NCBI RefSeq assembly: GCF_027000115.1
Contig: NZ_JALTON010000040.1
Span: forward strand, 62,001 to 126,000
Length of the DNA stretch: 64,000 nucleotides
Origin: Thiohalobacter sp.
GTDB taxonomy: Bacteria > Pseudomonadota > Gammaproteobacteria > Thiohalobacterales > Thiohalobacteraceae
Direction of reading: 5' to 3'
Positions 1-64,000 of the stretch are shown piece by piece. A model generated the notes under the pieces. That model saw only the letters and a list, made by a program, of their open reading frames with translations. It searched no databases and had not been told where the DNA came from. The translations under genes and the position numbers were made by a program. Each line of letters starts with the position of its first letter. The stretch's first letter is position 1.

Positions 1-1
1 C

Positions 2-1303
2 AAGGTGCTGCACCCGCTGGCCGGCCGGCCGCTGCTGGGACACGTCATAGAGGCCGCTCGCAAGCTGGATCCTGCCGCCATCCAGGTGGTGTATGGCCAT
101 GGCGGTGACCGGGTGCGGGCCGCGCTGTCCGACGCCGGCGTCGACTGGATCGAGCAGGCCGAGCAGCTCGGGACCGGCCACGCCGTCGCCCAGGCGCTGC
201 CGGCCATCCCCGACGCCGCCAGGGTGCTGGTCCTCTACGGCGACGTGCCCCTGATCGCCCCGGCCACCCTGCGCCGCCTGGTGGAGGCCGCCGGCACCGA
301 TGGCCTGGGCCTGCTCACCGCCGAGCTGCCCGACCCCGCCGGCTACGGGCGCATCCTGCGCGATGGGCAAGGCACGGTCATCGGCATCGTCGAGCACAAG
401 GATGCCAGTCCCGAGCAGCACGCGATCCGCGAGATCAACACCGGCTTCCTCGCCGTCGGTGCAGAGCGCCTGCGCGACTGGATCGCGCGGCTCGACAATC
501 GCAATGCCCAGGGCGAGTACTACCTGACCGACATCATCGCCATGGCCGCCGCCGACCATGTGCCGGTGCGCGCGGTTCACCCCGACGCCCTGCACGAAAT
601 CCTCGGCGTCAACGACCGTCGCCAGCTCGCCGAGCTGGAACGCATCCACCAGCGCCTGCAGGCCGAGGCCCTGCTGCTGGCGGGTGTCAGTCTTGCCGAT
701 CCGATGCGCTTCGACCTGCGCGGCACCCTCGAACACGGCCGCGATGTCCGCATGGACGTCAATTGCATTCTGGAGGGCCGCGTCGTACTGGGCGACCGCG
801 TGCGCATCGGCCCCGGCTGCCTGTTGCGCAACGTGGAGATCGCGGACGATGTCGAGATCCTGGCCAACTGCGTGATCGAGGACGCCGTCATCGGCGCCGG
901 TTCGCGTATCGGCCCCTTTGCCCGCATCCGTCCCGAGACGCGGCTGGACCGCGAGGTGCACATCGGCAACTTCGTGGAGCTCAAGAAATCGGACATCGGT
1001 GCCGGCTCCAAGGTGAATCATCTCAGCTATATCGGCGATACCAGCATCGGGCGCGGCGTGAATGTCGGTGCCGGCACCATCACCTGCAACTACGACGGCG
1101 CGAACAAGCACCGCACCGTGATCGAGGACGAGGCCTTCATCGGTTCGGACACCCAGCTGGTGGCGCCGGTCACCGTGGGTCGCGGCGCGACGCTGGGGGC
1201 GGGCACCACCCTCACCCGTGACGCGCCGCCCGGCGAGCTGACCCTCAGCCGCAGTCCGCAGAAGACCATCAAGGGCTGGCAGCGGCCGGTGAAGAAGAAG
1301 TGA
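2..1303 (+). CDS. glmU: Bifunctional UDP-GlcNAc pyrophosphorylase / glucosamine-1-phosphate acetyltransferase, 5' end missing
   Basis: GlmU acetylates glucosamine-1-phosphate and then uridylylates it to UDP-GlcNAc for peptidoglycan and LPS. The frame is already open at the window edge, and [14 protein letters not shown] is the segment just after the nucleotide-binding G-rich loop of the family, so only some 20 N-terminal residues are outside. The first half is the nucleotidyltransferase domain ([17 protein letters not shown]). The second half is a left-handed beta-helix acetyltransferase with hexapeptide repeats and the ELKKS and [10 protein letters not shown] motifs. It lies 174 bp upstream of glmS, the enzyme that starts the same pathway. 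Identification is secure; the true start is not visible. Confidence 0.97.
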
Positions 1304-1477
1304 GGCGTGAGATGAAGGAATACAACCGGTCACCCGGCGGCCGGATGGACAAGACACAGCGTGGCCATCATGAAACCGTGACTGCGCGAAGCCCGTTGCC
1401 GGCAACCGCCTGCACCTGTCGGCAGGACGGGCCGCCAGCCCGCCCATGCATCTCCGGACCAGGGAAGGCCTGATCCC

Positions 1478-3304
1478 ATGTGCGGCATCGTCGGCGCCAT
1501 TGCCCAACGCAACGTGGCCCCCATTCTCATGGAGGGCCTGCGACGGCTCGAGTATCGCGGCTACGATTCCGCCGGCATTGCCCTGCGCGACGCCGATGGC
1601 CGCATCCAGCGCATCCGCTCGGTGGGCAAGGTCGCCGAGCTGCAGGCGAGGCTGGACGCGGAACCCATCGAGGGTGAACTGGGCATCGCCCACACCCGCT
1701 GGGCCACCCACGGCATTCCCGCCGAACGCAATGCCCACCCGCACATGAGCGGCGAGTCGGTTGCCATCGTCCACAACGGCATCATCGAAAACCACGCCGA
1801 GCTGCGCGAGCGGCTGATCGGCGAGGGCTTCCGCTTTTCCTCGGAGACCGACACCGAGGTCATCGCCCATCTCCTGGCCAGCCTGCTGCGCCAGGAATCC
1901 GATCTGTTCGCCGCGGTGCAGAAGGCGCGCGAGGCCCTGGTCGGTGCCTATGCCCTGGCGGTGATCGCGCCCGGCGAGCCGGATCGCATGATCGTCGCCC
2001 GAGCCGGCAGCCCGCTGGTGGTTGGCCTCGGCGTGGGTGAGAATTTCATCGCCTCCGACGTGTTCGCCCTGTTGCCGGTCACCCAGCGCTTCCTGTTCCT
2101 GGAGGAGGGCGACATCGCCGAGGTGCGGCGCGATGGCGTGCAGGTGTTCGATGCGGCCGGCCGGCCGGTGGAACGCAGGGAAACCGAGTCCTCCCTGTCC
2201 GCCGCGCGTGCCGACAAGGGACCCTATGCCCATTACATGCTCAAGGAGATCTTCGAGCAGCCCGCGGTGATCGCCGAGACCCTGGAGGGCCGCATCCACA
2301 AGGGGCGGCTGCTGGAGGAGAGCTTCGGGCACGAGGCCAAGGCGCTGTTGGACCGCGCGCGCGGCGTGCACATCATTGCCTGCGGTACCAGCTATCATGC
2401 CGGCCTGGTGGCGCGCTACTGGCTGGAAGAGATCGGCATTCCCGCCAGTGTCGAGGTGGCCAGCGAGTATCGCTACCGCAAGGTGGTGGTGCCCGAGGAC
2501 ACCCTGTTCGTCACCATATCCCAGTCCGGGGAAACCGCCGATACCCTCGCCGCCCTGCGCGGCAGCCGTGCGCTGGGCTATCTCGGCAGCCTGGCCATCT
2601 GCAACGTGCCCGAGAGTTCACTGGTCCGCGAATCGGACGTTGCGCTGATGACCCGCGCCGGTCCCGAGATCGGTGTGGCCTCGACCAAGGCCTTCACCAC
2701 CCAACTGGTCGCCCTGCGCCTGCTCACCCTGGCACTGGCGCGCCGCCGCGGCATGGACGCCGACCGCGAGCGCGAGTTGGTGGACGAACTGCACGCCCTG
2801 CCCCGGCAGGTGGAAGTGGTGCTCCAGCTCAACGATGCCATTGCCGACATGGCCCGCCATTTCGGCCACCGTCACAACGCCCTGTTCCTCGGCCGCGGCG
2901 CCTTCTACCCCATCGCCATGGAGGGCGCGCTCAAGCTCAAGGAGATCTCCTACATCCATGCCGAGGCCTACCCGGCCGGCGAGCTCAAGCACGGCCCGCT
3001 GGCGCTGGTCGACGAGACCATGCCCGTGGTCTGCGCCCTGCCCGACGACCCCCTGCTGGAAAAGGTACTGTCCAACCTGCAGGAGGTACGCGCCCGCGGT
3101 GGCGAGCTGTTCCTGTTCAGCGATCAGCGCGTGGACATCCCGCTCGACACCTGCCACAGCCTGACCCTGTCCGACATCTGCCTCGGCACCGCACCCATCG
3201 TCTACAGCGTGCCGCTGCAGCTGCTGGCCTATCACGTCGCCGTGCTCAAGGGCACCGACGTCGATCAGCCGAGAAACCTGGCCAAGTCGGTGACGGTCGA
3301 GTAG
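1478..3304 (+). CDS. glmS: Glutamine--fructose-6-phosphate aminotransferase (isomerizing)
   Basis: Makes glucosamine-6-phosphate from fructose-6-phosphate and glutamine, the first step toward UDP-GlcNAc. The 608-residue length is normal. Met is followed by the catalytic Cys (MCGIVGAI), so the start at 1478 is fixed by the N-terminal nucleophile; GGGAAGG lies a few bases upstream. The N-terminal half is the class II glutamine amidotransferase domain (RLEYRGYDSAGIA, HTRWATHG, HNGIIEN). Two SIS sugar-phosphate domains follow (CGTSYHAG, SQSGETADT, STKAFTTQ) and the C-terminus ends in the conserved LAKSVTVE. The 174-bp gap after glmU shows no clear terminator, so co-transcription is possible. Confidence 0.98.
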   Translation: MCGIVGAIAQRNVAPILMEGLRRLEYRGYDSAGIALRDADGRIQRIRSVGKVAELQARLDAEPIEGELGIAHTRWATHGIPAERNAHPHMSGESVAIVHNGIIENHAELRERLIGEGFRFSSETDTEVIAHLLASLLRQESDLFAAVQKAREALVGAYALAVIAPGEPDRMIVARAGSPLVVGLGVGENFIASDVFALLPVTQRFLFLEEGDIAEVRRDGVQVFDAAGRPVERRETESSLSAARADKGPYAHYMLKEIFEQPAVIAETLEGRIHKGRLLEESFGHEAKALLDRARGVHIIACGTSYHAGLVARYWLEEIGIPASVEVASEYRYRKVVVPEDTLFVTISQSGETADTLAALRGSRALGYLGSLAICNVPESSLVRESDVALMTRAGPEIGVASTKAFTTQLVALRLLTLALARRRGMDADRERELVDELHALPRQVEVVLQLNDAIADMARHFGHRHNALFLGRGAFYPIAMEGALKLKEISYIHAEAYPAGELKHGPLALVDETMPVVCALPDDPLLEKVLSNLQEVRARGGELFLFSDQRVDIPLDTCHSLTLSDICLGTAPIVYSVPLQLLAYHVAVLKGTDVDQPRNLAKSVTVE

Positions 3305-3315
3305 GCAACCCGCCC

Positions 3316-3711
3316 TCAGCTCAGGTCCACCGCGCTGGCCTTCAGGGTGTCCAGCGGAATCAGCTCCAGCGCCCGCCGGTGGGTGGCGCGCAGGAACACG
3401 CGCGGTGCCATCCCGGCCTCGTGGGCCTCCAGCCAGCGGGCGGCGCACAGGCACCAGCGGTCGCCGGGTTTGAGGCCGGGGAAACCGTATTCCGGCAGCG
3501 GCGTGCTGAGGTCGTTGCCGCGAAAGCGGGAGAATTCCAGGAACTCGCGGCTGACCTGCACGCAGACCGTATGCGAACCCAGATCCTGGTCGCCGGTGTT
3601 GCAGCAGCCGTCACGATAGAAGCCGGTCAGGGGACGTTCGCTGCAGCGCTCAAGGGGTTCGCCCAGTACGTTGATGGCAGGATGGGCATCGGGTGGTGCG
3701 GTCTGGTCCAT
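3316..3711 (-). CDS. DUF2237 family protein
   Basis: A small (131 aa) soluble protein matching the DUF2237 family, whose biochemical role is unknown. Family hallmarks are NVLGEPLE, the Cys-rich TGFYRDGCCNTG, SREFLEFSRFRGNDLSTP and FPGLKPGDRWCLCAARW, with several conserved Cys and Trp residues. The frame stays open to 3951, but that extension is low-complexity and outside the family pattern, so the ATG at 3711 (MDQTAPPDAHPA) is preferred. It converges on glmS with only 11 bp between the stops. No function can be assigned from context. Confidence 0.85.
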   Translation of the reverse strand: MDQTAPPDAHPAINVLGEPLERCSERPLTGFYRDGCCNTGDQDLGSHTVCVQVSREFLEFSRFRGNDLSTPLPEYGFPGLKPGDRWCLCAARWLEAHEAGMAPRVFLRATHRRALELIPLDTLKASAVDLS

Positions 3712-3812
3712 GTTCCGGTCTCGGCTGGCAGGGGCAGGGAGGGCACTCCAGCCCGCACATTGTACCAGGGGCTGTGGATGATGGCGGATTTGCAGCCGGG
3801 CTCGGGGGCGCT

Positions 3813-3846
3813 CACTCAAGCCGTGGCCGTCGCTACGGCTTGAGTG
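3813..3846. repeat. Perfect 12-bp inverted repeat
   Basis: CACTCAAGCCGT and its exact complement ACGGCTTGAGTG are separated by 10 bases. The repeat sits between the divergent DUF2237 and PAS-GGDEF-EAL genes. No T-tract follows on either strand, so it is more likely an operator or an RNA hairpin than an intrinsic terminator. Confidence 0.6.
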
Positions 3847-3880
3847 AAGCCCCCCAAGCCGAGCGAAAACCCGCCCGGAT

Positions 3881-3893
3881 GCAATATGCGGGC
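3881..3893 (+). repeat. Intergenic 13-mer GCAATATGCGGGC, copy 1
   Basis: First of three exact copies of GCAATATGCGGGC in this window (also 20218-20230 and 44776-44788), all in or at the edge of non-coding DNA. All three are followed by N-AGG. A degenerate copy on the minus strand (ACAATGTGCGGGC, about 3751-3763) lies upstream of the DUF2237 gene. Confidence 0.6.
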
Positions 3894-3993
3894 GAGGCCG
3901 GACTGGAGCGGGTATCAAGCAGATGCCGGCGCGAGCCGCTACACTGCCCATCAGGGAATCCGGCTGCGGGCCGGAGCGTCAGCCGGAAGGAAC

Positions 3994-5676
3994 ATGGACA
4001 GCGACTTCTATGCCGAGCTGCTTCGGGCTTACCTGGACAGCGCCAACGATGCCATCTTCGTGCTCTGCGACGAGCTGAAGTTCCTGGCCTGCAACCGACT
4101 GATGCAACAATGGCTTGGGCGTGACGAGGCCGAGCTGACGCGCCACAACCGGCGCCGGCCGATCACCGAGCTGCTGGGAGACAGGCAGGCCGCGGAACTG
4201 TTCCGTTCGGCGGTGAAGGCGGTCTTCGCCAGCGGCGCGCCCCGGCGTTTCGAATGCCGCATCCGTCCGCACCGGGGGGGTGAGCGCTGGGTCGAGTTCA
4301 ACGTGACCCGGGTCGACGTGGAAAGCGGCGACATGGTGATGGTGGTCGCCCGCGATGTCAGCGAGCGGCGCGCACATCTGGCCAGGATCGAGCAGCAGGC
4401 GACCCACGATGCGCTCACCGGGCTGCCCAACCGGGTCTATCTGAACCGGTATCTGACACGGCAGGCGGAGAGCCCGCATGCGCTGCTGGTCATTGATCTG
4501 GATCGCTTCAAGGAGATCAACGCCGCCTACGGCCATGCCGCCGGTGACGAGCTGTTGCGGATCCTGACCACGAGACTGGAGGCAGCCGTAGACGCGGCCG
4601 GCTGGACGGCACGGGTCGGCGGCGACGAGTTCGTGGTGGTGTTGCCGGGCCAGACGCCGGAACAGGCGTGGGTCACGGCCGATCGCCTGCGGCATGTCTT
4701 GGCCGAGCCGGCCCAGATCGGGATCTGGCGGGTCCGGGTCGAGGTGACCCTGGGCCTGGCCTGCAGCCCGCAGCACGGGTCCTTGCGCCAGCTTCTGGTG
4801 CGCGCGGAGAGCGCGCTCTACCATGCCCGCGGCGAACATGCCCCGGCAGCCATGTACGAGGGTGCCTGGCATCGGGACGCGGTGCGCCAGGTGAAACTGC
4901 TGACGGCGCTCCACGAGGGCCTTGCCGCCGGCGAGATCGAGCCCTTCTATCAGCCCATCCTGCCCATGCGGGAAGCGGCCGCGCCGCGCGTCGAGGCCCT
5001 GGCCCGCTGGCGGCATCCGTCGCGCGGGCTGGTGTCGCCCGAGGCGTTCATCGGTCTGGCCGAGCAGTCCGGGCTGATCTGGCCGCTCACCCGCCGGGTC
5101 CTGGAGTGCGCGCTGTCCCAGTGCGCGCCGCTCCTGCGCGATGGCCGGATCGCGAGCCTGTCACTGAATCTTTCCCCACGCTGCCTGATCGAAACCTTGC
5201 CGGAAAGTCTGGATGCGGCGCTGACCCTGCATGGCCTGCCGCCGTCGGCACTGATTCTGGAGCTGACCGAGAGCGCGGCCATGGCGCATTCGCCCCGGGA
5301 GGCCCGGGTTCTGGATACGCTGGCGCAGATGGGCGTGCGGCTGGCGATCGATGACTTCGGTACCGGCCATTCCTCGCTGATCAAGCTCAAGCAGCTGCCG
5401 CTGTCGGAACTCAAGATCGACCGGTCCTTCGTGCACGACTGCACCCGCAATCCGGAGGATGCGGTCATCGTCGAGACCTCGGTGCGGCTGGCGCACAGCC
5501 TGGCGCTGGACGTGGTCGCCGAAGGCATCGAGGATGCCGACACCTGGGCGTGCCTCAGGGAACTGGGTTGCGATTTCGGGCAGGGTTTCCTGATGGCGGA
5601 GCCCATGCCGCTGGCGGCGCTGGAGGACTGGCTGGCTGGCGCGCGGGGGCGCAGGCGCCGCGGCCGGGACGACTGA
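3994..5676 (+). CDS. PAS-GGDEF-EAL cyclic di-GMP signalling protein
   Basis: A 560-residue cytoplasmic protein with a PAS sensor (about residues 10-125), a GGDEF domain and an EAL domain. It could make and/or degrade cyclic di-GMP. GGDEF is intact (VGGDEFVVV). The EAL half keeps VEALARW, NLSPR, ELTESA, DDFGTGHSSL, KIDRSFV and VAEGIED, so phosphodiesterase activity is likely. The frame is open from 3844, but the ATG at 3994 is preceded by GGAAGG at good spacing, and the upstream residues are compositionally odd. No membrane segment is visible. The 12-bp inverted repeat and one copy of the GCAATATGCGGGC repeat lie upstream. Confidence 0.9.
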   Translation: MDSDFYAELLRAYLDSANDAIFVLCDELKFLACNRLMQQWLGRDEAELTRHNRRRPITELLGDRQAAELFRSAVKAVFASGAPRRFECRIRPHRGGERWVEFNVTRVDVESGDMVMVVARDVSERRAHLARIEQQATHDALTGLPNRVYLNRYLTRQAESPHALLVIDLDRFKEINAAYGHAAGDELLRILTTRLEAAVDAAGWTARVGGDEFVVVLPGQTPEQAWVTADRLRHVLAEPAQIGIWRVRVEVTLGLACSPQHGSLRQLLVRAESALYHARGEHAPAAMYEGAWHRDAVRQVKLLTALHEGLAAGEIEPFYQPILPMREAAAPRVEALARWRHPSRGLVSPEAFIGLAEQSGLIWPLTRRVLECALSQCAPLLRDGRIASLSLNLSPRCLIETLPESLDAALTLHGLPPSALILELTESAAMAHSPREARVLDTLAQMGVRLAIDDFGTGHSSLIKLKQLPLSELKIDRSFVHDCTRNPEDAVIVETSVRLAHSLALDVVAEGIEDADTWACLRELGCDFGQGFLMAEPMPLAALEDWLAGARGRRRRGRDD

Positions 5677-6137
5677 CTGGCAGCCTGACCGCACCGCGCC
5701 GGGACGGTTTCTGGGTGGGTGGCGGTCAACGGGTTCTTGCAGCCCACAATCTCCCATTGTTTTGGCATCTCACAGAGTAATTTCCCACTTCAATACATAA
5801 GACTCCCCGTTTTATGGGGACAATATTGCCTTTGCCCTGCATATCTCCGAAAATTTCGAGCTCTCACCTTGGCGGCGCCGACACGCCGCATGTTTTTCTT
5901 AAATTGGAACATTTGTGGTGGAATGAATCATAAATCTGCCTTGATACTTATAATTTGTGGTGAATATTATCTTTATTGGTTGGGATGATGGCCATTTTGT
6001 GGCAACTTGGGTGATTCCGCCCCGGCCCGGCATTTAACCTGCTGATCTCCAAGGCAAATGGACCTGAACGCCGGGAAATGGTATTGTGCAAAACCTTCAC
6101 GGCACGCACCCCCGCTTCCCCAGGCTCAGGAGTCGAG
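5677..6137. other. 461-bp gene-free region with an AT-rich core, upstream of the marR operon
   Basis: No convincing gene is seen here. From about 5745 to 6010 the DNA is clearly more AT-rich than the rest of the window, with runs such as TTATAATTT and GAATATTATC. It holds a near-consensus promoter (separate entry) and a short TCCCC/GGGGA hairpin at 5804-5820. The remaining 160 bp before the MarR start would form a long leader. Short frames here lack ribosome sites and normal codon use. Confidence 0.6.
5941..5970 (+). promoter_or_regulatory. Putative sigma-70 promoter for the marR-kamA-sucrose gene string
   Basis: TTGATA (5941-5946) and TATTAT (5965-5970) are separated by 18 bp, each one mismatch from consensus, in the AT-rich core upstream of the MarR gene. 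The predicted leader is about 160 nt, long enough to carry regulation. Confidence 0.5.
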
Positions 6138-6674
6138 ATGCAGACCGCCCGCCCGGCACCCCGACCGGATGATGCCGCCGACCGTGTCGCCGTCATCGAA
6201 CGGCTCAGGGTGGTGTACCGCGCCATGCAGGCGCACTCGCGCTGGGTGGAACGGCAATGCGGCGTCAGCGCCGCGCAGTTGTGGTTGCTGGCGGCGCTCG
6301 ATCGCGACGGGGGCATGCAGGTGGGCGCCCTCTCGCGCGCCCTGTCCCTGCATCGCTCCACCACCAGTAATCTGCTCGACAAGCTCGAGCGCAAGGGGCT
6401 GGTGAGGCGCCGTCGAGACGGCGCGGATCAGCGGGTGGTCCGGGTCGAGCTGACACCGGCCGGCCGTGATCTGGTGGCGCGTGCACCCGGTCCGACGCAA
6501 GGTGTGATCCACGATGCGCTCGGACACCTCAGTGCCCATGAGCTGGCGGCGCTGACCGCCGGGCTGGAGGCGCTGGTCGCAGCCATGAGCTGCCATGCCG
6601 CCGAGGTTCCGCGGCAGCCGGGCATCGCCACGAGCGATGTGCCGATTCCTTCACCGATGGGAGAAATCACGTGA
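6138..6674 (+). CDS. MarR family transcriptional regulator
   Basis: A 178-residue winged-helix regulator. The family core is visible: AAQLWLLAALDRDGGMQVGALSRALSL contains the recognition-helix region, followed by HRSTTSNLLDKLERKGLV and the wing RRRRDGADQRVVRVELTPAG. The ATG at 6138 has AGGAG five bases upstream and is preferred over an in-frame ATG at 6078. The gene overlaps the next by 4 bp (GTGA) and heads a run of same-strand genes for a KamA-like enzyme and sucrose metabolism, so it probably regulates that operon. MarR proteins such as EctR control compatible-solute genes in other halotolerant bacteria; that parallel is inference. The ligand is unknown. Confidence 0.9.
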   Translation: MQTARPAPRPDDAADRVAVIERLRVVYRAMQAHSRWVERQCGVSAAQLWLLAALDRDGGMQVGALSRALSLHRSTTSNLLDKLERKGLVRRRRDGADQRVVRVELTPAGRDLVARAPGPTQGVIHDALGHLSAHELAALTAGLEALVAAMSCHAAEVPRQPGIATSDVPIPSPMGEIT

Positions 6675-6955
6675 GCAAGGAAAAGATGTTCTACTGCATT
6701 CCGCAACAGGCCTACATGCGCACCGACAACTGTCAGAAGCTGCGCAAGCGGCCCACCGGCAAGGTGCCTGCCGGTGCCCAGCCGCGGCTGCGGGCCTGCG
6801 AGACCTGCACCATGTACCCGCTGGTGGATACCGGCAAGGTACCCACCGTCACTCTTGCGGCCTATCTCGGCGGCACCCGCCCCGAGGTCGCCAACCTCAA
6901 GTCGGCCAGCCTGCGCAAGGTGATCGAGAAGCACCTGGAGCGCGAGGCAGGCTGA
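6671..6955 (+). CDS. Small four-cysteine hypothetical protein
   Basis: A 94-residue basic protein I do not recognise. It starts with GTG overlapping the marR stop by 4 bp, with GGGAG upstream, so it is translationally coupled to the regulator. It has four Cys: FYCIP, DNCQK and a CETC pair (RACETCTMYP). This could be a small metal site, but no known zinc-ribbon signature is complete. No signal peptide or membrane segment is visible. Its place between marR and the radical SAM aminomutase suggests an accessory role to that enzyme, such as cluster handling or a small partner subunit; this is inference only. Confidence 0.75.
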   Translation: MSKEKMFYCIPQQAYMRTDNCQKLRKRPTGKVPAGAQPRLRACETCTMYPLVDTGKVPTVTLAAYLGGTRPEVANLKSASLRKVIEKHLEREAG

Positions 6956-6983
6956 GGCAGGTTGCCCGCCGGAGGGAGAAACC

Positions 6984-8351
6984 ATGCGTGACAACGTACA
7001 GCGCAAGCCCCGGGCCGGGGAAGTGCCGGCCACTGAACGGTTCGAGGTATTCACCGAGCGCCAGTTCGACCGTATCGCCGAGCTGGAACGGCTGCCCGAG
7101 GCCCAACGCTTCGCCATGCGGGTGGTGGCCAATGTGCTGCCGTTCCGCGTCAATCGCTATGTCATCGAGTCGCTGATCGACTGGGAGCGCGTGCCCGACG
7201 ACCCGATCTTCCAGCTGGTGTTCCCGCAGCCGGGGATGCTGTCCGAAGCGGACTTCACGCGCATGGCCGATGCGCTGAAGGCGGGCCTCCCCCGTGACCG
7301 GATTCGCGCCATTGCCCGCGAGATCCAGGCCGGCCTCAATCCGCATCCGGCCGGCCAGCAGGTGCTCAACGTGCCCCGCCTGAACGGCGAGCCGCTGCCG
7401 GGCCTGCAGCACAAGTACAGGGAAACGGTGCTCTTTTTCCCCAGCCAGGGGCAGGTCTGCCATTCCTACTGCACCTTCTGCTTCCGCTGGGCACAGTTCG
7501 TCGGCGACAAGTCGCTGCGCTTTGCCAGCAACGAGGCCGAGTCCCTGCACGCCTACCTGCGCGCCCACCCTGCGGTCACCGACCTGCTGGTCACCGGCGG
7601 CGATCCCATGGTGATGAAGACGGTGCATCTCGCCGAGTATCTCGAGGGTCTGCTCCAGCCCGGGCTGGAACACGTGCAGAGCATCCGCATCGGTACCAAG
7701 TCGCTGACCTTCTGGCCGCAGCGCTATGTCAGCGACCCGGATGCCGACGACCTGCTGCGCCTGCTGGAGCGCCTGGTCCAGGCCGGCCGTCAGGTGGCGA
7801 TCATGGCCCACTTCAACCACTGGCGGGAGATGGACACCGACATCTGTCGCGAGGCCATCCGCCGCATCCGCGCCACCGGTGCGGTGATCCGGACCCAGGC
7901 ACCGCTGATCCGGCATATCAACGACGACGCCGGGGTCTGGGCGCGCATGTGGCGTACCCAGGTGGGCCTGGGCCTGGTGCCCTACTACATGTTCGTGGAG
8001 CGGGATACCGGCGCCCGCCAGTACTTCGAGGTGCCGCTGGCGCGCGCCTGGCAGATCTACCGTCAGGCCATGCAGCAGGTGTCCGGCCTGGCCCGCACTG
8101 CACGCGGACCCAGCATGAGTGCCGGACCGGGCAAGGTGGAGATCCAGGGCGTTGCCGAGATCCAGGGCGAAAAGGTGTTCGTGCTGCGCTTCGTGCAGGG
8201 GCGCAATCCGGACTGGGTGCAGCGGCCCTTCTTCGCCCGCTTCGATCCCGAGGCCACCTGGCTTGACCAGTTGCAGCCGGCCTTCGGCGAACAGGCGTTC
8301 TTTTTCGAGGACGAGTACCGCCGCATGCAGGAGGCGGCCCTGGGGCGCTGA
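6984..8351 (+). CDS. KamA-family radical SAM aminomutase (lysine 2,3-aminomutase-like)
   Basis: A 455-residue radical SAM, PLP-dependent aminomutase-like enzyme. The cluster motif is CHSYCTFC (Cys159, Cys163, Cys166). DLLVTGGDP follows as the SAM-binding GGE-like loop, and PGKVEI around Lys384 matches the PLP-lysine position of the family. Its length fits KamA rather than the shorter EpmB. The residues around the cluster (CTFCFRW) differ from the usual CRHCTRRR of characterised lysine 2,3-aminomutases, so the substrate could be lysine, glutamate or another amino acid. No beta-lysine acetyltransferase (AblB) gene is nearby. The ATG at 6984 is preceded by GGAGGGAG. The next gene is 24 bp downstream. 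Confidence 0.8.
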   Translation: MRDNVQRKPRAGEVPATERFEVFTERQFDRIAELERLPEAQRFAMRVVANVLPFRVNRYVIESLIDWERVPDDPIFQLVFPQPGMLSEADFTRMADALKAGLPRDRIRAIAREIQAGLNPHPAGQQVLNVPRLNGEPLPGLQHKYRETVLFFPSQGQVCHSYCTFCFRWAQFVGDKSLRFASNEAESLHAYLRAHPAVTDLLVTGGDPMVMKTVHLAEYLEGLLQPGLEHVQSIRIGTKSLTFWPQRYVSDPDADDLLRLLERLVQAGRQVAIMAHFNHWREMDTDICREAIRRIRATGAVIRTQAPLIRHINDDAGVWARMWRTQVGLGLVPYYMFVERDTGARQYFEVPLARAWQIYRQAMQQVSGLARTARGPSMSAGPGKVEIQGVAEIQGEKVFVLRFVQGRNPDWVQRPFFARFDPEATWLDQLQPAFGEQAFFFEDEYRRMQEAALGR

Positions 8352-8375
8352 TCCTCCCGCGGCAAAGGAGAGTGC

Positions 8376-9275
8376 ATGGCGCGGGACGCGCAGCTTGCAC
8401 GACCACTGATCTTCGGCGAGGTTCTGTTCGACTGCTTCGAGGACGGGACCGAGGTGCTGGGCGGCGCGCCCTTCAACGTCGCCTGGCACCTGGCCGGTTT
8501 CGGACTGGACCCGCTGTTCGTCAGCCGCGTCGGCCGCGACCCGCAGGGCGCGGCGGTGCGCCAGCGCATGGCCGACTGGGGCCTGCGCACCGAAGGCCTG
8601 CAGTTGGACGACCGCCATCCCACTGGTCGGGTGGAGATCCGCATGCTGGCCGACGGCGGCCACCGTTTCGAGATCCTCGCCGACCAGGCCTACGACCACA
8701 TCGATCCCGCGCCGGTCACGGCACTGCTGGAGCGCCTCCCCGCAGATCTCCTCTATCACGGCAGTCTGGCCGTGCGTGCGCCGGCTTCGGCGGCGGCGCT
8801 GGCCGCGCTGCGCGCGCGCGGGCTGCCGCGCTTCGTCGACATCAACCTGCGCGCGCCCTGGTGGCAGCCGGAGCCGGTGCGCGAGCTCATGGCCGGCGCG
8901 CGCTGGCTGAAACTCAACGACGAGGAGCTGGATCTGCTGCAGCCCGGCGAGGCCGGGCCCGGAGCGCGTGCGCGTGCGCTGCGCGAAGCCAACGGCCATG
9001 ACTGGCTGATCCTGACCCGCGGTGCCGCTGGCGCGACCCTCTACACCGCCGACGGCGAGTTCTCCGGCACGCCACCCTGGGTCGAGGTGGTGGATACGGT
9101 GGGCGCGGGCGACGCCTTCGCCGCCGTCTGCCTGCTCGGCCTGATCGAGGGCTGGCCGGCGGCGCGCACGCTCGAGCGCGCACTGGCATTCGCCGCCCGC
9201 ATCTGTGGCCAGCGCGGCGCCACCGCGCCCGACCGCGCGCTCTATGCGTCGCTGCGCGAGCGCTGGCAGTCATGA
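8376..9275 (+). CDS. PfkB family sugar kinase, probable fructokinase
   Basis: A 299-residue ribokinase-fold kinase. It has the N-terminal substrate glycines (LGGAPFNVAWHL) and the C-terminal anion hole/catalytic Asp motif DTVGAGDAFAAV. Given its place directly before sucrose-phosphate synthase and sucrose synthase, with a 4-bp ATGA overlap into the former, fructose is the likely substrate, phosphorylating fructose released by sucrose synthase. The RBS AAAGGAGA precedes the ATG. Related PfkB kinases act on ribose, adenosine or other sugars, so specificity rests on context. Confidence 0.88.
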   Translation: MARDAQLARPLIFGEVLFDCFEDGTEVLGGAPFNVAWHLAGFGLDPLFVSRVGRDPQGAAVRQRMADWGLRTEGLQLDDRHPTGRVEIRMLADGGHRFEILADQAYDHIDPAPVTALLERLPADLLYHGSLAVRAPASAAALAALRARGLPRFVDINLRAPWWQPEPVRELMAGARWLKLNDEELDLLQPGEAGPGARARALREANGHDWLILTRGAAGATLYTADGEFSGTPPWVEVVDTVGAGDAFAAVCLLGLIEGWPAARTLERALAFAARICGQRGATAPDRALYASLRERWQS

Positions 9276-11434
9276 GCGGGCAGGAAGGCCGTTACATTAT
9301 TCTGATCAGCGTCCATGGCCTGATCCGCTGCCAGGACCTGGAACTCGGCCGCGATGCCGACACCGGCGGCCAGACCAAGTATGTCGTGGAACTGGCACGG
9401 GCGCTGGCCCGGCATCCGGACGTTTGGCGCGTGGACCTGCTCACCCGGCAGGTGATCGATCCCAAGGTGTCCGACGACTATGCCGAGCGCCTGGAGCCGC
9501 TGGACGACGGCGCCTTCATCGTCCGTCTCCCTGCCGGTCCCCGCCGCTACCTGCGCAAGGAAGTGCTCTGGCCCTATCTGGACAGTTTCACCGATGCCGC
9601 CCTGCAGCACATCCGGCGCATTGGCCGCCTGCCCGACGTGGTGCACAGCCACTACGCCGATGCCGGCTACGTTGCCGCACGCCTTACCGCCCTGCTGGGG
9701 GTGCCCATGGTGCACACCGGCCATTCGCTGGGACGGGTCAAGCAGGCGCGCCTGCGCGAGAAGGGGCTGAGCGATGCCAGCATCGAGTCCCAGTACAACA
9801 TGAGCCAGCGCATCGAGGCCGAGGAGGTGGCGCTGGACAACGCCCAGATGGTGGTGGCCAGCACGCATCAGGAGGTCGAGGCGCAGTACGCCCAGTACGA
9901 CAACTACCAGCCGAAGCGCATGCGGGTGATCCCGCCCGGCACCGATCTGGAACGCTTCCACCCGCCGCGCCGGGGTGAGCCCTGGCCGCCGGTGTTCGAC
10001 GAACTCAAGCGCTTCCTGCGGGCGCCGAAGCAGCCCATGATCCTCGCCCTGTCGCGGCCGGACGAGCGCAAGAACATCCACAGCCTGGTCGAGGCCTTCG
10101 GCCAACGGCCCGGCCTGCGCGAGCGGGCCAACCTGGTCATCGTCGCCGGCAACCGTGACGACATCGCCGAGCTGGAACGCGGGCCGCGCCAGGTGCTCAC
10201 CCAGTTGCTGCTGCAGATCGACCGCCTCGATCTCTATGGCGATGTGGCCCTGCCCAAGCACCATGCGCCGGAGGATGTGCCCGACTTCTATCGCCTGGCC
10301 AAGCGTCTGCGTGGCCTGTTCGTCAATCCCGCGCTGACCGAGCCCTTCGGCCTGACGCTGATCGAGGCCGCTGCCAGCGGCGTGCCCATCCTCGCCACCC
10401 GCGACGGCGGGCCGCGGGACATCCTCCGTCACTGCCGCAACGGCCGGCTGGTGGACCCGCTGGACGTGGCCGCCATCGGCCGGCATCTCGAGGAGATGCT
10501 GTCCGATCGCAGGCAGTGGACGCGCTGGTCGCGCAACGGCGTGCGCGGGGCACGGGCGCACTATTCCTGGTCGGCCCATGTCGAGCGCTACATGAAGGAG
10601 CTGGCACGCATCTGGAAGGCAGAGCGTCCCCGCGAAACGCTGTTTGTTTCTTCCCGCAGCCGAATGCCCACCATTGATCGCCTGCTGGTCAGCGCGCTGG
10701 ACAACACCCTGGTGGGTGACGACGAGGCCACCCGCGAACTGATCGAGCGCCTGCGTGCCGCCGGCGATCATGTCGGCTTCGGCATTGCCACCGGCCGCAC
10801 CCTGGACAGTGCCCGCCGCCTGATTCGCAGACATGGACTGCCCACACCCGATCTCATTATTTCCTCGGTCGGTTCCGAGATCCACTACGGTCACGCCATG
10901 GTCCAGGACGATTCCTGGCAGCGCCACATCGACTTTCGCTGGGAGCGGGAGCGCCTGCGCGAGACCCTGCGCCAGTTCCGCGGCCTGCGCCTGCAACCGA
11001 AGATCGAGCAGCACCGTTTCAAGCTGAGCTATTTCTACGACCCCGACAAGGCACCGTCACTGCGCGAGCTGGTGCGCCACCTGCGCCAGCAGGATCTGCA
11101 CGCCAATGTCAGCCTGTCGCGCAACATGTTCCTGGACCTGCTCCCCATCCGTGCCTCCAAGGGCCTGGCGCTGCGCCACGTCTGCGTGCGCTGGGGGCTG
11201 GAGCCGGAGAAGGTGCTGGTGGCCGGAAGCTGCGGCAACGACGAGGAGGTGCTGCGCGGCAACACCCTGGGGGTGGTGGTGGCCAACCATGGCCCCGAGC
11301 TCGAACGCCTGCGTGGAAAACCGCGCATATTTTTTGCAGGGCATGAGCACGCCCGTGGCATTCTTGACGGCATCGACTACTACGATTTCCTGGGCGACAT
11401 CCGCATCCCGGACGAAACCCTGATGGAGGCCTGA
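9272..11434 (+). CDS. sps: Sucrose-phosphate synthase with an apparently inactive phosphatase-like domain
   Basis: A 720-residue two-domain protein. Residues 1 to about 440 are a GT4 glycosyltransferase ([46 protein letters not shown]) that makes sucrose-6-phosphate from UDP-glucose and fructose-6-phosphate. From about 465 to the end is a HAD domain like sucrose-phosphate phosphatase. In motif I the nucleophilic Asp is Ala475 ([10 protein letters not shown]; Asp477 kept), and in motif IV the first Asp of GDSGND is Ser653 (GSCGND). The phosphatase half is therefore probably catalytically dead, as in several plant and cyanobacterial enzymes. It overlaps the kinase by 4 bp and sucrose synthase by 1 bp. 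A separate phosphatase must lie elsewhere. Confidence 0.92.
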
Positions 11435-13836
11435 TGCAAGCGCTGGACGATTTTCTGGTCGAACACCCGGATCAGCTCTACCTGCTGCTCAGGCACTATG
11501 TGAGCCTGGAGCGGCCGTTCCTGCTCCATTCCGATCTGTGGGACGAGTTCCAGCGCTTCTGTGCCGACGCCGGCAATGGCGGGGTGTGCAATTCGGCCCT
11601 GTCCGAAACCATCGCCGTGGCCCAGGAGGCGGTGATCGAGGCCCCCTGGGTGTACATGGCCATCCGGCCGCGCATCGCGCGCTGGGAGTATCTGCGCTTC
11701 AATCTGGACGCCGCCTGCCACGATCGGGTGGAGGTTTCCGAATTTCTGGCCTTCAAGGAACGCCAGGTGTTGCCGCCCGGGGCGCGCGAGGCGTGGGTGC
11801 TGGAGGTCGATCTGGGACCCTTCAACCGGGAGTTCCCGCAGCTGCAGGAATCGCGTTCCATCGGTCGGGGCGTGGAGTTTCTCAACCGCCGCCTGTCCAG
11901 CCAGTTGTTCGACCAGCTCGGCAAGGGCGATCGCCGGTTGCTGGAGTTCCTGCGCGTGCACCAGTGCAACGGCATGCAGCTGATGCTCAACCAACACATC
12001 ACTGATGTCGCCGGGCTGCGGCAGGCACTGCGTCGGGCCGAGGATTATCTGGCCACGCAGCCGCCGGAGGCGGGCTGGCAGCAGGTCGGTCACCGCATGC
12101 AGGCGCTGGGCTTCGAAACCGGCTGGGGGCGCACGGTGGCGCGCATGCGCGACACCCTGCATCTGCTGTCGGACATCCTCGAGGCCCCGGAACCACAGAA
12201 TCTGGAGCGGTTCCTCAGCCGCATTCCGATGATCTTCAATCTTGCCATCCTGTCACCGCACGGTTTCTTCGGTCAGGCCAACGTCCTCGGCCTGCCGGAT
12301 ACGGGCGGGCAGGTGGTCTATATCCTCGACCAGGTGCGAGCGCTGGAAAAGGAGATGCGTCGGCGGCTGAATGAACAGGGGCTGGACATCGAGCCGCAGA
12401 TCATCGTCATCACCCGCCTGATCCCCGAGGCGCGTGGCACCAGCTGCGACCAGCACATTGAGCACATCATGGGCACCCAGAATGCCCGCATCCTGCGTGT
12501 CCCCTTCCGCGAGGCAGGCGGGGAGGTGGTGCCGCACTGGATCTCCCGCTTCGAGATCTGGCCCTATCTGGAGCGCTTTGCCGACGATGCCGAGCGCGAG
12601 CTGCTGGCCGAGCTGGGCGGCCGCCCCGATCTCATCGTCGGCAACTATTCGGACGGCAATCTCGTCGCCACCCTGATGGCGCAACGGTTGCACGTGACCC
12701 AGTGCAACATTGCCCATGCCCTGGAAAAGACCAAGTACCTCTACTCCGACCTGTACTGGAAGGACAACGACCCGGAATATCACTTCAGCGCCCAGTTCAC
12801 GGCCGACCTCATCGCCATGAATGCGGCCGACTTCATCATTACCAGCACCTATCAGGAGATCGCCGGCGATCGCAGCAGCGTCGGGCAGTACGAGTCCTAT
12901 GGCAGCTACACCATGCCGGGACTGTACCGGGTGGTGAACGGCATCGACATCTTCGATCCCAAGTTCAACATCGTCTCGCCCGGCGCCGACCCCGAGGTCT
13001 ACTTCCCCTACACGGAAACGGAGCGCCGCCTGAGCGCACTGCATCCCGAGATCGAGGAGCTGATCCATGGCGCGCCCTGCGACGCGGCCCGCGGCGCGCT
13101 CACCGATCGCGACAAGCCGCTGCTGTTCTCCATGGCGCGTCTGGATCACATCAAGAACATCACCGGCCTGGTCGAATGGTTCGCCAACAGCCCACGCCTG
13201 CGCGAGGCGACAAATCTGCTGGTGATCGCCGGCCATGTCGATGTCGCCCGCTCCGACGACCGCGAGGAGCAGGAACAGATCCGGCGCATGCACGCGCTGA
13301 TGGACGGATACGGCCTGGACGGGGAGATGCGCTGGCTGGGCATACACCTGGACAAGCGGCTGGCCGGCGAGCTGTACCGCTACATCGCCGATCGCCGGGG
13401 TGCCTTCGTGCAGCCGGCCCTGTTCGAGGCCTTCGGCCTGACCGTGATCGAGGCCATGAGTTCGGGACTGCCGACCTTTGCCACCCGCTACGGTGGCCCG
13501 CTGGAGATCATCGAGGACGGTATTTCCGGTTTTCACATCGATCCCAACCATGGCGAGGAGGCGGCCGAGCGCATGGCCGGCTTCTTCGAACGCGCCGCGC
13601 GCGAACCCGACTACTGGGAGCAGATCTCGCGCGGCGCGCTGGAGCGGGTACAGGCGCGCTATACCTGGAAGCTCTATGCCGAGCGCATGATGACCCTGTC
13701 GCGCATCTACGGTTTCTGGAAATATGTCACCAACCTGGAACGCGACGAGACCCGACGCTATCTGGAGATGTTCTACGGCCTGCAGTTCCGGCCGCTGGCG
13801 CGCGCCATGCTGCCCGACGCGCCGGAGCCATCATGA
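11434..13836 (+). CDS. sus: Sucrose synthase
   Basis: An 800-residue protein matching full-length sucrose synthase, which reversibly converts sucrose and a nucleoside diphosphate to NDP-glucose and fructose. The N-terminal regulatory region ([21 protein letters not shown] and following) precedes the GT-B catalytic core. Visible core motifs are [58 protein letters not shown] and the E-x7-E signature [15 protein letters not shown]. It starts in a TGATG-type overlap with sucrose-phosphate synthase. With that enzyme and the kinase it gives a complete route to make, store and reuse sucrose apart from the phosphatase step. Sucrose is a common osmolyte in halotolerant methylotrophs, nitrifiers and sulfur oxidisers. 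Confidence 0.96.
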
Positions 13837-13857
13837 GTCCTCCGCGGCCGGACGAGG

Positions 13858-14715
13858 ATGGGTGAAGCCGTGCAGCCTGCCTACTATGGTATCCGCCGCT
13901 TCTGCCCCTACCAGGGCGTGATCCAGGTGGTCGACGTGGGCGCGGCGCGGGCCTATTCGGTGGACGGTCGCCACTGGCAGGTGCGCATCCAGTCCGGGGC
14001 CGGGCGTTCCCGCTGGGCACCGGGGCGGGTGGACGAGCAGGCGGCGGTCGAGTGTCATGCGGAGGGGGCCGATGCCCTGATGCAGGCCCTGAATCATCGT
14101 CCCGGGATCCCGTTCCCTCTGGCCGATCGCTTCGAGCTCTGGCTGCTGCGCCGGGAAACGCGACTGCCGCTGGCCCTCGTCAAGACCCGCCTGCGGCTGG
14201 AGGACGCCGGCGAGGTGACCGATCCCGCGTGGCAGCCCTTCCTGATGTCACGCAGCGGTTTCCGCTGTCAGGCCCTGGAGGCGAGCCGTCCCGGGGCGCG
14301 CGTGCGCGCGCAGGACGTGCTGGAGCGACAGGTCAACCTCGCCGCCCGGCCGCTGCCGGTGCTGCAGTGGTTCGAGCGCCTGCCCGATGGCGGCGGCATC
14401 GGTCATGGCGGACTGCGCGTGGACGGAACCCTCGCCGGCCGTCACCTGCCTGCCGAGGCCTTCCCGGAATTGCTGGTGGATCAGGCCTGGGCGGACCCGC
14501 TGGAGCGCGCCCTGGTCGAGGACTATCACGCCTGGAACGCGCCGCTGCTGCTGGCGCACCAGAACCTTTCGCCGGCCACCCGTGGCTGGCTGGAGGTACA
14601 GGCACGCCGGCGTCCGGACGTGCTGCTGAGCCACTACCCCATGTACCCGGAAGTCCTGGACGAGTCCGCCATGCAGGTGGCGCTGGTCTCGGGCAAGCTG
14701 ATGCAGAGCCAGTGA
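13858..14715 (+). CDS. Hypothetical protein coupled to the sucrose genes
   Basis: A 285-residue soluble protein of unknown function that I could not place in a family. It begins 21 bp after sucrose synthase and overlaps the next gene by 1 bp, so it belongs to the same transcript. The sequence is rich in Arg, Leu, Trp and Pro and has no signal peptide, membrane helix or recognised nucleotide-binding loop. Notable segments are YYGIRRFCPYQGVIQVVDVG, DRFELWLLRRETRLPLALV and SHYPMYPEVLDESAMQVAL. The ATG at 13858 is the first in frame; a GTG at 13870 is possible. Coding bias matches its neighbours. Confidence 0.8.
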   Translation: MGEAVQPAYYGIRRFCPYQGVIQVVDVGAARAYSVDGRHWQVRIQSGAGRSRWAPGRVDEQAAVECHAEGADALMQALNHRPGIPFPLADRFELWLLRRETRLPLALVKTRLRLEDAGEVTDPAWQPFLMSRSGFRCQALEASRPGARVRAQDVLERQVNLAARPLPVLQWFERLPDGGGIGHGGLRVDGTLAGRHLPAEAFPELLVDQAWADPLERALVEDYHAWNAPLLLAHQNLSPATRGWLEVQARRRPDVLLSHYPMYPEVLDESAMQVALVSGKLMQSQ

Positions 14716-15068
14716 TGCAGGCAGCGGTGGCAGCCCTGGAGGCGCAACTCGCGGTACAGGGCAGGGAATTCCTGATCGACGACTGGCCCGGCCCCGGCGA
14801 GGCGCGCATCCGTTTCCTCGGCCGGTTCCAGGGCCAGCCGGTGGTGTGGAAGGCCAGGCTGTGCGCGCTGGCAGCGGATGATGCCGGCCCACAGTACCTC
14901 GACATCGGCCCGGCCGAGGCTGACGGTGTGCCGCTGGAGATCGGGCTCGCGATTCCTGTCATCGACGAGGCCGCGATGCGCAAGACCGTGATCATGGTGC
15001 GCAACTACCGTCGCCTGCGTCCCGGCCGCCACGAATTCGCCGGGCCGCGCAAGCCGCCATCCTGCTAA
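14715..15068 (+). CDS. Small hypothetical protein
   Basis: A 117-residue protein whose ATG overlaps the stop of the preceding gene (TGATG), a strong sign of translational coupling and of a functional link to that unknown protein. It has no signal peptide or membrane segment and only one Cys besides its C-terminal residue. The middle region (FLGRFQGQPVVWKARLCAL, YLDIGP, VPLEIGLAIPVIDEAAMRKTVIMVRNYRRL) looks like a compact beta-rich domain. No family recognised. A longer in-frame extension inside the upstream gene is rejected because that gene occupies the other frame. Confidence 0.75.
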   Translation: MQAAVAALEAQLAVQGREFLIDDWPGPGEARIRFLGRFQGQPVVWKARLCALAADDAGPQYLDIGPAEADGVPLEIGLAIPVIDEAAMRKTVIMVRNYRRLRPGRHEFAGPRKPPSC

Positions 15069-15105
15069 GATTGGAAGCGACACCTCTCGGCAACGGAGCC
15101 TGCCC

Positions 15106-16596
15106 ATGTCACAGCTGATCAGTCTTTCCCGTGCCGCGCGCCTCGTCGGCGTGCGCCGGGCGACGCTGCAGAAGCAGATTCGCGAAGGCAAGCTGCAGAC
15201 CTTCGAGGGCGAACTGGATCTGAGCGAGCTGCTGCGGCTCTACCCGCAGACCGATCTCGACCGTGGCGGCATGATCGAGCGTGCCGACCGCATCATCGAG
15301 CAGGCACGGGGCAAGGCCTCCTTCAATCGTCGTGCCGGCCTGCCGGACGCCGAGGTTTTGGCCGCGCGGCTCACCGAGCTCAGTCACGAGCTGGCCACCG
15401 CGCGGGCGCGGCTCAACCGCTACGGCAAGCTGGTCGGGCAGTTGCGGGAGCGTCTGGAGAACCTGGCCGAGTCCGAGGAGGATCCCGCCCTGCGCGAGTT
15501 GCTGCGCTGGCTGGTCGAGCAGGAACGGGAGGCCGCGCAGGCCGTCAGCGCCCACGAGGAACTGGTCGCCAGCGATACCTTCATGCGCCTCATCGCCGCG
15601 CGCATCGTGCTGCATCCCTCCGGCCACGACTTCTTCGTGGAGGGCAGCGATACCCTGCTGGAGTCGGCGCTGCGTGCCGGGCTCAATCCCCACTACGGTT
15701 GTACCGACGGCAGTTGCGGCCGCTGCAAGGCGCGTGTGGTGCAGGGCGAGGTCAAGCGGGTGCGCGATTTTCCGGAGTGCCTGAGTGACGAGGATGTTAC
15801 CGAGGGCTACTTTACCCTGTGCAGCCACACCGCGGTCACCGACGCCGTGCTGCAGGCCGAGGAGGTGCGCCGCCCGGAGCAGGTGCCGCAGCAGCGGCTG
15901 ACGGCGGCAGTGCGCCGGGTCGAGGCGCTGGAGGAGGACATGCGCGGCCTCTATCTCACCCCGGTGACGCCGGCGCGGCTGCAGTTTCTGGCCGGCCAGT
16001 CGGTGGTGCTGGACATCGCTGGCGAAACCGCCAGCTTTCCGGTCGCCAGCTGTCCCTGTGACGCCACCCAGATCGAGATCCATGTGCCGCGTGGCGACGA
16101 TACCGTTTCGCAGCGCGTGTTTCGCGGCCTGGATGTGGGCGACGAGGTCGGGCTGGCGGGTCCGCACGGCAGTTTCGTGCTCAACACGGACTCCCACCAT
16201 TCGCTGATCTTCATCGCCTGGCACCGCAACTTCGCGGCGCTCAAGAGCCTGGTCGAGCAGGCGGTCGCCCTGGACGCGTCCGAGGAGATCTGGCTCTACT
16301 GGCTGGTGCCCGGTACCGCCAAACCCTACCAGCACAACCTGTGCCGGGCCTGGGAGGATGCGCTGGACAATGTGCGCTATCGGCGTATCCCCACCGACGA
16401 GATCGCCTTTACCCGTCCGGATTCCGAGGACGGCCGCCATGCCCTGATCGATGCCCTGGCGCGGATGGCCGAGGAACATTACCGGGTGCGCACGCACGAC
16501 TTCTATATTGATGCCCCGCATGGCATCGCGCGCCACGTCAAGCGCTACCTGATCGCGCGCGGCGTGCCCGAGGCCCAGATCCGCACCCGCGAATGA
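15106..16596 (+). CDS. Helix-turn-helix / coiled-coil / [2Fe-2S] ferredoxin / flavin reductase fusion
   Basis: A 496-residue fusion. Residues 5-45 resemble an excisionase/MerR-type helix-turn-helix (SLSRAARLVGVRRATLQKQI then REGKLQTFEG). Residues 55-160 are charged and helical, probably a coiled coil. Residues 165-245 form a plant-type [2Fe-2S] ferredoxin with Cys199, Cys204, Cys207 and Cys239 (YGCTDGSCGRCKA, FTLCSH). The remainder is a ferredoxin-NADP-reductase-like FAD/NAD(P)H module as in oxygenase reductases. No oxygenase is nearby. It follows the coupled unknown genes by 37 bp. It may pass electrons to a partner, or sense redox state and bind DNA; the sequence cannot decide. Confidence 0.85.
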   Translation: MSQLISLSRAARLVGVRRATLQKQIREGKLQTFEGELDLSELLRLYPQTDLDRGGMIERADRIIEQARGKASFNRRAGLPDAEVLAARLTELSHELATARARLNRYGKLVGQLRERLENLAESEEDPALRELLRWLVEQEREAAQAVSAHEELVASDTFMRLIAARIVLHPSGHDFFVEGSDTLLESALRAGLNPHYGCTDGSCGRCKARVVQGEVKRVRDFPECLSDEDVTEGYFTLCSHTAVTDAVLQAEEVRRPEQVPQQRLTAAVRRVEALEEDMRGLYLTPVTPARLQFLAGQSVVLDIAGETASFPVASCPCDATQIEIHVPRGDDTVSQRVFRGLDVGDEVGLAGPHGSFVLNTDSHHSLIFIAWHRNFAALKSLVEQAVALDASEEIWLYWLVPGTAKPYQHNLCRAWEDALDNVRYRRIPTDEIAFTRPDSEDGRHALIDALARMAEEHYRVRTHDFYIDAPHGIARHVKRYLIARGVPEAQIRTRE

Positions 16597-16638
16597 GGCG
16601 GCAGCCTGGAGCGTCACGCCGCCGATCGGGTATACTGG

Positions 16639-16654
16639 CTGTATATCCATACAG
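16639..16654 (+). promoter_or_regulatory. LexA (SOS) box of uvrD
   Basis: CTGTATATCCATACAG matches the gammaproteobacterial LexA consensus CTGT-N8-ACAG perfectly in both arms. It ends 9 bp before the uvrD start codon and follows a TATACT hexamer at 16631-16636. It predicts SOS induction of uvrD, as in E. coli. Confidence 0.85.
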
Positions 16655-16663
16655 CCCTGTTCC

Positions 16664-18838
<2,175 letters not shown>

Positions 18839-18905
18839 ACTCGCGCTGGCGTGTTATCGCGCGACCAGGGGCGCTACACGTAAGTCATGGCGACGGCTGG
18901 CCTCG

Positions 18906-20042
18906 TCACCCCCAACGAGCCAACAGATTGTGATCGTTCTCCCCGGTTGCGGCCATTTGTTCGAGGCATTCCAGGACCTCCATGCTGGCCTCTTCCATGG
19001 CGCGGAGGGCTTCAAGGGCGCCACGGATGTCGCCGTCGTTGTAACGCTTCAGGGCCTCGACGCCATTGTGATGAACCGCCTCGTGGGGCGCTTCCATCTC
19101 GCGGTAGCCGGCGAGCTGCGAGAAGCACTCACGTCCCTCGCCCTCGTAGTACCACTTGCCCAGACGGCACTGATGATGGGAGGCGAACTCCTCCACCGGC
19201 TTGCTGGAGATGCCCATGAGTATCTGATAGATCTCGAACTTGTAGCGCAGGTGGTCGGTCTTGGCCAGTTCCACGAAGCTGCGCAATGCACCGGCGGAAA
19301 TGGCGCCTTCCATGCGCCTGGACAGAGAGAGGCTGGTGTTCATGGCGTTGCCGGCCTCTGTGCCGATCTGCCCCAGTTCCTCGCTGTCTCGCGCCATCTG
19401 TTCCATCTGTTCCCGAGCCTTGCCGGTTTCCTCCTGGATGCGGGCGACCTCCTCGGCGATTTCCTTGGTGGCGGTACCGGTACGTCGTGACAGGTTGCGG
19501 ACCTCGTCGGCGACCACGGCAAAACCGCGACCGTGCTCGCCGGCGCGCGCTGCCTCGATGGCCGCGTTCAGGGCCAGCAGATTGGTCTGGTCGGAGATCT
19601 CGTTGATCAGGGAAACGATATTGCCGATGGCGGCAGCGCGGGCATTCAGACTTTCCACCATCTGTGCGGCATCATTGGTGGTGTCTATGACCTTGCCGAG
19701 GCTCGAAGTCATGCGCTGGGTGCTCTCGCGCGCCTTCACAGAGGCATTGGCGGCCTCGATGGCCGTGCCCTTTTCGTCCCTGAGCGATCCGGCCATGCTC
19801 GCCAGCGTCGACTGCAGGGCGACGATCGATTCGCCGAAATGGCGGAAGTTGCGGAACAGGCCGTCTGCCAGTTCGTGCCGGCTCGCACGTTGTGCCAGTT
19901 CGGCTTCCAGGTCGGAACAGGTCTGCTCCAGACGCGCCATTTCTTGGCGAGCGGCCTCGAGTTCCTGTCTCAGCCGCTCGTTTTCCTTGCGTGATTCTTC
20001 GAGTTGTTCGCGGCAACCGCCAAAAAGACCGGGAAATGCCAT
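18906..20042 (-). CDS. Soluble methyl-accepting chemotaxis protein with C-terminal zinc-binding (CZB) domain
   Basis: A 378-residue chemoreceptor without membrane segments, so it acts in the cytoplasm. Residues 10-50 form a coiled coil. The signalling hairpin carries the conserved tip [20 protein letters not shown] and [20 protein letters not shown], which binds CheA/CheW. The C-terminus holds a CZB domain ([15 protein letters not shown], then [12 protein letters not shown]), a zinc site reported to respond to zinc or hypochlorous acid in related receptors. The start at 20042 ([10 protein letters not shown]) follows ACGGAGA. The frame is open to 20345 but the extension is not protein-like. 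A possible FliA promoter lies upstream. No other chemotaxis gene is in the window. Confidence 0.92.
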
Positions 20043-20079
20043 GGTTTTCTCCGTAACAGGGTGCTGGGTTACAGCCGGG

Positions 20080-20107
20080 ATAACGGCGGGATACCGGAAT
20101 ATCTTTA
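20080..20107 (-). promoter_or_regulatory. Candidate FliA (sigma-28) promoter for the chemoreceptor
   Basis: Reading toward the chemoreceptor, TAAAGATA is followed 12 bp later by GCCGTTAT. The consensus is TAAAGTTT-N11-GCCGATAA, so both boxes match 6 of 8 positions, with a spacer one base long. Motility-linked chemoreceptors are commonly FliA-dependent. Confidence 0.4.
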
Positions 20108-20217
20108 AGCCACTATTGGGCCAAGACGGGAACCGGCGGCGGGTAAGCCGTGAGGCCACAGGGCAATGAAGCGGCTTCCGGTCCCGTCTGACGGCGCCCG
20201 CTTCCCGACACAATAAG

Positions 20218-20230
20218 GCAATATGCGGGC
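20218..20230 (+). repeat. Intergenic 13-mer GCAATATGCGGGC, copy 2
   Basis: Exact copy of the repeat at 3881-3893, again followed by N-AGG. It lies 11 bp beyond the stop codon of the minus-strand PAS-GGDEF-EAL gene and upstream of the chemoreceptor. Confidence 0.6.
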
Positions 20231-20241
20231 CAGGAACTGTC

Positions 20242-23115
20242 TCAGGCCTTGAGGGGGTGTACCGATGCCAGTGCGGGCTGGGCCAGGCTGAGCAGCCGGT
20301 CGCGCGGCTTGCCGATGAAGTTGCCCTGGGCGTAGTCCACGCCATATTCCCGCAGCAGCTTGAGGATGGCCTCGGACTCCACGTATTCCGCGATGGTCAC
20401 CTTGCCCAGGGCGTGGGCGACCTGGTTCATGGATTGCACCATGGCCTGGTCCACGCTGGCCTGGGCCATGCCCTGCACGAAGGAGCCGTCGATCTTCAGC
20501 TTGTCCACCGGCAGGTGCTTGAGATAGCTGAAGGAGCTGAAACCCGAGCCGAAGTCGTCGAGCGCGAACTGGCAGCCGATGTCCTTGAGTTCGCCGATGA
20601 AGCGCTCGGCGGCGCCGAGGTTGGCGATGGCCGCGGTCTCGGTGATCTCGAAGGTGAGCCAGGCCGGGTCCAGCCCGGTTTCGCGCAGCAGCCCCTGGAT
20701 CATGGGCAGCAGTTCGGCATCCTCGAAGGCACGCCCGGAAAGATTGATGGAGAAGCGCACAGCGCTGCCCTGCTCGCGCAGGCCGGCGAGCTGGTGCATG
20801 GCGCGGGCGACGATCCAGCGGTCCACGCTGTGGATCAGGCCGAAGCGTTCCGCCGCCGGCATGAAGCCGCCGGGCAGGATCACGTCGCCGTCGTCGCAGA
20901 GCATGCGCACCAGCACCTCGTAGTCACTGACCTCGCCGGTCTCGACGCTGGCGATGGGCTGGTACACCAGCTGGAAGCGGTCGTGCTCCAGCATCTCGCG
21001 GACCCGTGCCGCCCAGCCCATGTCCTCGGCCATGCCGGCCTTGTCCTTGTCCGCCGGGTTGTACAGGTGGACCCGGTTGCGGCCGTGGGTCTTGGCCATG
21101 TTGCAGGCCAGATCGGCATGCGAGAGCACTTCGTCGGCGGAATCGACGCTGGCATCGATCATGGCGCCGCCGATGGAACAGGTGACGTTGAAGGGCTTGC
21201 CGTCGTAGTGGAAGCGGTAGTCCTCGAACAGACGGCGGAAGTTCTCGCCCACCCGCGCCACCTGCGAGGCGCTGACGTTGTACACCAGCAGGGTGAACTC
21301 GTCGCCGCCGAAGCGTGCCAGCAGATCGCCCTCGCGCACATGCGAGGCGAGCAGGCCGCTGATCTCCACCAGCAACTGGTCGCCGGCGGCATGGCCGAGG
21401 GTGTCGTTGATGTACTTGAACTGGTCCAGGTCAATGTAGAAGAGCGCGCACTGGGCGCTGTTGCGCGCCACCCGCGCCACGGTGCGTTCCAGCTCCTGCT
21501 GGAAGTAGTGGCGGTTGAACAGCCCGGTCAGGGAGTCGTGCTCGGCCTGGTAGGCGAGCTGCTGCTGGAAGGCCTTTTGTTCGGTGATGTCGCGCGCGGT
21601 GCCGCTGATGTGCACCACCCGCCCCGCGTCGTCGACGTGGGCGCGGGCGTTGAAGCTCAGGTGGTGCGGGCGGCCGTCGCGATCGAGGTGCACCGTCTCG
21701 TACTGCACCAGGTCGCGGCCGGACAGGATGGTGCGGAAGGCCTCCTGGCACTGGTCGCGATGATCGGGCGCCTGGAATTCGGAGAAGTGCCGCCCGATCA
21801 TTTCTTCCGGCGCCAGGCCGTAGATGGAGTGGCTGGCGCGGTTGAGATAGGTCCAGCGGCCCTCCGCGTCCATGCTCCAGACCAGGTCGTGTGCCGTTTC
21901 CACCAGGTCCCGGTAGCGGGCCTCGGCGCTGACCAGCCGTTCCTCGGCCTGCTTGCGCTGGCCGATGTCGGCAACCAGACAGGTGAACATGCGATGGTTG
22001 CTGATGCTCATTTCGCTCACCCGCACCGACAGCGCCAGCGGCTGGCCGTTACGGTGCATGCCGGTGGTCTCCTGTTCCTGGCCGGAGGGTTCGGGTACGC
22101 CGCGGTCGTTGACCAGCGCCGGCATCAGCCAGGCCAGCGGCTTGCCGCGGATCTCGGCAGCGAGGAAGCCGAACAGCTGTTCCGCAGCGGCATTGAAGGT
22201 ATCGATGTTGCCGTCGGCATCGGTGACGATGATGCCCTCCGCAGCGGTGTCGACCACGGCCCGCATCTGGGACTCCTGGTCGCCGAGGCGGCGGAACACG
22301 CGTCCGAGGGTCTGGGTGAGGTAGCCGATCTCGTCGGTGGACTGCGGGCGCAGCTCCGCGAGATCCTGATGGGTGGACGCCCCGCTGCGCCCGAGCACGG
22401 CCTCCACCGGCGCCAGCGAGTGCGACATGCTGCGCACCGCCGCCCAGGTTACCGCGAAGGTCGCCAGGGTCAGCCCGCCCCACAACGCGAGCAGGCCGAG
22501 GTCCAGGCTGCCGATGCGCTGCCAGCTGAACTGCATCAGCAACGAGTAGGACAGCAGCGGCAGGAAGCCACCCAGCAGCAGGAGCTTGGACTTGAGGCTG
22601 ACCTGCACCCGCGGCAGGCCCAGCCGCGGCACCAGCCCGCCAAGGCTGTCCAGCGCCTTGAGATAGAGCGGCAGGCCGACCAGTACCGCCACCGTGAGCT
22701 GCAGCAGCAGGAACTGGCCGATGGCACCGGCGTGGGTGCCGTCGAGGCGGCCCAGGACACCGAAGTAGACGATGGGCATGGCCACCGCGTGCAGCAGGAA
22801 CAGCGTCCAGTAGGCCCGCGGGAAGCGACTCATCCTCCGATGCAGCGCCGCAGGGGCCGACTGCCCGGCCCCGGCCCGTGCGACCCAGTCTTGCAGGGGT
22901 GCCAGGTAGCGATCAAAGTGCCAGGCTGCCAGTGCGCCGAGCGCCAGCAGGTACAGCGGCAGGGCGCCGGTCTCGAGCAGGGTGCGGAACTCGTGCGGCC
23001 CGGTCAGCCCGAACAGGGCGGCAACGCCGAGTCCGGTCAGCGGGGTCAGGGTCAGGCCGAGGATGGGCCAGGCGAGCAGCGGCCGGTGGCCGCGGTCGGG
23101 GCTGGAACGGGTCAC
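20242..23115 (-). CDS. Membrane-bound PAS-PAS-GGDEF-EAL cyclic di-GMP protein
   Basis: A 957-residue inner-membrane protein. About six hydrophobic segments occupy residues 15-240. A HAMP-like linker and two PAS domains follow ([33 protein letters not shown]), with a PAC motif ([14 protein letters not shown]). Then come a GGDEF domain ([12 protein letters not shown]) and an EAL domain ([48 protein letters not shown]). The EAL signature reads EVL, a variant found in active phosphodiesterases. It probably links a membrane or redox signal to cyclic di-GMP. The plus-strand frame of similar length is its shadow. Confidence 0.93.
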
Positions 23116-23367
23116 GGGCGGGGGCCTCTTCGAGGGTGGCGACGGTGGTCGACGGAATGTCGACGCGCCTGGCGGATGATATTTATTGTTGGATTTGAGT
23201 CCATTATCGCATCAAATGAACGTGTCGCGGTAATATAATCACACAACGCATTTGGCAGGCAATCATTTTTTGAATCAGTAAATCAGCGAGTGCTGATGCG
23301 CCGTGTCCGGTGCCGCGGCCGCCGTTTGCGTACAATGCCGACTGGACTCGATGATCTTGGGGGAGCC

Positions 23368-24447
23368 ATGAAACGCCGTGATTTCATCCGTGCCACCGGA
23401 GCCGGCGCCGTTGCCGCCGGCGGTCTCATGGGCACCGCGCCTGCCATAGCCGGCAGGAAGATCCGCTGGAAGATGGTCACCACCTGGCCGAAGAACTTCC
23501 CCGGTCTGGGCACCGGGGCCAACTTCCTGGCCCGCACCATCACCGAACTCAGCGGCGGCCGCCTGACCGTCAGGGTCTACGGCGCCAAGGAGCTGGTGCC
23601 GGCCTTCGAGATCTTCGATGCCGTGTCCCGCGGCACCGCGGAGATGGGCCACGGGGCGTCGTACTACTGGAAGGGCAAGTCCGAGGCGGCCCAGTTTTTC
23701 TCCGCCGTGCCCTTCGGCCTGACGGCGCAGGAAATGAATGCCTGGCTCTACCATGGCGGCGGCATGGAGCTCTGGCGCGAGGTGTACGCCGAGTTCGGTT
23801 TGTTGCCGGCGGCGGCCGGCAACACCGGCGTGCAGATGGGGGGCTGGTTCAACAAGGAGATCAACAGCGTCGCGGATCTCAAGGGCCTGAAGATGCGCAT
23901 CCCCGGCCTCGGCGGCGAGGTGTTGCGCCGCGCCGGGGGCACGCCGGTGAGCCTGCCCGGCGGCGAGATCTTCACCTCGCTACAGTCCGGTGCCATCGAC
24001 GCCACCGAGTGGGTCGGTCCCTACAACGATCTCGCCTTCGGTCTCTACAAGGCGGCGAAGCACTACTACTATCCCGGCTGGCACGAGCCCGGCACCACGC
24101 TGGAATGCTTTGTCAACCGCAAGGCCTTCGAGGCCCTGCCCAAGGACCTGCAGGCCATCGTCACCCACGCCTGCCGCGTCGCCAATCAGGACATGCTGGC
24201 CGAGTACACGGCGCGCAACAACGCCGCCCTGCGCACGCTGGTGGAGGAACACAAGGTCGATCTGCGCCGCTTCCCCGATGATGTGCTGGCGCGGCTGAAG
24301 CAGCTGTCCGACGAGGTGGTGGCGGAGATCGCGGACAAGGACCCGCTGTCGCGCAAGGTCTACGACGCCTTCGTGAAGTTCCGCGAGCAGGTGGTGGCCT
24401 GGAGTGATGTCTCCGAGCGCGCCTATCTCAACGCGCGGCAGGACTGA
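23368..24447 (+). CDS. TRAP transporter periplasmic substrate-binding protein (DctP/TakP type)
   Basis: A 359-residue periplasmic binding protein of the TRAP family. The start at 23368 follows GGGGGAG and gives a twin-arginine signal (MKRRDFIRATGAGAVAAGG), implying export folded. The mature part (KMVTTWPKNFPGLGTGANF, GEIFTSLQSGAIDATEWVG, FNKEINSVADLKGLKMRIPG, YYPGWHEPGTTLECFVN) resembles the TakP branch that binds 2-oxo acids. It lies in the opposite orientation to the TRAP permease genes, which converge on it from the right, so it needs its own promoter in the 252-bp AT-rich gap upstream. Confidence 0.9.
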   Translation: MKRRDFIRATGAGAVAAGGLMGTAPAIAGRKIRWKMVTTWPKNFPGLGTGANFLARTITELSGGRLTVRVYGAKELVPAFEIFDAVSRGTAEMGHGASYYWKGKSEAAQFFSAVPFGLTAQEMNAWLYHGGGMELWREVYAEFGLLPAAAGNTGVQMGGWFNKEINSVADLKGLKMRIPGLGGEVLRRAGGTPVSLPGGEIFTSLQSGAIDATEWVGPYNDLAFGLYKAAKHYYYPGWHEPGTTLECFVNRKAFEALPKDLQAIVTHACRVANQDMLAEYTARNNAALRTLVEEHKVDLRRFPDDVLARLKQLSDEVVAEIADKDPLSRKVYDAFVKFREQVVAWSDVSERAYLNARQD

Positions 24448-24589
24448 GCCACGGCGGCGGTCTCGGTTGCCGGCGCTGCTGCTGGCCTTGTCCCTGACCG
24501 TGCCGGCGATGGCCGGCACGCCGCTGGCCGACGTCCACACCCACTGCAAGTGGATCCAGTCCGACGTCACCTCGCCCGAGGCGGGCTAG
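24404..24589 (+). pseudogene. Possible remnant of an exported amidohydrolase
   Basis: A 61-codon frame overlapping the end of the TRAP binding-protein gene. It contains a good signal peptide (LPALLLALSLTVPAMAG) followed by PLADVHTHCKW, the DxHxH metal-site start of amidohydrolases, and then stops after about 14 more residues. The intact enzymes run to several hundred residues, so this looks like a 5' fragment left by a deletion. A TTG at 24467 could be its original start. Its TAG stop shares the bases CTAG with the stop of the convergent permease gene. It could also be a small secreted peptide or chance. Confidence 0.4.
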
Positions 24590-25986
24590 TTGCCGTAGAC
24601 CACCCCGGGAAGCCAGGTGGCAAGACCTGGCCAGAGTGCGAGCAGGCCAAGCATCAGCAGCTGGATCACGATGAAGGGTGCCACGCCGCGATAGATGTCC
24701 CCGGTCTTCACCTCGGGGGGTGCGACCCCGCGCAGATAGAAGAGCGCGAAGCCGAACGGCGGCGTGAGGAAGGAGGTCTGGAGGTTGAGCGCGATGAGAA
24801 CGCCCAGCCAGACCGGATCGACGCCCATGGCCAGCAGCACCGGACCGACGATGGGTACCACCACGAAGGTGATCTCGATGAAATCGAGCACGAAGCCGAG
24901 CAGGAACATCACCGCCATCACCGCCAGCAGGGCGCCGGCCTCGCCGCCGGGCAGGCCGGTCAGCAGTTCCTCGACCAGCGCATCGCCCTCGTAGCCGCGG
25001 AACACCAGCGAGAACACGGACGCGCCAATCAGGATCAGGAACACCATGCTGGTGACTCGCGTGGTGCTGCGCACCACTTCGCCGAGGATCGTCCGGTTGA
25101 GCTGGCGTCGCGCAGCGGCCAGCAGCATGGCGCCCACCGCGCCCACGGCGGCGGCCTCGGTGGGCGTGGCCAGGCCGCCCATGATGGAGCCGAGCACGGC
25201 AACGATCAGTGCCAGCGGCGGCAGCAGGGCGCCGGCGATGCTGCGCAACCACCCCCGGTCACGGCCGGCGGCGCGGTCCCCGGCGGGGATGGCGGGCATG
25301 GCCGCCGGGCGCAGCCAGGCCACGGCGACCAGGTAGAGCAGATAGAGCCCGACCAGCACCAGCCCCGGAATGAGGGCGCCGGTGAAGAGATCCCCCACCG
25401 AGACCGTTTCCGGCGCGAAGATGCCCATGTCCAGCTGCGCCTGCTGATAGGCCGAGGAGAGCACGTCCCCGAGCAGCACCAGGATGATGGAGGGCGGGAT
25501 GATCTGGCCGAGGGTGCCGGAGGCGCAGATGGTGCCGCAGGCGATGCGCGGGTCGTAGCCGCGCCGGAGCATGGTGGGCAGCGACAGCAGGCCCATGGTG
25601 ACCACGGTGGCGCCGACGATGCCGGTACTGGCCGCCAGCAGCATGCCGACCAGGGTGACCGAGATGCCCAGTCCTCCGCGCAAGGGACCGAACAGCGAGG
25701 CCATGGTGTCCAGCAGGCTTTCCGCGACCCGCGAGCGTTCCAGCATCACGCCCATGAACACGAACAGCGGCACCGCGATCAGGGTCTCGTTGGTCATGAT
25801 GCCGTAGAGGCGGTTGGGCAGCGCCTCGAGGAAGGCAGGATCGAACAGGTCGAGCTGGTAGCCGATGGCCGCGAAGGCCAGCGCGGTGCCGGCGAGCGAG
25901 AAGGCCACCGGATAGCCGGCCAGCAATACCAGGCCGACGGCCAGGAACATCAGCAGCGGCATGGCCTCGACGACCCAGTCCGGCAT
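24586..25986 (-). CDS. dctM: TRAP transporter large permease subunit
   Basis: A 466-residue integral membrane protein with about 12 hydrophobic segments that forms the ion-coupled channel of a TRAP transporter. Family motifs include NETLIAVPLFVFMGVMLERS, GGLGISVTLVGMLLAASTGI, CASGTLGQIIPPSIILVLLG, ATPTEAAAVGAVGA and LNLQTSFLTPPFGFALFYLRG. The ATG at 25986 overlaps the stop of the small subunit by 1 bp; a longer frame upstream lies inside that gene and is rejected. It converges on the binding-protein gene on the other strand. Confidence 0.95.
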   Translation of the reverse strand: MPDWVVEAMPLLMFLAVGLVLLAGYPVAFSLAGTALAFAAIGYQLDLFDPAFLEALPNRLYGIMTNETLIAVPLFVFMGVMLERSRVAESLLDTMASLFGPLRGGLGISVTLVGMLLAASTGIVGATVVTMGLLSLPTMLRRGYDPRIACGTICASGTLGQIIPPSIILVLLGDVLSSAYQQAQLDMGIFAPETVSVGDLFTGALIPGLVLVGLYLLYLVAVAWLRPAAMPAIPAGDRAAGRDRGWLRSIAGALLPPLALIVAVLGSIMGGLATPTEAAAVGAVGAMLLAAARRQLNRTILGEVVRSTTRVTSMVFLILIGASVFSLVFRGYEGDALVEELLTGLPGGEAGALLAVMAVMFLLGFVLDFIEITFVVVPIVGPVLLAMGVDPVWLGVLIALNLQTSFLTPPFGFALFYLRGVAPPEVKTGDIYRGVAPFIVIQLLMLGLLALWPGLATWLPGVVYGN

Positions 25987-26498
25987 CAGCGCTTGCCCCG
26001 ACGGATCACGGCAATGCTGCGCAGCACCTGCGCCAGCCCCTGCACCAGCAGCAGCGTGGCCATCACCGGTATCGCGGTCTTGAGCAGGAACACGCCGGGC
26101 AGGCCGCCCGCCTCGCGTGAGCCCTCGTGCAGCCGCCAGCTCTCGGCCACGTAGTCCCAGCTGATCCAGAGGATGAAACCGCAGACCGGTATCAGCAGCA
26201 GCAGTGCGCCGAGCAGGTCGGTCCAGGCGCGGCCGCGCGGCGAGCGCTTGCGGTAGAAGATGTCCACGCGTACGTGGCCATCGTGGCGCAGGGTATAGGC
26301 GGCACCGAGCAGGAACACCAGCGCATGCATCCAGGTGATGGACTCCTGCAGCGCGATCCAGCCCAGATCGAAGGCATAGCGCAGCACCACCACCAGGAAG
26401 GTGACCAGTACCATGGCCAGTGTCAGCCAGCTGACCGCGCGCCCGCTCCATTCGGAGAGGCGCTCGATGCGGTCGGCGAGCTGTTCGAGTCGGTTCAT
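25986..26498 (-). CDS. dctQ: TRAP transporter small permease subunit
   Basis: A 170-residue membrane protein with four hydrophobic segments, the DctQ partner of the large permease. Visible family features are WLTLAMVLVTFLVVVLRYAF, the paired WIALQESITWMHALVFLLGA, the basic turn HDGHVRVDIFYRKRSPRGRA and a last helix near 140-160. Its stop overlaps the start of the large subunit by 1 bp, so the pair is co-translated. The gene order Q-M is usual, but the binding protein is not in the same operon. Confidence 0.93.
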   Translation of the reverse strand: MNRLEQLADRIERLSEWSGRAVSWLTLAMVLVTFLVVVLRYAFDLGWIALQESITWMHALVFLLGAAYTLRHDGHVRVDIFYRKRSPRGRAWTDLLGALLLLIPVCGFILWISWDYVAESWRLHEGSREAGGLPGVFLLKTAIPVMATLLLVQGLAQVLRSIAVIRRGKR

Positions 26499-26535
26499 GA
26501 GGCCGGCATTATACCGGCGCCTGCCGCGGCCGCGG

Positions 26536-26877
26536 TTACCAGCGGAAGATCACCCAGCTGGGGACGAGGATGCGCGGATCGAGTTCGCTGCGGCGGGTTT
26601 CCAGCTGGCCGTCGCCGTCGGCATCCATGAGGTAGTAGCTCGGCCCCTTGGCCGGCGTGACCTTGATCATGTAGAGCTGGCCGTTGAGCCGGTACTCTTC
26701 GACCGTGCGGTCCTGGCGGCGAATGATGGTGACCTCGGGTTCGATGCCCTCCTGTGCCGCCGTACCGGACGGCAGCGGCGGCGTGTCCTGCGCGGCCGGT
26801 GGTGGCGGGGGCGCGGGTTCCTGGGCGGCGAGCGGGGCGCTGAGGCAGAGGGCGGCGAGAAGCAGCGGCAGTCGCAT
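26536..26877 (-). CDS. DUF2782 family exported protein
   Basis: A 113-residue protein with a Sec signal peptide (MRLPLLLAALCLSAPLAAQ), a Pro/Ala-rich linker (residues 22-38) and a C-terminal DUF2782 domain (PEVTIIRRQDRTVEEYRLNG, MIKVTPAKGPSYYLMDADGD). The family is small, periplasmic and of unknown function, and is often found near polA in gammaproteobacteria, as here. It follows the LOG-family gene by 24 bp on the same strand, so the two are probably co-transcribed. The DADGDGQLE stretch resembles a calcium-binding loop but may be coincidental. Confidence 0.85.
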   Translation of the reverse strand: MRLPLLLAALCLSAPLAAQEPAPPPPPAAQDTPPLPSGTAAQEGIEPEVTIIRRQDRTVEEYRLNGQLYMIKVTPAKGPSYYLMDADGDGQLETRRSELDPRILVPSWVIFRW

Positions 26878-26901
26878 GACGGTGTCCTGTAGGGTGGTGT
26901 C

Positions 26902-27627
26902 TCAGAGATCGAGCAGGATTTCCTGCTCCTCGGCGGAAGGCTCGAAGCCCCGGCTTTCATAATAGTCAAAGATGGCATCCACGACCTCGGCCGGCTCGTC
27001 CAGGATCCGAAACAGGTCGAGGTCCTCCGGCGAGATGGTGCCGGCCGTGACGAGGGTGTCGCGGAACCAGTCCACCAGCCCCTTCCAGAAATCCGAGCCG
27101 ACCAGAATGATGGGGATGCGCCGGGTCTTGCCGGTCTGTACCAGGGTGAGGATCTCGGCCAGTTCGTCGAGGGTGCCGAAGCCGCCGGGCAGTACCACGT
27201 AGGCCGAGGCGTACTTCACGAACATCACCTTGCGCGAGAAGAAGTGGCGGAAGTTCAGCGCAATGTCCTGATAGGGATTGCCGGACTGCTCGTGCGGCAG
27301 CTGGATGTTGAGGCCGATGCTCGGCGAGCGCCCCGCCTGGGCGCCCTTGTTGGCGGCTTCCATGATGCCGGGTCCACCCCCGCTGACGACCGAAAAGCCC
27401 GCGTCCGAGAGTTGCCGCGAGATCTCTTCCGCCAGCTTGTACTCGTCCGACTCCGGTGGGGTGCGCGCCGAGCCGAAGACGCTCACCGAGGGCTTGATGC
27501 GTGCCAGCCGTTCGAAGCCCTCCACGAACTCGGCCATGATCTGGAAGATCTTCCAGGATTCCCGGGTCAGCTGGGTATCGTTGACCGGCATCATGCCGGG
27601 GTGGGAGCGTCGGGTCTGTTCGTCCAT
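26902..27627 (-). CDS. LOG family protein (putative nucleoside 5'-monophosphate phosphoribohydrolase)
   Basis: A 241-residue Rossmann-fold protein of the LOG/TIGR00730 group, which hydrolyses cytokinin-type or ordinary nucleotides to base and ribose-5-phosphate. The family signature is [17 protein letters not shown] plus the active-site motif [30 protein letters not shown] at the N-terminal side fits the usual FGSAR start of the fold. It is divergent from polA across 133 bp. The bacterial physiological substrate is generally unclear; a role in purine nucleotide turnover is the common suggestion. Confidence 0.88.
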
Positions 27628-27760
27628 TGCCTCGCCTTGGGGTAATTCGGGTGCGCGGCTGCGTCACTGTCTGATCGGAACACCGTCCGGTGCCCGCTCT
27701 GGACGGGCAGGACCCATGCTACCATTGCGCGCGGGTCGCAAGCCATCCGGACACCCCGCC

Positions 27761-30472
27761 ATGAGTGAACAGCAACCGACGCCCGTCGTCCTGGTGGACG
27801 GCTCCTCCTATCTGTACCGCGCCTACCATGCCCTGCCACCGCTGACCAACTCGCGCGGCGAGCCCACCGGCGCCGTCTATGGCGTCACCAACATGCTGCG
27901 CCGGCTGCTCAAGGACTACCCCGATGCCCATGTGGCCGTGGTGTTCGATGCCAAGGGCAAGACCTTCCGCGACGAGATGTTCGAGGATTACAAGGCCCAT
28001 CGGCCACCGATGCCGGATGACCTGGTGGCGCAGATCGAGCCCTTGCACGAGGTGGTGCGCGCGCTGGGTTTCCCGCTGCTGGAGGTGCCGGGCGTGGAGG
28101 CCGACGACGTCATCGGCACCCTGGCCAGGGTTGCGGCCGAGGCCGGTCATCCGGTGATCATCTCGACCGGCGACAAGGACATGGCCCAGCTGGTCGATGA
28201 CCGGGTGACGCTGGTCAACACCATGAACGATACCCGGCTCGACGCCGAGGGCGTGCGCGAGAAGTTCGGCGTGGGGCCCGAGCGCATCGTCGATTACCTC
28301 GCGCTGGTGGGGGATACCTCGGACAACATCCCGGGCGTGCCCAGGGTCGGGCCCAAGACCGCGGCCAAGTGGCTCAATCAGTATGGCTCGCTGGACGGGA
28401 TCATCGCCCACGCCGACGAGATCAAGGGCAAGGTGGGCGAGAGCCTGCGCGAACATCTCGACGATCTCGAACTCTCGCGCCGGCTGGCGACCATCCGCCG
28501 CGATCTGGCGCTGGACGTGCGCCCGGAGGATCTGCGGTTGTCACCGCCCGACCGCGAGCGCCTGCGCGAACTGTTCGAGCGGCTGGAGTTCCGGACCTGG
28601 CTGCGCGAGCTGCTGGACGCCGCCGGGGCGGGCGAGGATGCCGGGCGGCCCGCCGGCGATACGCAGGGCGAATACGAAACCGTGCTCGACCTCGAACGGC
28701 TGGAGGCCTGGCTGGCGCGCCTGCGCCAGGCCGAGCTGTTCGCCTTCGACACCGAGACCACCAGCCTCGACTACATGCAGGCACGATTGGTGGGCGTGTC
28801 CTTTGCCGTGGTCGAGGGCGAGGCTGCCTACGTGCCCTTCGGCCACGACTATCCCGGGGCGCCCGACCAGCTCGCGGCCGAACAGGTGCTGGCGCGCCTG
28901 CGGCCGCTGCTGGAGGATGCCGGCGCGCGCAAGATCGGTCATCACATCAAGTACGACATGAACGTGCTGGCGCGTCATGGCATCGCCCTCGAGGGCATCG
29001 CCTTCGATACCATGCTCGAATCCTATGTGTTGGACAGCACCGCCAGCCGTCACGACATGGACTCGCTGGCGCTGAAGTATCTCGGCCGCAAGACCATCCG
29101 CTACGAGGACGTGGCCGGCAAGGGCGCGAAGCAGCTCGGCTTCAACGAGGTGCCGGTGGAGACCGCCGCGCCCTATGCCGCCGAGGATGCCGACATCACC
29201 CTGTGCCTGCACCACACCCTGTGGCCGCGGCTGGCGCCGGAGGACGGCCTGCGCCGGGTGCTGTGCGAGATCGAGTTGCCGCTGGTGCCGGTGCTGGCGC
29301 GGATGGAACGTACCGGGGTGCGCATCGACGTGGACATGCTGCGCCGCCAGAGCGAGGAGCTGGCGACGCGGTTGGCCGAGCTGGAGGCCGAGGCCCACGC
29401 CCTGGCCGGCCAGCCCTTCAACCTCTCCTCGCCCAAACAGATCCAGGAGATCCTGTTCGAGAAGCAGGGCCTGCCGGTGCTGGCCAGGACCCCCAAGGGC
29501 GCGCCCTCCACCGCTGAGTCGGTGCTCGCCGAGCTGGCCGCCGACTATCCGCTGCCGCGGCTGATCCTCGACTACCGGGCCCTGTCCAAGCTCAAGTCCA
29601 CCTACACCGACCGCCTGCCCGAGCAGGTAGACCCGGACACCGGCCGGGTGCACACCTCCTACCATCAGGCGGTCGCTGCCACCGGGCGCCTGTCCTCCAG
29701 CGACCCCAACCTGCAGAACATCCCGGTGCGTACCGAGGAGGGCCGGCGCATCCGCCAGGCCTTCGTCGCCGAGCCGGGCTGGAAGATACTCGCCGCCGAC
29801 TATTCCCAGATCGAGCTGCGCATCATGGCCCACCTGTCGGGAGACGAGGGCCTGCTGCGGGCCTTCGCCGAGGGCGTCGATATCCACCGTGCCACCGCCG
29901 CCGAGGTCTTCGGGGTGGCGCCGGAGGCCGTCACACCCGACCAGCGGCGCTCCGCCAAGGCCATCAACTTCGGACTCATCTATGGCATGTCCGCCTTCGG
30001 CCTGGCACGCCAGCTCGGTATCGACCGCGGCCAGGCGCAGGACTACGTGGACCGCTATTTCGAGCGCTACCCCGGGGTGAAGACCTACATGGAGCGCACC
30101 CGCGAGCAGGCGCACGCGCAGGGCTATGTGGAGACCCTGTTCGGCCGCAGGCTGTACCTGCCCGAGATCAACGCCCGCAACCAGCAGCGCCGCGCCGCCG
30201 CCGAGCGCACCGCCATCAACGCCCCCATGCAGGGCACCGCCGCCGACATTATCAAGCGCGCCATGATCGCCACCGATGCCTGGCTGCAGACCGAGGGGCT
30301 GAGCGCGCGCATGATCATGCAGGTGCACGACGAACTGGTATTCGAGGTACCGGAGGCGGCACTGGCGGCCTTCGAGCCCGGGTTGCGGGCGCGCATGGAG
30401 GGGGCGGCGGAACTGGCTGTGCCCCTGCGGGTGGACATCGGCGTGGGCGACAACTGGGACCAGGCCCACTGA
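27761..30472 (+). CDS. polA: DNA polymerase I
   Basis: A 903-residue repair and Okazaki-fragment polymerase with all three activities. The 5'-3' exonuclease covers about residues 1-290 ([58 protein letters not shown]). The 3'-5' exonuclease keeps the DxE acidic pair ([11 protein letters not shown]). The polymerase domain has motif A ([18 protein letters not shown]), motif B ([20 protein letters not shown]) and motif C ([13 protein letters not shown]). The ATG at 27761 gives [17 protein letters not shown]; an open extension upstream runs through the divergent LOG gene and is rejected. A structured non-coding region follows. Confidence 0.98.
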
Positions 30473-30601
30473 ATGCCGTGGCAGTTCACGGGCTTGCCGA
30501 AAGGAGGCGGATTCGCGCTTCGGCCAATGCCCGAAACCCCACGTTTTTCAGGGTCGCCTGTCCTTCGAGGATCTTTGACAGACGCGCCGGAAAAGTTTGG
30601 C

Positions 30602-30607
30602 TATAGT
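30602..30607 (+). promoter_or_regulatory. Putative -10 element of the polA-engB intergenic RNA
   Basis: TATAGT lies about 130 bp after the polA stop. A TTGACA at 30575-30580 is 21 bp upstream, too far for a classical sigma-70 promoter, so the -35 contact is unclear. Start of transcription would be near 30613. Confidence 0.4.
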
Positions 30608-30613
30608 TTTCAC

Positions 30614-30802
30614 TGAACCCTGATCCAGGCAGCCGTCCACGGAACTCTTTCCGCGCGAGGGAGCCTAAGGAGATGGAAACGCTGCAGACTTGAGGGGCCG
30701 TTCTTCCTCCCTGGAACGGAACCCCTCCCAACCCGGTAATCCCCAAACCGGGTGACCTTGACCCCGGTACTCTCCCCCCCTTGAATACCGGGGTTTCTTT
30801 TT
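30614..30802 (+). ncRNA. Candidate small RNA at the Spot 42 / ErsA locus
   Basis: The 494-bp space between polA and engB (30473-30966) has no convincing gene. Its middle part folds into three successive hairpins: GGGG-CCGTTC with GAACGG-AA-CCCC (30694-30725), ACCCGGT with ACCGGGT (30731-30753), and ACCCCGGTA with TACCGGGGT followed by a T-tract (30761-30802). A TATAGT hexamer precedes it. Several GGA triplets occur between 30632 and 30720. Spot 42 (enterics) and ErsA (Pseudomonas) are encoded in this same polA-engB interval. I see no obvious sequence match to either, so homology is unproven; a polA 3' UTR is the alternative. The remaining 164 bp before engB show nothing else. Confidence 0.55.
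30761..30802 (+). terminator. Rho-independent terminator
   Basis: A 9-bp perfect stem (ACCCCGGTA at 30761-30769, TACCGGGGT at 30786-30794) is followed directly by TTTCTTTTT. It is oriented for the plus strand and would end the candidate small RNA or the polA transcript. Confidence 0.85.
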
Positions 30803-30966
30803 GCCCGCGGTTCCATGGCGTCGCCCGGATGCAGGCCGCGGGGCCGGAGTCCGGGGTAACCCGCTCTGATGCCGGCGTTTGGAACACGGAGTCCACCGAG
30901 GCGCACTCTGCATGCAGGCGCAGCGGCCGGGGAAGGCGCGCCGATGCATCGGCTTCCGGCCTGGTG

Positions 30967-31569
30967 CTAATCGGCGACCTCCAGCCACTCGGCCAGCAGC
31001 CCCCGGGCGTCCTCGACCCCCTGGCGATCGTGTGCGGAGAACAGTTGCAGGCTGGCCTCCACGCCACCCTCCTCCAGCGCCCGCTTGACCCCCAGCAGGG
31101 CGGCGCGGGCGGCGCCGCGACGGAGCTTGTCGGCCTTGGTCAGCAGGATGTGCAGCGGCAGCCCGGCCTGTTGGCACCAGGCGATCATCTCCTGGTCGAA
31201 CTCGGTCAGCGGATGGCGGACGTCCATGACCAGCACCAGCCCCGCCAGCGAGCGGCGCTCGTGCAGGTAGCGGGTCATCTCCCGCTGCCACTGCTGCTTC
31301 ACCTTCGCCGCCACCCTGGCATAGCCGTAGCCCGGCAGGTCCACCAGCCGGGCGCGGTCGGTGACGGCGAAGAAATTGAGCAGCTGGGTGCGCCCGGGGG
31401 TCCGCGAGGTGCGCGCCAGCGCCTTCTGCTGGCAGATGGCGTTGAGCGCGGAGGACTTGCCGGCGTTGGAGCGTCCGGCGAAGGCCACCTCGCGGCCGTC
31501 GTCGGGGGGTGCCTGGCCGAGGCGGGCGGCGCTGGTGAGGAAGCGAGCGTGCGCGAAGGGATTGCTCAT
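30967..31569 (-). CDS. engB: Ribosome biogenesis GTP-binding protein EngB (YsxC/YihA)
   Basis: A 200-residue essential TRAFAC GTPase needed for 50S ribosomal subunit assembly. The G motifs are clear: G1 [11 protein letters not shown]2 region [11 protein letters not shown]3 DLPGYGYA, G4 LTKADKL, G5 region LFSAHD. Length matches the family. It points back toward polA with the small-RNA region between them and is divergent from the cytochrome c4 gene across 155 bp. This neighbourhood (polA, engB, cytochrome c4, resB, ccsA, dsbA) is conserved in many gammaproteobacteria. Confidence 0.96.
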
Positions 31570-31606
31570 GCAGGCATTTTCCGGACGTTGCGGCAGGCCG
31601 TCACTA

Positions 31607-31635
31607 TTGAATCGGCCCCCCCCGGCTGGTATAAA
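31607..31635 (+). promoter_or_regulatory. Sigma-70 promoter of the cytochrome c4 gene
   Basis: TTGAAT (31607-31612) and TATAAA (31630-31635) are separated by exactly 17 bp. The predicted start near 31642 gives a leader of about 80 nt before the cytochrome c4 ATG. Confidence 0.65.
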
Positions 31636-31724
31636 AGGCGATCCATTTTGGCCTCATGCCTGCCGCGTCCGCCCGTCCGACGCCCGTTTTCCCAACCTGC
31701 CAGGTACAGGAGTTCGTCAACACC

Positions 31725-32336
31725 ATGAACAAGCAGTTTGCTTTTGCAGCCCTTATGTCCGTGACCGCGGCCCTGGCCGCGAGCCCGACCCTGGCCGCCG
31801 ACGCGGCCGCGGGCAAGGCCAAGTCCGCCATGTGTGCCAGCTGCCACGGCGCAGACGGCAACAGCGCCAACCCCGAGTGGCCCAAGCTGGCCGGCCAGCA
31901 TGCCAAGTACATCGCCAAGCAGCTCGCCGATTTCAAGGCGGGCCGCCGGGAGAACGCCATGATGGCGCCCATGGCCGCCGGCCTCAGCGATGCCGACATG
32001 GACAACCTGGCTGCCTACTTTGCCAGCCAGACCATGAGCCTGGGCGAGGCGGATCCCGATCTCGTCGAGCTGGGCGAGAAGATCTACCGTGGCGGCAACA
32101 AGGCCAGCGGGGTGGCCGCCTGCATGGCCTGCCATGCGCCCAACGGCATGGGCAACCCGGCGGCCAACTTCCCGCGTCTGGCCGGTCAGCACGCGAAGTA
32201 CACCGAGAACCAGCTCAAGGCCTTCCGTTCCGGCCAGCGGGCGAACGACGCCGGCAAGATGATGCGCAACATCGCCGCCAAGATGACGGATGCCGAGATC
32301 GCGGCCGTGGCCTCCTATATCCAGGGCCTGCGTTGA
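31725..32336 (+). CDS. Diheme cytochrome c4
   Basis: A 203-residue periplasmic diheme cytochrome that carries electrons to terminal oxidases. A Sec signal (MNKQFAFAALMSVTAALAAS, cleaved near LAA-DAAA) is followed by two homologous class I domains with CASCH (Cys37, Cys40, His41) and CMACH (Cys133, Cys136, His137). Each repeat has W/FP-x-LAGQHAKY and a Met-rich stretch that supplies the distal ligand. The ATG at 31725 is chosen because it starts the signal peptide and follows AGGAG. The System II cytochrome c maturation genes directly downstream attach its hemes. Confidence 0.93.
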   Translation: MNKQFAFAALMSVTAALAASPTLAADAAAGKAKSAMCASCHGADGNSANPEWPKLAGQHAKYIAKQLADFKAGRRENAMMAPMAAGLSDADMDNLAAYFASQTMSLGEADPDLVELGEKIYRGGNKASGVAACMACHAPNGMGNPAANFPRLAGQHAKYTENQLKAFRSGQRANDAGKMMRNIAAKMTDAEIAAVASYIQGLR

Positions 32337-32431
32337 TCGGCGCCATCCTTCGCTGATCGAGCGCAGTCGGGGGGTGGCCATGGCCACCCCCTGTCGTCTC
32401 CGCCGCGGTATCTGAATCGGATGGTCCCTGC

Positions 32432-34471
32432 TTGAACCGCCCCGCACAGCCCGGCAAGTCCGCACCGGCGCCCAGCCGCGCCGGCATCTTCATCGAGTTC
32501 CTCGGCTCGATGAATCTGGCCATCACCCTGCTGGTGGCAGTGGCCATCGCCTCGGTGATCGGCACCGTCCTCAAGCAGAACGAACCTTACCAGAACTACA
32601 TCATCAAGTTCGGACCCTTCTGGCACGAGATCTACCGGACGCTGGGACTCTACGATGTCTACAGTGCGGGCTGGTTCCTGTTCATTCTCGCCTTCCTGGT
32701 GATTTCCACCAGCGTCTGCATCTATCGCAACGCACCGGACATGGTCCGCGACATGCGCGAGCTGCGTACCCGGGTGCGCAAGGCATCGCTGCAGGGTTTT
32801 CATCACCAGCGCCAGTGGCAGGTGGCGCGCCCGGTGGAAGAGCTGGTGCCCTCGCTGATGGCCGGGCTGCATTCGGAGGGCTATCGCGCGCGCTGCGAGG
32901 CGCAGGGCGATCATCGGGTGATTGCCGCGCGCAAGGGTGCGCTCAACCGCCTGGGCTACCTCTTCACCCACGCCGCCATCGTCATCATCTGCATCGGAGG
33001 CCTGGTGGACGGCAACCTGCCGCTCAAGCTCAAGGAGATGGCCGGCCAGATCAAGCCCGAGACACGGGACATTCCGGCCAGCGAGGTGCCGAAGATCAGC
33101 TGGCTGCCGGTGGAAAACCCCTCCTTTCGCGGTAACGTCAACATCCCCGAGGGCGGTACCGCCAGCATCGTGTTCCTGCAGTTGCGCGACGGCTATCTGG
33201 TGCAGCCTCTGCCCTTTACCATTGCACTCAAGGACTTCCGGGTCGAGCACTATGCCACCGGCCAGCCCAAGTCCTTCGAGAGCGATCTGGTCATCCACGA
33301 TCCCGAGCGCGAGGCACCGTTGACGGCCACCATCGCCGTCAATCATCCGCTGATCTACAAGGGCTACGCCATCTACCAGGCCAGCTTCAGCGACGGCGGC
33401 AGCCGGCTGCGGCTCAAGGCCTGGTCGCTGAACCGGCCCCGGGTCGACGCCCAGGACCTGGAGAGCGCGGTGTTCGAGCGGCTCCAGGTGGAGGTCGGCA
33501 ATGGCGAGACGATGACGCTGGAGTTCAACGACTTCCGGCTGTTCAACATCAACCCGGCACCCGAGGGCTCGGGCAGGAAGTTCATGAACTTCGGCCCCAG
33601 TTTCACCTACAAGCTGCGCAACGCCCAGGGCGAGGCGCGGGAATACGAGAACTACATGAGCCCGGTGGAACTCGAGGGCCGTCGTTTCTATCTAAGCGGC
33701 ATGCGCACCACGCCCTCCGAGCCCTTTTTCTACCTGCATGTCCCGGCCGACGCCCGGGATTCGCTGGAGCGCTTCATGCGCTTCAACGCCCTGCTGCGCG
33801 ACGAGGACCGCCTGCGCGGGATTGCCGAGGCCGCCACCCGCGCCACCTTCGCCGCGTCCGGCTCCCCCGATGCCGAACTCAACAGTCAGGTGGTCAATAC
33901 CATGCTCGGACTGATGGATCTGTTCACCCGCGGCGGCTTCGAGGCCATCGTCGCCCAGGTCGAGGAGAGCGTTCCCGAAGACCGGCGGCTGGATGTCATG
34001 GACGCCTACATGAAGGTACTGCGCAACCTGCTCAGCACCGCCTACGCGCAGGTGCTCGAGGAGGAAGGCGTCGACATCAGCGCGGGCATCAATGAGCGCG
34101 ATGCCCGCTTCTACGAGGACGCGGTCAACGCCCTGGCCGCGCTGCCGGTCTACGGCTCGCCCTTCTACCTGCAGCTGACCGACTTCACCCACATCCAGGC
34201 CTCCGGCTTGCAAATTGCGCGGGCGCCCGGCAAGAATGTGGTCTATCTGGGCTTTGCACTGCTGACCCTGGGCGTGTTCATGATGTTCTACGTCCACCAG
34301 CGCAGGCTGTGGTTCTGGCTGGAGCCGGAGGGGCAGGGTACCCGGGTCCTGTTCGCCGGCACCGGCAGCCGCGACCGGCGTGATTTCGCGGCCGAATTCG
34401 AACGCCTGGCCGAGCGCTTCGCGCGCGTCACCGGCGGCAATGCGGGCACCTCGACGGGTCCGAAGGAGTAA
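32432..34471 (+). CDS. resB: Cytochrome c biogenesis protein ResB (System II)
   Basis: A 679-residue membrane protein, half of the System II heme export and attachment machine. Hydrophobic segments lie near residues 24-45, 82-105, 170-190 and 605-625, with a large periplasmic domain between the last two. Family motifs are FLGSMNLAITLLVAVAIASV, LGLYDVYSAGWFLFILAFLV and FTHAAIVIICIGGLVDGNLP. The only plausible start is a TTG at 32432, because an in-frame stop lies just upstream and the next ATG falls inside the first helix. It ends 5 bp before ccsA, and the two work as a complex. Confidence 0.93.
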   Translation: MNRPAQPGKSAPAPSRAGIFIEFLGSMNLAITLLVAVAIASVIGTVLKQNEPYQNYIIKFGPFWHEIYRTLGLYDVYSAGWFLFILAFLVISTSVCIYRNAPDMVRDMRELRTRVRKASLQGFHHQRQWQVARPVEELVPSLMAGLHSEGYRARCEAQGDHRVIAARKGALNRLGYLFTHAAIVIICIGGLVDGNLPLKLKEMAGQIKPETRDIPASEVPKISWLPVENPSFRGNVNIPEGGTASIVFLQLRDGYLVQPLPFTIALKDFRVEHYATGQPKSFESDLVIHDPEREAPLTATIAVNHPLIYKGYAIYQASFSDGGSRLRLKAWSLNRPRVDAQDLESAVFERLQVEVGNGETMTLEFNDFRLFNINPAPEGSGRKFMNFGPSFTYKLRNAQGEAREYENYMSPVELEGRRFYLSGMRTTPSEPFFYLHVPADARDSLERFMRFNALLRDEDRLRGIAEAATRATFAASGSPDAELNSQVVNTMLGLMDLFTRGGFEAIVAQVEESVPEDRRLDVMDAYMKVLRNLLSTAYAQVLEEEGVDISAGINERDARFYEDAVNALAALPVYGSPFYLQLTDFTHIQASGLQIARAPGKNVVYLGFALLTLGVFMMFYVHQRRLWFWLEPEGQGTRVLFAGTGSRDRRDFAAEFERLAERFARVTGGNAGTSTGPKE

Positions 34472-34476
34472 TAGAC

Positions 34477-35652
34477 ATGTCCGTGACCGAACAGCACCTG
34501 CTCGACGACTGGCGGCGTCCCTCGTTGTGGCAGCGGCTCTCCGCCTTCGACTGGATCTGGGCGATGCTGGTGATGGCCGGCACCGTCTATGCCCATGTCC
34601 GCTATCACACCCTGATGGACGCCTACGAGGTGGCCATACTCTATGGTACGGCGCCGGCGCTGATTGCCCTGGGCTGGCACTTCAAGGCCATTCGCGGCTT
34701 CAGCCTGGCGGTGGCCGCGCTCAGCCTGCTCGGCATCTGGCTGTACGGTCAGGATCTGGCGCGCAGCGAAACCAGTTTCCTGCTCAAGTACCTGCTCTCG
34801 TCCCAGTCGGCCATCATGTGGATGAGCGCACTCTATGTGGCGGCCACGCCGGTCTACTTCGCCGCCAGCGCCAGCCGTTCCGAGTTCGTCGGCAGGGTCG
34901 CCACGGGCATGACCTGGACGGCGACCACCATGGGGCTGGTGGGGCTGATGGTGCGCTGGCGGGAGTCCTACCTGATCAGCCATGATGTCGGCCACATACC
35001 GGTCAGCAACCTCTACGAAGTCTTCATCCTGTTTTCCATCATCACGGCCCTGCTCTACCTGTATTACGAGGGCCGCTACCGCACCAGGGCCCTCGGCGGC
35101 TTCGTGATGCTGGTGATATCGGCTGCCGTGGCCTTCCTGCTCTGGTACACCTTCGATCGCGGTGCCCACGAGATCCAGCCGCTGGTGCCCGCGCTGAAGA
35201 GCTACTGGATGAAGATCCACGTGCCGGCCAATTTTGTCGGTTACGGCGCCTTCGCGCTGGCTGCCATGGTCGGTGTCGCCTATCTCATCCGCGCCCGCCA
35301 GCCGGCGGACAGCGATGGCCTGGCGGCGCGCATGATCCCCGACCTGGATGTGCTCGACGACGTCATGTACAAGTCGATCGCGCTTGGCTTTGCCTTCTTC
35401 ACCGTGGCGACCATACTGGGGGCGCTGTGGGCGGCCGAGGCCTGGGGCGGCTACTGGTCCTGGGATCCCAAGGAAACCTGGGCGCTGATCGTGTGGCTGA
35501 ACTATGCGGCCTGGCTGCACATGCGCCTGACCAAGGGCTGGCGCGGCACGCCCATGGCCTGGTGGGCGATCGTGGGGCTGTTCGTGACCCTGTTCGCCTT
35601 CCTGGGCGTGAACATGTTCCTGTCCGGCATGCACTCCTACGGGGAACTCTAG
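34477..35652 (+). CDS. ccsA: Cytochrome c biogenesis protein CcsA (ResC-type heme handling subunit)
   Basis: A 391-residue polytopic membrane protein, the heme-handling partner of ResB. The tryptophan-rich WWD motif that binds heme is present near the C-terminus (WGGYWSWDPKETWALIVWL), flanked by conserved His residues (HDVGHIPVSNLYE, KIHVPANFVGYGAF, WLHMRLTKGWRG). There are at least eight hydrophobic segments. The ATG follows AAGGAG and is 5 bp after resB. It matures c-type cytochromes such as the adjacent cytochrome c4 and the NorC, NirC and NirN proteins elsewhere in the window. Confidence 0.95.
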   Translation: MSVTEQHLLDDWRRPSLWQRLSAFDWIWAMLVMAGTVYAHVRYHTLMDAYEVAILYGTAPALIALGWHFKAIRGFSLAVAALSLLGIWLYGQDLARSETSFLLKYLLSSQSAIMWMSALYVAATPVYFAASASRSEFVGRVATGMTWTATTMGLVGLMVRWRESYLISHDVGHIPVSNLYEVFILFSIITALLYLYYEGRYRTRALGGFVMLVISAAVAFLLWYTFDRGAHEIQPLVPALKSYWMKIHVPANFVGYGAFALAAMVGVAYLIRARQPADSDGLAARMIPDLDVLDDVMYKSIALGFAFFTVATILGALWAAEAWGGYWSWDPKETWALIVWLNYAAWLHMRLTKGWRGTPMAWWAIVGLFVTLFAFLGVNMFLSGMHSYGEL

Positions 35653-35729
35653 GTGCCGCGTGCGGCTCAAAGTGTCTGCCGGCCCGGGGCCGGAAGCCCA
35701 TTCACCGACAACAAGCAAAGGGTTGTGAC

Positions 35730-36353
35730 ATGCCGAACCGAATGATCGCCTGCCTGCTGGCTCTGTTTCTGCCGTTCTCCGCTTCCGCCGCGGAATTCGA
35801 GGCCGGCAAGGACTATCTCACCATCCGGCCGGCGCAGCCGACCAACGATCCTGCCCGCATCGAGGTGGTGGAAATGTTCTGGTACGGTTGTCCGCACTGC
35901 TTCCAGCTCGAGCCGCTGATCGAGGAATGGGCGGCGAAGTTGCCGGACGACGTCAATTTCCTGCGCGTGCCCGCGGTGCTCAGTCCGCGCTGGGAGCTGC
36001 TGGCCAAGGCCTGGTACACCGCCGAGCTGCTGGGGGTGACCGACCGCATCCACAAGGCCCTGTTCGACGAGATCCATGTCAAGCGCAAGCGCATCAACAG
36101 CGAGCCGGCGCTGCGCAGCTTCTTCGTGCAGCAGGGCGTCAAGGGCGAGGACTTCGACAACACCTTCAATTCATTCGGCGTCGCCGCCAAGGTCAACCGC
36201 GCCCGCCAGCTCACCCGCAACTACGGCATCCGCGGGGTGCCGTCGATGATCGTCGAGGGCCGCTACCGCACTTCGGCCACCGAGGCCGGCTCGCACGAGC
36301 GCATGCTCGAGGTGGTCGATTATCTGGTCGAGCAGGCGCGCAAGCAGCGCTGA
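35730..36353 (+). CDS. dsbA: Thiol:disulfide interchange protein DsbA
   Basis: A 207-residue periplasmic thioredoxin-fold oxidase that introduces disulfides into exported proteins. The signal peptide is MPNRMIACLLALFLPFSASA. The active site is CPHC (Cys54, Cys57) in the context EMFWYGCPHCFQLEP. The cis-proline loop is RGVPSMIVEG. The start at 35730 is chosen for the signal peptide; the frame is open further upstream inside ccsA but is not protein-like there. Its position after resB-ccsA is common in gammaproteobacteria and links thiol chemistry with cytochrome maturation. Confidence 0.95.
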   Translation: MPNRMIACLLALFLPFSASAAEFEAGKDYLTIRPAQPTNDPARIEVVEMFWYGCPHCFQLEPLIEEWAAKLPDDVNFLRVPAVLSPRWELLAKAWYTAELLGVTDRIHKALFDEIHVKRKRINSEPALRSFFVQQGVKGEDFDNTFNSFGVAAKVNRARQLTRNYGIRGVPSMIVEGRYRTSATEAGSHERMLEVVDYLVEQARKQR

Positions 36354-36396
36354 GCGATCGCTTCCGGCGGCACTGTCCGCCCACAGGCAGGGATTC

Positions 36397-38031
36397 ATGA
36401 AAGCGGCTGAACTCTTCGTTCGGTGTCTGGAAAACGAAGGTGTGGAATACATCTTCGGGGTGCCGGGCGAGGAGAATCTCGATGTCATGGATGCCCTGCT
36501 CGATTCCCGCATCGAATTCGTCACCTGTCGTCACGAACAGGGGGCGGCCTTCATGGCCGACGTGTACGGCCGCCTGACCGGCCGCGCGGGCGTCTGCCTG
36601 TCCACGCTCGGACCCGGCGCCACAAATCTCATCACCGGCGTCGCCGATGCCAACCTGGACCACGCGCCGCTGGTGGCCATTGCCGGCCAGGCCGATACCA
36701 ACCGGCTGCACAAGGAGTCCCATCAGGTACTGGATCTCGAGCAGCTTTTCCAGCCGGTCACCAAGTACTCCTCGCGGCTGCTGACACCCAACATCATTCC
36801 CGAGGTGGTGCGCAAGGCGTTCAAGGTGGCGCAGTCGGAGAAGACCGGGGCGACCTTCATCGAGTTTCCCGAGAATATCGCCAAGATGACGCTCGACGAT
36901 GTGCCGCTGCCGATCAAGCATCCGTCCACGCCCGAACCCGCGGCCGATCGCGTCGAGCGCGCCGCGGAACTGATTTCCGAGGCCCGCAATCCCATGATCC
37001 TGGCGGGTAACGGCGTTATCCGCCAGCGGGCCTGGAAGCATCTGGCCGAGTTCGCCGAGGCGCTCAATATCCCGGTGGCCAATACCTTCATGGCCAAGGG
37101 CGTGGTGCCCTTTGCGCGCAATCCGCTGGCCCTGGGCAGTGCCGGCCTGCAGGCCAACGACTACGTGAGCTGCGGCTTTTCGCGTGCCGATGTCATCATC
37201 TGCATCGGCTACGACCTGGTCGAGTACCACCCGCACCTGTGGCATCCCACGCGCGACCGCACCATCATCCACATCGATGCCAGTGCCGCCGAGGTCGATG
37301 CCCACTATCCGGTCGCGGTCGGGGTGATCGGCGATATCAAGCACAGCCTGATGCGCATCGCCGAACTGGCCACGCCGCACTCGGGCCAGCCCATGCGGCC
37401 GCTGCGCGACGCGCTGGTCGAGGAAATGAGTCAGCACGCCGATGATGTCTCGCACCCGGTCAAGCCGCAGAAGCTGATCTGGGACCTGCGCACGGCACTG
37501 GCGCCGGAGGACATCGTGGTCTGCGACGTGGGCGCGCACAAGATGTGGATGGCGCGCATGTTCCGCTGCGAGTATCCCAACACCTGCCTGATCTCCAATG
37601 GTTTCGCCAGCATGGGCATCGCCGTGCCCGGAGCCATCGCCGCCAGGATGGTTTACCCCGATCGCACCGTGGTCGCCGCCACCGGCGATGCCGGCTTCCT
37701 GATGAACGCCCAGGAAATCGAGACAGCCGTCCGGCGCAACATTCCCATCGTGATCCTGGTCTGGAACGATGGCGGCTACGGCCTGATCGAGTGGAAGCAG
37801 CTCAACCAGTTCCATCGCACCTCGCACGTCGACTTCGGCAACCCCGACCTGGTGAAGTTTGCCGAATCGTTCGGGGCACGCGGTTACCGGGTAGAGCGTA
37901 CCGAGGAGCTGATGCCCATCCTGCGCCAGGCCATCGCCGAGCCCGTGGTCAGTGTCATCGACTGCCCCGTGGACTACGACGAGAACCTCAAGCTGACCGA
38001 GAAGCTGGGCAAGCTCGTCTGCCCCATATGA
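36397..38031 (+). CDS. Acetolactate synthase, catabolic (AlsS-like) ThDP enzyme
   Basis: A 544-residue thiamine diphosphate enzyme that condenses two pyruvates to acetolactate. The activating Glu is in CRHEQGAAFMADVYGRLTG. The ThDP-binding region is ATGDAGFLMNAQEIETAVRR ending in the WNDGGYGLIEWKQ segment. The FAD-type central domain is degenerate, as in AlsS. No small regulatory subunit (IlvN) gene is adjacent, which also favours the catabolic type. Related ThDP decarboxylases with other substrates cannot be excluded. It overlaps the next gene by 4 bp (ATGA). Confidence 0.85.
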   Translation: MKAAELFVRCLENEGVEYIFGVPGEENLDVMDALLDSRIEFVTCRHEQGAAFMADVYGRLTGRAGVCLSTLGPGATNLITGVADANLDHAPLVAIAGQADTNRLHKESHQVLDLEQLFQPVTKYSSRLLTPNIIPEVVRKAFKVAQSEKTGATFIEFPENIAKMTLDDVPLPIKHPSTPEPAADRVERAAELISEARNPMILAGNGVIRQRAWKHLAEFAEALNIPVANTFMAKGVVPFARNPLALGSAGLQANDYVSCGFSRADVIICIGYDLVEYHPHLWHPTRDRTIIHIDASAAEVDAHYPVAVGVIGDIKHSLMRIAELATPHSGQPMRPLRDALVEEMSQHADDVSHPVKPQKLIWDLRTALAPEDIVVCDVGAHKMWMARMFRCEYPNTCLISNGFASMGIAVPGAIAARMVYPDRTVVAATGDAGFLMNAQEIETAVRRNIPIVILVWNDGGYGLIEWKQLNQFHRTSHVDFGNPDLVKFAESFGARGYRVERTEELMPILRQAIAEPVVSVIDCPVDYDENLKLTEKLGKLVCPI

Positions 38032-38855
38032 GCGCAGCCAGCCGCAAGCCCTCGCAGGCCGAAAGGCCGGAACCGGTCGGGAAGGCCGGTGCGGGTGGAC
38101 ACCGCCTCAAGGTGCTCAGCTTCAACATCCAGACCGGCATTTCCACCAGCCGCTACCGGCACTACCTGCTGCACTCCTGGAAGCATGTGCTGCCGCACCC
38201 GAACCGCTTCCGCAATCTCGATCGCATTGCCGAGATCGCGGCCGAGTACGACATCGTCGGCCTGCAGGAGGCAGATGCCGGCAGTCTGCGTTCGGGTTTC
38301 GTCAATCTCACCGAATACGTGGCGCAGAAGGCCGGTTTCCCTTTCTGGTACGACCAGACCAATCGCCGCATCGGGCGCATCGCGCGGCATGCCATCGGCG
38401 TGCTCAGCCGTTTCGAGTGCAGCGAGATCATCGAACATCGTCTCCCGGGGCCCATACCCGGCCGCGGCGCGCTTTCGCTGCGCTTCGGACAGCGCAGGGA
38501 GTCGCTGCTGGTGATGATCCTGCACCTGGCGCTGGGCCGCCGCGCCCGGCTGGCCCAGCTCGATTATGTGGCCGACGTGGTCAATGCCGAGCAGCATGTC
38601 ATTCTCATGGGCGACCTGAACTTTCCCTCGCGCAGCCCGGAGATGGAGTTCTTCATCAACCGCACCCTGCTCAGCGAGCCCATTCATGACCTGCACACCT
38701 TCCCGAGCTGGCGTCCCAACCGCAACATCGACCACATCCTGGTGAGTCCCACGCTCAGGGTCGAGCGTGCCCGGGTACTGGACCATCCCATTTCCGATCA
38801 CCTGCCCATCTGCATGGAGCTGGTGGTGCCGGAATCGGTGCGGCTGCCCGGCTGA
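38028..38855 (+). CDS. Endonuclease/exonuclease/phosphatase (EEP) family protein
   Basis: A 275-residue metal-dependent phosphodiesterase-fold protein. The catalytic blocks are KVLSFNIQTG, IVGLQEADAG (metal-binding Glu), VILMGDLNFP (GDLN), NIDHILVS and HPISDHLPICMEL (catalytic SDH). The extended N-terminus is polar and has no signal peptide. It starts at 38028 inside the stop of the acetolactate synthase gene (ATGA), so the two are translated together, although no shared pathway is obvious. Targets in this family range from nucleic acids to sphingolipids and inositol phosphates, and the substrate here is unknown. Confidence 0.87.
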   Translation: MSAASRKPSQAERPEPVGKAGAGGHRLKVLSFNIQTGISTSRYRHYLLHSWKHVLPHPNRFRNLDRIAEIAAEYDIVGLQEADAGSLRSGFVNLTEYVAQKAGFPFWYDQTNRRIGRIARHAIGVLSRFECSEIIEHRLPGPIPGRGALSLRFGQRRESLLVMILHLALGRRARLAQLDYVADVVNAEQHVILMGDLNFPSRSPEMEFFINRTLLSEPIHDLHTFPSWRPNRNIDHILVSPTLRVERARVLDHPISDHLPICMELVVPESVRLPG

Positions 38856-38972
38856 GCCTGTTTTCCCCGTCCCTGCCATGTCAATTTCCGGCGTCTGCGA
38901 CCGATAACCCTTGACGGTGGCCCCGTTTCCGGGGCTGGCCCTGGTTTTCAGTCACTTGGAGCGATCGCCTCA

Positions 38973-40856
38973 ATGGCTACCGCCGAAGATCCTGCCAATT
39001 CCGTCGCCGCCTGGAAGCGCAAGTACTACGACAGTCTCGAGGAACTGGAGACGCGCGAGCGCCAGTGGGGGCAGATGGAGGACCTGCTCCGGCGCACCAT
39101 TTCACGCCTGACCCTGGCGGCAGACGGTCTCGATCCCACCCTGGACGAGCAGCTGCGCGCCCTGCGCGATGCCATCCGTGACCGGGCCGAAGCGCCCGCA
39201 CTGCGCGCCCGCATCGAGGCCATGTCGAAGACCCTGGTCAAGCTCGATAACCAGCGCGCCGCCGAACGGGCGCTGCCGGGCCGCGTGGAGATTCTGGCGC
39301 AGGTGCTGGAAGGCGCGCGCCTCCCGAAGCCGCTGGCACGGGAAGCGAAGGCGCTGCGCAAGACGCTCAAGGGTCTGGGCGAGGATGATCTGGACAAGGC
39401 GGTCAAGGCATTCGCGGATTTCCTCGCGCGCGCGCTGGCACCGGAGGCTGCCGACGAAGGCACGCCTGGGGGGCTGCTCGGCCGCCTGTTCGGGTCGCGT
39501 GAACAGAAGGCGGCGCCCGAGGCGACGACCGCACCGCCGGCTGCCGAGCCACCGCCCGCACGTGCCGAGCCGCCGAGCCTGGTCCCCGGCCAGCGCGACA
39601 TGCTTTTGGGCCTGATCGAGCAGCTGGCCCGTACTCCGCAGCGTCGGGCAGGGGTCGGCGAACTGCGCGAGCCGGTGCTGCGTGCCGCCACCGAGGCCGA
39701 GTTGCGGCGGCTGGGCGAGCAGCTGGCAGCGCTGTTGAATACCTCCCCGACGCTGGCGGACGAAGTGTCCGCAACGCCGACGACCGACGTCGGGACCCGC
39801 GACGCGGATGACGCCGCCGTGCGTGACCTGCTGCGCCAGTTGCTGGAGCGCATCGAATTTCCCGCCGAATTTGCCGACGAGGTCGAGGCGCTCAAGGATC
39901 GCATCCTGGACACGGCTACGCCGCTGGATGTCGATGCCACCCTCCAGGCGCTGGCCGACCTGGTGTCGCGGGTGCGCAGCAAGCTGCAGGACGAGACCCG
40001 GGAATTCGAGAACTTCCTCAGCCAGCTCACCGACCGGCTGGCCGACATCGACGAGCATGTGCGCGGCAGCGAGGCCGACCGCATCGCCAGTTACAAGAAC
40101 GGCCGCGAACTCGGCAACGCAGTCGAGGCGCAGGTGCAGGACATCGCCAGCAGCGTGCGCGATGCCAGCGACCTGCCGCAGCTGCGCGATGCCGTTCAGT
40201 CACGCATAGAGACCATCATTGCCCACATCGAGCAGCATCGTCAGGTCGAGGCCGCGCGTCACCGGGCGGCCGAGGCCAAGGTGCGCGAGCTCAGCGAGCG
40301 GCTGGCGGCGCTGGAAGAGGAAACCGGCGAACTGCGCAGCCGGGTGCGCGAGGAACGCAACCAGGCCATGACCGATACCCTCACCGGCATTCCCAACCGG
40401 CTGGCGTGGGAGGAGCGGGTTGGGCAGGAATACGCCCGCTGGAAACGTTTCGCCACGCCGCTGGCGCTGGTGGTCTGGGACGTGGATCACTTCAAGAAGA
40501 TCAACGACCGCTTCGGTCACAAGGCCGGCGACAAGGTACTCAAGGTGATCGCCAACCTGCTGGCCGACAATGTACGCGAAACCGATTTCCTCGCCCGCTA
40601 CGGCGGCGAGGAATTCGTGATGCTGATGATCGGCGCCAGTGCCGAGGACGCGCAGCGGGTCGCCGACAAGCTGCGCGAGGCAGTGGCGAATTGCGGCTTC
40701 CACTACAAGGGCGAGGCCGTGCCCATCACCATCTCCTGCGGTGTCGCCCAATTCAGCGAGGGGGACAGTATCGAGTCGGTGTTCGAGCGTGCCGACCAGG
40801 CCCTTTATCGCGCCAAGGACAGCGGTCGCAATTGCTGCGTGGTGGCCGACGCCTGA
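38973..40856 (+). CDS. Diguanylate cyclase with a long helical N-terminal region
   Basis: A 627-residue soluble protein. Only the last 170 residues are a recognised domain, a GGDEF diguanylate cyclase with the active variant GGEEF near residue 545 (ARYGGEEFVMLMIG) and LTGIPNRLAWEERV, DVDHFKKINDRFGH motifs. The preceding 450 residues are mostly charged helix with Ala/Pro-rich linkers (about 170-215) and a strong coiled coil just before the catalytic domain. No sensor domain was recognised. It is preceded by a 117-bp gap containing a GCCCCG/CGGGGC hairpin and is probably transcribed alone. Confidence 0.9.
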   Translation: MATAEDPANSVAAWKRKYYDSLEELETRERQWGQMEDLLRRTISRLTLAADGLDPTLDEQLRALRDAIRDRAEAPALRARIEAMSKTLVKLDNQRAAERALPGRVEILAQVLEGARLPKPLAREAKALRKTLKGLGEDDLDKAVKAFADFLARALAPEAADEGTPGGLLGRLFGSREQKAAPEATTAPPAAEPPPARAEPPSLVPGQRDMLLGLIEQLARTPQRRAGVGELREPVLRAATEAELRRLGEQLAALLNTSPTLADEVSATPTTDVGTRDADDAAVRDLLRQLLERIEFPAEFADEVEALKDRILDTATPLDVDATLQALADLVSRVRSKLQDETREFENFLSQLTDRLADIDEHVRGSEADRIASYKNGRELGNAVEAQVQDIASSVRDASDLPQLRDAVQSRIETIIAHIEQHRQVEAARHRAAEAKVRELSERLAALEEETGELRSRVREERNQAMTDTLTGIPNRLAWEERVGQEYARWKRFATPLALVVWDVDHFKKINDRFGHKAGDKVLKVIANLLADNVRETDFLARYGGEEFVMLMIGASAEDAQRVADKLREAVANCGFHYKGEAVPITISCGVAQFSEGDSIESVFERADQALYRAKDSGRNCCVVADA

Positions 40857-40914
40857 CCTTCCGGCCGTTCCGTCCCGAATGCAGGCCAGATACCCTGCGG
40901 GCGCATCCCCTTCC

Positions 40915-42585
40915 TCAGCCGTAGTATTCCCGCCGCAGCCCTTCCACCAGCGCCTCGATGGCGTCTTCCGCCAGTCCGGCACTGCGCAGCACGCCGCTGC
41001 CGAGTTGCAGGCTGGCCTCCAGCGTTTCCGAGACCACCTCGGTGGCGCCCGCCCTGCGCAGCTCGTCGCAATGCAGGCGGTCCCGGCCGCGGGCGTGGAT
41101 GGGCAGGTCGGGGTAGTGTTCGTGGAGCTGGCGCACCAGGCGGATGGCCGCCAGCGGCTGGTCGAGGCTGCACACCAGCAGGCGCGCGCGCTCGATGCCG
41201 GCAGCATGCAGCACGTCGACCTGACTGGCATCGCCGAAGAACACCGGCAGGCCCTCCCGACGGCCTTCCATGACCCGAACCGTGTCGCGCTCGATGGCCA
41301 GGAAGGGCACGCCACCCCGATGCAGCAGCCGGGCGATGCGCCGGCCCACCCGCCCGAAGCCGGCAATGATGATATGCGGCTGATCGTCTTCAAGATGCCG
41401 GGTGTTTACGTCGTGGGTTGGCTCGTCGCCGTGAAGCCGGCGGGACAGGCGTTCGCTGACGAGGACCGCGAGCGGCGTCAGCGCCATGGTCAGGGCGATG
41501 ACCAGGGTCAGAAGCTGGAACAGCCGGTCCTCCAGCAGGCCCGAGACGGATGCCAGCCCGAACAGCACGAAGCCGAACTCGCCGCTCTGCGACAGCAGTC
41601 CGGCCACCCGCGTCGCATTGGCCGTGCCCTCGCCCCACAGTTTCACCAGCAGCCAGAGCACGCCGGCCTTCAGGGCCATCAGGCCGATCACCAGGCCGCT
41701 CACCAGCAGCGCCTCCTCCAGCAGCAGGCCCAGGTCCACGCCCATGCCCACGCTCATGAAGAACAGGCCGAGCAGGATGCCGCGAAAGGGCTCGATGTCG
41801 GCGATCACCTGATGCCGGTAGTGCGATTCGGCGAGCATGAGGCCGGCGAGGAAGGCGCCCAGTGCCAGCGACAGGCCGGCCTTCTGCATCAGCCAGGCGG
41901 TGCCCAGCACGGCGATCAGTGCCGCGGCGATGAAGAGTTCCCGGGTGCGGCTGGAGGCCACGGCCTGCAGCAGGGGCGTGAGCAGGAAGCGGCCTGCCAG
42001 GATCACCGTGCCGACCGCGAGCACTGCATCCAGCACCGCAAACTCGAGGCCACGGGCCAGGCCGGTATCCTCGGCCAGCAACGAGACCAGTGCCAGCAGC
42101 GGTACGACCGCGAGATCCTGCAGCAGCAGGATGGCAAAGGCCACGCGCCCGTGCGGGCTGCCCAGCTCGCCGCGTTCGCTGAGAATCTGCAAGCCGAAGG
42201 CCGTGGAGGAGAGCGCCAGGCCGAAGCCGATGATGACCGTGGTGCGCAGATCGATGCCGAAGAGCCAGACCACGGCCATGATCAGCCCAGCGGTGACCAT
42301 CACCTGCGCGGTGCCCAGTCCGAATACCTGCCGGCGCATGGCCCACAGCCGCGCCGGCTTGAGTTCCACGCCGATCACGAACAGCAGGAAGACCACGCCG
42401 AACTCGGCGATGTGGCGGATATCCTCCACGTCCCCGATCAGCCCCAGTCCCCAGGGGCCGATGAGCGCGCCCGCCGCCAGGTAGCCCAGTACCGAACCCA
42501 GTCCAAGGCGCAGGAACACGGGGACCACCAGCACGGCAGCAATCAGCAGCAACAGGATTTCGACCAGGCCCGGGGCTGCATCCAT
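40915..42585 (-). CDS. Kef-type cation:proton antiporter (CPA2) with TrkA-N domain
   Basis: A 556-residue membrane protein. Residues 1-380 hold about 12 hydrophobic segments of the CPA2 family, including GYLAAGALIGPWGLG, FLLFVIGVELKP, ALSSTAFGLQIL, LLLQDLAVVPLLAL, GAFLAGLMLAES and LLSQSGEFGFVLFGL. After residue 405 there is a TrkA-N NAD-binding domain (HIIIAGFGRVGRRIARLL). Such proteins exchange K+ or Na+ for protons and are gated by nucleotide or glutathione adducts. The start overlaps the stop of the upstream gene by 1 bp, so the two are coupled. It converges on the diguanylate cyclase. Confidence 0.92.
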   Translation of the reverse strand: MDAAPGLVEILLLLIAAVLVVPVFLRLGLGSVLGYLAAGALIGPWGLGLIGDVEDIRHIAEFGVVFLLFVIGVELKPARLWAMRRQVFGLGTAQVMVTAGLIMAVVWLFGIDLRTTVIIGFGLALSSTAFGLQILSERGELGSPHGRVAFAILLLQDLAVVPLLALVSLLAEDTGLARGLEFAVLDAVLAVGTVILAGRFLLTPLLQAVASSRTRELFIAAALIAVLGTAWLMQKAGLSLALGAFLAGLMLAESHYRHQVIADIEPFRGILLGLFFMSVGMGVDLGLLLEEALLVSGLVIGLMALKAGVLWLLVKLWGEGTANATRVAGLLSQSGEFGFVLFGLASVSGLLEDRLFQLLTLVIALTMALTPLAVLVSERLSRRLHGDEPTHDVNTRHLEDDQPHIIIAGFGRVGRRIARLLHRGGVPFLAIERDTVRVMEGRREGLPVFFGDASQVDVLHAAGIERARLLVCSLDQPLAAIRLVRQLHEHYPDLPIHARGRDRLHCDELRRAGATEVVSETLEASLQLGSGVLRSAGLAEDAIEALVEGLRREYYG

Positions 42586-43253
42586 CAGCGGTTCTCCTCC
42601 AGGGCGGCGAGTGGAGCGCGCAGGCGCGCGGCGAAGTCGCGGGGCGGCACATACTGCAACAGTTCACGGCCCTCCTGATCCATGACCAGGTCCAGTCCCA
42701 ACCGCGGATACAGCCAGTGGGTCACGCCCTCTGTCTCGGCAATGCGCTCGACCGGTTCGCCGAAGCGCGCCACGGCCAGTGCCTCGTCGAGCTGGGCGGC
42801 GGGGATGAAGCCCAGGCCGGTGACCGGTGCCGCGCGGACCGTTGCCAGGTCATTGTCGGCCAGCCAGTAGCGCACGGCGCCGCTCTCCTGCGGCTTGCGG
42901 CGCGGCGCGTGACGTTTCAGGGTCTCGATCGTTTCCGGCGGGAGGTGGGCACTCACTACCAGCCGGCCCGACAGCGGACCGGCCTGAAAGCGCGGATAGT
43001 AGACCTCCAGCGTGCCGGCCTCGCCGGGACGGGCGATGATGGCGAGCTGGGCATCGCGCCCGTGGCGGTCGAGCACGGCGCCCACGTCGTCCACGCCGAG
43101 ATGGATGTCGAACACCCGCGAGCTGCCATCGCCGGGGAGCTCGATCTGCCAGGGCAGGCCGCGCATTTCGGCCGGCGGCTGCGGCCGGTGCAGGGCCAGG
43201 GCCGCCGCCAGCAGCAGGCCGACCAGGAGCAGGGCGCGGAGCAGGGTCTTCAT
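42585..43253 (-). CDS. Membrane-anchored hypothetical protein coupled to the Kef-type antiporter
   Basis: A 222-residue protein with a single N-terminal hydrophobic segment (LLRALLLVGLLLAAALALH) that serves as a signal anchor or uncleaved signal, leaving a soluble domain outside the cytoplasm. I do not recognise the family. Segments such as PWQIELPGDGSSRVFDIHLG, GTLEVYYPRFQAGPLSGRLV and GVTHWLYPRLGLDLVMDQEG suggest a globular beta-rich domain. The TGATG overlap with the antiporter implies a shared role, perhaps as an accessory subunit. Codon use matches neighbours. Confidence 0.8.
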   Translation of the reverse strand: MKTLLRALLLVGLLLAAALALHRPQPPAEMRGLPWQIELPGDGSSRVFDIHLGVDDVGAVLDRHGRDAQLAIIARPGEAGTLEVYYPRFQAGPLSGRLVVSAHLPPETIETLKRHAPRRKPQESGAVRYWLADNDLATVRAAPVTGLGFIPAAQLDEALAVARFGEPVERIAETEGVTHWLYPRLGLDLVMDQEGRELLQYVPPRDFAARLRAPLAALEENR

Positions 43254-43327
43254 GTCGGCTACTGTACCTGAAACCGGCGCCTGACCAGGATCATTTGTAC
43301 ATCCCGGTTCCCGGGTAGAATGTCGGC

Positions 43328-43711
43328 ATGGACTATCTGCTGGTCAAGTCGATCCACGTGGCCACGGCCGTGATCACGCTGGCGTTGTTCCTGCTGCGCG
43401 GGCTCTGGATGTGGCAGGGCAGCCTGGCGCGGCGCGGGCGCTGGGTGCGGGTGCTGCCGCATGTGAACGATGCCACCCTGCTGGCCAGCGCGCTGGCGCT
43501 GGTCGCGATCGGTGGACACTGGCCCTGGCAGCAGCCCTGGCTGGCGGCCAAGCTGGTGGCACTGCTGGCCTACATCGGGCTGGGCATGCGGGCGTTGCGG
43601 CCCGGTCGCCCGCCGGCGACGCGGCGCCTGGCCTTCCTATCGGCGCTGGGGGTCTTTGCCTATATCGTCGGCGTGGCGGTGCGCCGCTCGCCGTTGTCCT
43701 GGCTCGGGTGA
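43328..43711 (+). CDS. SirB2 family membrane protein
   Basis: A 127-residue protein with four hydrophobic segments matching the SirB2 family (MDYLLVKSIHVATAVITLAL, LRGLWMWQGS, VLPHVNDATLLASALAL, WLAAKLVALLAYIGLGMRAL). The family name comes from an early Salmonella invasion study, but its molecular function is unknown. It stands alone on the plus strand between two minus-strand units and converges on the sigma-54 activator gene with only 7 bp between stops. Confidence 0.88.
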   Translation: MDYLLVKSIHVATAVITLALFLLRGLWMWQGSLARRGRWVRVLPHVNDATLLASALALVAIGGHWPWQQPWLAAKLVALLAYIGLGMRALRPGRPPATRRLAFLSALGVFAYIVGVAVRRSPLSWLG

Positions 43712-43718
43712 CGGGCCG

Positions 43719-44681
<963 letters not shown>

Positions 44682-44740
44682 CGCCTGTTCCGTTCGTTCA
44701 GCATCCGCAAGTATCTATAATGTGTGTGCTCCGGCGCGCC

Positions 44741-44754
44741 TTGATGCAGGTCAG
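44741..44754 (-). promoter_or_regulatory. FNR/Dnr-type box upstream of the sigma-54 activator
   Basis: Read toward the gene, CTGACCTGCATCAA matches the TTGAC/T-N4-A/GTCAA pattern with one mismatch. A TATAGA hexamer follows 21 bp later, the geometry of a class II FNR-activated promoter, about 60 bp before the start codon. Confidence 0.5.
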
Positions 44755-44775
44755 TCTCCTGGCCCTGCCCAGGGT

Positions 44776-44788
44776 GCAATATGCGGGC
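44776..44788 (+). repeat. Intergenic 13-mer GCAATATGCGGGC, copy 3
   Basis: Third exact copy, followed by TAGG. It abuts the stop codon of the minus-strand UreH_2-type gene, in the gap before the sigma-54 activator. Confidence 0.6.
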
Positions 44789-45474
44789 TAGGCGGCCAGC
44801 TCCGGCCCCAGCCAGATCCAGCCCAGACCGAAGGCGATCAGCACCGCGCCGATGGTGCGTCGCAGCCGTGCCCCGTCGCCCAGCCGCACAAACCAGCCCG
44901 TGAACAGGCCGGTCGCCAGGGTCGCGGGCAGCGTACCCAGCCCGAACAGGGCCATGGTCAGGGCGCCACCGGCGGCGCTGCCGGCCGCCGTCGCCAGCAA
45001 CAGTGTCGCATAGACCAGCCCGCAGGGCAGCCAGCCCCACACCAGGCCGAAAGCCAGCGCCTGCCCCGGGGAGCGCACCGGCAGCAGGCGCCGGCCGACG
45101 GGTTCCAGCCGCCGCCACAGCGGGCGTCCGAGCTGCTCCACGCGCGCGAAGGCGGGGAACCAGCCGGCCAGGTGCAGGCCGATGGCGACCAGCAGCGCGG
45201 CCGATGCCAGCGCCAGCAGCCGGTGCCCGGTGCCGCCGGCCAGGCCACCGGCCAGTCCCGAGCCGATTCCCCCGGCCAGGGCGCCGGCTGCCGCATAGCT
45301 GAGCACGCGACCCAGGTTGTAGCCGGTGACATGTACCAGCAGGCGGCCGCGGTGCGCCTGCACTGCGGGATCGAGGCCGAGGCTGAGTGCACCGATGATG
45401 CCGCCGCACATGCCGACGCAGTGCAGGGCACTGGCCAGGCCGATCAGCAGCGGGGTAAGGGTGAAGGGATCCAT
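44788..45474 (-). CDS. UreH_2 / TauE-SafE-like membrane protein
   Basis: A 228-residue protein with about six hydrophobic segments and the conserved start FTLTPLLIGLASALHCVGMCGGIIGALSLG, typical of the DsbD-transmembrane-like UreH_2 family. A second half-motif reads FGLVWGWLPCGLVYATLLLA, and the paired Cys residues (GMCGG, LPCG) recall thiol or copper handling. Family members are often near cbb3 oxidase maturation genes and have been linked to copper or heme transport, but no oxidase gene is here. It is upstream of the sigma-54 activator on the same strand. Confidence 0.85.
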   Translation of the reverse strand: MDPFTLTPLLIGLASALHCVGMCGGIIGALSLGLDPAVQAHRGRLLVHVTGYNLGRVLSYAAAGALAGGIGSGLAGGLAGGTGHRLLALASAALLVAIGLHLAGWFPAFARVEQLGRPLWRRLEPVGRRLLPVRSPGQALAFGLVWGWLPCGLVYATLLLATAAGSAAGGALTMALFGLGTLPATLATGLFTGWFVRLGDGARLRRTIGAVLIAFGLGWIWLGPELAA

Positions 45475-45598
45475 GGGGGCGGCATTGCGGGTGTTGCTGC
45501 ATCTTAACCCAAGATGGTGCCGCAGGGCGGACGCGAGCAGAGCGCAGGTCCATGCCCGGGAGGTTGATGAGACAGGTTGACCCGGCGGGCACCTGGGT

Positions 45599-45630
45599 GG
45601 AAAAGAAGGGCGGGGCGCCAGGCGCCCCGC
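45599..45630 (-). terminator. Rho-independent terminator of the DUF5666 gene
   Basis: GCGGGGCG and CGCCCCGC form an 8-bp stem with a 5-base loop (45610-45630). On the minus strand it is followed by CCTTCTTTTCC. It lies 28 bp after the DUF5666 stop codon. Confidence 0.7.
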
Positions 45631-45657
45631 AATGCCAAGGGAGGGGATTGACGGGCA

Positions 45658-47100
45658 CTAGTTCTCGAACTCGACTTCCTCGGCGGTGCCGTCATTGTTG
45701 CTGTCCTTGATCTTCACCAGGTCGCCGGTCGATGCGCTGGAGAAGAAGGTGCCCGAGGTGATGCCGTTGTCATTGGCATCCTCGAAGCTGGCACCGCTGG
45801 TGTCGAAGGTCACGCCGAGCAGGGTCACGTTCGGACTGGCCACACTGTCGAGGCTGGCCTGCAGAATGGTAGCGCTTGCGCTGTCGCGCTTGAGCTTGTC
45901 GGCGACCACATTGCCCGAACCATCCAGGTGCGCCTCGATCTCCAGGAAGTCGCCGCTGGAGATGTCCGCCAGGGTGAAGGGCTCCCGATTGAGCACCTCG
46001 TCTTCCATCCGCGTCTGGCTGTTGGTGAGCACGGTCACCGAGCCCGTGCCCACGGTGAGCGTGACGGTGCCGGCCGTGGTGTCGACACTGGCGACGGGGG
46101 CCTCGATCTCGATGTTGCCGCCGCGGGCCTCGATCTCGGTGGCGGTCAGTACACCGTTGCTGACGGTGCCTTCCACTTCGATTTCAATGCCGTCGCCCAG
46201 TACCAGGGTGGCCGGTTCGAAGCGGGCCGCGCTGGCATCGACCGTCATCATGCCCAACTGGAAGTTCGCGTCGCTGACGTAATTGCGCACGATGCCCTCA
46301 AGGCTGACCTTGCCGGCATCATCGTCGAGGTCCTCGGACTCGATGCGGGTCGCGGTCAGGGTCGTGGCACCGGCGGAGGCCAGGGTGCCCTTGACTTCCA
46401 CGTACTGGCCGTTGGCAAGCGTGCCGCCGTTCACCTCGCTGGTGTCCGGGCTGCCGGAGATGTCGACTGTCAGCGTTGCGCCACTGGCCATCTGCAGGAT
46501 GAAGCTGCTGGCGCCCAGCCCGGTGACGGTGCCCTTGGCCTCGACCTCGGTGCTGTTGGCCGCAAAGGCGCCGGTCTTTTTCTCGATGTAGGTGGCCTGT
46601 AGCTGACCGTTGGCATCGAAGAAGCCGCTGACCTCGACCATGTCATTGCCGGCCAGCGTCGCGTAGCTGGTGTTTTCGTACACGGTGGTGCTGGCACTGG
46701 CGACCACGGTGGTGCCGAGCAGGCTGAAGGTCTTCGCCGACTGGTCGGCATTCTCGGTCGGCGCGCCGTTTATGGGGCCTTCGAGTTCGGCATCGAAACT
46801 CACCCGGGTGGCAGTGCCGGTGGTGCCGTTAGCGTCGATGGTGCCCTCGATGCGCACCACCATGCCCACCCGGAGGTCGCTTTCCGAGCCACTGGCATCG
46901 TCGACCTCGAAGCTGGTCGAGGTGGTCTCGTACTCGACACCGTTGACGAAGATGGAGCCGAAACCGGTGATGGTGCCGACGGTGGTGACGCCGGTGCCGC
47001 CGATGCCGGACAAGCTGCTGCCACCGCCCCCGCTACAGGCGGCCAGGCTGGCGACCAGGGCGGCGATCGAGATCGTTGCGGCAATACGAGGGTAGTTCAT
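45658..47100 (-). CDS. DUF5666 repeat lipoprotein
   Basis: A 480-residue exported lipoprotein. The signal ends in a lipobox (ISIAALVASLAAC, Cys about 23) followed by a Gly/Ser linker. The rest is a tandem array of beta-rich DUF5666 units, each built like GxVxGxxSIxVNGxxYETxx or DLRVGMVVRIEGTID, with recurring EVEGTV, EVKGTL and DFLEIEAHL elements. It is acidic and rich in Thr, Ser and Val, unlike the Arg-rich neighbours, as expected for a surface protein. The ATG at 47100 follows AAGGAGA and is 1 bp after the DUF6502 stop, so the two are coupled. The family's function is unknown; surface binding or adhesion is a guess. Confidence 0.88.
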   Translation of the reverse strand: MNYPRIAATISIAALVASLAACSGGGGSSLSGIGGTGVTTVGTITGFGSIFVNGVEYETTSTSFEVDDASGSESDLRVGMVVRIEGTIDANGTTGTATRVSFDAELEGPINGAPTENADQSAKTFSLLGTTVVASASTTVYENTSYATLAGNDMVEVSGFFDANGQLQATYIEKKTGAFAANSTEVEAKGTVTGLGASSFILQMASGATLTVDISGSPDTSEVNGGTLANGQYVEVKGTLASAGATTLTATRIESEDLDDDAGKVSLEGIVRNYVSDANFQLGMMTVDASAARFEPATLVLGDGIEIEVEGTVSNGVLTATEIEARGGNIEIEAPVASVDTTAGTVTLTVGTGSVTVLTNSQTRMEDEVLNREPFTLADISSGDFLEIEAHLDGSGNVVADKLKRDSASATILQASLDSVASPNVTLLGVTFDTSGASFEDANDNGITSGTFFSSASTGDLVKIKDSNNDGTAEEVEFEN

Positions 47101-47101
47101 G

Positions 47102-47935
47102 TCAGTCTCCTTGGATCTGGGAGTCAAGCTGTTCGTGGTAATAGATGCCGAGGCTCACGTAGCGCGGCGCGTCTTCGGGCGCGCCGGCCCCGGCGCTCTC
47201 GGGTGATTCGTGACGGGCCAGCCAGGCGTCCAGTTCTTCCAGCAGGGCCTGGGCGCGCTCCGCCGACAGGGCGCGGAACGCGCGCAGGGCGCCGGCGCGC
47301 ACGCGGTTGTTGGACACCTTGCGCTGGAACCAGAGGTCGTCGGGCGGGCGGGTCAGGTTGTGGCCGATGGTGCCGATCAGCTCGGCCGTGTCCGTGCCCA
47401 GGATGCGGATCTTGTCCACCGGGTCACGGGAAGGCACGTAGGCATGGCGGACCAGATGCGCGCGGCCATCATCCACGCGCACCGACTCTGCGGCTTCGAG
47501 CACGGCCAGCATGGCGCGCGGCGGGATGTCGCCGCTGTAGCGTTTGACCAGGGTTGCGAAGGTGCTGCCTTCGCCTTCCAGCGGGAGGGGAGCGGGCTGG
47601 CCGTCCGGGGCAAGGAACTCGCTGTCGTTGAGCCAGCCGGAGATCACCCGCACGGCACGGTGGTAGCGCTGCATGCCCTCGCCGTCGGCCGGGTCGTCGA
47701 GTTCCAGCAGGCGTTTCGCCTCCTTGCGGGTGAGTCCTGTCAGTGCGGACACCCGCGAGACGCTCGGCTTGCGGCCGGGCTCGGCGAACTCCTGCCAGGC
47801 GATGTCGGCATAGGTCTTCTTCGCCAGTTCCGCGAAGGCGCCCCAGGCCACGCCGTTGCGGAGCAGGATGCGGACCAGGGGCCGCAGCAGGGTCATGACC
47901 GCGGCGTTGAGTGTGCTGTTGAATGCGTTGTCCAT
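47102..47935 (-). CDS. DUF6502 family protein, putative DNA-binding regulator
   Basis: A 277-residue cytoplasmic protein of the DUF6502 family. Residues 58-78 (SVSRVSALTGLTRKEAKRLL) read as a helix-turn-helix, and the N-terminal half (LRPLVRILLRNGVAWGAFAE) is the conserved family start. The C-terminal half is helical and charged, without catalytic motifs. The start codon is placed almost directly at the predicted transcription start, overlapping a perfect palindrome, which suggests a leaderless mRNA and self-regulation. The DUF5666 lipoprotein gene follows 1 bp later. A regulator of that lipoprotein is the simplest reading. Confidence 0.85.
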   Translation of the reverse strand: MDNAFNSTLNAAVMTLLRPLVRILLRNGVAWGAFAELAKKTYADIAWQEFAEPGRKPSVSRVSALTGLTRKEAKRLLELDDPADGEGMQRYHRAVRVISGWLNDSEFLAPDGQPAPLPLEGEGSTFATLVKRYSGDIPPRAMLAVLEAAESVRVDDGRAHLVRHAYVPSRDPVDKIRILGTDTAELIGTIGHNLTRPPDDLWFQRKVSNNRVRAGALRAFRALSAERAQALLEELDAWLARHESPESAGAGAPEDAPRYVSLGIYYHEQLDSQIQGD

Positions 47936-47936
47936 G

Positions 47937-47970
47937 TTTGGGAATATAATCCCAAATCATGATCCGTCAA
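47937..47970 (-). promoter_or_regulatory. Consensus promoter with palindromic operator, leaderless start of the DUF6502 gene
   Basis: Reading toward the gene, TTGACG (47965-47970) is 16 bp before TATATT (47944-47949). The -10 lies inside a palindrome, TTTGGGA-N6-TCCCAAA (47937-47956). The ATG begins 7-8 bases after the -10, exactly where transcription should start, leaving no room for a ribosome site. Confidence 0.7.
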
Positions 47971-48186
47971 GGCGACGCAGTTCACGGTTTTTGGATCTGC
48001 CATCAGCGGCCCGTCAAAATGCTGGAGTTTCAGCAGGAAAGGGGAATATATAGGGTTAGCGCTATTTCTGGAGTGCTATCATGTATACGCGGGTGGCGCC
48101 GGTCAGAAGCTGGGCTGGCTGGTGCTTGCGTCGATTCATGAGGTAAGCTCCATATTTCTTCATAACCATAAATCCGGAGCCTGGCC

Positions 48187-48855
48187 ATGAAGATCCCCCT
48201 GCGCGAACGCAAGGCCGCCCGCACTCGCCTGCGCCTCGCGGAAATCCTGCGCCAGCGACTGGAGCAGATGCCCTTCGAGGCGCTGGCGGTGCGCGACCTC
48301 TGCCAAGCCGCCGAGATCGCCGAGGCCACCTTCTTCAACTACTTCCCCCGCAAGCAGGACCTGCTGGCCTATGCCGGGCGCCTGCTGGCCCTGGATCTCA
48401 ACTGGGGTGTCACCCGTGCCGCCGAGACCTCGCCGGGGCTGGCCGCGATCCAGGGCCTGTTCGAACAGGCCGCGCGGGAGGCCGCCGCCGCACCGGGTTT
48501 CGTGGGCGAGCTGATCGCGTATCAGGCGCGCCTGCGGGAACGCCCCGATCCCGAGCCGCTGCCGCGTGCCGACCGGCTGCTGGCCTTTCCCGATCGCCCC
48601 GGTATCGATGCACTGGAGGACGCGGGCATCGACGCCCTGATCGCCCGCGAACTCCGGCACGCAGTCGATCGGGGTGAGCTGCCGCCGAATGCCCATCTGC
48701 CGACCCTGGTGGTGGGCCTGGTCGCGCTGTTCAACGGCGTCATCATCGCGCTGCGGCTGGTGAATCCGCAGGGCATCGCGGCCATGTACCGCCAGCAGCT
48801 CGCGCTGTTCCGGGCCGGGGCGCGCGCCGCCAGCCAGCGTCCACTGCAGTCCTGA
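48187..48855 (+). CDS. TetR/AcrR family transcriptional regulator
   Basis: A 222-residue one-component regulator. The N-terminal DNA-binding domain is clear (ERKAARTRLRLAEILRQRLE, then VRDLCQAAEIAEATFFNYFP and RKQDLLAYAGRLL). The C-terminal ligand domain is divergent, so the inducer is unknown. It stands alone, divergent from the DUF6502 gene across a 251-bp region that is AT-rich in part, and upstream of nnrS. It could control itself, the DUF6502-DUF5666 pair, or nnrS. No clear TetR operator palindrome was identified. Confidence 0.9.
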   Translation: MKIPLRERKAARTRLRLAEILRQRLEQMPFEALAVRDLCQAAEIAEATFFNYFPRKQDLLAYAGRLLALDLNWGVTRAAETSPGLAAIQGLFEQAAREAAAAPGFVGELIAYQARLRERPDPEPLPRADRLLAFPDRPGIDALEDAGIDALIARELRHAVDRGELPPNAHLPTLVVGLVALFNGVIIALRLVNPQGIAAMYRQQLALFRAGARAASQRPLQS

Positions 48856-48906
48856 ACAGACGACCACTGCATGCATCCTCACCGCACCGCAAGGCGCGGT
48901 ACCCGA

Positions 48907-48920
48907 TTGATGCACATCAA
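48907..48920 (+). promoter_or_regulatory. FNR/Dnr-type box upstream of nnrS
   Basis: TTGATGCACATCAA matches the FNR/Anr consensus TTGAT-N4-ATCAA perfectly. It ends 75 bp before the nnrS start codon, the same distance class as the box before norC. Confidence 0.8.
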
Positions 48921-48995
48921 GGTGGCAGGTGATGGCTGACATAGAGTGACCGCGTTGGACCTGACCCGCCTATTTCACCAGGGCGTAAGGGAACG

Positions 48996-50198
48996 ATGAC
49001 GGCAATGAAGATCGACAGGCCGCCCCCGGTCGGACAGACCGAGGCGAGCAACGCGCTCCTCGCGCTCGGCTTCCGGCCCTTCTTTCTGCTCGCCGGTCTC
49101 GCCGTGCCGGTGCTGATGGCCCTGTGGCTGGCCCAGTGGTCCGGCTGGCTGGCACCGTCCGACTACTATGGCGTGATCGGCTGGCACGCCCACGAAATGC
49201 TGTTCGGCTACACGGCGGCGGTCATTGCCGGCTTCCTGCTCACCGCCGTGCGCAACTGGACCGGACAACCGACCCCGACCGGCACGCCGCTGGGCTTGCT
49301 GGCCCTGCTCTGGCTGCTCGGCCGGCTGTTGCCCTTCCTGCCGGTACCGGATCCGGTGATCGCCGTCGTCGACGTGGCCTTCCTGCCGCTGGTCGCACTG
49401 ACCCTGGCCGGTCCGCTGTTTCGGGGTGCCAACAAGGTCAACCGGGTGATGCTGGTGCTGCTCGGCCTGATGAGCCTCGCCAACCTCATGGTCCATGCCG
49501 AGGCGCTGGGCGCCGCCCCGGGCTGGGCACGTCGCGGCCAGGACCTGATGCTCGACGGGGTGCTGGTGCTGATCCTGATGGTCGGCGGGCGGGTGATGCC
49601 CTTCTTCACCGAAATGGCGGTCGCGGGTGCCGTGCCGGTGCGGCGCCGTGGCATCGAGGTCGCCACCTTCGCCGGCGCCCTTGTCCTGCTGCTGGCCGAT
49701 GTCCTGCTGGGTCGCGCTCATCCGCTGGCCGGCGGGACGGCACTGGTGCTGGGCCTGGTCCAGGCGCTGCGGCTCGCCGGCTGGCACGATGCGCGGCTTT
49801 GGCGGCTGCCCATGCTGTGGGTGCTCTACACCGGCTATGGCTGGGTCGTGCTGTCGCTGCTGCTCCGCGGCCTGTCTGCCTTCGACCTGTATCCCGCCAG
49901 CCCCGCGCTGCACGCCTTCACCGCAGGCGGTATCGGCGTGCTGACTCTGGGCATGATGGCACGGGTCGCGCTCGGCCATACCGGCCGCGCCATCGAGCCG
50001 GCCGCGGCGACCGTGCTGGCCTTCGTGCTGGTAAACCTCGCCACCGCCCTGCGGGTGTTCGGACCCTGGGCAGTGCCGCGGGCCGCGCACGGGTGGGTCG
50101 ATGCCGCCGGTGTGTTGTGGATGCTGGCCTTTACCCTGTTTCTGGTCGTCTATCTGCCGATCCTGTGGCGACCGCGCGTGGATGGACGGCCCGGATAG
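48996..50198 (+). CDS. nnrS: NnrS family heme/copper membrane protein
   Basis: A 400-residue membrane protein with about 12 hydrophobic segments. Family motifs are ALGFRPFFLLAGL, GWHAHEMLFGYTAAVIAGFL, LTAVRNWTGQPTPTG, MVGGRVMPFFTEMA and HAFTAGGIGVLTLGMMARVA, with conserved His residues thought to bind heme. NnrS proteins protect cells from nitrosative stress and are regulated by NO-responsive regulators. The perfect FNR-type box upstream and the nir/nor clusters nearby agree with that role. The ATG at 48996 follows AAGGGA; a second in-frame ATG at 49005 is possible. Confidence 0.95.
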   Translation: MTAMKIDRPPPVGQTEASNALLALGFRPFFLLAGLAVPVLMALWLAQWSGWLAPSDYYGVIGWHAHEMLFGYTAAVIAGFLLTAVRNWTGQPTPTGTPLGLLALLWLLGRLLPFLPVPDPVIAVVDVAFLPLVALTLAGPLFRGANKVNRVMLVLLGLMSLANLMVHAEALGAAPGWARRGQDLMLDGVLVLILMVGGRVMPFFTEMAVAGAVPVRRRGIEVATFAGALVLLLADVLLGRAHPLAGGTALVLGLVQALRLAGWHDARLWRLPMLWVLYTGYGWVVLSLLLRGLSAFDLYPASPALHAFTAGGIGVLTLGMMARVALGHTGRAIEPAAATVLAFVLVNLATALRVFGPWAVPRAAHGWVDAAGVLWMLAFTLFLVVYLPILWRPRVDGRPG

Positions 50199-50232
50199 GC
50201 CTGACTGGCGAGATAACTGGTCGCGTGCCCGA

Positions 50233-50260
50233 TTGAGGCGGGCGACGGGGATGTTATGAT
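50233..50260 (+). promoter_or_regulatory. Putative sigma-70 promoter of nhaA
   Basis: TTGAGG (50233-50238) and TATGAT (50255-50260) are 16 bp apart, about 40 bp before the nhaA start codon. Confidence 0.45.
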
Positions 50261-50301
50261 GCAGCAGACGTGCAACCCGCACGAACCGCTGCGAGACCTG
50301 C

Positions 50302-51489
50302 ATGCCCATCGTCGAGAAGCTGCGCGAGTTCCTGCGCCTGGAATCCTCCGGCGGCATCCTGCTGCTGATCGCTGCCATCCTCGCCATGGTGGCGCAGAAC
50401 TCGCCGCTGAGCGGCCTGTACGACGCCCTGCTCGATACCCATGTCGAGATCCGGGTCGAAGACTTTGCGATCGGCAAGCCCCTCCTGCTGTGGATCAACG
50501 ACGGCCTGATGGCCGTGTTCTTCTTCCTGATCGGCCTGGAGGTCAAGCGCGAGTTCCTGGCCGGCGAGCTGTCCGACCCCAGCCGCGTGATCCTGCCGGT
50601 GATCGCTGCCATAGGTGGCATGGCGGTACCTGCCGCCATCTATGCGGCCGTCAACTGGAACGATCCGGTCGCACTGCAGGGCTGGGCCATTCCCGCGGCG
50701 ACGGATATTGCCTTCGCGCTGGGTGTGCTGGCGCTGCTGGGCAGCCGCGTGCCCACCTCGCTCAAGCTCTTCCTGATGACGCTGGCAATCATGGACGACC
50801 TGGGCGCCATCATCATCATTGCCCTGTTCTACAGTGCTGGCCTGTCGATGTCATCGCTGCTGGTCGCCGGTGCGGCCATGGTGATCCTGTTCATCATGAA
50901 CCGTCGCGGCGTGCTGGCGCTGCCGGCCTACATGCTGGTCGGGCTGGTACTCTGGGCGGCGGTGCTCAAGTCCGGCGTCCATGCCACCCTGGCCGGCGTG
51001 ATGCTGGCCTTCTTCATCCCCTTTCGCGCCGCCCCCGGCGAGGACCAGACGTTGCTGGAGCGTCTGGAGCACGACCTGCATCCGAGCGTGGCCTACGGCA
51101 TTCTGCCGCTGTTCGCCTTTGCCAATGCCGGGGTATCGTTGTCCGGGCTGACCATGGAATCCTTCGTGCATCCGGTGCCGATGGGCATCGCCCTGGGCCT
51201 GTTCCTGGGCAAGCAGATCGGTGTGTTCGGCTTCAGCTGGGTATGCATCCGGGCAGGCCTGGCCGAGCTGCCGCGCGGCGCCAGCTGGCTTCAGCTTTTC
51301 GGGGTGTCGACCCTGTGTGGCATCGGTTTCACCATGAGCCTGTTCATTGCCTCGCTGGCCTTTCAGCAGGGTGGCCAGGGCATGGCCGTGGACAACCGCA
51401 TCGGCATCCTCCTGGGATCACTGGCGTCGGGCGTGTTCGGCTATCTGATCCTGCGCTGCTCTGGCGGGAAGGGGGCATCTGCAAGCTAG
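50302..51489 (+). CDS. nhaA: Na+/H+ antiporter NhaA
   Basis: A 395-residue inner-membrane antiporter that expels Na+ in exchange for protons. The paired transport aspartates sit in [20 protein letters not shown], and the family blocks [70 protein letters not shown] and [15 protein letters not shown] are present. It fits a sodium-rich habitat together with the sucrose genes. The gene ends in CTAG, which is also the stop of the convergent norD gene, so the two coding regions overlap by 4 bp. Confidence 0.97.
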
Positions 51490-53321
51490 AGTGTCAGCCG
51501 TGCATACAGCTTCGGCAGTTCAGCCGGCAATTGTTCGGGGCGGCGAATGACCAGGTAGTCGTTGCTGCCGAACAGGTAGGGCAGATAGTCGTTGCCCTGT
51601 TCGTCGATGGTCACGCAGAAGGGCCGCAGGCCGGCGCGGCGCGCCTCCTGGATGGCACGGCGGGTATCCTCGATACCGTAGCGGCCCTCGTAGGCATCCA
51701 GGTCGTTGGGCTTGCCGTCGGTCAGCATCAGCAGCAGGCGACGGTCGGTGCCCCGCGGCGCCAGCAGCTTCTGGCCGTAGCGCACGGCCGCGCCCATGCG
51801 GGTGTAGTAGCCGGGCCGGATGGCCTGGATGCGGCCGCGCACCCGCGCGCCGTAGCGTTCATCGAAATGCTTGATCAGATGCACCCGTACCGGATCGCGA
51901 CGGCGCGAGGAGAAACCGTAGATGGCGAAGGGATCGCCGGTCGCGGCCAGTGATTCCGAGAACAGGAACAGGCTGTCGCGGATGACGTCGATGACCCGCT
52001 GGTGGTCGTTGACCCAGGTATCGGTGGACAGCGACAGGTCGGCCATCAGCAGACAGGACAGGTCGCGCGCGCCTTCGCGCAGGTCGCGGTACAGGCCATT
52101 GCCGAGGGCGCCGCGGCCGCTGCGCCGGTCGGCGGCGAACTGCTGGTAGGCGTCGAGGTCGATCTCCGGCCCGTCCGGTTGCGCGCGCAGCCAGCTGCGT
52201 GCCGGCGCCAGTGCCTGGAACTGGCGCTTCAGGCGCCGCGCCAGCGGCCGCAGGTGATCGGGCAGTTCGGCGGGTTCGGCGTCGCCGCTCACCAGCGGCA
52301 GCACCCGGCAGTGGTCGGGGATCAGCTCGCCCCTGCGCCAGTCCCATTCCGGCAGCCGACAGCCGGCGCCGGTTACCGGGTCATCGTTGGCCTCGCCGGG
52401 CAGGTCCAGGTCGAACTTCAGCCGCGCCGCGCGGGTGTTGCCCGAGCGGGTGACGCTGACCCGCTCGATGTCCTGAGCCACTGATTCGGCCTGGTCCAGG
52501 TCCTCGTTGTCCTCGGCGCCGCGATCCACACGCACGTATTCGCCCCAGCTGAAGATGTTCTCCATGCGAATGGTGACCAGCCCGCGATCAGCCTCGGGTT
52601 CGTCCACCCGCTCGGCACGCCGGCGACGGGCGTCTTCCAGCGCCCGGGCCCGGTCGCGCTGGCTGGCGTCATCGTCGGGCTGTTCGGGCGCGGCCGAGGC
52701 CTCGCCCAGTGGCGGCGCCGGATGCAGCCAGAGCACCACCGGTTGCGGTACCGAGCGACCGGTCGGCAGCCGGTCCTGGCTGCCGGGCCGGAGCAGCGCC
52801 TGGCGGATAGTGCGTTCCGCCGCCTGCTCGCTGCGCGGCAAGCGTTGCGGGGGCGTGCGCTCGCGCAGATGCGCCTGCACCAGCAGGTCATAGCGCCGAC
52901 GCAGGCCGGGGAAGGCCTGCAGCGCGGCTCGGGTGCGCTGCTGGCTGGCACGGAACCAGTCGTCGCCGCCTTCCGGCGCGGGCGTGGCGGCCAGTGCCGC
53001 CAGCCAGACGTAGAGATCCCGATTCAGGCTTGCCGTGGGCAGCCAGTCGATCACCGGCGGCAGCCGCAACGCCCGTTCGTCGCGCCAGGCCAGCGTGATG
53101 CGGTCGCCGATGCCGGCGACCCGTTCCAGCCAGGCCCGCGGCCCACCGTGTTCGGTGGCCTCGGCCGCCTCGATGGCCAGTGCGCCGTCACCGCCGAGAG
53201 CGCGGAACAGGATGCCCAGCCGACCCTGGATGTCGGCCAGGCGCACGGCGGCGTCGGGATAGCCGCGCCGTGCCACCCGCGTGATCAGGCGGTGCCAGAG
53301 CGCTCCGACCTGTTCTTCCAT
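51486..53321 (-). CDS. norD: Nitric oxide reductase activation protein NorD
   Basis: A 611-residue cytoplasmic protein with a C-terminal von Willebrand factor A domain, including the MIDAS start [11 protein letters not shown] and [20 protein letters not shown]. The N-terminal two thirds are helical and charged. With the MoxR-type ATPase NorQ it is needed to assemble active NO reductase, probably by inserting non-heme iron. The ATG at 53321 lies 37 bp inside the upstream 4Fe-4S gene; the frame is open to 54104 but that part lies in other genes. It is the last gene of the nor cluster and ends in a CTAG shared with nhaA. Confidence 0.93.
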
Positions 53322-54298
53322 GTCGGGATCACCTCGAAGCCTTGGGCTGGATGATGCGTGGTCGGTTCGGCCTTGCCGAGCTGGCCCCGGACCACGCGTT
53401 CGGCCTCGGTGTCCGCCACCCATTCCAGCAGCGAAGGCTGGCCGAGCGGCGCCTGCACCTGGCGGCAGGCCTGGATGCACTGGCTGCACTGGGTGCAGGT
53501 GAACATGCGCCGCTTGATGCCGCGCGGATTGAGACGCATGGGACAGACGTTGTCGCAGGCATTGTTGCAGCTCTGGCAGGCGCGGGCCCGGCGGGCGTCG
53601 AAGCCCACCACCATGGCGCGGTCGTTGGCCATCCAGGCCAGGCTCTGGAACAGCCCGACGGCGCAGCCGAAGCGACAGAACAGGTGCCGGGCGAGCGCGA
53701 ATTCGATCACCAGGGCCAGCGTGCCGGCGGTGAGAAATATCGTCTGGTTGCGGGTCAGGCTGCCGGTGAAGAGGTTGTGGTAGATCTCGAACGGCGGCAG
53801 CAGATAGGTGAGCAGGGTCAGCGCCCAGAGGAAGGCGAAGCCGAGTACTGCCAGTGCCACCGCGATCCACCAGGCCGGATGGGTCTTCAGGATGCTGCCG
53901 TCGGGCTGGTGCACAGGCAGCGGCCGGCGTTCCCACAGCGAGGGCCGGCCGAAGGCACGCAGCATCAGGCCGTTGATCAGTTCCACCACGGAGAAGTGCG
54001 GACACAGCCAGCCGCAGTACAGCCGGCCCCAGCGCCAGGCCGTGCCGATCAGCAGCCCGCCGACCAGCAGGATCGGCAGCAGGCCGCGGGTGGCCAGGTT
54101 CCACACCGCCTCGGCGGGGCCGATCTCGCCGCGCTGGAAGGCCTCCAGCCCCAGCGTCCAGGGCTGCCCGAAGAGGATGAAATGGCCCAGTTCGAGATCC
54201 AGCCGGAAGATGTCGAGCGGCGGCGCCAGCAGGAACAGCACGAAGAACCCGGTCTGGGTCAGCATGCGCAGGCGGCGACGCTGTTCCGGGGTGCGCAT
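53285..54298 (-). CDS. Polytopic 4Fe-4S membrane protein (NapH/CcoG-like) in the nor cluster
   Basis: A 337-residue membrane protein with about five hydrophobic segments and cytoplasmic iron-sulfur sites. A CGWLCPHFS segment recalls the CxxxCP motif of NapH/NosR/CcoG. Two ferredoxin clusters follow (CQSCNNACDNVCP and CTQCSQCIQACR). It probably moves electrons across or along the membrane, or helps metal insertion. Its position between norQ and norD suggests a role in NorCB assembly or reduction. It starts 1 bp after the preceding membrane-protein gene and overlaps norD by 37 bp. Confidence 0.88.
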   Translation of the reverse strand: MRTPEQRRRLRMLTQTGFFVLFLLAPPLDIFRLDLELGHFILFGQPWTLGLEAFQRGEIGPAEAVWNLATRGLLPILLVGGLLIGTAWRWGRLYCGWLCPHFSVVELINGLMLRAFGRPSLWERRPLPVHQPDGSILKTHPAWWIAVALAVLGFAFLWALTLLTYLLPPFEIYHNLFTGSLTRNQTIFLTAGTLALVIEFALARHLFCRFGCAVGLFQSLAWMANDRAMVVGFDARRARACQSCNNACDNVCPMRLNPRGIKRRMFTCTQCSQCIQACRQVQAPLGQPSLLEWVADTEAERVVRGQLGKAEPTTHHPAQGFEVIPTWKNRSERSGTA

Positions 54299-54299
54299 C

Positions 54300-54704
54300 T
54301 CAGACCTCCAGCCTCGGACCGATGAGCGGAAACCGCCAGCACTGGCCGGCCAGGGCGCGCGCCAGACCGAGGATGCCGAGCATCACCAGGCTGGCATGGA
54401 TGACGGTGAAGTAGGCAATGAGGATGGCCCAGGTGCCGGCCGCCTGGTAGCCGCCGAGCAGCAGGATGAGCAGGTTGACGCCGATGATGAGTGTCCCGGC
54501 CCACAGGCTGCCGTACCAGGTCTGGCGCAGGTGGCAGCGCGCCAGCGGCGGGGCGGTGTCGACGCGGCGCCAGTAGAGCAGGGCCAGCAGCACGAAGGCC
54601 AGCCCGGGAAGCAGCAGCAGGTTGATCAGGTACAGGCTCTGCGCAATCACGGCCAGGGTCTGTCCGGGTGGAGGCTGCTCAGTGTCCGCTGCCGAGGGTC
54701 GCAT
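54300..54704 (-). CDS. Small membrane protein of the nor cluster
   Basis: A 134-residue protein with three or four hydrophobic segments (LYLINLLLLPGLAFVLLALL, SLWAGTLIIGVNLLILLLGG, ILIAYFTVIHASLVMLGILG). The His and Arg near the third segment might bind a cofactor. I could not name the family. It overlaps the end of norQ by 26 bp and is followed 1 bp later by the 4Fe-4S protein gene, so it is embedded in the nor transcript. It may be a subunit of, or assembly partner for, the 4Fe-4S protein. Confidence 0.8.
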   Translation of the reverse strand: MRPSAADTEQPPPGQTLAVIAQSLYLINLLLLPGLAFVLLALLYWRRVDTAPPLARCHLRQTWYGSLWAGTLIIGVNLLILLLGGYQAAGTWAILIAYFTVIHASLVMLGILGLARALAGQCWRFPLIGPRLEV

Positions 54705-55500
54705 CGATCACCTCCATGAGTGCATCGGCGGTTTCCTCGTCGTCGGTCAGGGGTTCGACCAGCGCCGCACGGCAGGCCTCGCGCATCTCGAAGCCGCCCT
54801 CGATCAGGGTGGCGCAGTACACCAGCAGCCGGGTGGAGGCACCTTCCTCCAGGTCGTGGTCCTTGAGCGCGCGCAGCGACTGGCCCAGTCGCACCAGGCG
54901 CTCGGCCAGCGCCTCGTCGATGCCGGTCTCGCCGAGCAGGATGGCGCGCTCGATCTCGGGCGCGGGATAGTCGAAGCGCAGGGCCACGAAGCGCTGCCGG
55001 GTGCTGGGTTTCATGCCCTTGAGCAGGTTCTGGTAGCCGGGGTTGAAGGACACCACCAGCATGAACTCCGGCGGCGCCTCCAGCGTCTCGCCGGTGCGCT
55101 CCACCGGCAGGATGCGGCGGTCGTCGGTGAGCGGATGCAGCACCACGGTGGTGTCCTTGCGCGCCTCGACCACCTCGTCGAGATAGCAGATGGCACCCTC
55201 GCGCACGGCCCGGGTCAGGGGGCCGTCGTGCCATTCGGTACCTTCCCCCTTGATCAGGTGGCGACCGACCAGGTCGGCGGCGGTGAGATCGTCGTGGCAG
55301 GCGACCGTGGCCAGCGGCCGCCCCAGGCGCGCCGCCATGTGTTCGATGAAACGGGTCTTGCCGCAGCCAGTGGGCCCCTTGATCATCACCGGCAACTGGT
55401 GCCGCCAGGCGTGCTCGAACAGGGTAATCTCGTTGCCCTGCGGCAGATAGAAGGGGAGTTCACTGTCGCCGCCCGGCCGGGCGAGTGGCTGAATGCTCAT
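54679..55500 (-). CDS. norQ: Nitric oxide reductase activation ATPase NorQ (CbbQ type)
   Basis: A 273-residue MoxR-family AAA+ ATPase. Walker A is IKGPTGCGKTRFIEHMA, Walker B is GAICYLDEVVEARKDT, and the CbbQ/NorQ pattern includes TVACHDDLTAADLVGRHL and VVSFNPGYQNLLKGMKPSTR. It works with NorD to activate the NO reductase. The ATG at 55500 follows a perfect AAGGAGGT; an in-frame ATG further up is not needed. It is separated from norB by 133 bp that contain a terminator-like hairpin. Confidence 0.95.
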   Translation of the reverse strand: MSIQPLARPGGDSELPFYLPQGNEITLFEHAWRHQLPVMIKGPTGCGKTRFIEHMAARLGRPLATVACHDDLTAADLVGRHLIKGEGTEWHDGPLTRAVREGAICYLDEVVEARKDTTVVLHPLTDDRRILPVERTGETLEAPPEFMLVVSFNPGYQNLLKGMKPSTRQRFVALRFDYPAPEIERAILLGETGIDEALAERLVRLGQSLRALKDHDLEEGASTRLLVYCATLIEGGFEMREACRAALVEPLTDDEETADALMEVIDATLGSGH

Positions 55501-55525
55501 TGGACCTCCTTCCCGCCAGTACGTT

Positions 55526-55558
55526 GAAAAGAAGGGGCGGAGCGGCGCGTTTGCGCCG
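55526..55558 (-). terminator. Terminator-like hairpin between norB and norQ
   Basis: CGGCGC-N4-GCGCCG (55543-55558) is a perfect 6-bp stem. On the minus strand it is followed, after a short C-rich stretch, by CTTCTTTTC. It could attenuate transcription into norQ-norD or protect the norCB mRNA 3' end. Confidence 0.45.
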
Positions 55559-55633
55559 ACCACCCCAGGGCAGGCTCACCCCCTGCGGGGAAGGAGGGCA
55601 CATTCCGCTCTCCCCCGCAGAAGCCACTTGCCG

Positions 55634-57043
<1,410 letters not shown>

Positions 57044-57478
57044 TCAGCCCTGGATGTTGGGTGGCCAGCCAGCCGTGTCGATTTCCGAGGTGTACTTCAG
57101 GAACTCGGCCACGGCGTCGAGTTCCTCGTCGGAAAGATTGAACTGGGGCATGCTGCGACGGCCCGGAATGCCCTCTGCCGGGCGGCTCCGGATGAAGGCG
57201 ATGATGGCCTCCTTGCTGTTGCCGAAGCGCTGGTACACGTTGCCGAGCTCGGGCGCGAAGTAGGCGCCTTCGCCGAGCAGGGTGTGACAGCCGATGCAGT
57301 CGTTGTGCTCCCAGACCTTCTTGCCCAGCGCCACCTTCTCGGTGAGGTTCTGGCGGTTGTCGCGCTGCGGCAGGGTGCCTGCCGTGTCGAACGTCAGCGC
57401 CAGAAACAGCAGGATGAAGAACAGGCTCCCGCCGTAGAAGATGTTGCGCGCCATCGATTTGGTGAATCCGGATGACAT
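57044..57478 (-). CDS. norC: Nitric oxide reductase small subunit NorC (cytochrome c)
   Basis: A 144-residue membrane-anchored monoheme cytochrome c that feeds electrons to NorB. One N-terminal helix (IFYGGSLFFILLFLALTF) anchors it, followed by the heme site CIGCH (Cys61, Cys64, His65) and the distal Met region RRSMPQFNLSDEELDAVAEF. It is the first gene of the nor cluster, and an FNR/Dnr-type box lies 81 bp upstream. The last visible residues are WPPNIQG. Confidence 0.96.
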   Translation of the reverse strand: MSSGFTKSMARNIFYGGSLFFILLFLALTFDTAGTLPQRDNRQNLTEKVALGKKVWEHNDCIGCHTLLGEGAYFAPELGNVYQRFGNSKEAIIAFIRSRPAEGIPGRRSMPQFNLSDEELDAVAEFLKYTSEIDTAGWPPNIQG

Positions 57479-57558
57479 GGGGTTGCCCTCCCTCCGCGGT
57501 TGCCGACACCGACGCCAGTGCCCGGAATCAATTGGACTCCCGCGGTCGGGATTTCACC

Positions 57559-57572
57559 TTGATGTACGTCAA
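57559..57572 (-). promoter_or_regulatory. FNR/Dnr-type box upstream of norC
   Basis: TTGATGTACGTCAA on the plus strand, TTGACGTACATCAA toward norC, fits the FNR/Dnr consensus in both arms. A weak -10 (TCCAAT) follows 22 bp after the box, as expected for a class II activated promoter. It separates the nor genes from nirN. Confidence 0.8.
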
Positions 57573-57617
57573 TCGGGTTGGGGCGTGAGGCGTGAGGAGC
57601 GAGGGGCCGGGGACCGG

Positions 57618-59228
57618 TCAGTGGCTGGTGCCGGCGGAGCGCGTGATCTTGTTGAACACGTTGTACTTGCCGGAGGGCTTGTTCATGGGCAGGTGCTTGA
57701 TTTCCTTCAGGGTCCGGGCATCGTAGACGATCACGGCGCCGTCCTTGTCCCAGATCGACAGCAGGGCGTGGCGGCCGTAACGGTCGAATTCCACATGGGC
57801 TGCGGTCTTGCCCGGCGCGGGGCGCAGGGTGGTCTTGATCTCCAGTGTCCGCTTGTCGATGACATGGACGGCATCCCGGTTCGGGCCGAAGAAGACGTCG
57901 ACCCAGGCGTAGGCGGAATTCTCGTGACTGCGCATGAAGAACCCGGGTCCAAGGGTGGGGATACGCCGGATCACCTTCCAGGTCTGCATATCGATCACCG
58001 TGACCTCGGCCTTTTTCAGGTGCGGCGTGGCCAGCACCGGCCGGCCGTCGATCTTCCAGGTGATGCCCGAGCCGAGATGGGGCATGCCGTCGAGTTCGAT
58101 GTTGGCGAGCCTGCGGCCGACGTCCAGTTGCACCACCTGGCCGTTGCGCCCGTTGCGGGCGGCGCCGATCAGGTGGCGGTAGTCCTGGTCGAAGAAGAAG
58201 TCGTCGAGATAGTCGTCGAGGCGGATGCGCCGTACCGGAAAGGGCCCCTCGGCGCGTGCCACGCCCTCGCCCATGCGGTAGTCATGCATGGGGCCGTTGT
58301 ACACCGGCAGCGGGTTATCGGCGTAGCTGATCTCCCAGACCTCGGGGATATCCTTGAGCGCGGCAATGAAGCTCTGCCGCGGCGGCGCGGCATAGACCGC
58401 GGATACGCGCGAGGTGCGGCCCTGGTCGTCACGTACCGGTATCACCCGAATCGGGTGCAGGTCGGCCGCGTCGAGCAGCACCAGGGTATGCGGCAGGTAG
58501 TTGGCTACCATCAGGTAGCGGCCGTCCCCCGATACCGCCAGATTGCGGGTGTTGATCCCGGCACGCACCTCGGCAACATATTCCAGGCCGTAGAGATCGA
58601 ACTTGCTGATCCAGCCGTCGCGTGAGGCGAAATAGACGAAGCGGCCGTCGGGCGAGAACTTCGGCCCGCCGTGCAGGGCGAAGCGGGTTGGAATGCGCTT
58701 GATGGGTTCGAAGCGGTCACCGTCGAGGATGGTGGCATGATGATCGCCCAGTTCCACCACCACGAACAGGTTGCGCGGATCGGCATCGAATACCGGCTGA
58801 TCCACCAGCCGCTGCTGCGGAATCATCAGCCGGTGGCTGGCGCCGATCTGTTTCAGGCCCCACTCGGGCACGGCCGGTAATGGCGTGTACACGTAGTCGA
58901 CCAGTGCCGCGATCTCGGCCGCCGACAGCCGGTCGCCGAAGGCAGGCATCTGCGTCGCCGGCCGCCCCCTGGCGATCACCGGGCCAGCCGCCTCGCGGCG
59001 CAGTCGCTTCAGGTTCTCCGGCAGCAGCGCCGGGCCCATGCCGCCGAGGCGATCGGCACCATGGCAAGCGGCACAGTGGCGGGCATAGTTTTCGGCCGCG
59101 GTGGGCGGCTGTGCCGCCACCGCGGCGCTGCCGGCGGCGAGCAGCAGGGCCAGCAGCAGGCCGGCACAGTGACGGACACCGATGTGCTTGCCGGCAGCCG
59201 GGGTGGGGCGGTTTGCTCGCGGCATCAC
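57618..59228 (-). CDS. nirN: NirN, cytochrome cd1-like heme d1 biosynthesis enzyme
   Basis: A 536-residue periplasmic protein with a signal peptide, a cytochrome c domain (CAACH, Cys52, Cys55, His56) and an eight-bladed propeller that binds d1. NirN completes heme d1 by forming the acrylate side chain and hands it toward NirS. The N-terminal CHGADRLGGMGPALLPENL, HGGPKFSPDGRFVYFASRDG and MPHLGSGITW fit NirN better than nitrite reductase NirS, whose N-terminal domain differs. The first two Met codons (59228, 59225) are alternative starts. It overlaps nirJ by 4 bp and is the last nir gene before norC. Confidence 0.85.
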   Translation of the reverse strand: MMPRANRPTPAAGKHIGVRHCAGLLLALLLAAGSAAVAAQPPTAAENYARHCAACHGADRLGGMGPALLPENLKRLRREAAGPVIARGRPATQMPAFGDRLSAAEIAALVDYVYTPLPAVPEWGLKQIGASHRLMIPQQRLVDQPVFDADPRNLFVVVELGDHHATILDGDRFEPIKRIPTRFALHGGPKFSPDGRFVYFASRDGWISKFDLYGLEYVAEVRAGINTRNLAVSGDGRYLMVANYLPHTLVLLDAADLHPIRVIPVRDDQGRTSRVSAVYAAPPRQSFIAALKDIPEVWEISYADNPLPVYNGPMHDYRMGEGVARAEGPFPVRRIRLDDYLDDFFFDQDYRHLIGAARNGRNGQVVQLDVGRRLANIELDGMPHLGSGITWKIDGRPVLATPHLKKAEVTVIDMQTWKVIRRIPTLGPGFFMRSHENSAYAWVDVFFGPNRDAVHVIDKRTLEIKTTLRPAPGKTAAHVEFDRYGRHALLSIWDKDGAVIVYDARTLKEIKHLPMNKPSGKYNVFNKITRSAGTSH

Positions 59229-60445
59229 GCCTCGACCTTCAGCTTTACCTGCCGCAGGGGATCGGGGCGCGAGAAGGGCGTGACCGGCACCCGCGCAGCG
59301 CCTGCCCGTATGCCCAGCTCGTCATCGTCGAGATAGCAGCCGGGGTCCTCTGCCCAGGGGTCGCCGGTGATCTGCCAGGCGCGCACCCGGGTGTTGCCGC
59401 CGCAGATGTCGCGATGGGTGCAGGCGCTGCAGCGCCCCTTCACCGGCCGCTCGGCCTGTTTCAGGCCGGCCATCAGCGGGTCGGAGGTGTCGTTCCAGAT
59501 CTGCGAGAAGGGCCGCTCGCGCACATTGCCCAGCGGATAGTCCCACCAGAAGGTGTCGGGGTGGACCGTACCCAGGTTGTCGATGTTGGCGATGTCCCGC
59601 CCCGAGGCGTTGCCGCCCCAGTCCGCGAGCAGCTGTCGCGCCAGTGCCGCCCGGTCCGGCAGGTGGCGCTGCACCCAGTGCAGCAGGTAGACGCCGTCGG
59701 CGTCGTTGTTGCCGGTAACGAACTCGCGATCGCGGCCTGCCTGCACGTCGGACCAGCTGGCCCGGATGAGCAGGTCCATCGCTTCCCGGGTCATGCGGAA
59801 GTGGGCATCGTCCTTGCGGTTGCGATTGCCGCGGCCGCCGTAGTTGAGGTGCGACAGGTAGAACTTGTCGACGCCTTCGTCATCCATCAGCGCCAGCACG
59901 TCGGGGAGCTCATGCGCGTTGTCGCGGGTCAGGGTCATGCGCAGGCCCACGCGGATGCCGGCATCGCGGCACAGGCGGATGCCGCCCAGGGCATCGTCGA
60001 AGGCGCCCTTGCGACGGCGAAAGGCATCATGGGTCTCGCGCAGGCCGTCGATGCTGATGCCGACATAGTCGTAGCCCACGGCGGCGATGTCGGCGATGTT
60101 GCCCTCGTCGATCAGGGTGCCGTTGGAAGACAGCGCCGTATAGAAGCCCAGCGCCTTCGCCTGGCGGGAGATCTCGAAGATGTCGGGCCGCAGCAGCGGT
60201 TCGCCGCCGGACAGGATCAGGGCCGGCACGCCGTACTCGCGCAGGTCCTGCATGACCGCCATCACCTCATCGGTGCCCAGCTCCCCGGGAAAGTCGCGGT
60301 CGGCGGAAATGGCATAGCAGTGCTTGCAGGTCAGGTTGCAACGACGCACCAGGTTCCAGATCACCACCGGTGCCCGCGGCCGGCCACGGGGCCGGAAGGG
60401 ATGGTTGGCGGCGATGTCGTTCAGGAAGCGGCTGAGACGGAACAT
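59225..60445 (-). CDS. nirJ: Heme d1 biosynthesis radical SAM protein NirJ
   Basis: A 406-residue radical SAM enzyme that removes propionate side chains from the d1 precursor. The SAM cluster motif is CNLTCKHC (Cys36, Cys40, Cys43), followed by ALILSGGEPLLRPDIFE. A C-terminal auxiliary Cys set occurs in CSACTHRDICGGN and DPGC. The start at 60445 is placed inside nirH by 25 bp; the frame is open to 61081 but the extra part is not the family. It ends in a 4-bp overlap with nirN. Confidence 0.95.
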   Translation of the reverse strand: MFRLSRFLNDIAANHPFRPRGRPRAPVVIWNLVRRCNLTCKHCYAISADRDFPGELGTDEVMAVMQDLREYGVPALILSGGEPLLRPDIFEISRQAKALGFYTALSSNGTLIDEGNIADIAAVGYDYVGISIDGLRETHDAFRRRKGAFDDALGGIRLCRDAGIRVGLRMTLTRDNAHELPDVLALMDDEGVDKFYLSHLNYGGRGNRNRKDDAHFRMTREAMDLLIRASWSDVQAGRDREFVTGNNDADGVYLLHWVQRHLPDRAALARQLLADWGGNASGRDIANIDNLGTVHPDTFWWDYPLGNVRERPFSQIWNDTSDPLMAGLKQAERPVKGRCSACTHRDICGGNTRVRAWQITGDPWAEDPGCYLDDDELGIRAGAARVPVTPFSRPDPLRQVKLKVEA

Positions 60446-60954
60446 GGCGATGTCCTTTCCGGTTCGGGTGCGCGCAGGCGCAGGCCGGTCTTCTTGAGGA
60501 CCCGGGTGCTGAACAGGATATCGTAGCGGGCCACGCGGCTGCCGAGCAGCTCGACCATTTCCGCGACCCGGCCGAATACCGCCTCGCGGTCGCGACCATG
60601 CACCATGGCGAACAGGTTGTAGGGCCACAGCGGCAGGCGACGCGGCCGCGCATAGCAGTGGCTGACCCAGTCCAGCCCGGCCAGCAGCTCGCCGGCCTTG
60701 TCGCGCAGCGGGTCGGGAATGTCCCAGACCGACATGCCGTTGGCCCGAAAGCCGAGGCGATAATGGTGCGGCACCGCGGCGATACGGCGGATGATGCCGG
60801 CCTGCTGCATGCGCTCGAGCCGTTCCAGCAGCAGGCCCTCGGCGATGCCCAGCCGCTCGGCGACCTGGCGGTAGGGTTCGGCCACCAGCGGCAGGCCGGC
60901 CTGGGTGGCCTCGATGATGGCGCGGTCGAGCGGGTCGATGATGGACATGGTCAT
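60421..60954 (-). CDS. nirH: Siroheme decarboxylase subunit NirH
   Basis: A 177-residue AsnC/Lrp-like protein of the NirDLGH siroheme decarboxylase set, which converts siroheme to didecarboxysiroheme in heme d1 synthesis. A winged-helix start (DRAIIEATQAGLPLVAEPYR) precedes the family core RRLPLWPYNLFAMVHGRDRE. The start at 60954 overlaps the previous gene by 4 bp; a second Met at 60948 is possible. Subunit names D, L, G and H are assigned by gene order. Confidence 0.85.
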   Translation of the reverse strand: MTMSIIDPLDRAIIEATQAGLPLVAEPYRQVAERLGIAEGLLLERLERMQQAGIIRRIAAVPHHYRLGFRANGMSVWDIPDPLRDKAGELLAGLDWVSHCYARPRRLPLWPYNLFAMVHGRDREAVFGRVAEMVELLGSRVARYDILFSTRVLKKTGLRLRAPEPERTSPCSVSAAS

Positions 60955-61403
60955 ACCTCGAACCTGAGATCCAGGAAGTATTCGCGTTCCTTCGGGAAGT
61001 TGTAGACCGGCAGTCCGGTGCCTTCCTCGATGGCCTCGATGCAGTCCTCGATCTCCTCGGGTGCCTCGGTGGCCAGAACAAACCACATGTTCAGCTCGTG
61101 GTCGCGGGCATAGTTGTGCGCCACTTCGGGCCGTGCCTCGAGCCAGGCCGCGACCCGGTCGAAATCGGCCTCGGGCACCGACATGGCCGCCAGGGTCAGT
61201 CCGCCGCCCATTCGCTCGGCGTTGTACAGGGGGCCGAAGCGGGACAGCAGGCCGCGCTCGAGCAGATCCTGCAGGGTGTCGATGAGTTGCTGTTCCCCGA
61301 TGCCGAGTTCGTCCGCCACCTCGGCGAAGGGGCGGCGGCTCAACGGCAGGCCGTGTTGCAGGCGGTTGATCACCTTGCGTTCGATGTCGCCGAGTTCAGG
61401 CAT
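60951..61403 (-). CDS. nirG: Siroheme decarboxylase subunit NirG
   Basis: A 150-residue member of the NirDLGH family. It begins with a helix-turn-helix-like region (ERKVINRLQHGLPLSRRPFA) and has the core HNYARDHELNMWFVLATEAP plus the C-terminal PKEREYFLDLRFEV. It resembles NirD more than NirL, as in other nir clusters where D/G and L/H pair. It overlaps nirL by 8 bp and nirH by 4 bp. The ATG at 61403 is favoured over an in-frame upstream Met because it matches the conserved start. Confidence 0.85.
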   Translation of the reverse strand: MPELGDIERKVINRLQHGLPLSRRPFAEVADELGIGEQQLIDTLQDLLERGLLSRFGPLYNAERMGGGLTLAAMSVPEADFDRVAAWLEARPEVAHNYARDHELNMWFVLATEAPEEIEDCIEAIEEGTGLPVYNFPKEREYFLDLRFEV

Positions 61404-61947
61404 GGCTTGCGGCCTCCTTCCCGCTCTCGGGCTGTGTCTGCTGCCGTGGCTGTTCGCGGTAGCGGGCACCGCACTGCTTGAAGCGGCGCAGGCTGAACAG
61501 CACCCGGTGGTCGATGTCGCCCAGGTCGTGATTGCGGATCAGCAGCTCGACCCGTCGCAGCACCGCCAAGCGGTCGCGGCCGTGGATCATGCAGTAGAGA
61601 TTGTAGGGCCAGTCCGGCAGCCGTCGCGGACGCCGATAGCAGAGATTCACCCAGGGCACGCTGGCGAGCTGACGGCCGATCTCGGCGACCTGGTTGTCGG
61701 GCACGTCCCACACGACCATGGCATTGGCCCGGTAGCCGAGCTCATGATGCCGAACCACCACGCCAAAGCGCTTGAACAGGCCCTGCTCGCGAAATCGCGC
61801 CAGCCGGTCGATGACCTCGGTCTCGCTGCAGCCGGCCTGCTTGCCGAGCCAGGCGTAGGGACGGGATACCAGCGGCAGGCCGTTCTGGATCAGCCCGACC
61901 AGGACTTCGTCAAGGGCATCGAGCGTGATCGGTGCCCGGGCTTTCAT
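61396..61947 (-). CDS. nirL: Siroheme decarboxylase subunit NirL
   Basis: A 183-residue NirDLGH-family protein. Its start LDALDEVLVGLIQNGLPLVS is the winged-helix part and RRLPDWPYNLYCMIHGRDRL is the core shared with NirH. The C-terminal 20 residues are polar and rich in Gln and Glu. Start at 61947 overlaps nirD by 4 bp, and the end overlaps nirG by 8 bp. A long in-frame extension upstream belongs to the nirD and nirF coding regions in another frame. Confidence 0.85.
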   Translation of the reverse strand: MKARAPITLDALDEVLVGLIQNGLPLVSRPYAWLGKQAGCSETEVIDRLARFREQGLFKRFGVVVRHHELGYRANAMVVWDVPDNQVAEIGRQLASVPWVNLCYRRPRRLPDWPYNLYCMIHGRDRLAVLRRVELLIRNHDLGDIDHRVLFSLRRFKQCGARYREQPRQQTQPESGKEAASHA

Positions 61948-62432
61948 CCCGACCACCGCAGATCGAAGCCCAGGTCGAGGAAGTAGTCCTCTTCCATGGG
62001 CAGGACGAGGAGCCGGCAGCCGGTCTCGCGGCCAATGTCGTCGAGGACCTGCTGCAGCCGTTCGGCATTCTCCGCCGTGACCACGAACCAGAGATTGAAC
62101 TCGTCGTCGCGCTGGTAGTTGTGGTTGACCTCCGGGTGCGCACTGACCATGTCGGCCACGGCTTCCAGCCGGCCCTCGTCCACGCGGGCGGCAACCAGGG
62201 TGCTGGCACCGATGCGGTTGGGCCGGAACACCGGGCCGATGCGGCTGATGACGCCGCGTGCCTGCAGGTCGGCCAGGCAGTCCAGCACGGCCTGTTCGCT
62301 GACACCGAGTTGTTCGGCCAGTGCCGCATAGGGCCGCTCGCAGAGGGGAAAGTCGCGCTGGAAATCGTTGAGCAGGTGCCGTTCCAGCTCGCTGTAGCCG
62401 TCGTTCTCGCGGACCCTGACGGGGCTGTTCAC
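61944..62432 (-). CDS. nirD: Siroheme decarboxylase subunit NirD
   Basis: A 162-residue NirDLGH-family protein with the usual winged-helix start (ERHLLNDFQRDFPLCERPYA, LGVSEQAVLDCLADL) and the core HNYQRDDEFNLWFVVTAENA. It ends in MEEDYFLDLGFDLRWSG, like NirG. It directly follows nirF in ATGA overlap, matching the nirF-D-L-G-H order of Pseudomonas denitrifiers. Confidence 0.87.
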   Translation of the reverse strand: MNSPVRVRENDGYSELERHLLNDFQRDFPLCERPYAALAEQLGVSEQAVLDCLADLQARGVISRIGPVFRPNRIGASTLVAARVDEGRLEAVADMVSAHPEVNHNYQRDDEFNLWFVVTAENAERLQQVLDDIGRETGCRLLVLPMEEDYFLDLGFDLRWSG

Positions 62433-63589
62433 AGGCCGATCCTCCCGGCGCGCGCGGTGAAGAAGATGCCGCTGGGTGTGCGCGCCGGCAGGCTGCCCAG
62501 CTCATCGAAAGTGCCGGTGTCGTAGATGCGCAGCCGGTCGGCGTCCCGCACCGACACCCACACCTGTTCGCCGCGCGGCGTGAACTCCATGTGCAGCACG
62601 CCCGGCCCCGGCTCGAGATGGCGGACCACCTTGTGGGTCTCGGTGTCGATCACCTGCACATGGCCGTTGTCGGGGAAGGCGAAGTTGACCCAGACCTGGC
62701 GCCCGTCGGGCCGTGCCATGACGAACACCGGCTGGCCCAACACCGGGATGCGGTCCAGCTCCCGCCAGGTTTCGGTATCGACCACCAGCACGCTGTGGTG
62801 GCCGACCGCGGGCACGAAGGCCAGCCGGCCGGCGATGGCCCAGCCCTCGAGGTGCGGCATCTTGTACACGGGCAGGCGTTGCTCGCCACGGCCGTAGTGG
62901 TCGAGAATGCGGCGCACGCCGCCTTCGGGATGCCACAGATCGAGCAAGGCCATGCCGTCCTCCCCGAACAGGCCGGCGATGTAGTGGCGGCCATCGGGGG
63001 TGATCAGGGCGTCATAGGGCTCCCGGCCGATGTCGGCGAAGCGGGTGATGACGGGCCGGTCACCGGCCGAGAAGTCGGCGATCCAGATCTGTCCGGCCTC
63101 GAACAGGCTGAACACGAAGCGGTTGCCGGGGGCATCGACCAGCCCCACCACCTTCGAGCGGCGGCCATCCACCTCGGCCGGTATGTCGGCCACCGGTGAC
63201 AGGTCGCTGGCACGGAATACCTTGACGCCGCCCGGGCTGTAGTTGCTGACCGCAATCAGCCGCCCGTCCTGGGAAATGGCGCCGCCGATGCTGTTCCCGG
63301 CCTGCAGGGTGCGCGCCACCAGTCTGCACTGGAGCAGATCCACCTTGCTCAGGCCGCCGTCGCGCCCGAAGACGAAGGCGTAGCGGCCATCGCGCGAATA
63401 GACCGCCGAGGCATGGGACAGATCACCGAGTCCCTCGATCCGCCCCAGGCTGCTGCGGCCGGTGGTCTCGATCACCTGCACGCTGCCACTGGCGCGCTCG
63501 ATGACGATGCCCAGATCGCCCGTGCCGCGCGGCTCGCAGGCGCCGGCAGTGGTGGCTATCAGCAGCAACAGGGTTGCCAGCCACCTCAT
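62429..63589 (-). CDS. nirF: Heme d1 biosynthesis protein NirF
   Basis: A 386-residue periplasmic beta-propeller related to the d1 domain of cytochrome cd1, lacking a c-type heme site. It has a signal sequence (MRWLATLLLLIATTAGAC), and the Cys at residue 18 could be lipidated although the lipobox is weak. Propeller blades repeat patterns such as SRDGRYAFVFGRDGGLSKVD, TPDGRHYIAGLFGEDGMALL and RPDGRQVWVNFAFPDNGHV. NirF acts on a late heme d1 precursor. It overlaps nirC and nirD by 4 bp each. Confidence 0.92.
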   Translation of the reverse strand: MRWLATLLLLIATTAGACEPRGTGDLGIVIERASGSVQVIETTGRSSLGRIEGLGDLSHASAVYSRDGRYAFVFGRDGGLSKVDLLQCRLVARTLQAGNSIGGAISQDGRLIAVSNYSPGGVKVFRASDLSPVADIPAEVDGRRSKVVGLVDAPGNRFVFSLFEAGQIWIADFSAGDRPVITRFADIGREPYDALITPDGRHYIAGLFGEDGMALLDLWHPEGGVRRILDHYGRGEQRLPVYKMPHLEGWAIAGRLAFVPAVGHHSVLVVDTETWRELDRIPVLGQPVFVMARPDGRQVWVNFAFPDNGHVQVIDTETHKVVRHLEPGPGVLHMEFTPRGEQVWVSVRDADRLRIYDTGTFDELGSLPARTPSGIFFTARAGRIGL

Positions 63590-63900
63590 GGCCGGATCTC
63601 CCCGGCACGGAGCTGGTCGATGATCCAGCGGGCCTCGGCCTCGCTGAGGAAGGGCCGCCAGGGCGGCATGGCCGTGCCGGGCCGGCCGTCGAGCACCGTG
63701 CTCAGCAGCAGCGTATCGGGCTTGCCTGCCAGGGCGTCGGGGGTGAGGGCCGGACCCAGGCCACCCTTGAGGGTGAGCCCGTGACAGGAGCCGCAGTCCT
63801 GTGCGACGAGGGTGCGCAGCGCCGCCTGCCGGGCCGCGTCCGGAGCAGGAAACGCGGTCAGGGGGATGACGAGCAGCAGGGTAGCGCTAGTGAACCGCAC
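63586..63900 (-). CDS. nirC: NirC-like cytochrome c55x
   Basis: A 104-residue monoheme cytochrome c with signal peptide (FTSATLLLVIPLTAFP) and heme site CGSCH in LVAQDCGSCHGLTLKGGLGP; distal Met from GTAMPPWRPFLSEAEA. Cytochrome c55x (NirC) helps electron delivery in heme d1 maturation. I chose a GTG start at 63900, preceded by AAGGTG and giving a proper signal peptide; a Met 25 codons further up lies inside the nirE coding region. It overlaps nirE by 14 bp and nirF by 4 bp. Confidence 0.8.
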   Translation of the reverse strand: MRFTSATLLLVIPLTAFPAPDAARQAALRTLVAQDCGSCHGLTLKGGLGPALTPDALAGKPDTLLLSTVLDGRPGTAMPPWRPFLSEAEARWIIDQLRAGEIRP

Positions 63901-64000
63901 GGTGCGACACCTTGGGCAGAGCGGACACCGGGTCCGACCCAAACCAGTTGAGCGCGTCGGCCAGTTCGACCACACGCCCGATGACGAGGATGACGGGCGA
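63887..64000 (-). CDS. nirE: Uroporphyrinogen-III C-methyltransferase, C-terminal end
   Basis: Only the last 37 codons are in the window. They read SPVILVIGRVVELADALNWF and a short tail, which matches the C-terminus of SUMT enzymes (CobA/NirE) that make precorrin-2, the entry point to siroheme and heme d1. Its place at the head of the nir genes favours NirE. The stop (63887) lies 14 bp inside nirC. Most of the gene, including the SAM-binding motifs, is beyond the window edge, so the symbol rests on context. Confidence 0.75.
   Translation of the reverse strand, partial: SPVILVIGRVVELADALNWFGSDPVSALPKVSHRAVH

Follow-up and report, generated by a model that had tools for sequence, protein, structure and literature searches.

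Leaderless autoregulated repressors are known, for example the lambda cI message that is transcribed from PRM, and short peptides act on HetR, the cyanobacterial heterocyst regulator involved in cell patterning. HetR requires the site GGGN5CCC, and the PatS hexapeptide on the hood domain releases it from DNA (PMC4649674). PatX, which likewise inhibits HetR, is an exported protein from which HRGTGR is cut (PMC12756182). Here, a two-gene operon encoding a DUF6502 regulator and a DUF5666 lipoprotein was compared with these systems. The operon is located in a stretch of 64,000 nucleotides from Thiohalobacter sp., referred to as the window, and had been described in an earlier note as a self-regulated unit with a leaderless first gene. 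That interpretation as a whole was partly supported, and the present analysis extends it by a signature peptide of the partner protein, a wider DUF5666 regulon and a predicted HetR-like fold. Neither DUF6502 nor, in such a setting, GIGGTG was the subject of any paper returned by the literature search, which left most subscription papers outside.

Sequences and comparison set

The search for relatives with the protein of the window alone returned none; the comparison set was obtained by family searches and comprised 119 usable DUF6502 gene neighbourhoods. The homologues are phylogenetically related, although many families and two classes are represented among the loci. Of 369 sampled genomes of the class, 97 contain DUF6502 above the family cut-off and 98 at E 0.001; within the order, it is present in 7 of 11 genomes. 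The structure of DUF6502 was modelled with AlphaFold2 using 72 sequences (pLDDT 88.6).

Organization of the operon in the window

The promoter, the genes and the elements within them were located as follows:

47970..47965, minus strand: -35 element TTGACG (sigma70 consensus scan)
47956..47937, no strand: putative operator palindrome TTTGGGA-N6-TCCCAAA, TTTGGGATTATATTCCCAAA (0 mismatches; encloses the -10 element)
47948..47943, minus strand: -10 element TATATT (inside the operator palindrome)
47935, minus strand: A of the DUF6502 ATG and predicted transcription start, leaderless (promoter-to-ATG geometry)
47935..47102, minus strand: DUF6502 regulator gene, 277 aa (PF20112, E 1e-69)
47761..47702, minus strand: helix-turn-helix of DUF6502, residues ~59-78, SRVSALTGLTRKEAKRL (model helices 59-66 and 70-78)
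47422..47126, minus strand: predicted C-terminal hood-like domain of DUF6502, residues ~172-270 (conserved FQRKV and GIYY(F/H)E stretches; model)
47112..47107, minus strand: Shine-Dalgarno sequence AAGGAG (precedes the DUF5666 ATG by 6 nt)
47100..45658, minus strand: DUF5666 repeat lipoprotein gene, 480 aa, lipobox LAAC with Cys22 (PF18914, E 1.3e-42)
47007..46990, minus strand: codons of the hexapeptide GIGGTG, lipoprotein residues 32-37 (partner motif comparison)
45630..45610, minus strand: terminator-like hairpin, 9 G-C pairs, tail CCTTCTTTTC (just past the DUF5666 stop codon)

The near-consensus promoter, the position of its -10 element within the palindrome and the coincidence of the ATG with the expected transcription start had all been pointed out in the earlier note and were borne out. 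The two hexamers match the consensus at 10 of 12 positions across a 16-nt spacer (47970-47943) and form the sole sigma70-like site between 45000 and 48500, for which 0.2 would be expected. Since the ATG follows the -10 element by 7 nt, its A lies at about +1. The DUF6502 frame contains no start codon earlier than this ATG, and no Shine-Dalgarno sequence is present at its start. No other site with up to two mismatches to the palindrome occurs across the whole 2.65-Mb genome.

With 234.8 bits over residues 8-269 against PF20112 (curated cut-off 27), the regulator belongs to DUF6502. Both the predicted structure and the matches obtained with it back the helix-turn-helix previously assigned to the regulator, and in the alignment of homologues G67 and R70 of this element are invariant and K71 nearly so. 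As also stated before, a repeat lipoprotein gene begins 1 nt past the DUF6502 stop codon; its product reaches 144.3 bits against PF18914 in six stretches, above the curated cut-off, and belongs to DUF5666. Of the cell-surface placement suggested in the earlier note, the lipobox LAAC is the part seen in the sequence; surface exposure of the protein is possible. The hexapeptide GIGGTG lies ten residues past the lipobox Cys22. The terminator thought to close the unit was found as a hairpin just past the stop codon, but such hairpins are no more frequent in this region than in shuffled sequence. Upstream of DUF6502, a divergent TetR-like ORF is present at 48187-48855 (plus strand), with the operator about 230 bp from its ATG.

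Conservation of the operator upstream of DUF6502 genes

Palindromes of this kind are not rare alone: 0.74 would occur by chance in the window when as many as three mismatches are allowed. The significance of the palindrome comes from the comparison. The computed pattern TGGGA-N6-TCCCA was found with at most one mismatch upstream of 55 of the 119 DUF6502 genes; dinucleotide shuffles gave 0.9 such sites and the intragenic control gave 1. Among gaps from 0 to 12, gap 6 yielded 55 sites and gap 5 yielded 11, with 0-3 for any other gap length. The exact 12-base form was present in 36 of the 98 genomes with DUF6502 but in only 25 of the 271 without (p 4e-9, a value that counts genomes and not independent events because the homologues are phylogenetically related); the same pattern read backwards, used as a control, was equally frequent in both groups. 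The palindrome is missing from many homologues or lies at a more distant upstream position, to which repression by covering the -10 element does not apply.

The putative operator is thus conserved before DUF6502 genes. The earlier note had named a search for the palindrome before other DUF6502 genes as a test on which its reading could fail; the conservation observed does not refute that reading, and the self-regulation it proposed is strongly supported by the comparison. We infer that the protein binding the palindrome is very probably DUF6502, and it is likely that DUF6502 represses its own operon.

Probable leaderless start of the DUF6502 message

An in-frame ATG follows the palindrome after 1-4 nt in 32 homologues, which corresponds to 5-8 nt past the -10 element, the distance at which transcription is expected to begin. 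Among sites with at most one mismatch the ATG was never located 5-12 nt past the palindrome, and the remaining ATGs lie at 13 nt or more. Additionally, a TTGACA-like -35 element with at least 5 of 6 matches at a distance of 16-18 nt was present at 23 of the 32 leaderless-type sites versus 1 of 39 other sites. Shine-Dalgarno sequences were found at none of the 32 leaderless-type DUF6502 starts, compared with 27 of 29 partner genes of those loci. The leaderless start suggested previously is therefore strongly supported by the comparison, and the DUF6502 message is in all likelihood leaderless. The computed architecture is that of a compact, conserved leaderless gene in which operator, -10 element and start codon are contained within about 30 bp.

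DUF6502 genes without an adjacent palindrome have a Shine-Dalgarno-like site in just 9 of 73 cases, so leaderless starts, or starts without a Shine-Dalgarno sequence, may be family-wide in DUF6502.

It was also considered that a different regulator binds the palindrome, that the true start of transcription or translation lies elsewhere and that the leaderless appearance is coincidental. The additional internal ATG at residue 14 of the DUF6502 protein of the window is consistent with such a start. Across many families, however, the distance from the palindrome to the ATG is fixed at 1-4 nt and never amounts to 5-12 nt, the reading frame is closed within about 20 nt upstream of the end of the palindrome in 10 of the 32 leaderless-type homologues, and the palindrome and DUF6502 co-occur, both being single copy in the genome of the window. 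These observations make a different regulator and a different start very improbable, and control of a leaderless DUF6502 gene by its own product is the reading followed below.

A putative DUF5666 regulon

A DUF5666 gene lies immediately 3′ of DUF6502 in 80 of the 110 loci with enough sequence, and DUF5666 was found in 82 of the 98 genomes with DUF6502 compared with 11 of the 271 without (p 8e-53, again counting genomes). Some loci are ordered DUF5666-DUF6502-DUF5666, with the palindrome preceding the first gene. In eight of the loci retrieved (L130, L132, L133, L134, L139, L140, L143 and L145), a palindrome distant from DUF6502 precedes a stand-alone DUF5666 gene. Taken together with the co-occurrence, these palindromes indicate that the operator marks a DUF6502-to-DUF5666 regulon. 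In the genome of the window the sole operator site is that of DUF6502 itself. Several operator-like sites remote from DUF6502 have no clear target, and many of those with GC-rich centres resemble chance occurrences.

Operator-like palindromes were also observed before exported lipoproteins that neither belong to DUF5666 nor carry GIxGTG (L136:2497-2514, L137:2475-2492 and L138:2527-2544), and the regulon may thus extend beyond DUF5666. In two genomes from a single genus (L128:2526-2543 and L129:2519-2536) the operator is placed behind TTGACA at promoter spacing with no obvious gene within 150 bp, where a small RNA or a very short ORF is possible.

A signature peptide of the downstream partner

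The motif was first seen in downstream proteins outside DUF5666, most of which carry a sequence such as GIIGTG, GIVGTG, GIFGTG or GIEGTG. Computed as G-[ILVMF]-x-G-[TS]-G after the signal peptide, it was found in 77 of the 109 downstream proteins with a signal-like N-terminus, a count that is a lower bound because partner starts were picked by a simple score and a few are wrong (e.g. L123 and L125). By comparison, composition shuffles gave 2.9 (10 at the highest), the other signal-like ORFs of those loci 3 of 97, and windows taken more distally in the same partner proteins 2 of 478. GGETGTG, GPIGTG and similar variants explain many of the partners outside the strict motif. Its position is 3-23 residues past the Cys, near the signal peptide or lipobox. 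It occurs, in unrelated folds, on lipoproteins as well as on non-lipidated exported proteins; the carriers outside DUF5666 form nine clusters without mutual BLAST similarity, and the smallest carriers, one protein of 60 aa and three of 90 aa, have little else in common. Up to six tandem copies are present in one clade.

Partners of a divergent DUF6502 clade (L098, L096, L104, L117, L107 and L109) contain 3-6 tandem copies of the GIGGTG type with short spacers, resembling a multi-copy peptide precursor. Near the second DUF6502 gene at L103 and near that at L085, the place of the usual partner motif is taken by ORFs of short tandem peptides with GISVGD or MARTPLPR repeats.

The motif was present in the partners of all five alphaproteobacterial loci (5/5). 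In the annotated plasmid records of Azospirillum lipoferum, Methylocystis iwaonis, Pseudoroseomonas cervicalis and Rhizobium etli CFN 42 (in the latter RHE_RS27340/RHE_RS27345), DUF6502 is directly followed by a DUF5666 protein, and each of these four partners carries two G[IL]GG[TS]G copies. Rhizobium sp. BG6, from an unannotated record, has the same arrangement of DUF6502 and a two-copy DUF5666 partner. GGGA-N5-TCCC or close palindromes lie upstream in A. lipoferum, M. iwaonis and P. cervicalis.

Three other origins of the motif were considered and rejected. Since its codons vary freely, with every third position variable, it is a protein motif and not a DNA-level element. Chance occurrence in glycine-rich linkers disagrees with the composition shuffles and with glycine-rich paralogues that lack the motif. 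An origin as part of DUF5666 itself disagrees with the paralogues without it and with the carriers outside DUF5666.

The motif was absent from all 15 operator-bearing DUF5666 paralogues that are not the downstream partner, compared with its presence in 77 of the 109 partners (p 9e-8); these paralogues, encoded either upstream of DUF6502 or at other genomic positions, resemble the partners in their N-termini, which are often rich in glycine. It was also absent from the DUF5666 lipoproteins readable in genomes without DUF6502. The presence of the motif thus follows cis partnership with DUF6502, and a functional tie between the motif and DUF6502 is quite probable on this comparative evidence.

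Two further explanations bear on what this tie consists of. DUF6502 might be a leaderless autorepressor of the lipoprotein operon and GIxGTG a processing, sorting or attachment tag read by another machine. The location of the motif 3-23 residues past the Cys is a common place for sorting signals. In the single model tried, a monomer of a natural in-frame DUF6502-stop-partner fusion (L098, TGA read as G), the motif tail remained undocked, at low confidence; being that of a monomer, the model speaks neither for nor against docking. Against a tag, the operator-bearing DUF5666 lipoproteins of the same genomes, whose signal peptides and glycine-rich tethers are similar, carry the motif in 0 of 15 cases; it is found on both lipidated and non-lipidated exported proteins of unrelated folds and tracks adjacency to DUF6502, so that any other reader would have to be inherited with DUF6502. 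The tag explanation is less likely than not. Alternatively, DUF6502 might act by contact with the folded partner or sense another ligand, the motif serving the partner and the cis linkage reflecting a co-inherited fixed pair. The strong linkage of DUF5666 domains to DUF6502 would fit such contact, but partners without DUF5666 keep only the motif, down to the 60- and 90-aa proteins, and this explanation is unlikely. For the reading in which the peptide itself acts on DUF6502, a role as its direct ligand is possible, if somewhat uncertain.

A proposed feedback circuit

We propose, at slightly less than even confidence for the proposal as a whole, that DUF6502 is an autoregulator with a dedicated export-linked peptide feedback partner. 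The dimeric helix-turn-helix protein would bind TGGGA-N6-TCCCA, and as the site in the window covers the -10 element of its own promoter, binding would be expected to switch off the operon by negative autoregulation. Transcription would begin at the ATG or within one or two bases of it; with a message starting there, DUF6502 would be made without a ribosome binding site and the downstream lipoprotein with a strong one. The exported downstream protein would present G-I-x-G-T-G just past its signal peptide, and the peptide, within the unexported precursor or as a released fragment, would feed back on DUF6502. It might dock on the hood-like C-terminal domain and change DNA binding, following the logic of HetR and exported PatX. 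The regulon would consist of other DUF5666 lipoprotein genes that have the operator and lack the peptide.

The broader idea of a widespread proteobacterial HetR/PatX-like circuit, in which a leaderless, self-controlled DUF6502 reads the GIxGTG of its partner as a secretion or population signal, is tentative. If true, it would assign a role to two large DUF families, DUF6502 and DUF5666, and a module of regulator and exported peptide in single-celled Proteobacteria would bear on the origin of HetR-type circuits.

Predicted fold of DUF6502 and comparison with known systems

The best PDB matches of the DUF6502 model of the window were all HetR (Foldseek E 8e-4; VIA Z 8.3, residues 7-270). For a divergent member (~30% identical) HetR was again at Foldseek rank 1, although less clearly (E 0.018), with a VIA Z of 7.0 that was tied with short helix-turn-helix matches; the VIA Z values are near chance level and the rmsd is above 10 for both models. 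PF20112 had no match in nine Nostocales genomes, and the hhalign profile comparison with a 52-sequence HetR alignment was not significant (E 0.09, probability under 1%), so kinship with HetR is not claimed by sequence. The protein of the window matches PF20112 only and HetR matches PF03574 and PF18460 only, which places DUF6502 outside the HetR sequence profiles. It is the predicted fold only that suggests kinship, and DUF6502 is not classified as HetR. In the sole alignment obtained, the register of which is uncertain, the strand matching the acidic PatS-binding hood of HetR (Glu253, Glu254, Asp256, Asp270, Asp278) reads basic FQRKV.

With the lambda cI type the DUF6502 gene shares a regulator message starting at AUG and an operator overlapping the promoter; unlike cI, the DUF6502 case is based on comparison, and it involves an exported partner in cis that bears a signature peptide. 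The partner in the window resembles PF18914 lipoproteins in its six DUF5666 stretches and differs in its signature peptide, which lies outside the DUF5666 domain and which paralogues not beside DUF6502 lack. The likeness to HetR concerns the modelled C-terminal domain, whose order of helix, FQRKV, helix and GIYYFE resembles the alpha-beta-alpha-beta hood, autoregulation, which is predicted for DUF6502, and a palindromic GGG...CCC site, which is a putative binding site for DUF6502, the G triplets of the DUF6502 operator lying ~4-6 bp from the dyad, about the distance in HetR by our own count. In contrast to the GGG-N5-CCC of HetR, the spacing of the DUF6502 site is N6 (GGG-N8-CCC) or N5; HetR activates, whereas the DUF6502 operator overlaps the -10 element, so that repression is predicted; and DUF6502 is found in single-celled Proteobacteria. 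As with PatX (HRGTGR), the partner is exported and carries a short x-G-[ST]-G peptide. The RG[ST]GR pentapeptide of PatX and PatS is not found in the partner, however, as G[ILVMF]xG[TS]G shares G[ST]G only and has no arginines, and it is located close to the N-terminus of exported proteins that are large or varied, in up to six tandem copies. By analogy, and with moderate confidence, DUF6502 may work like HetR/PatX.
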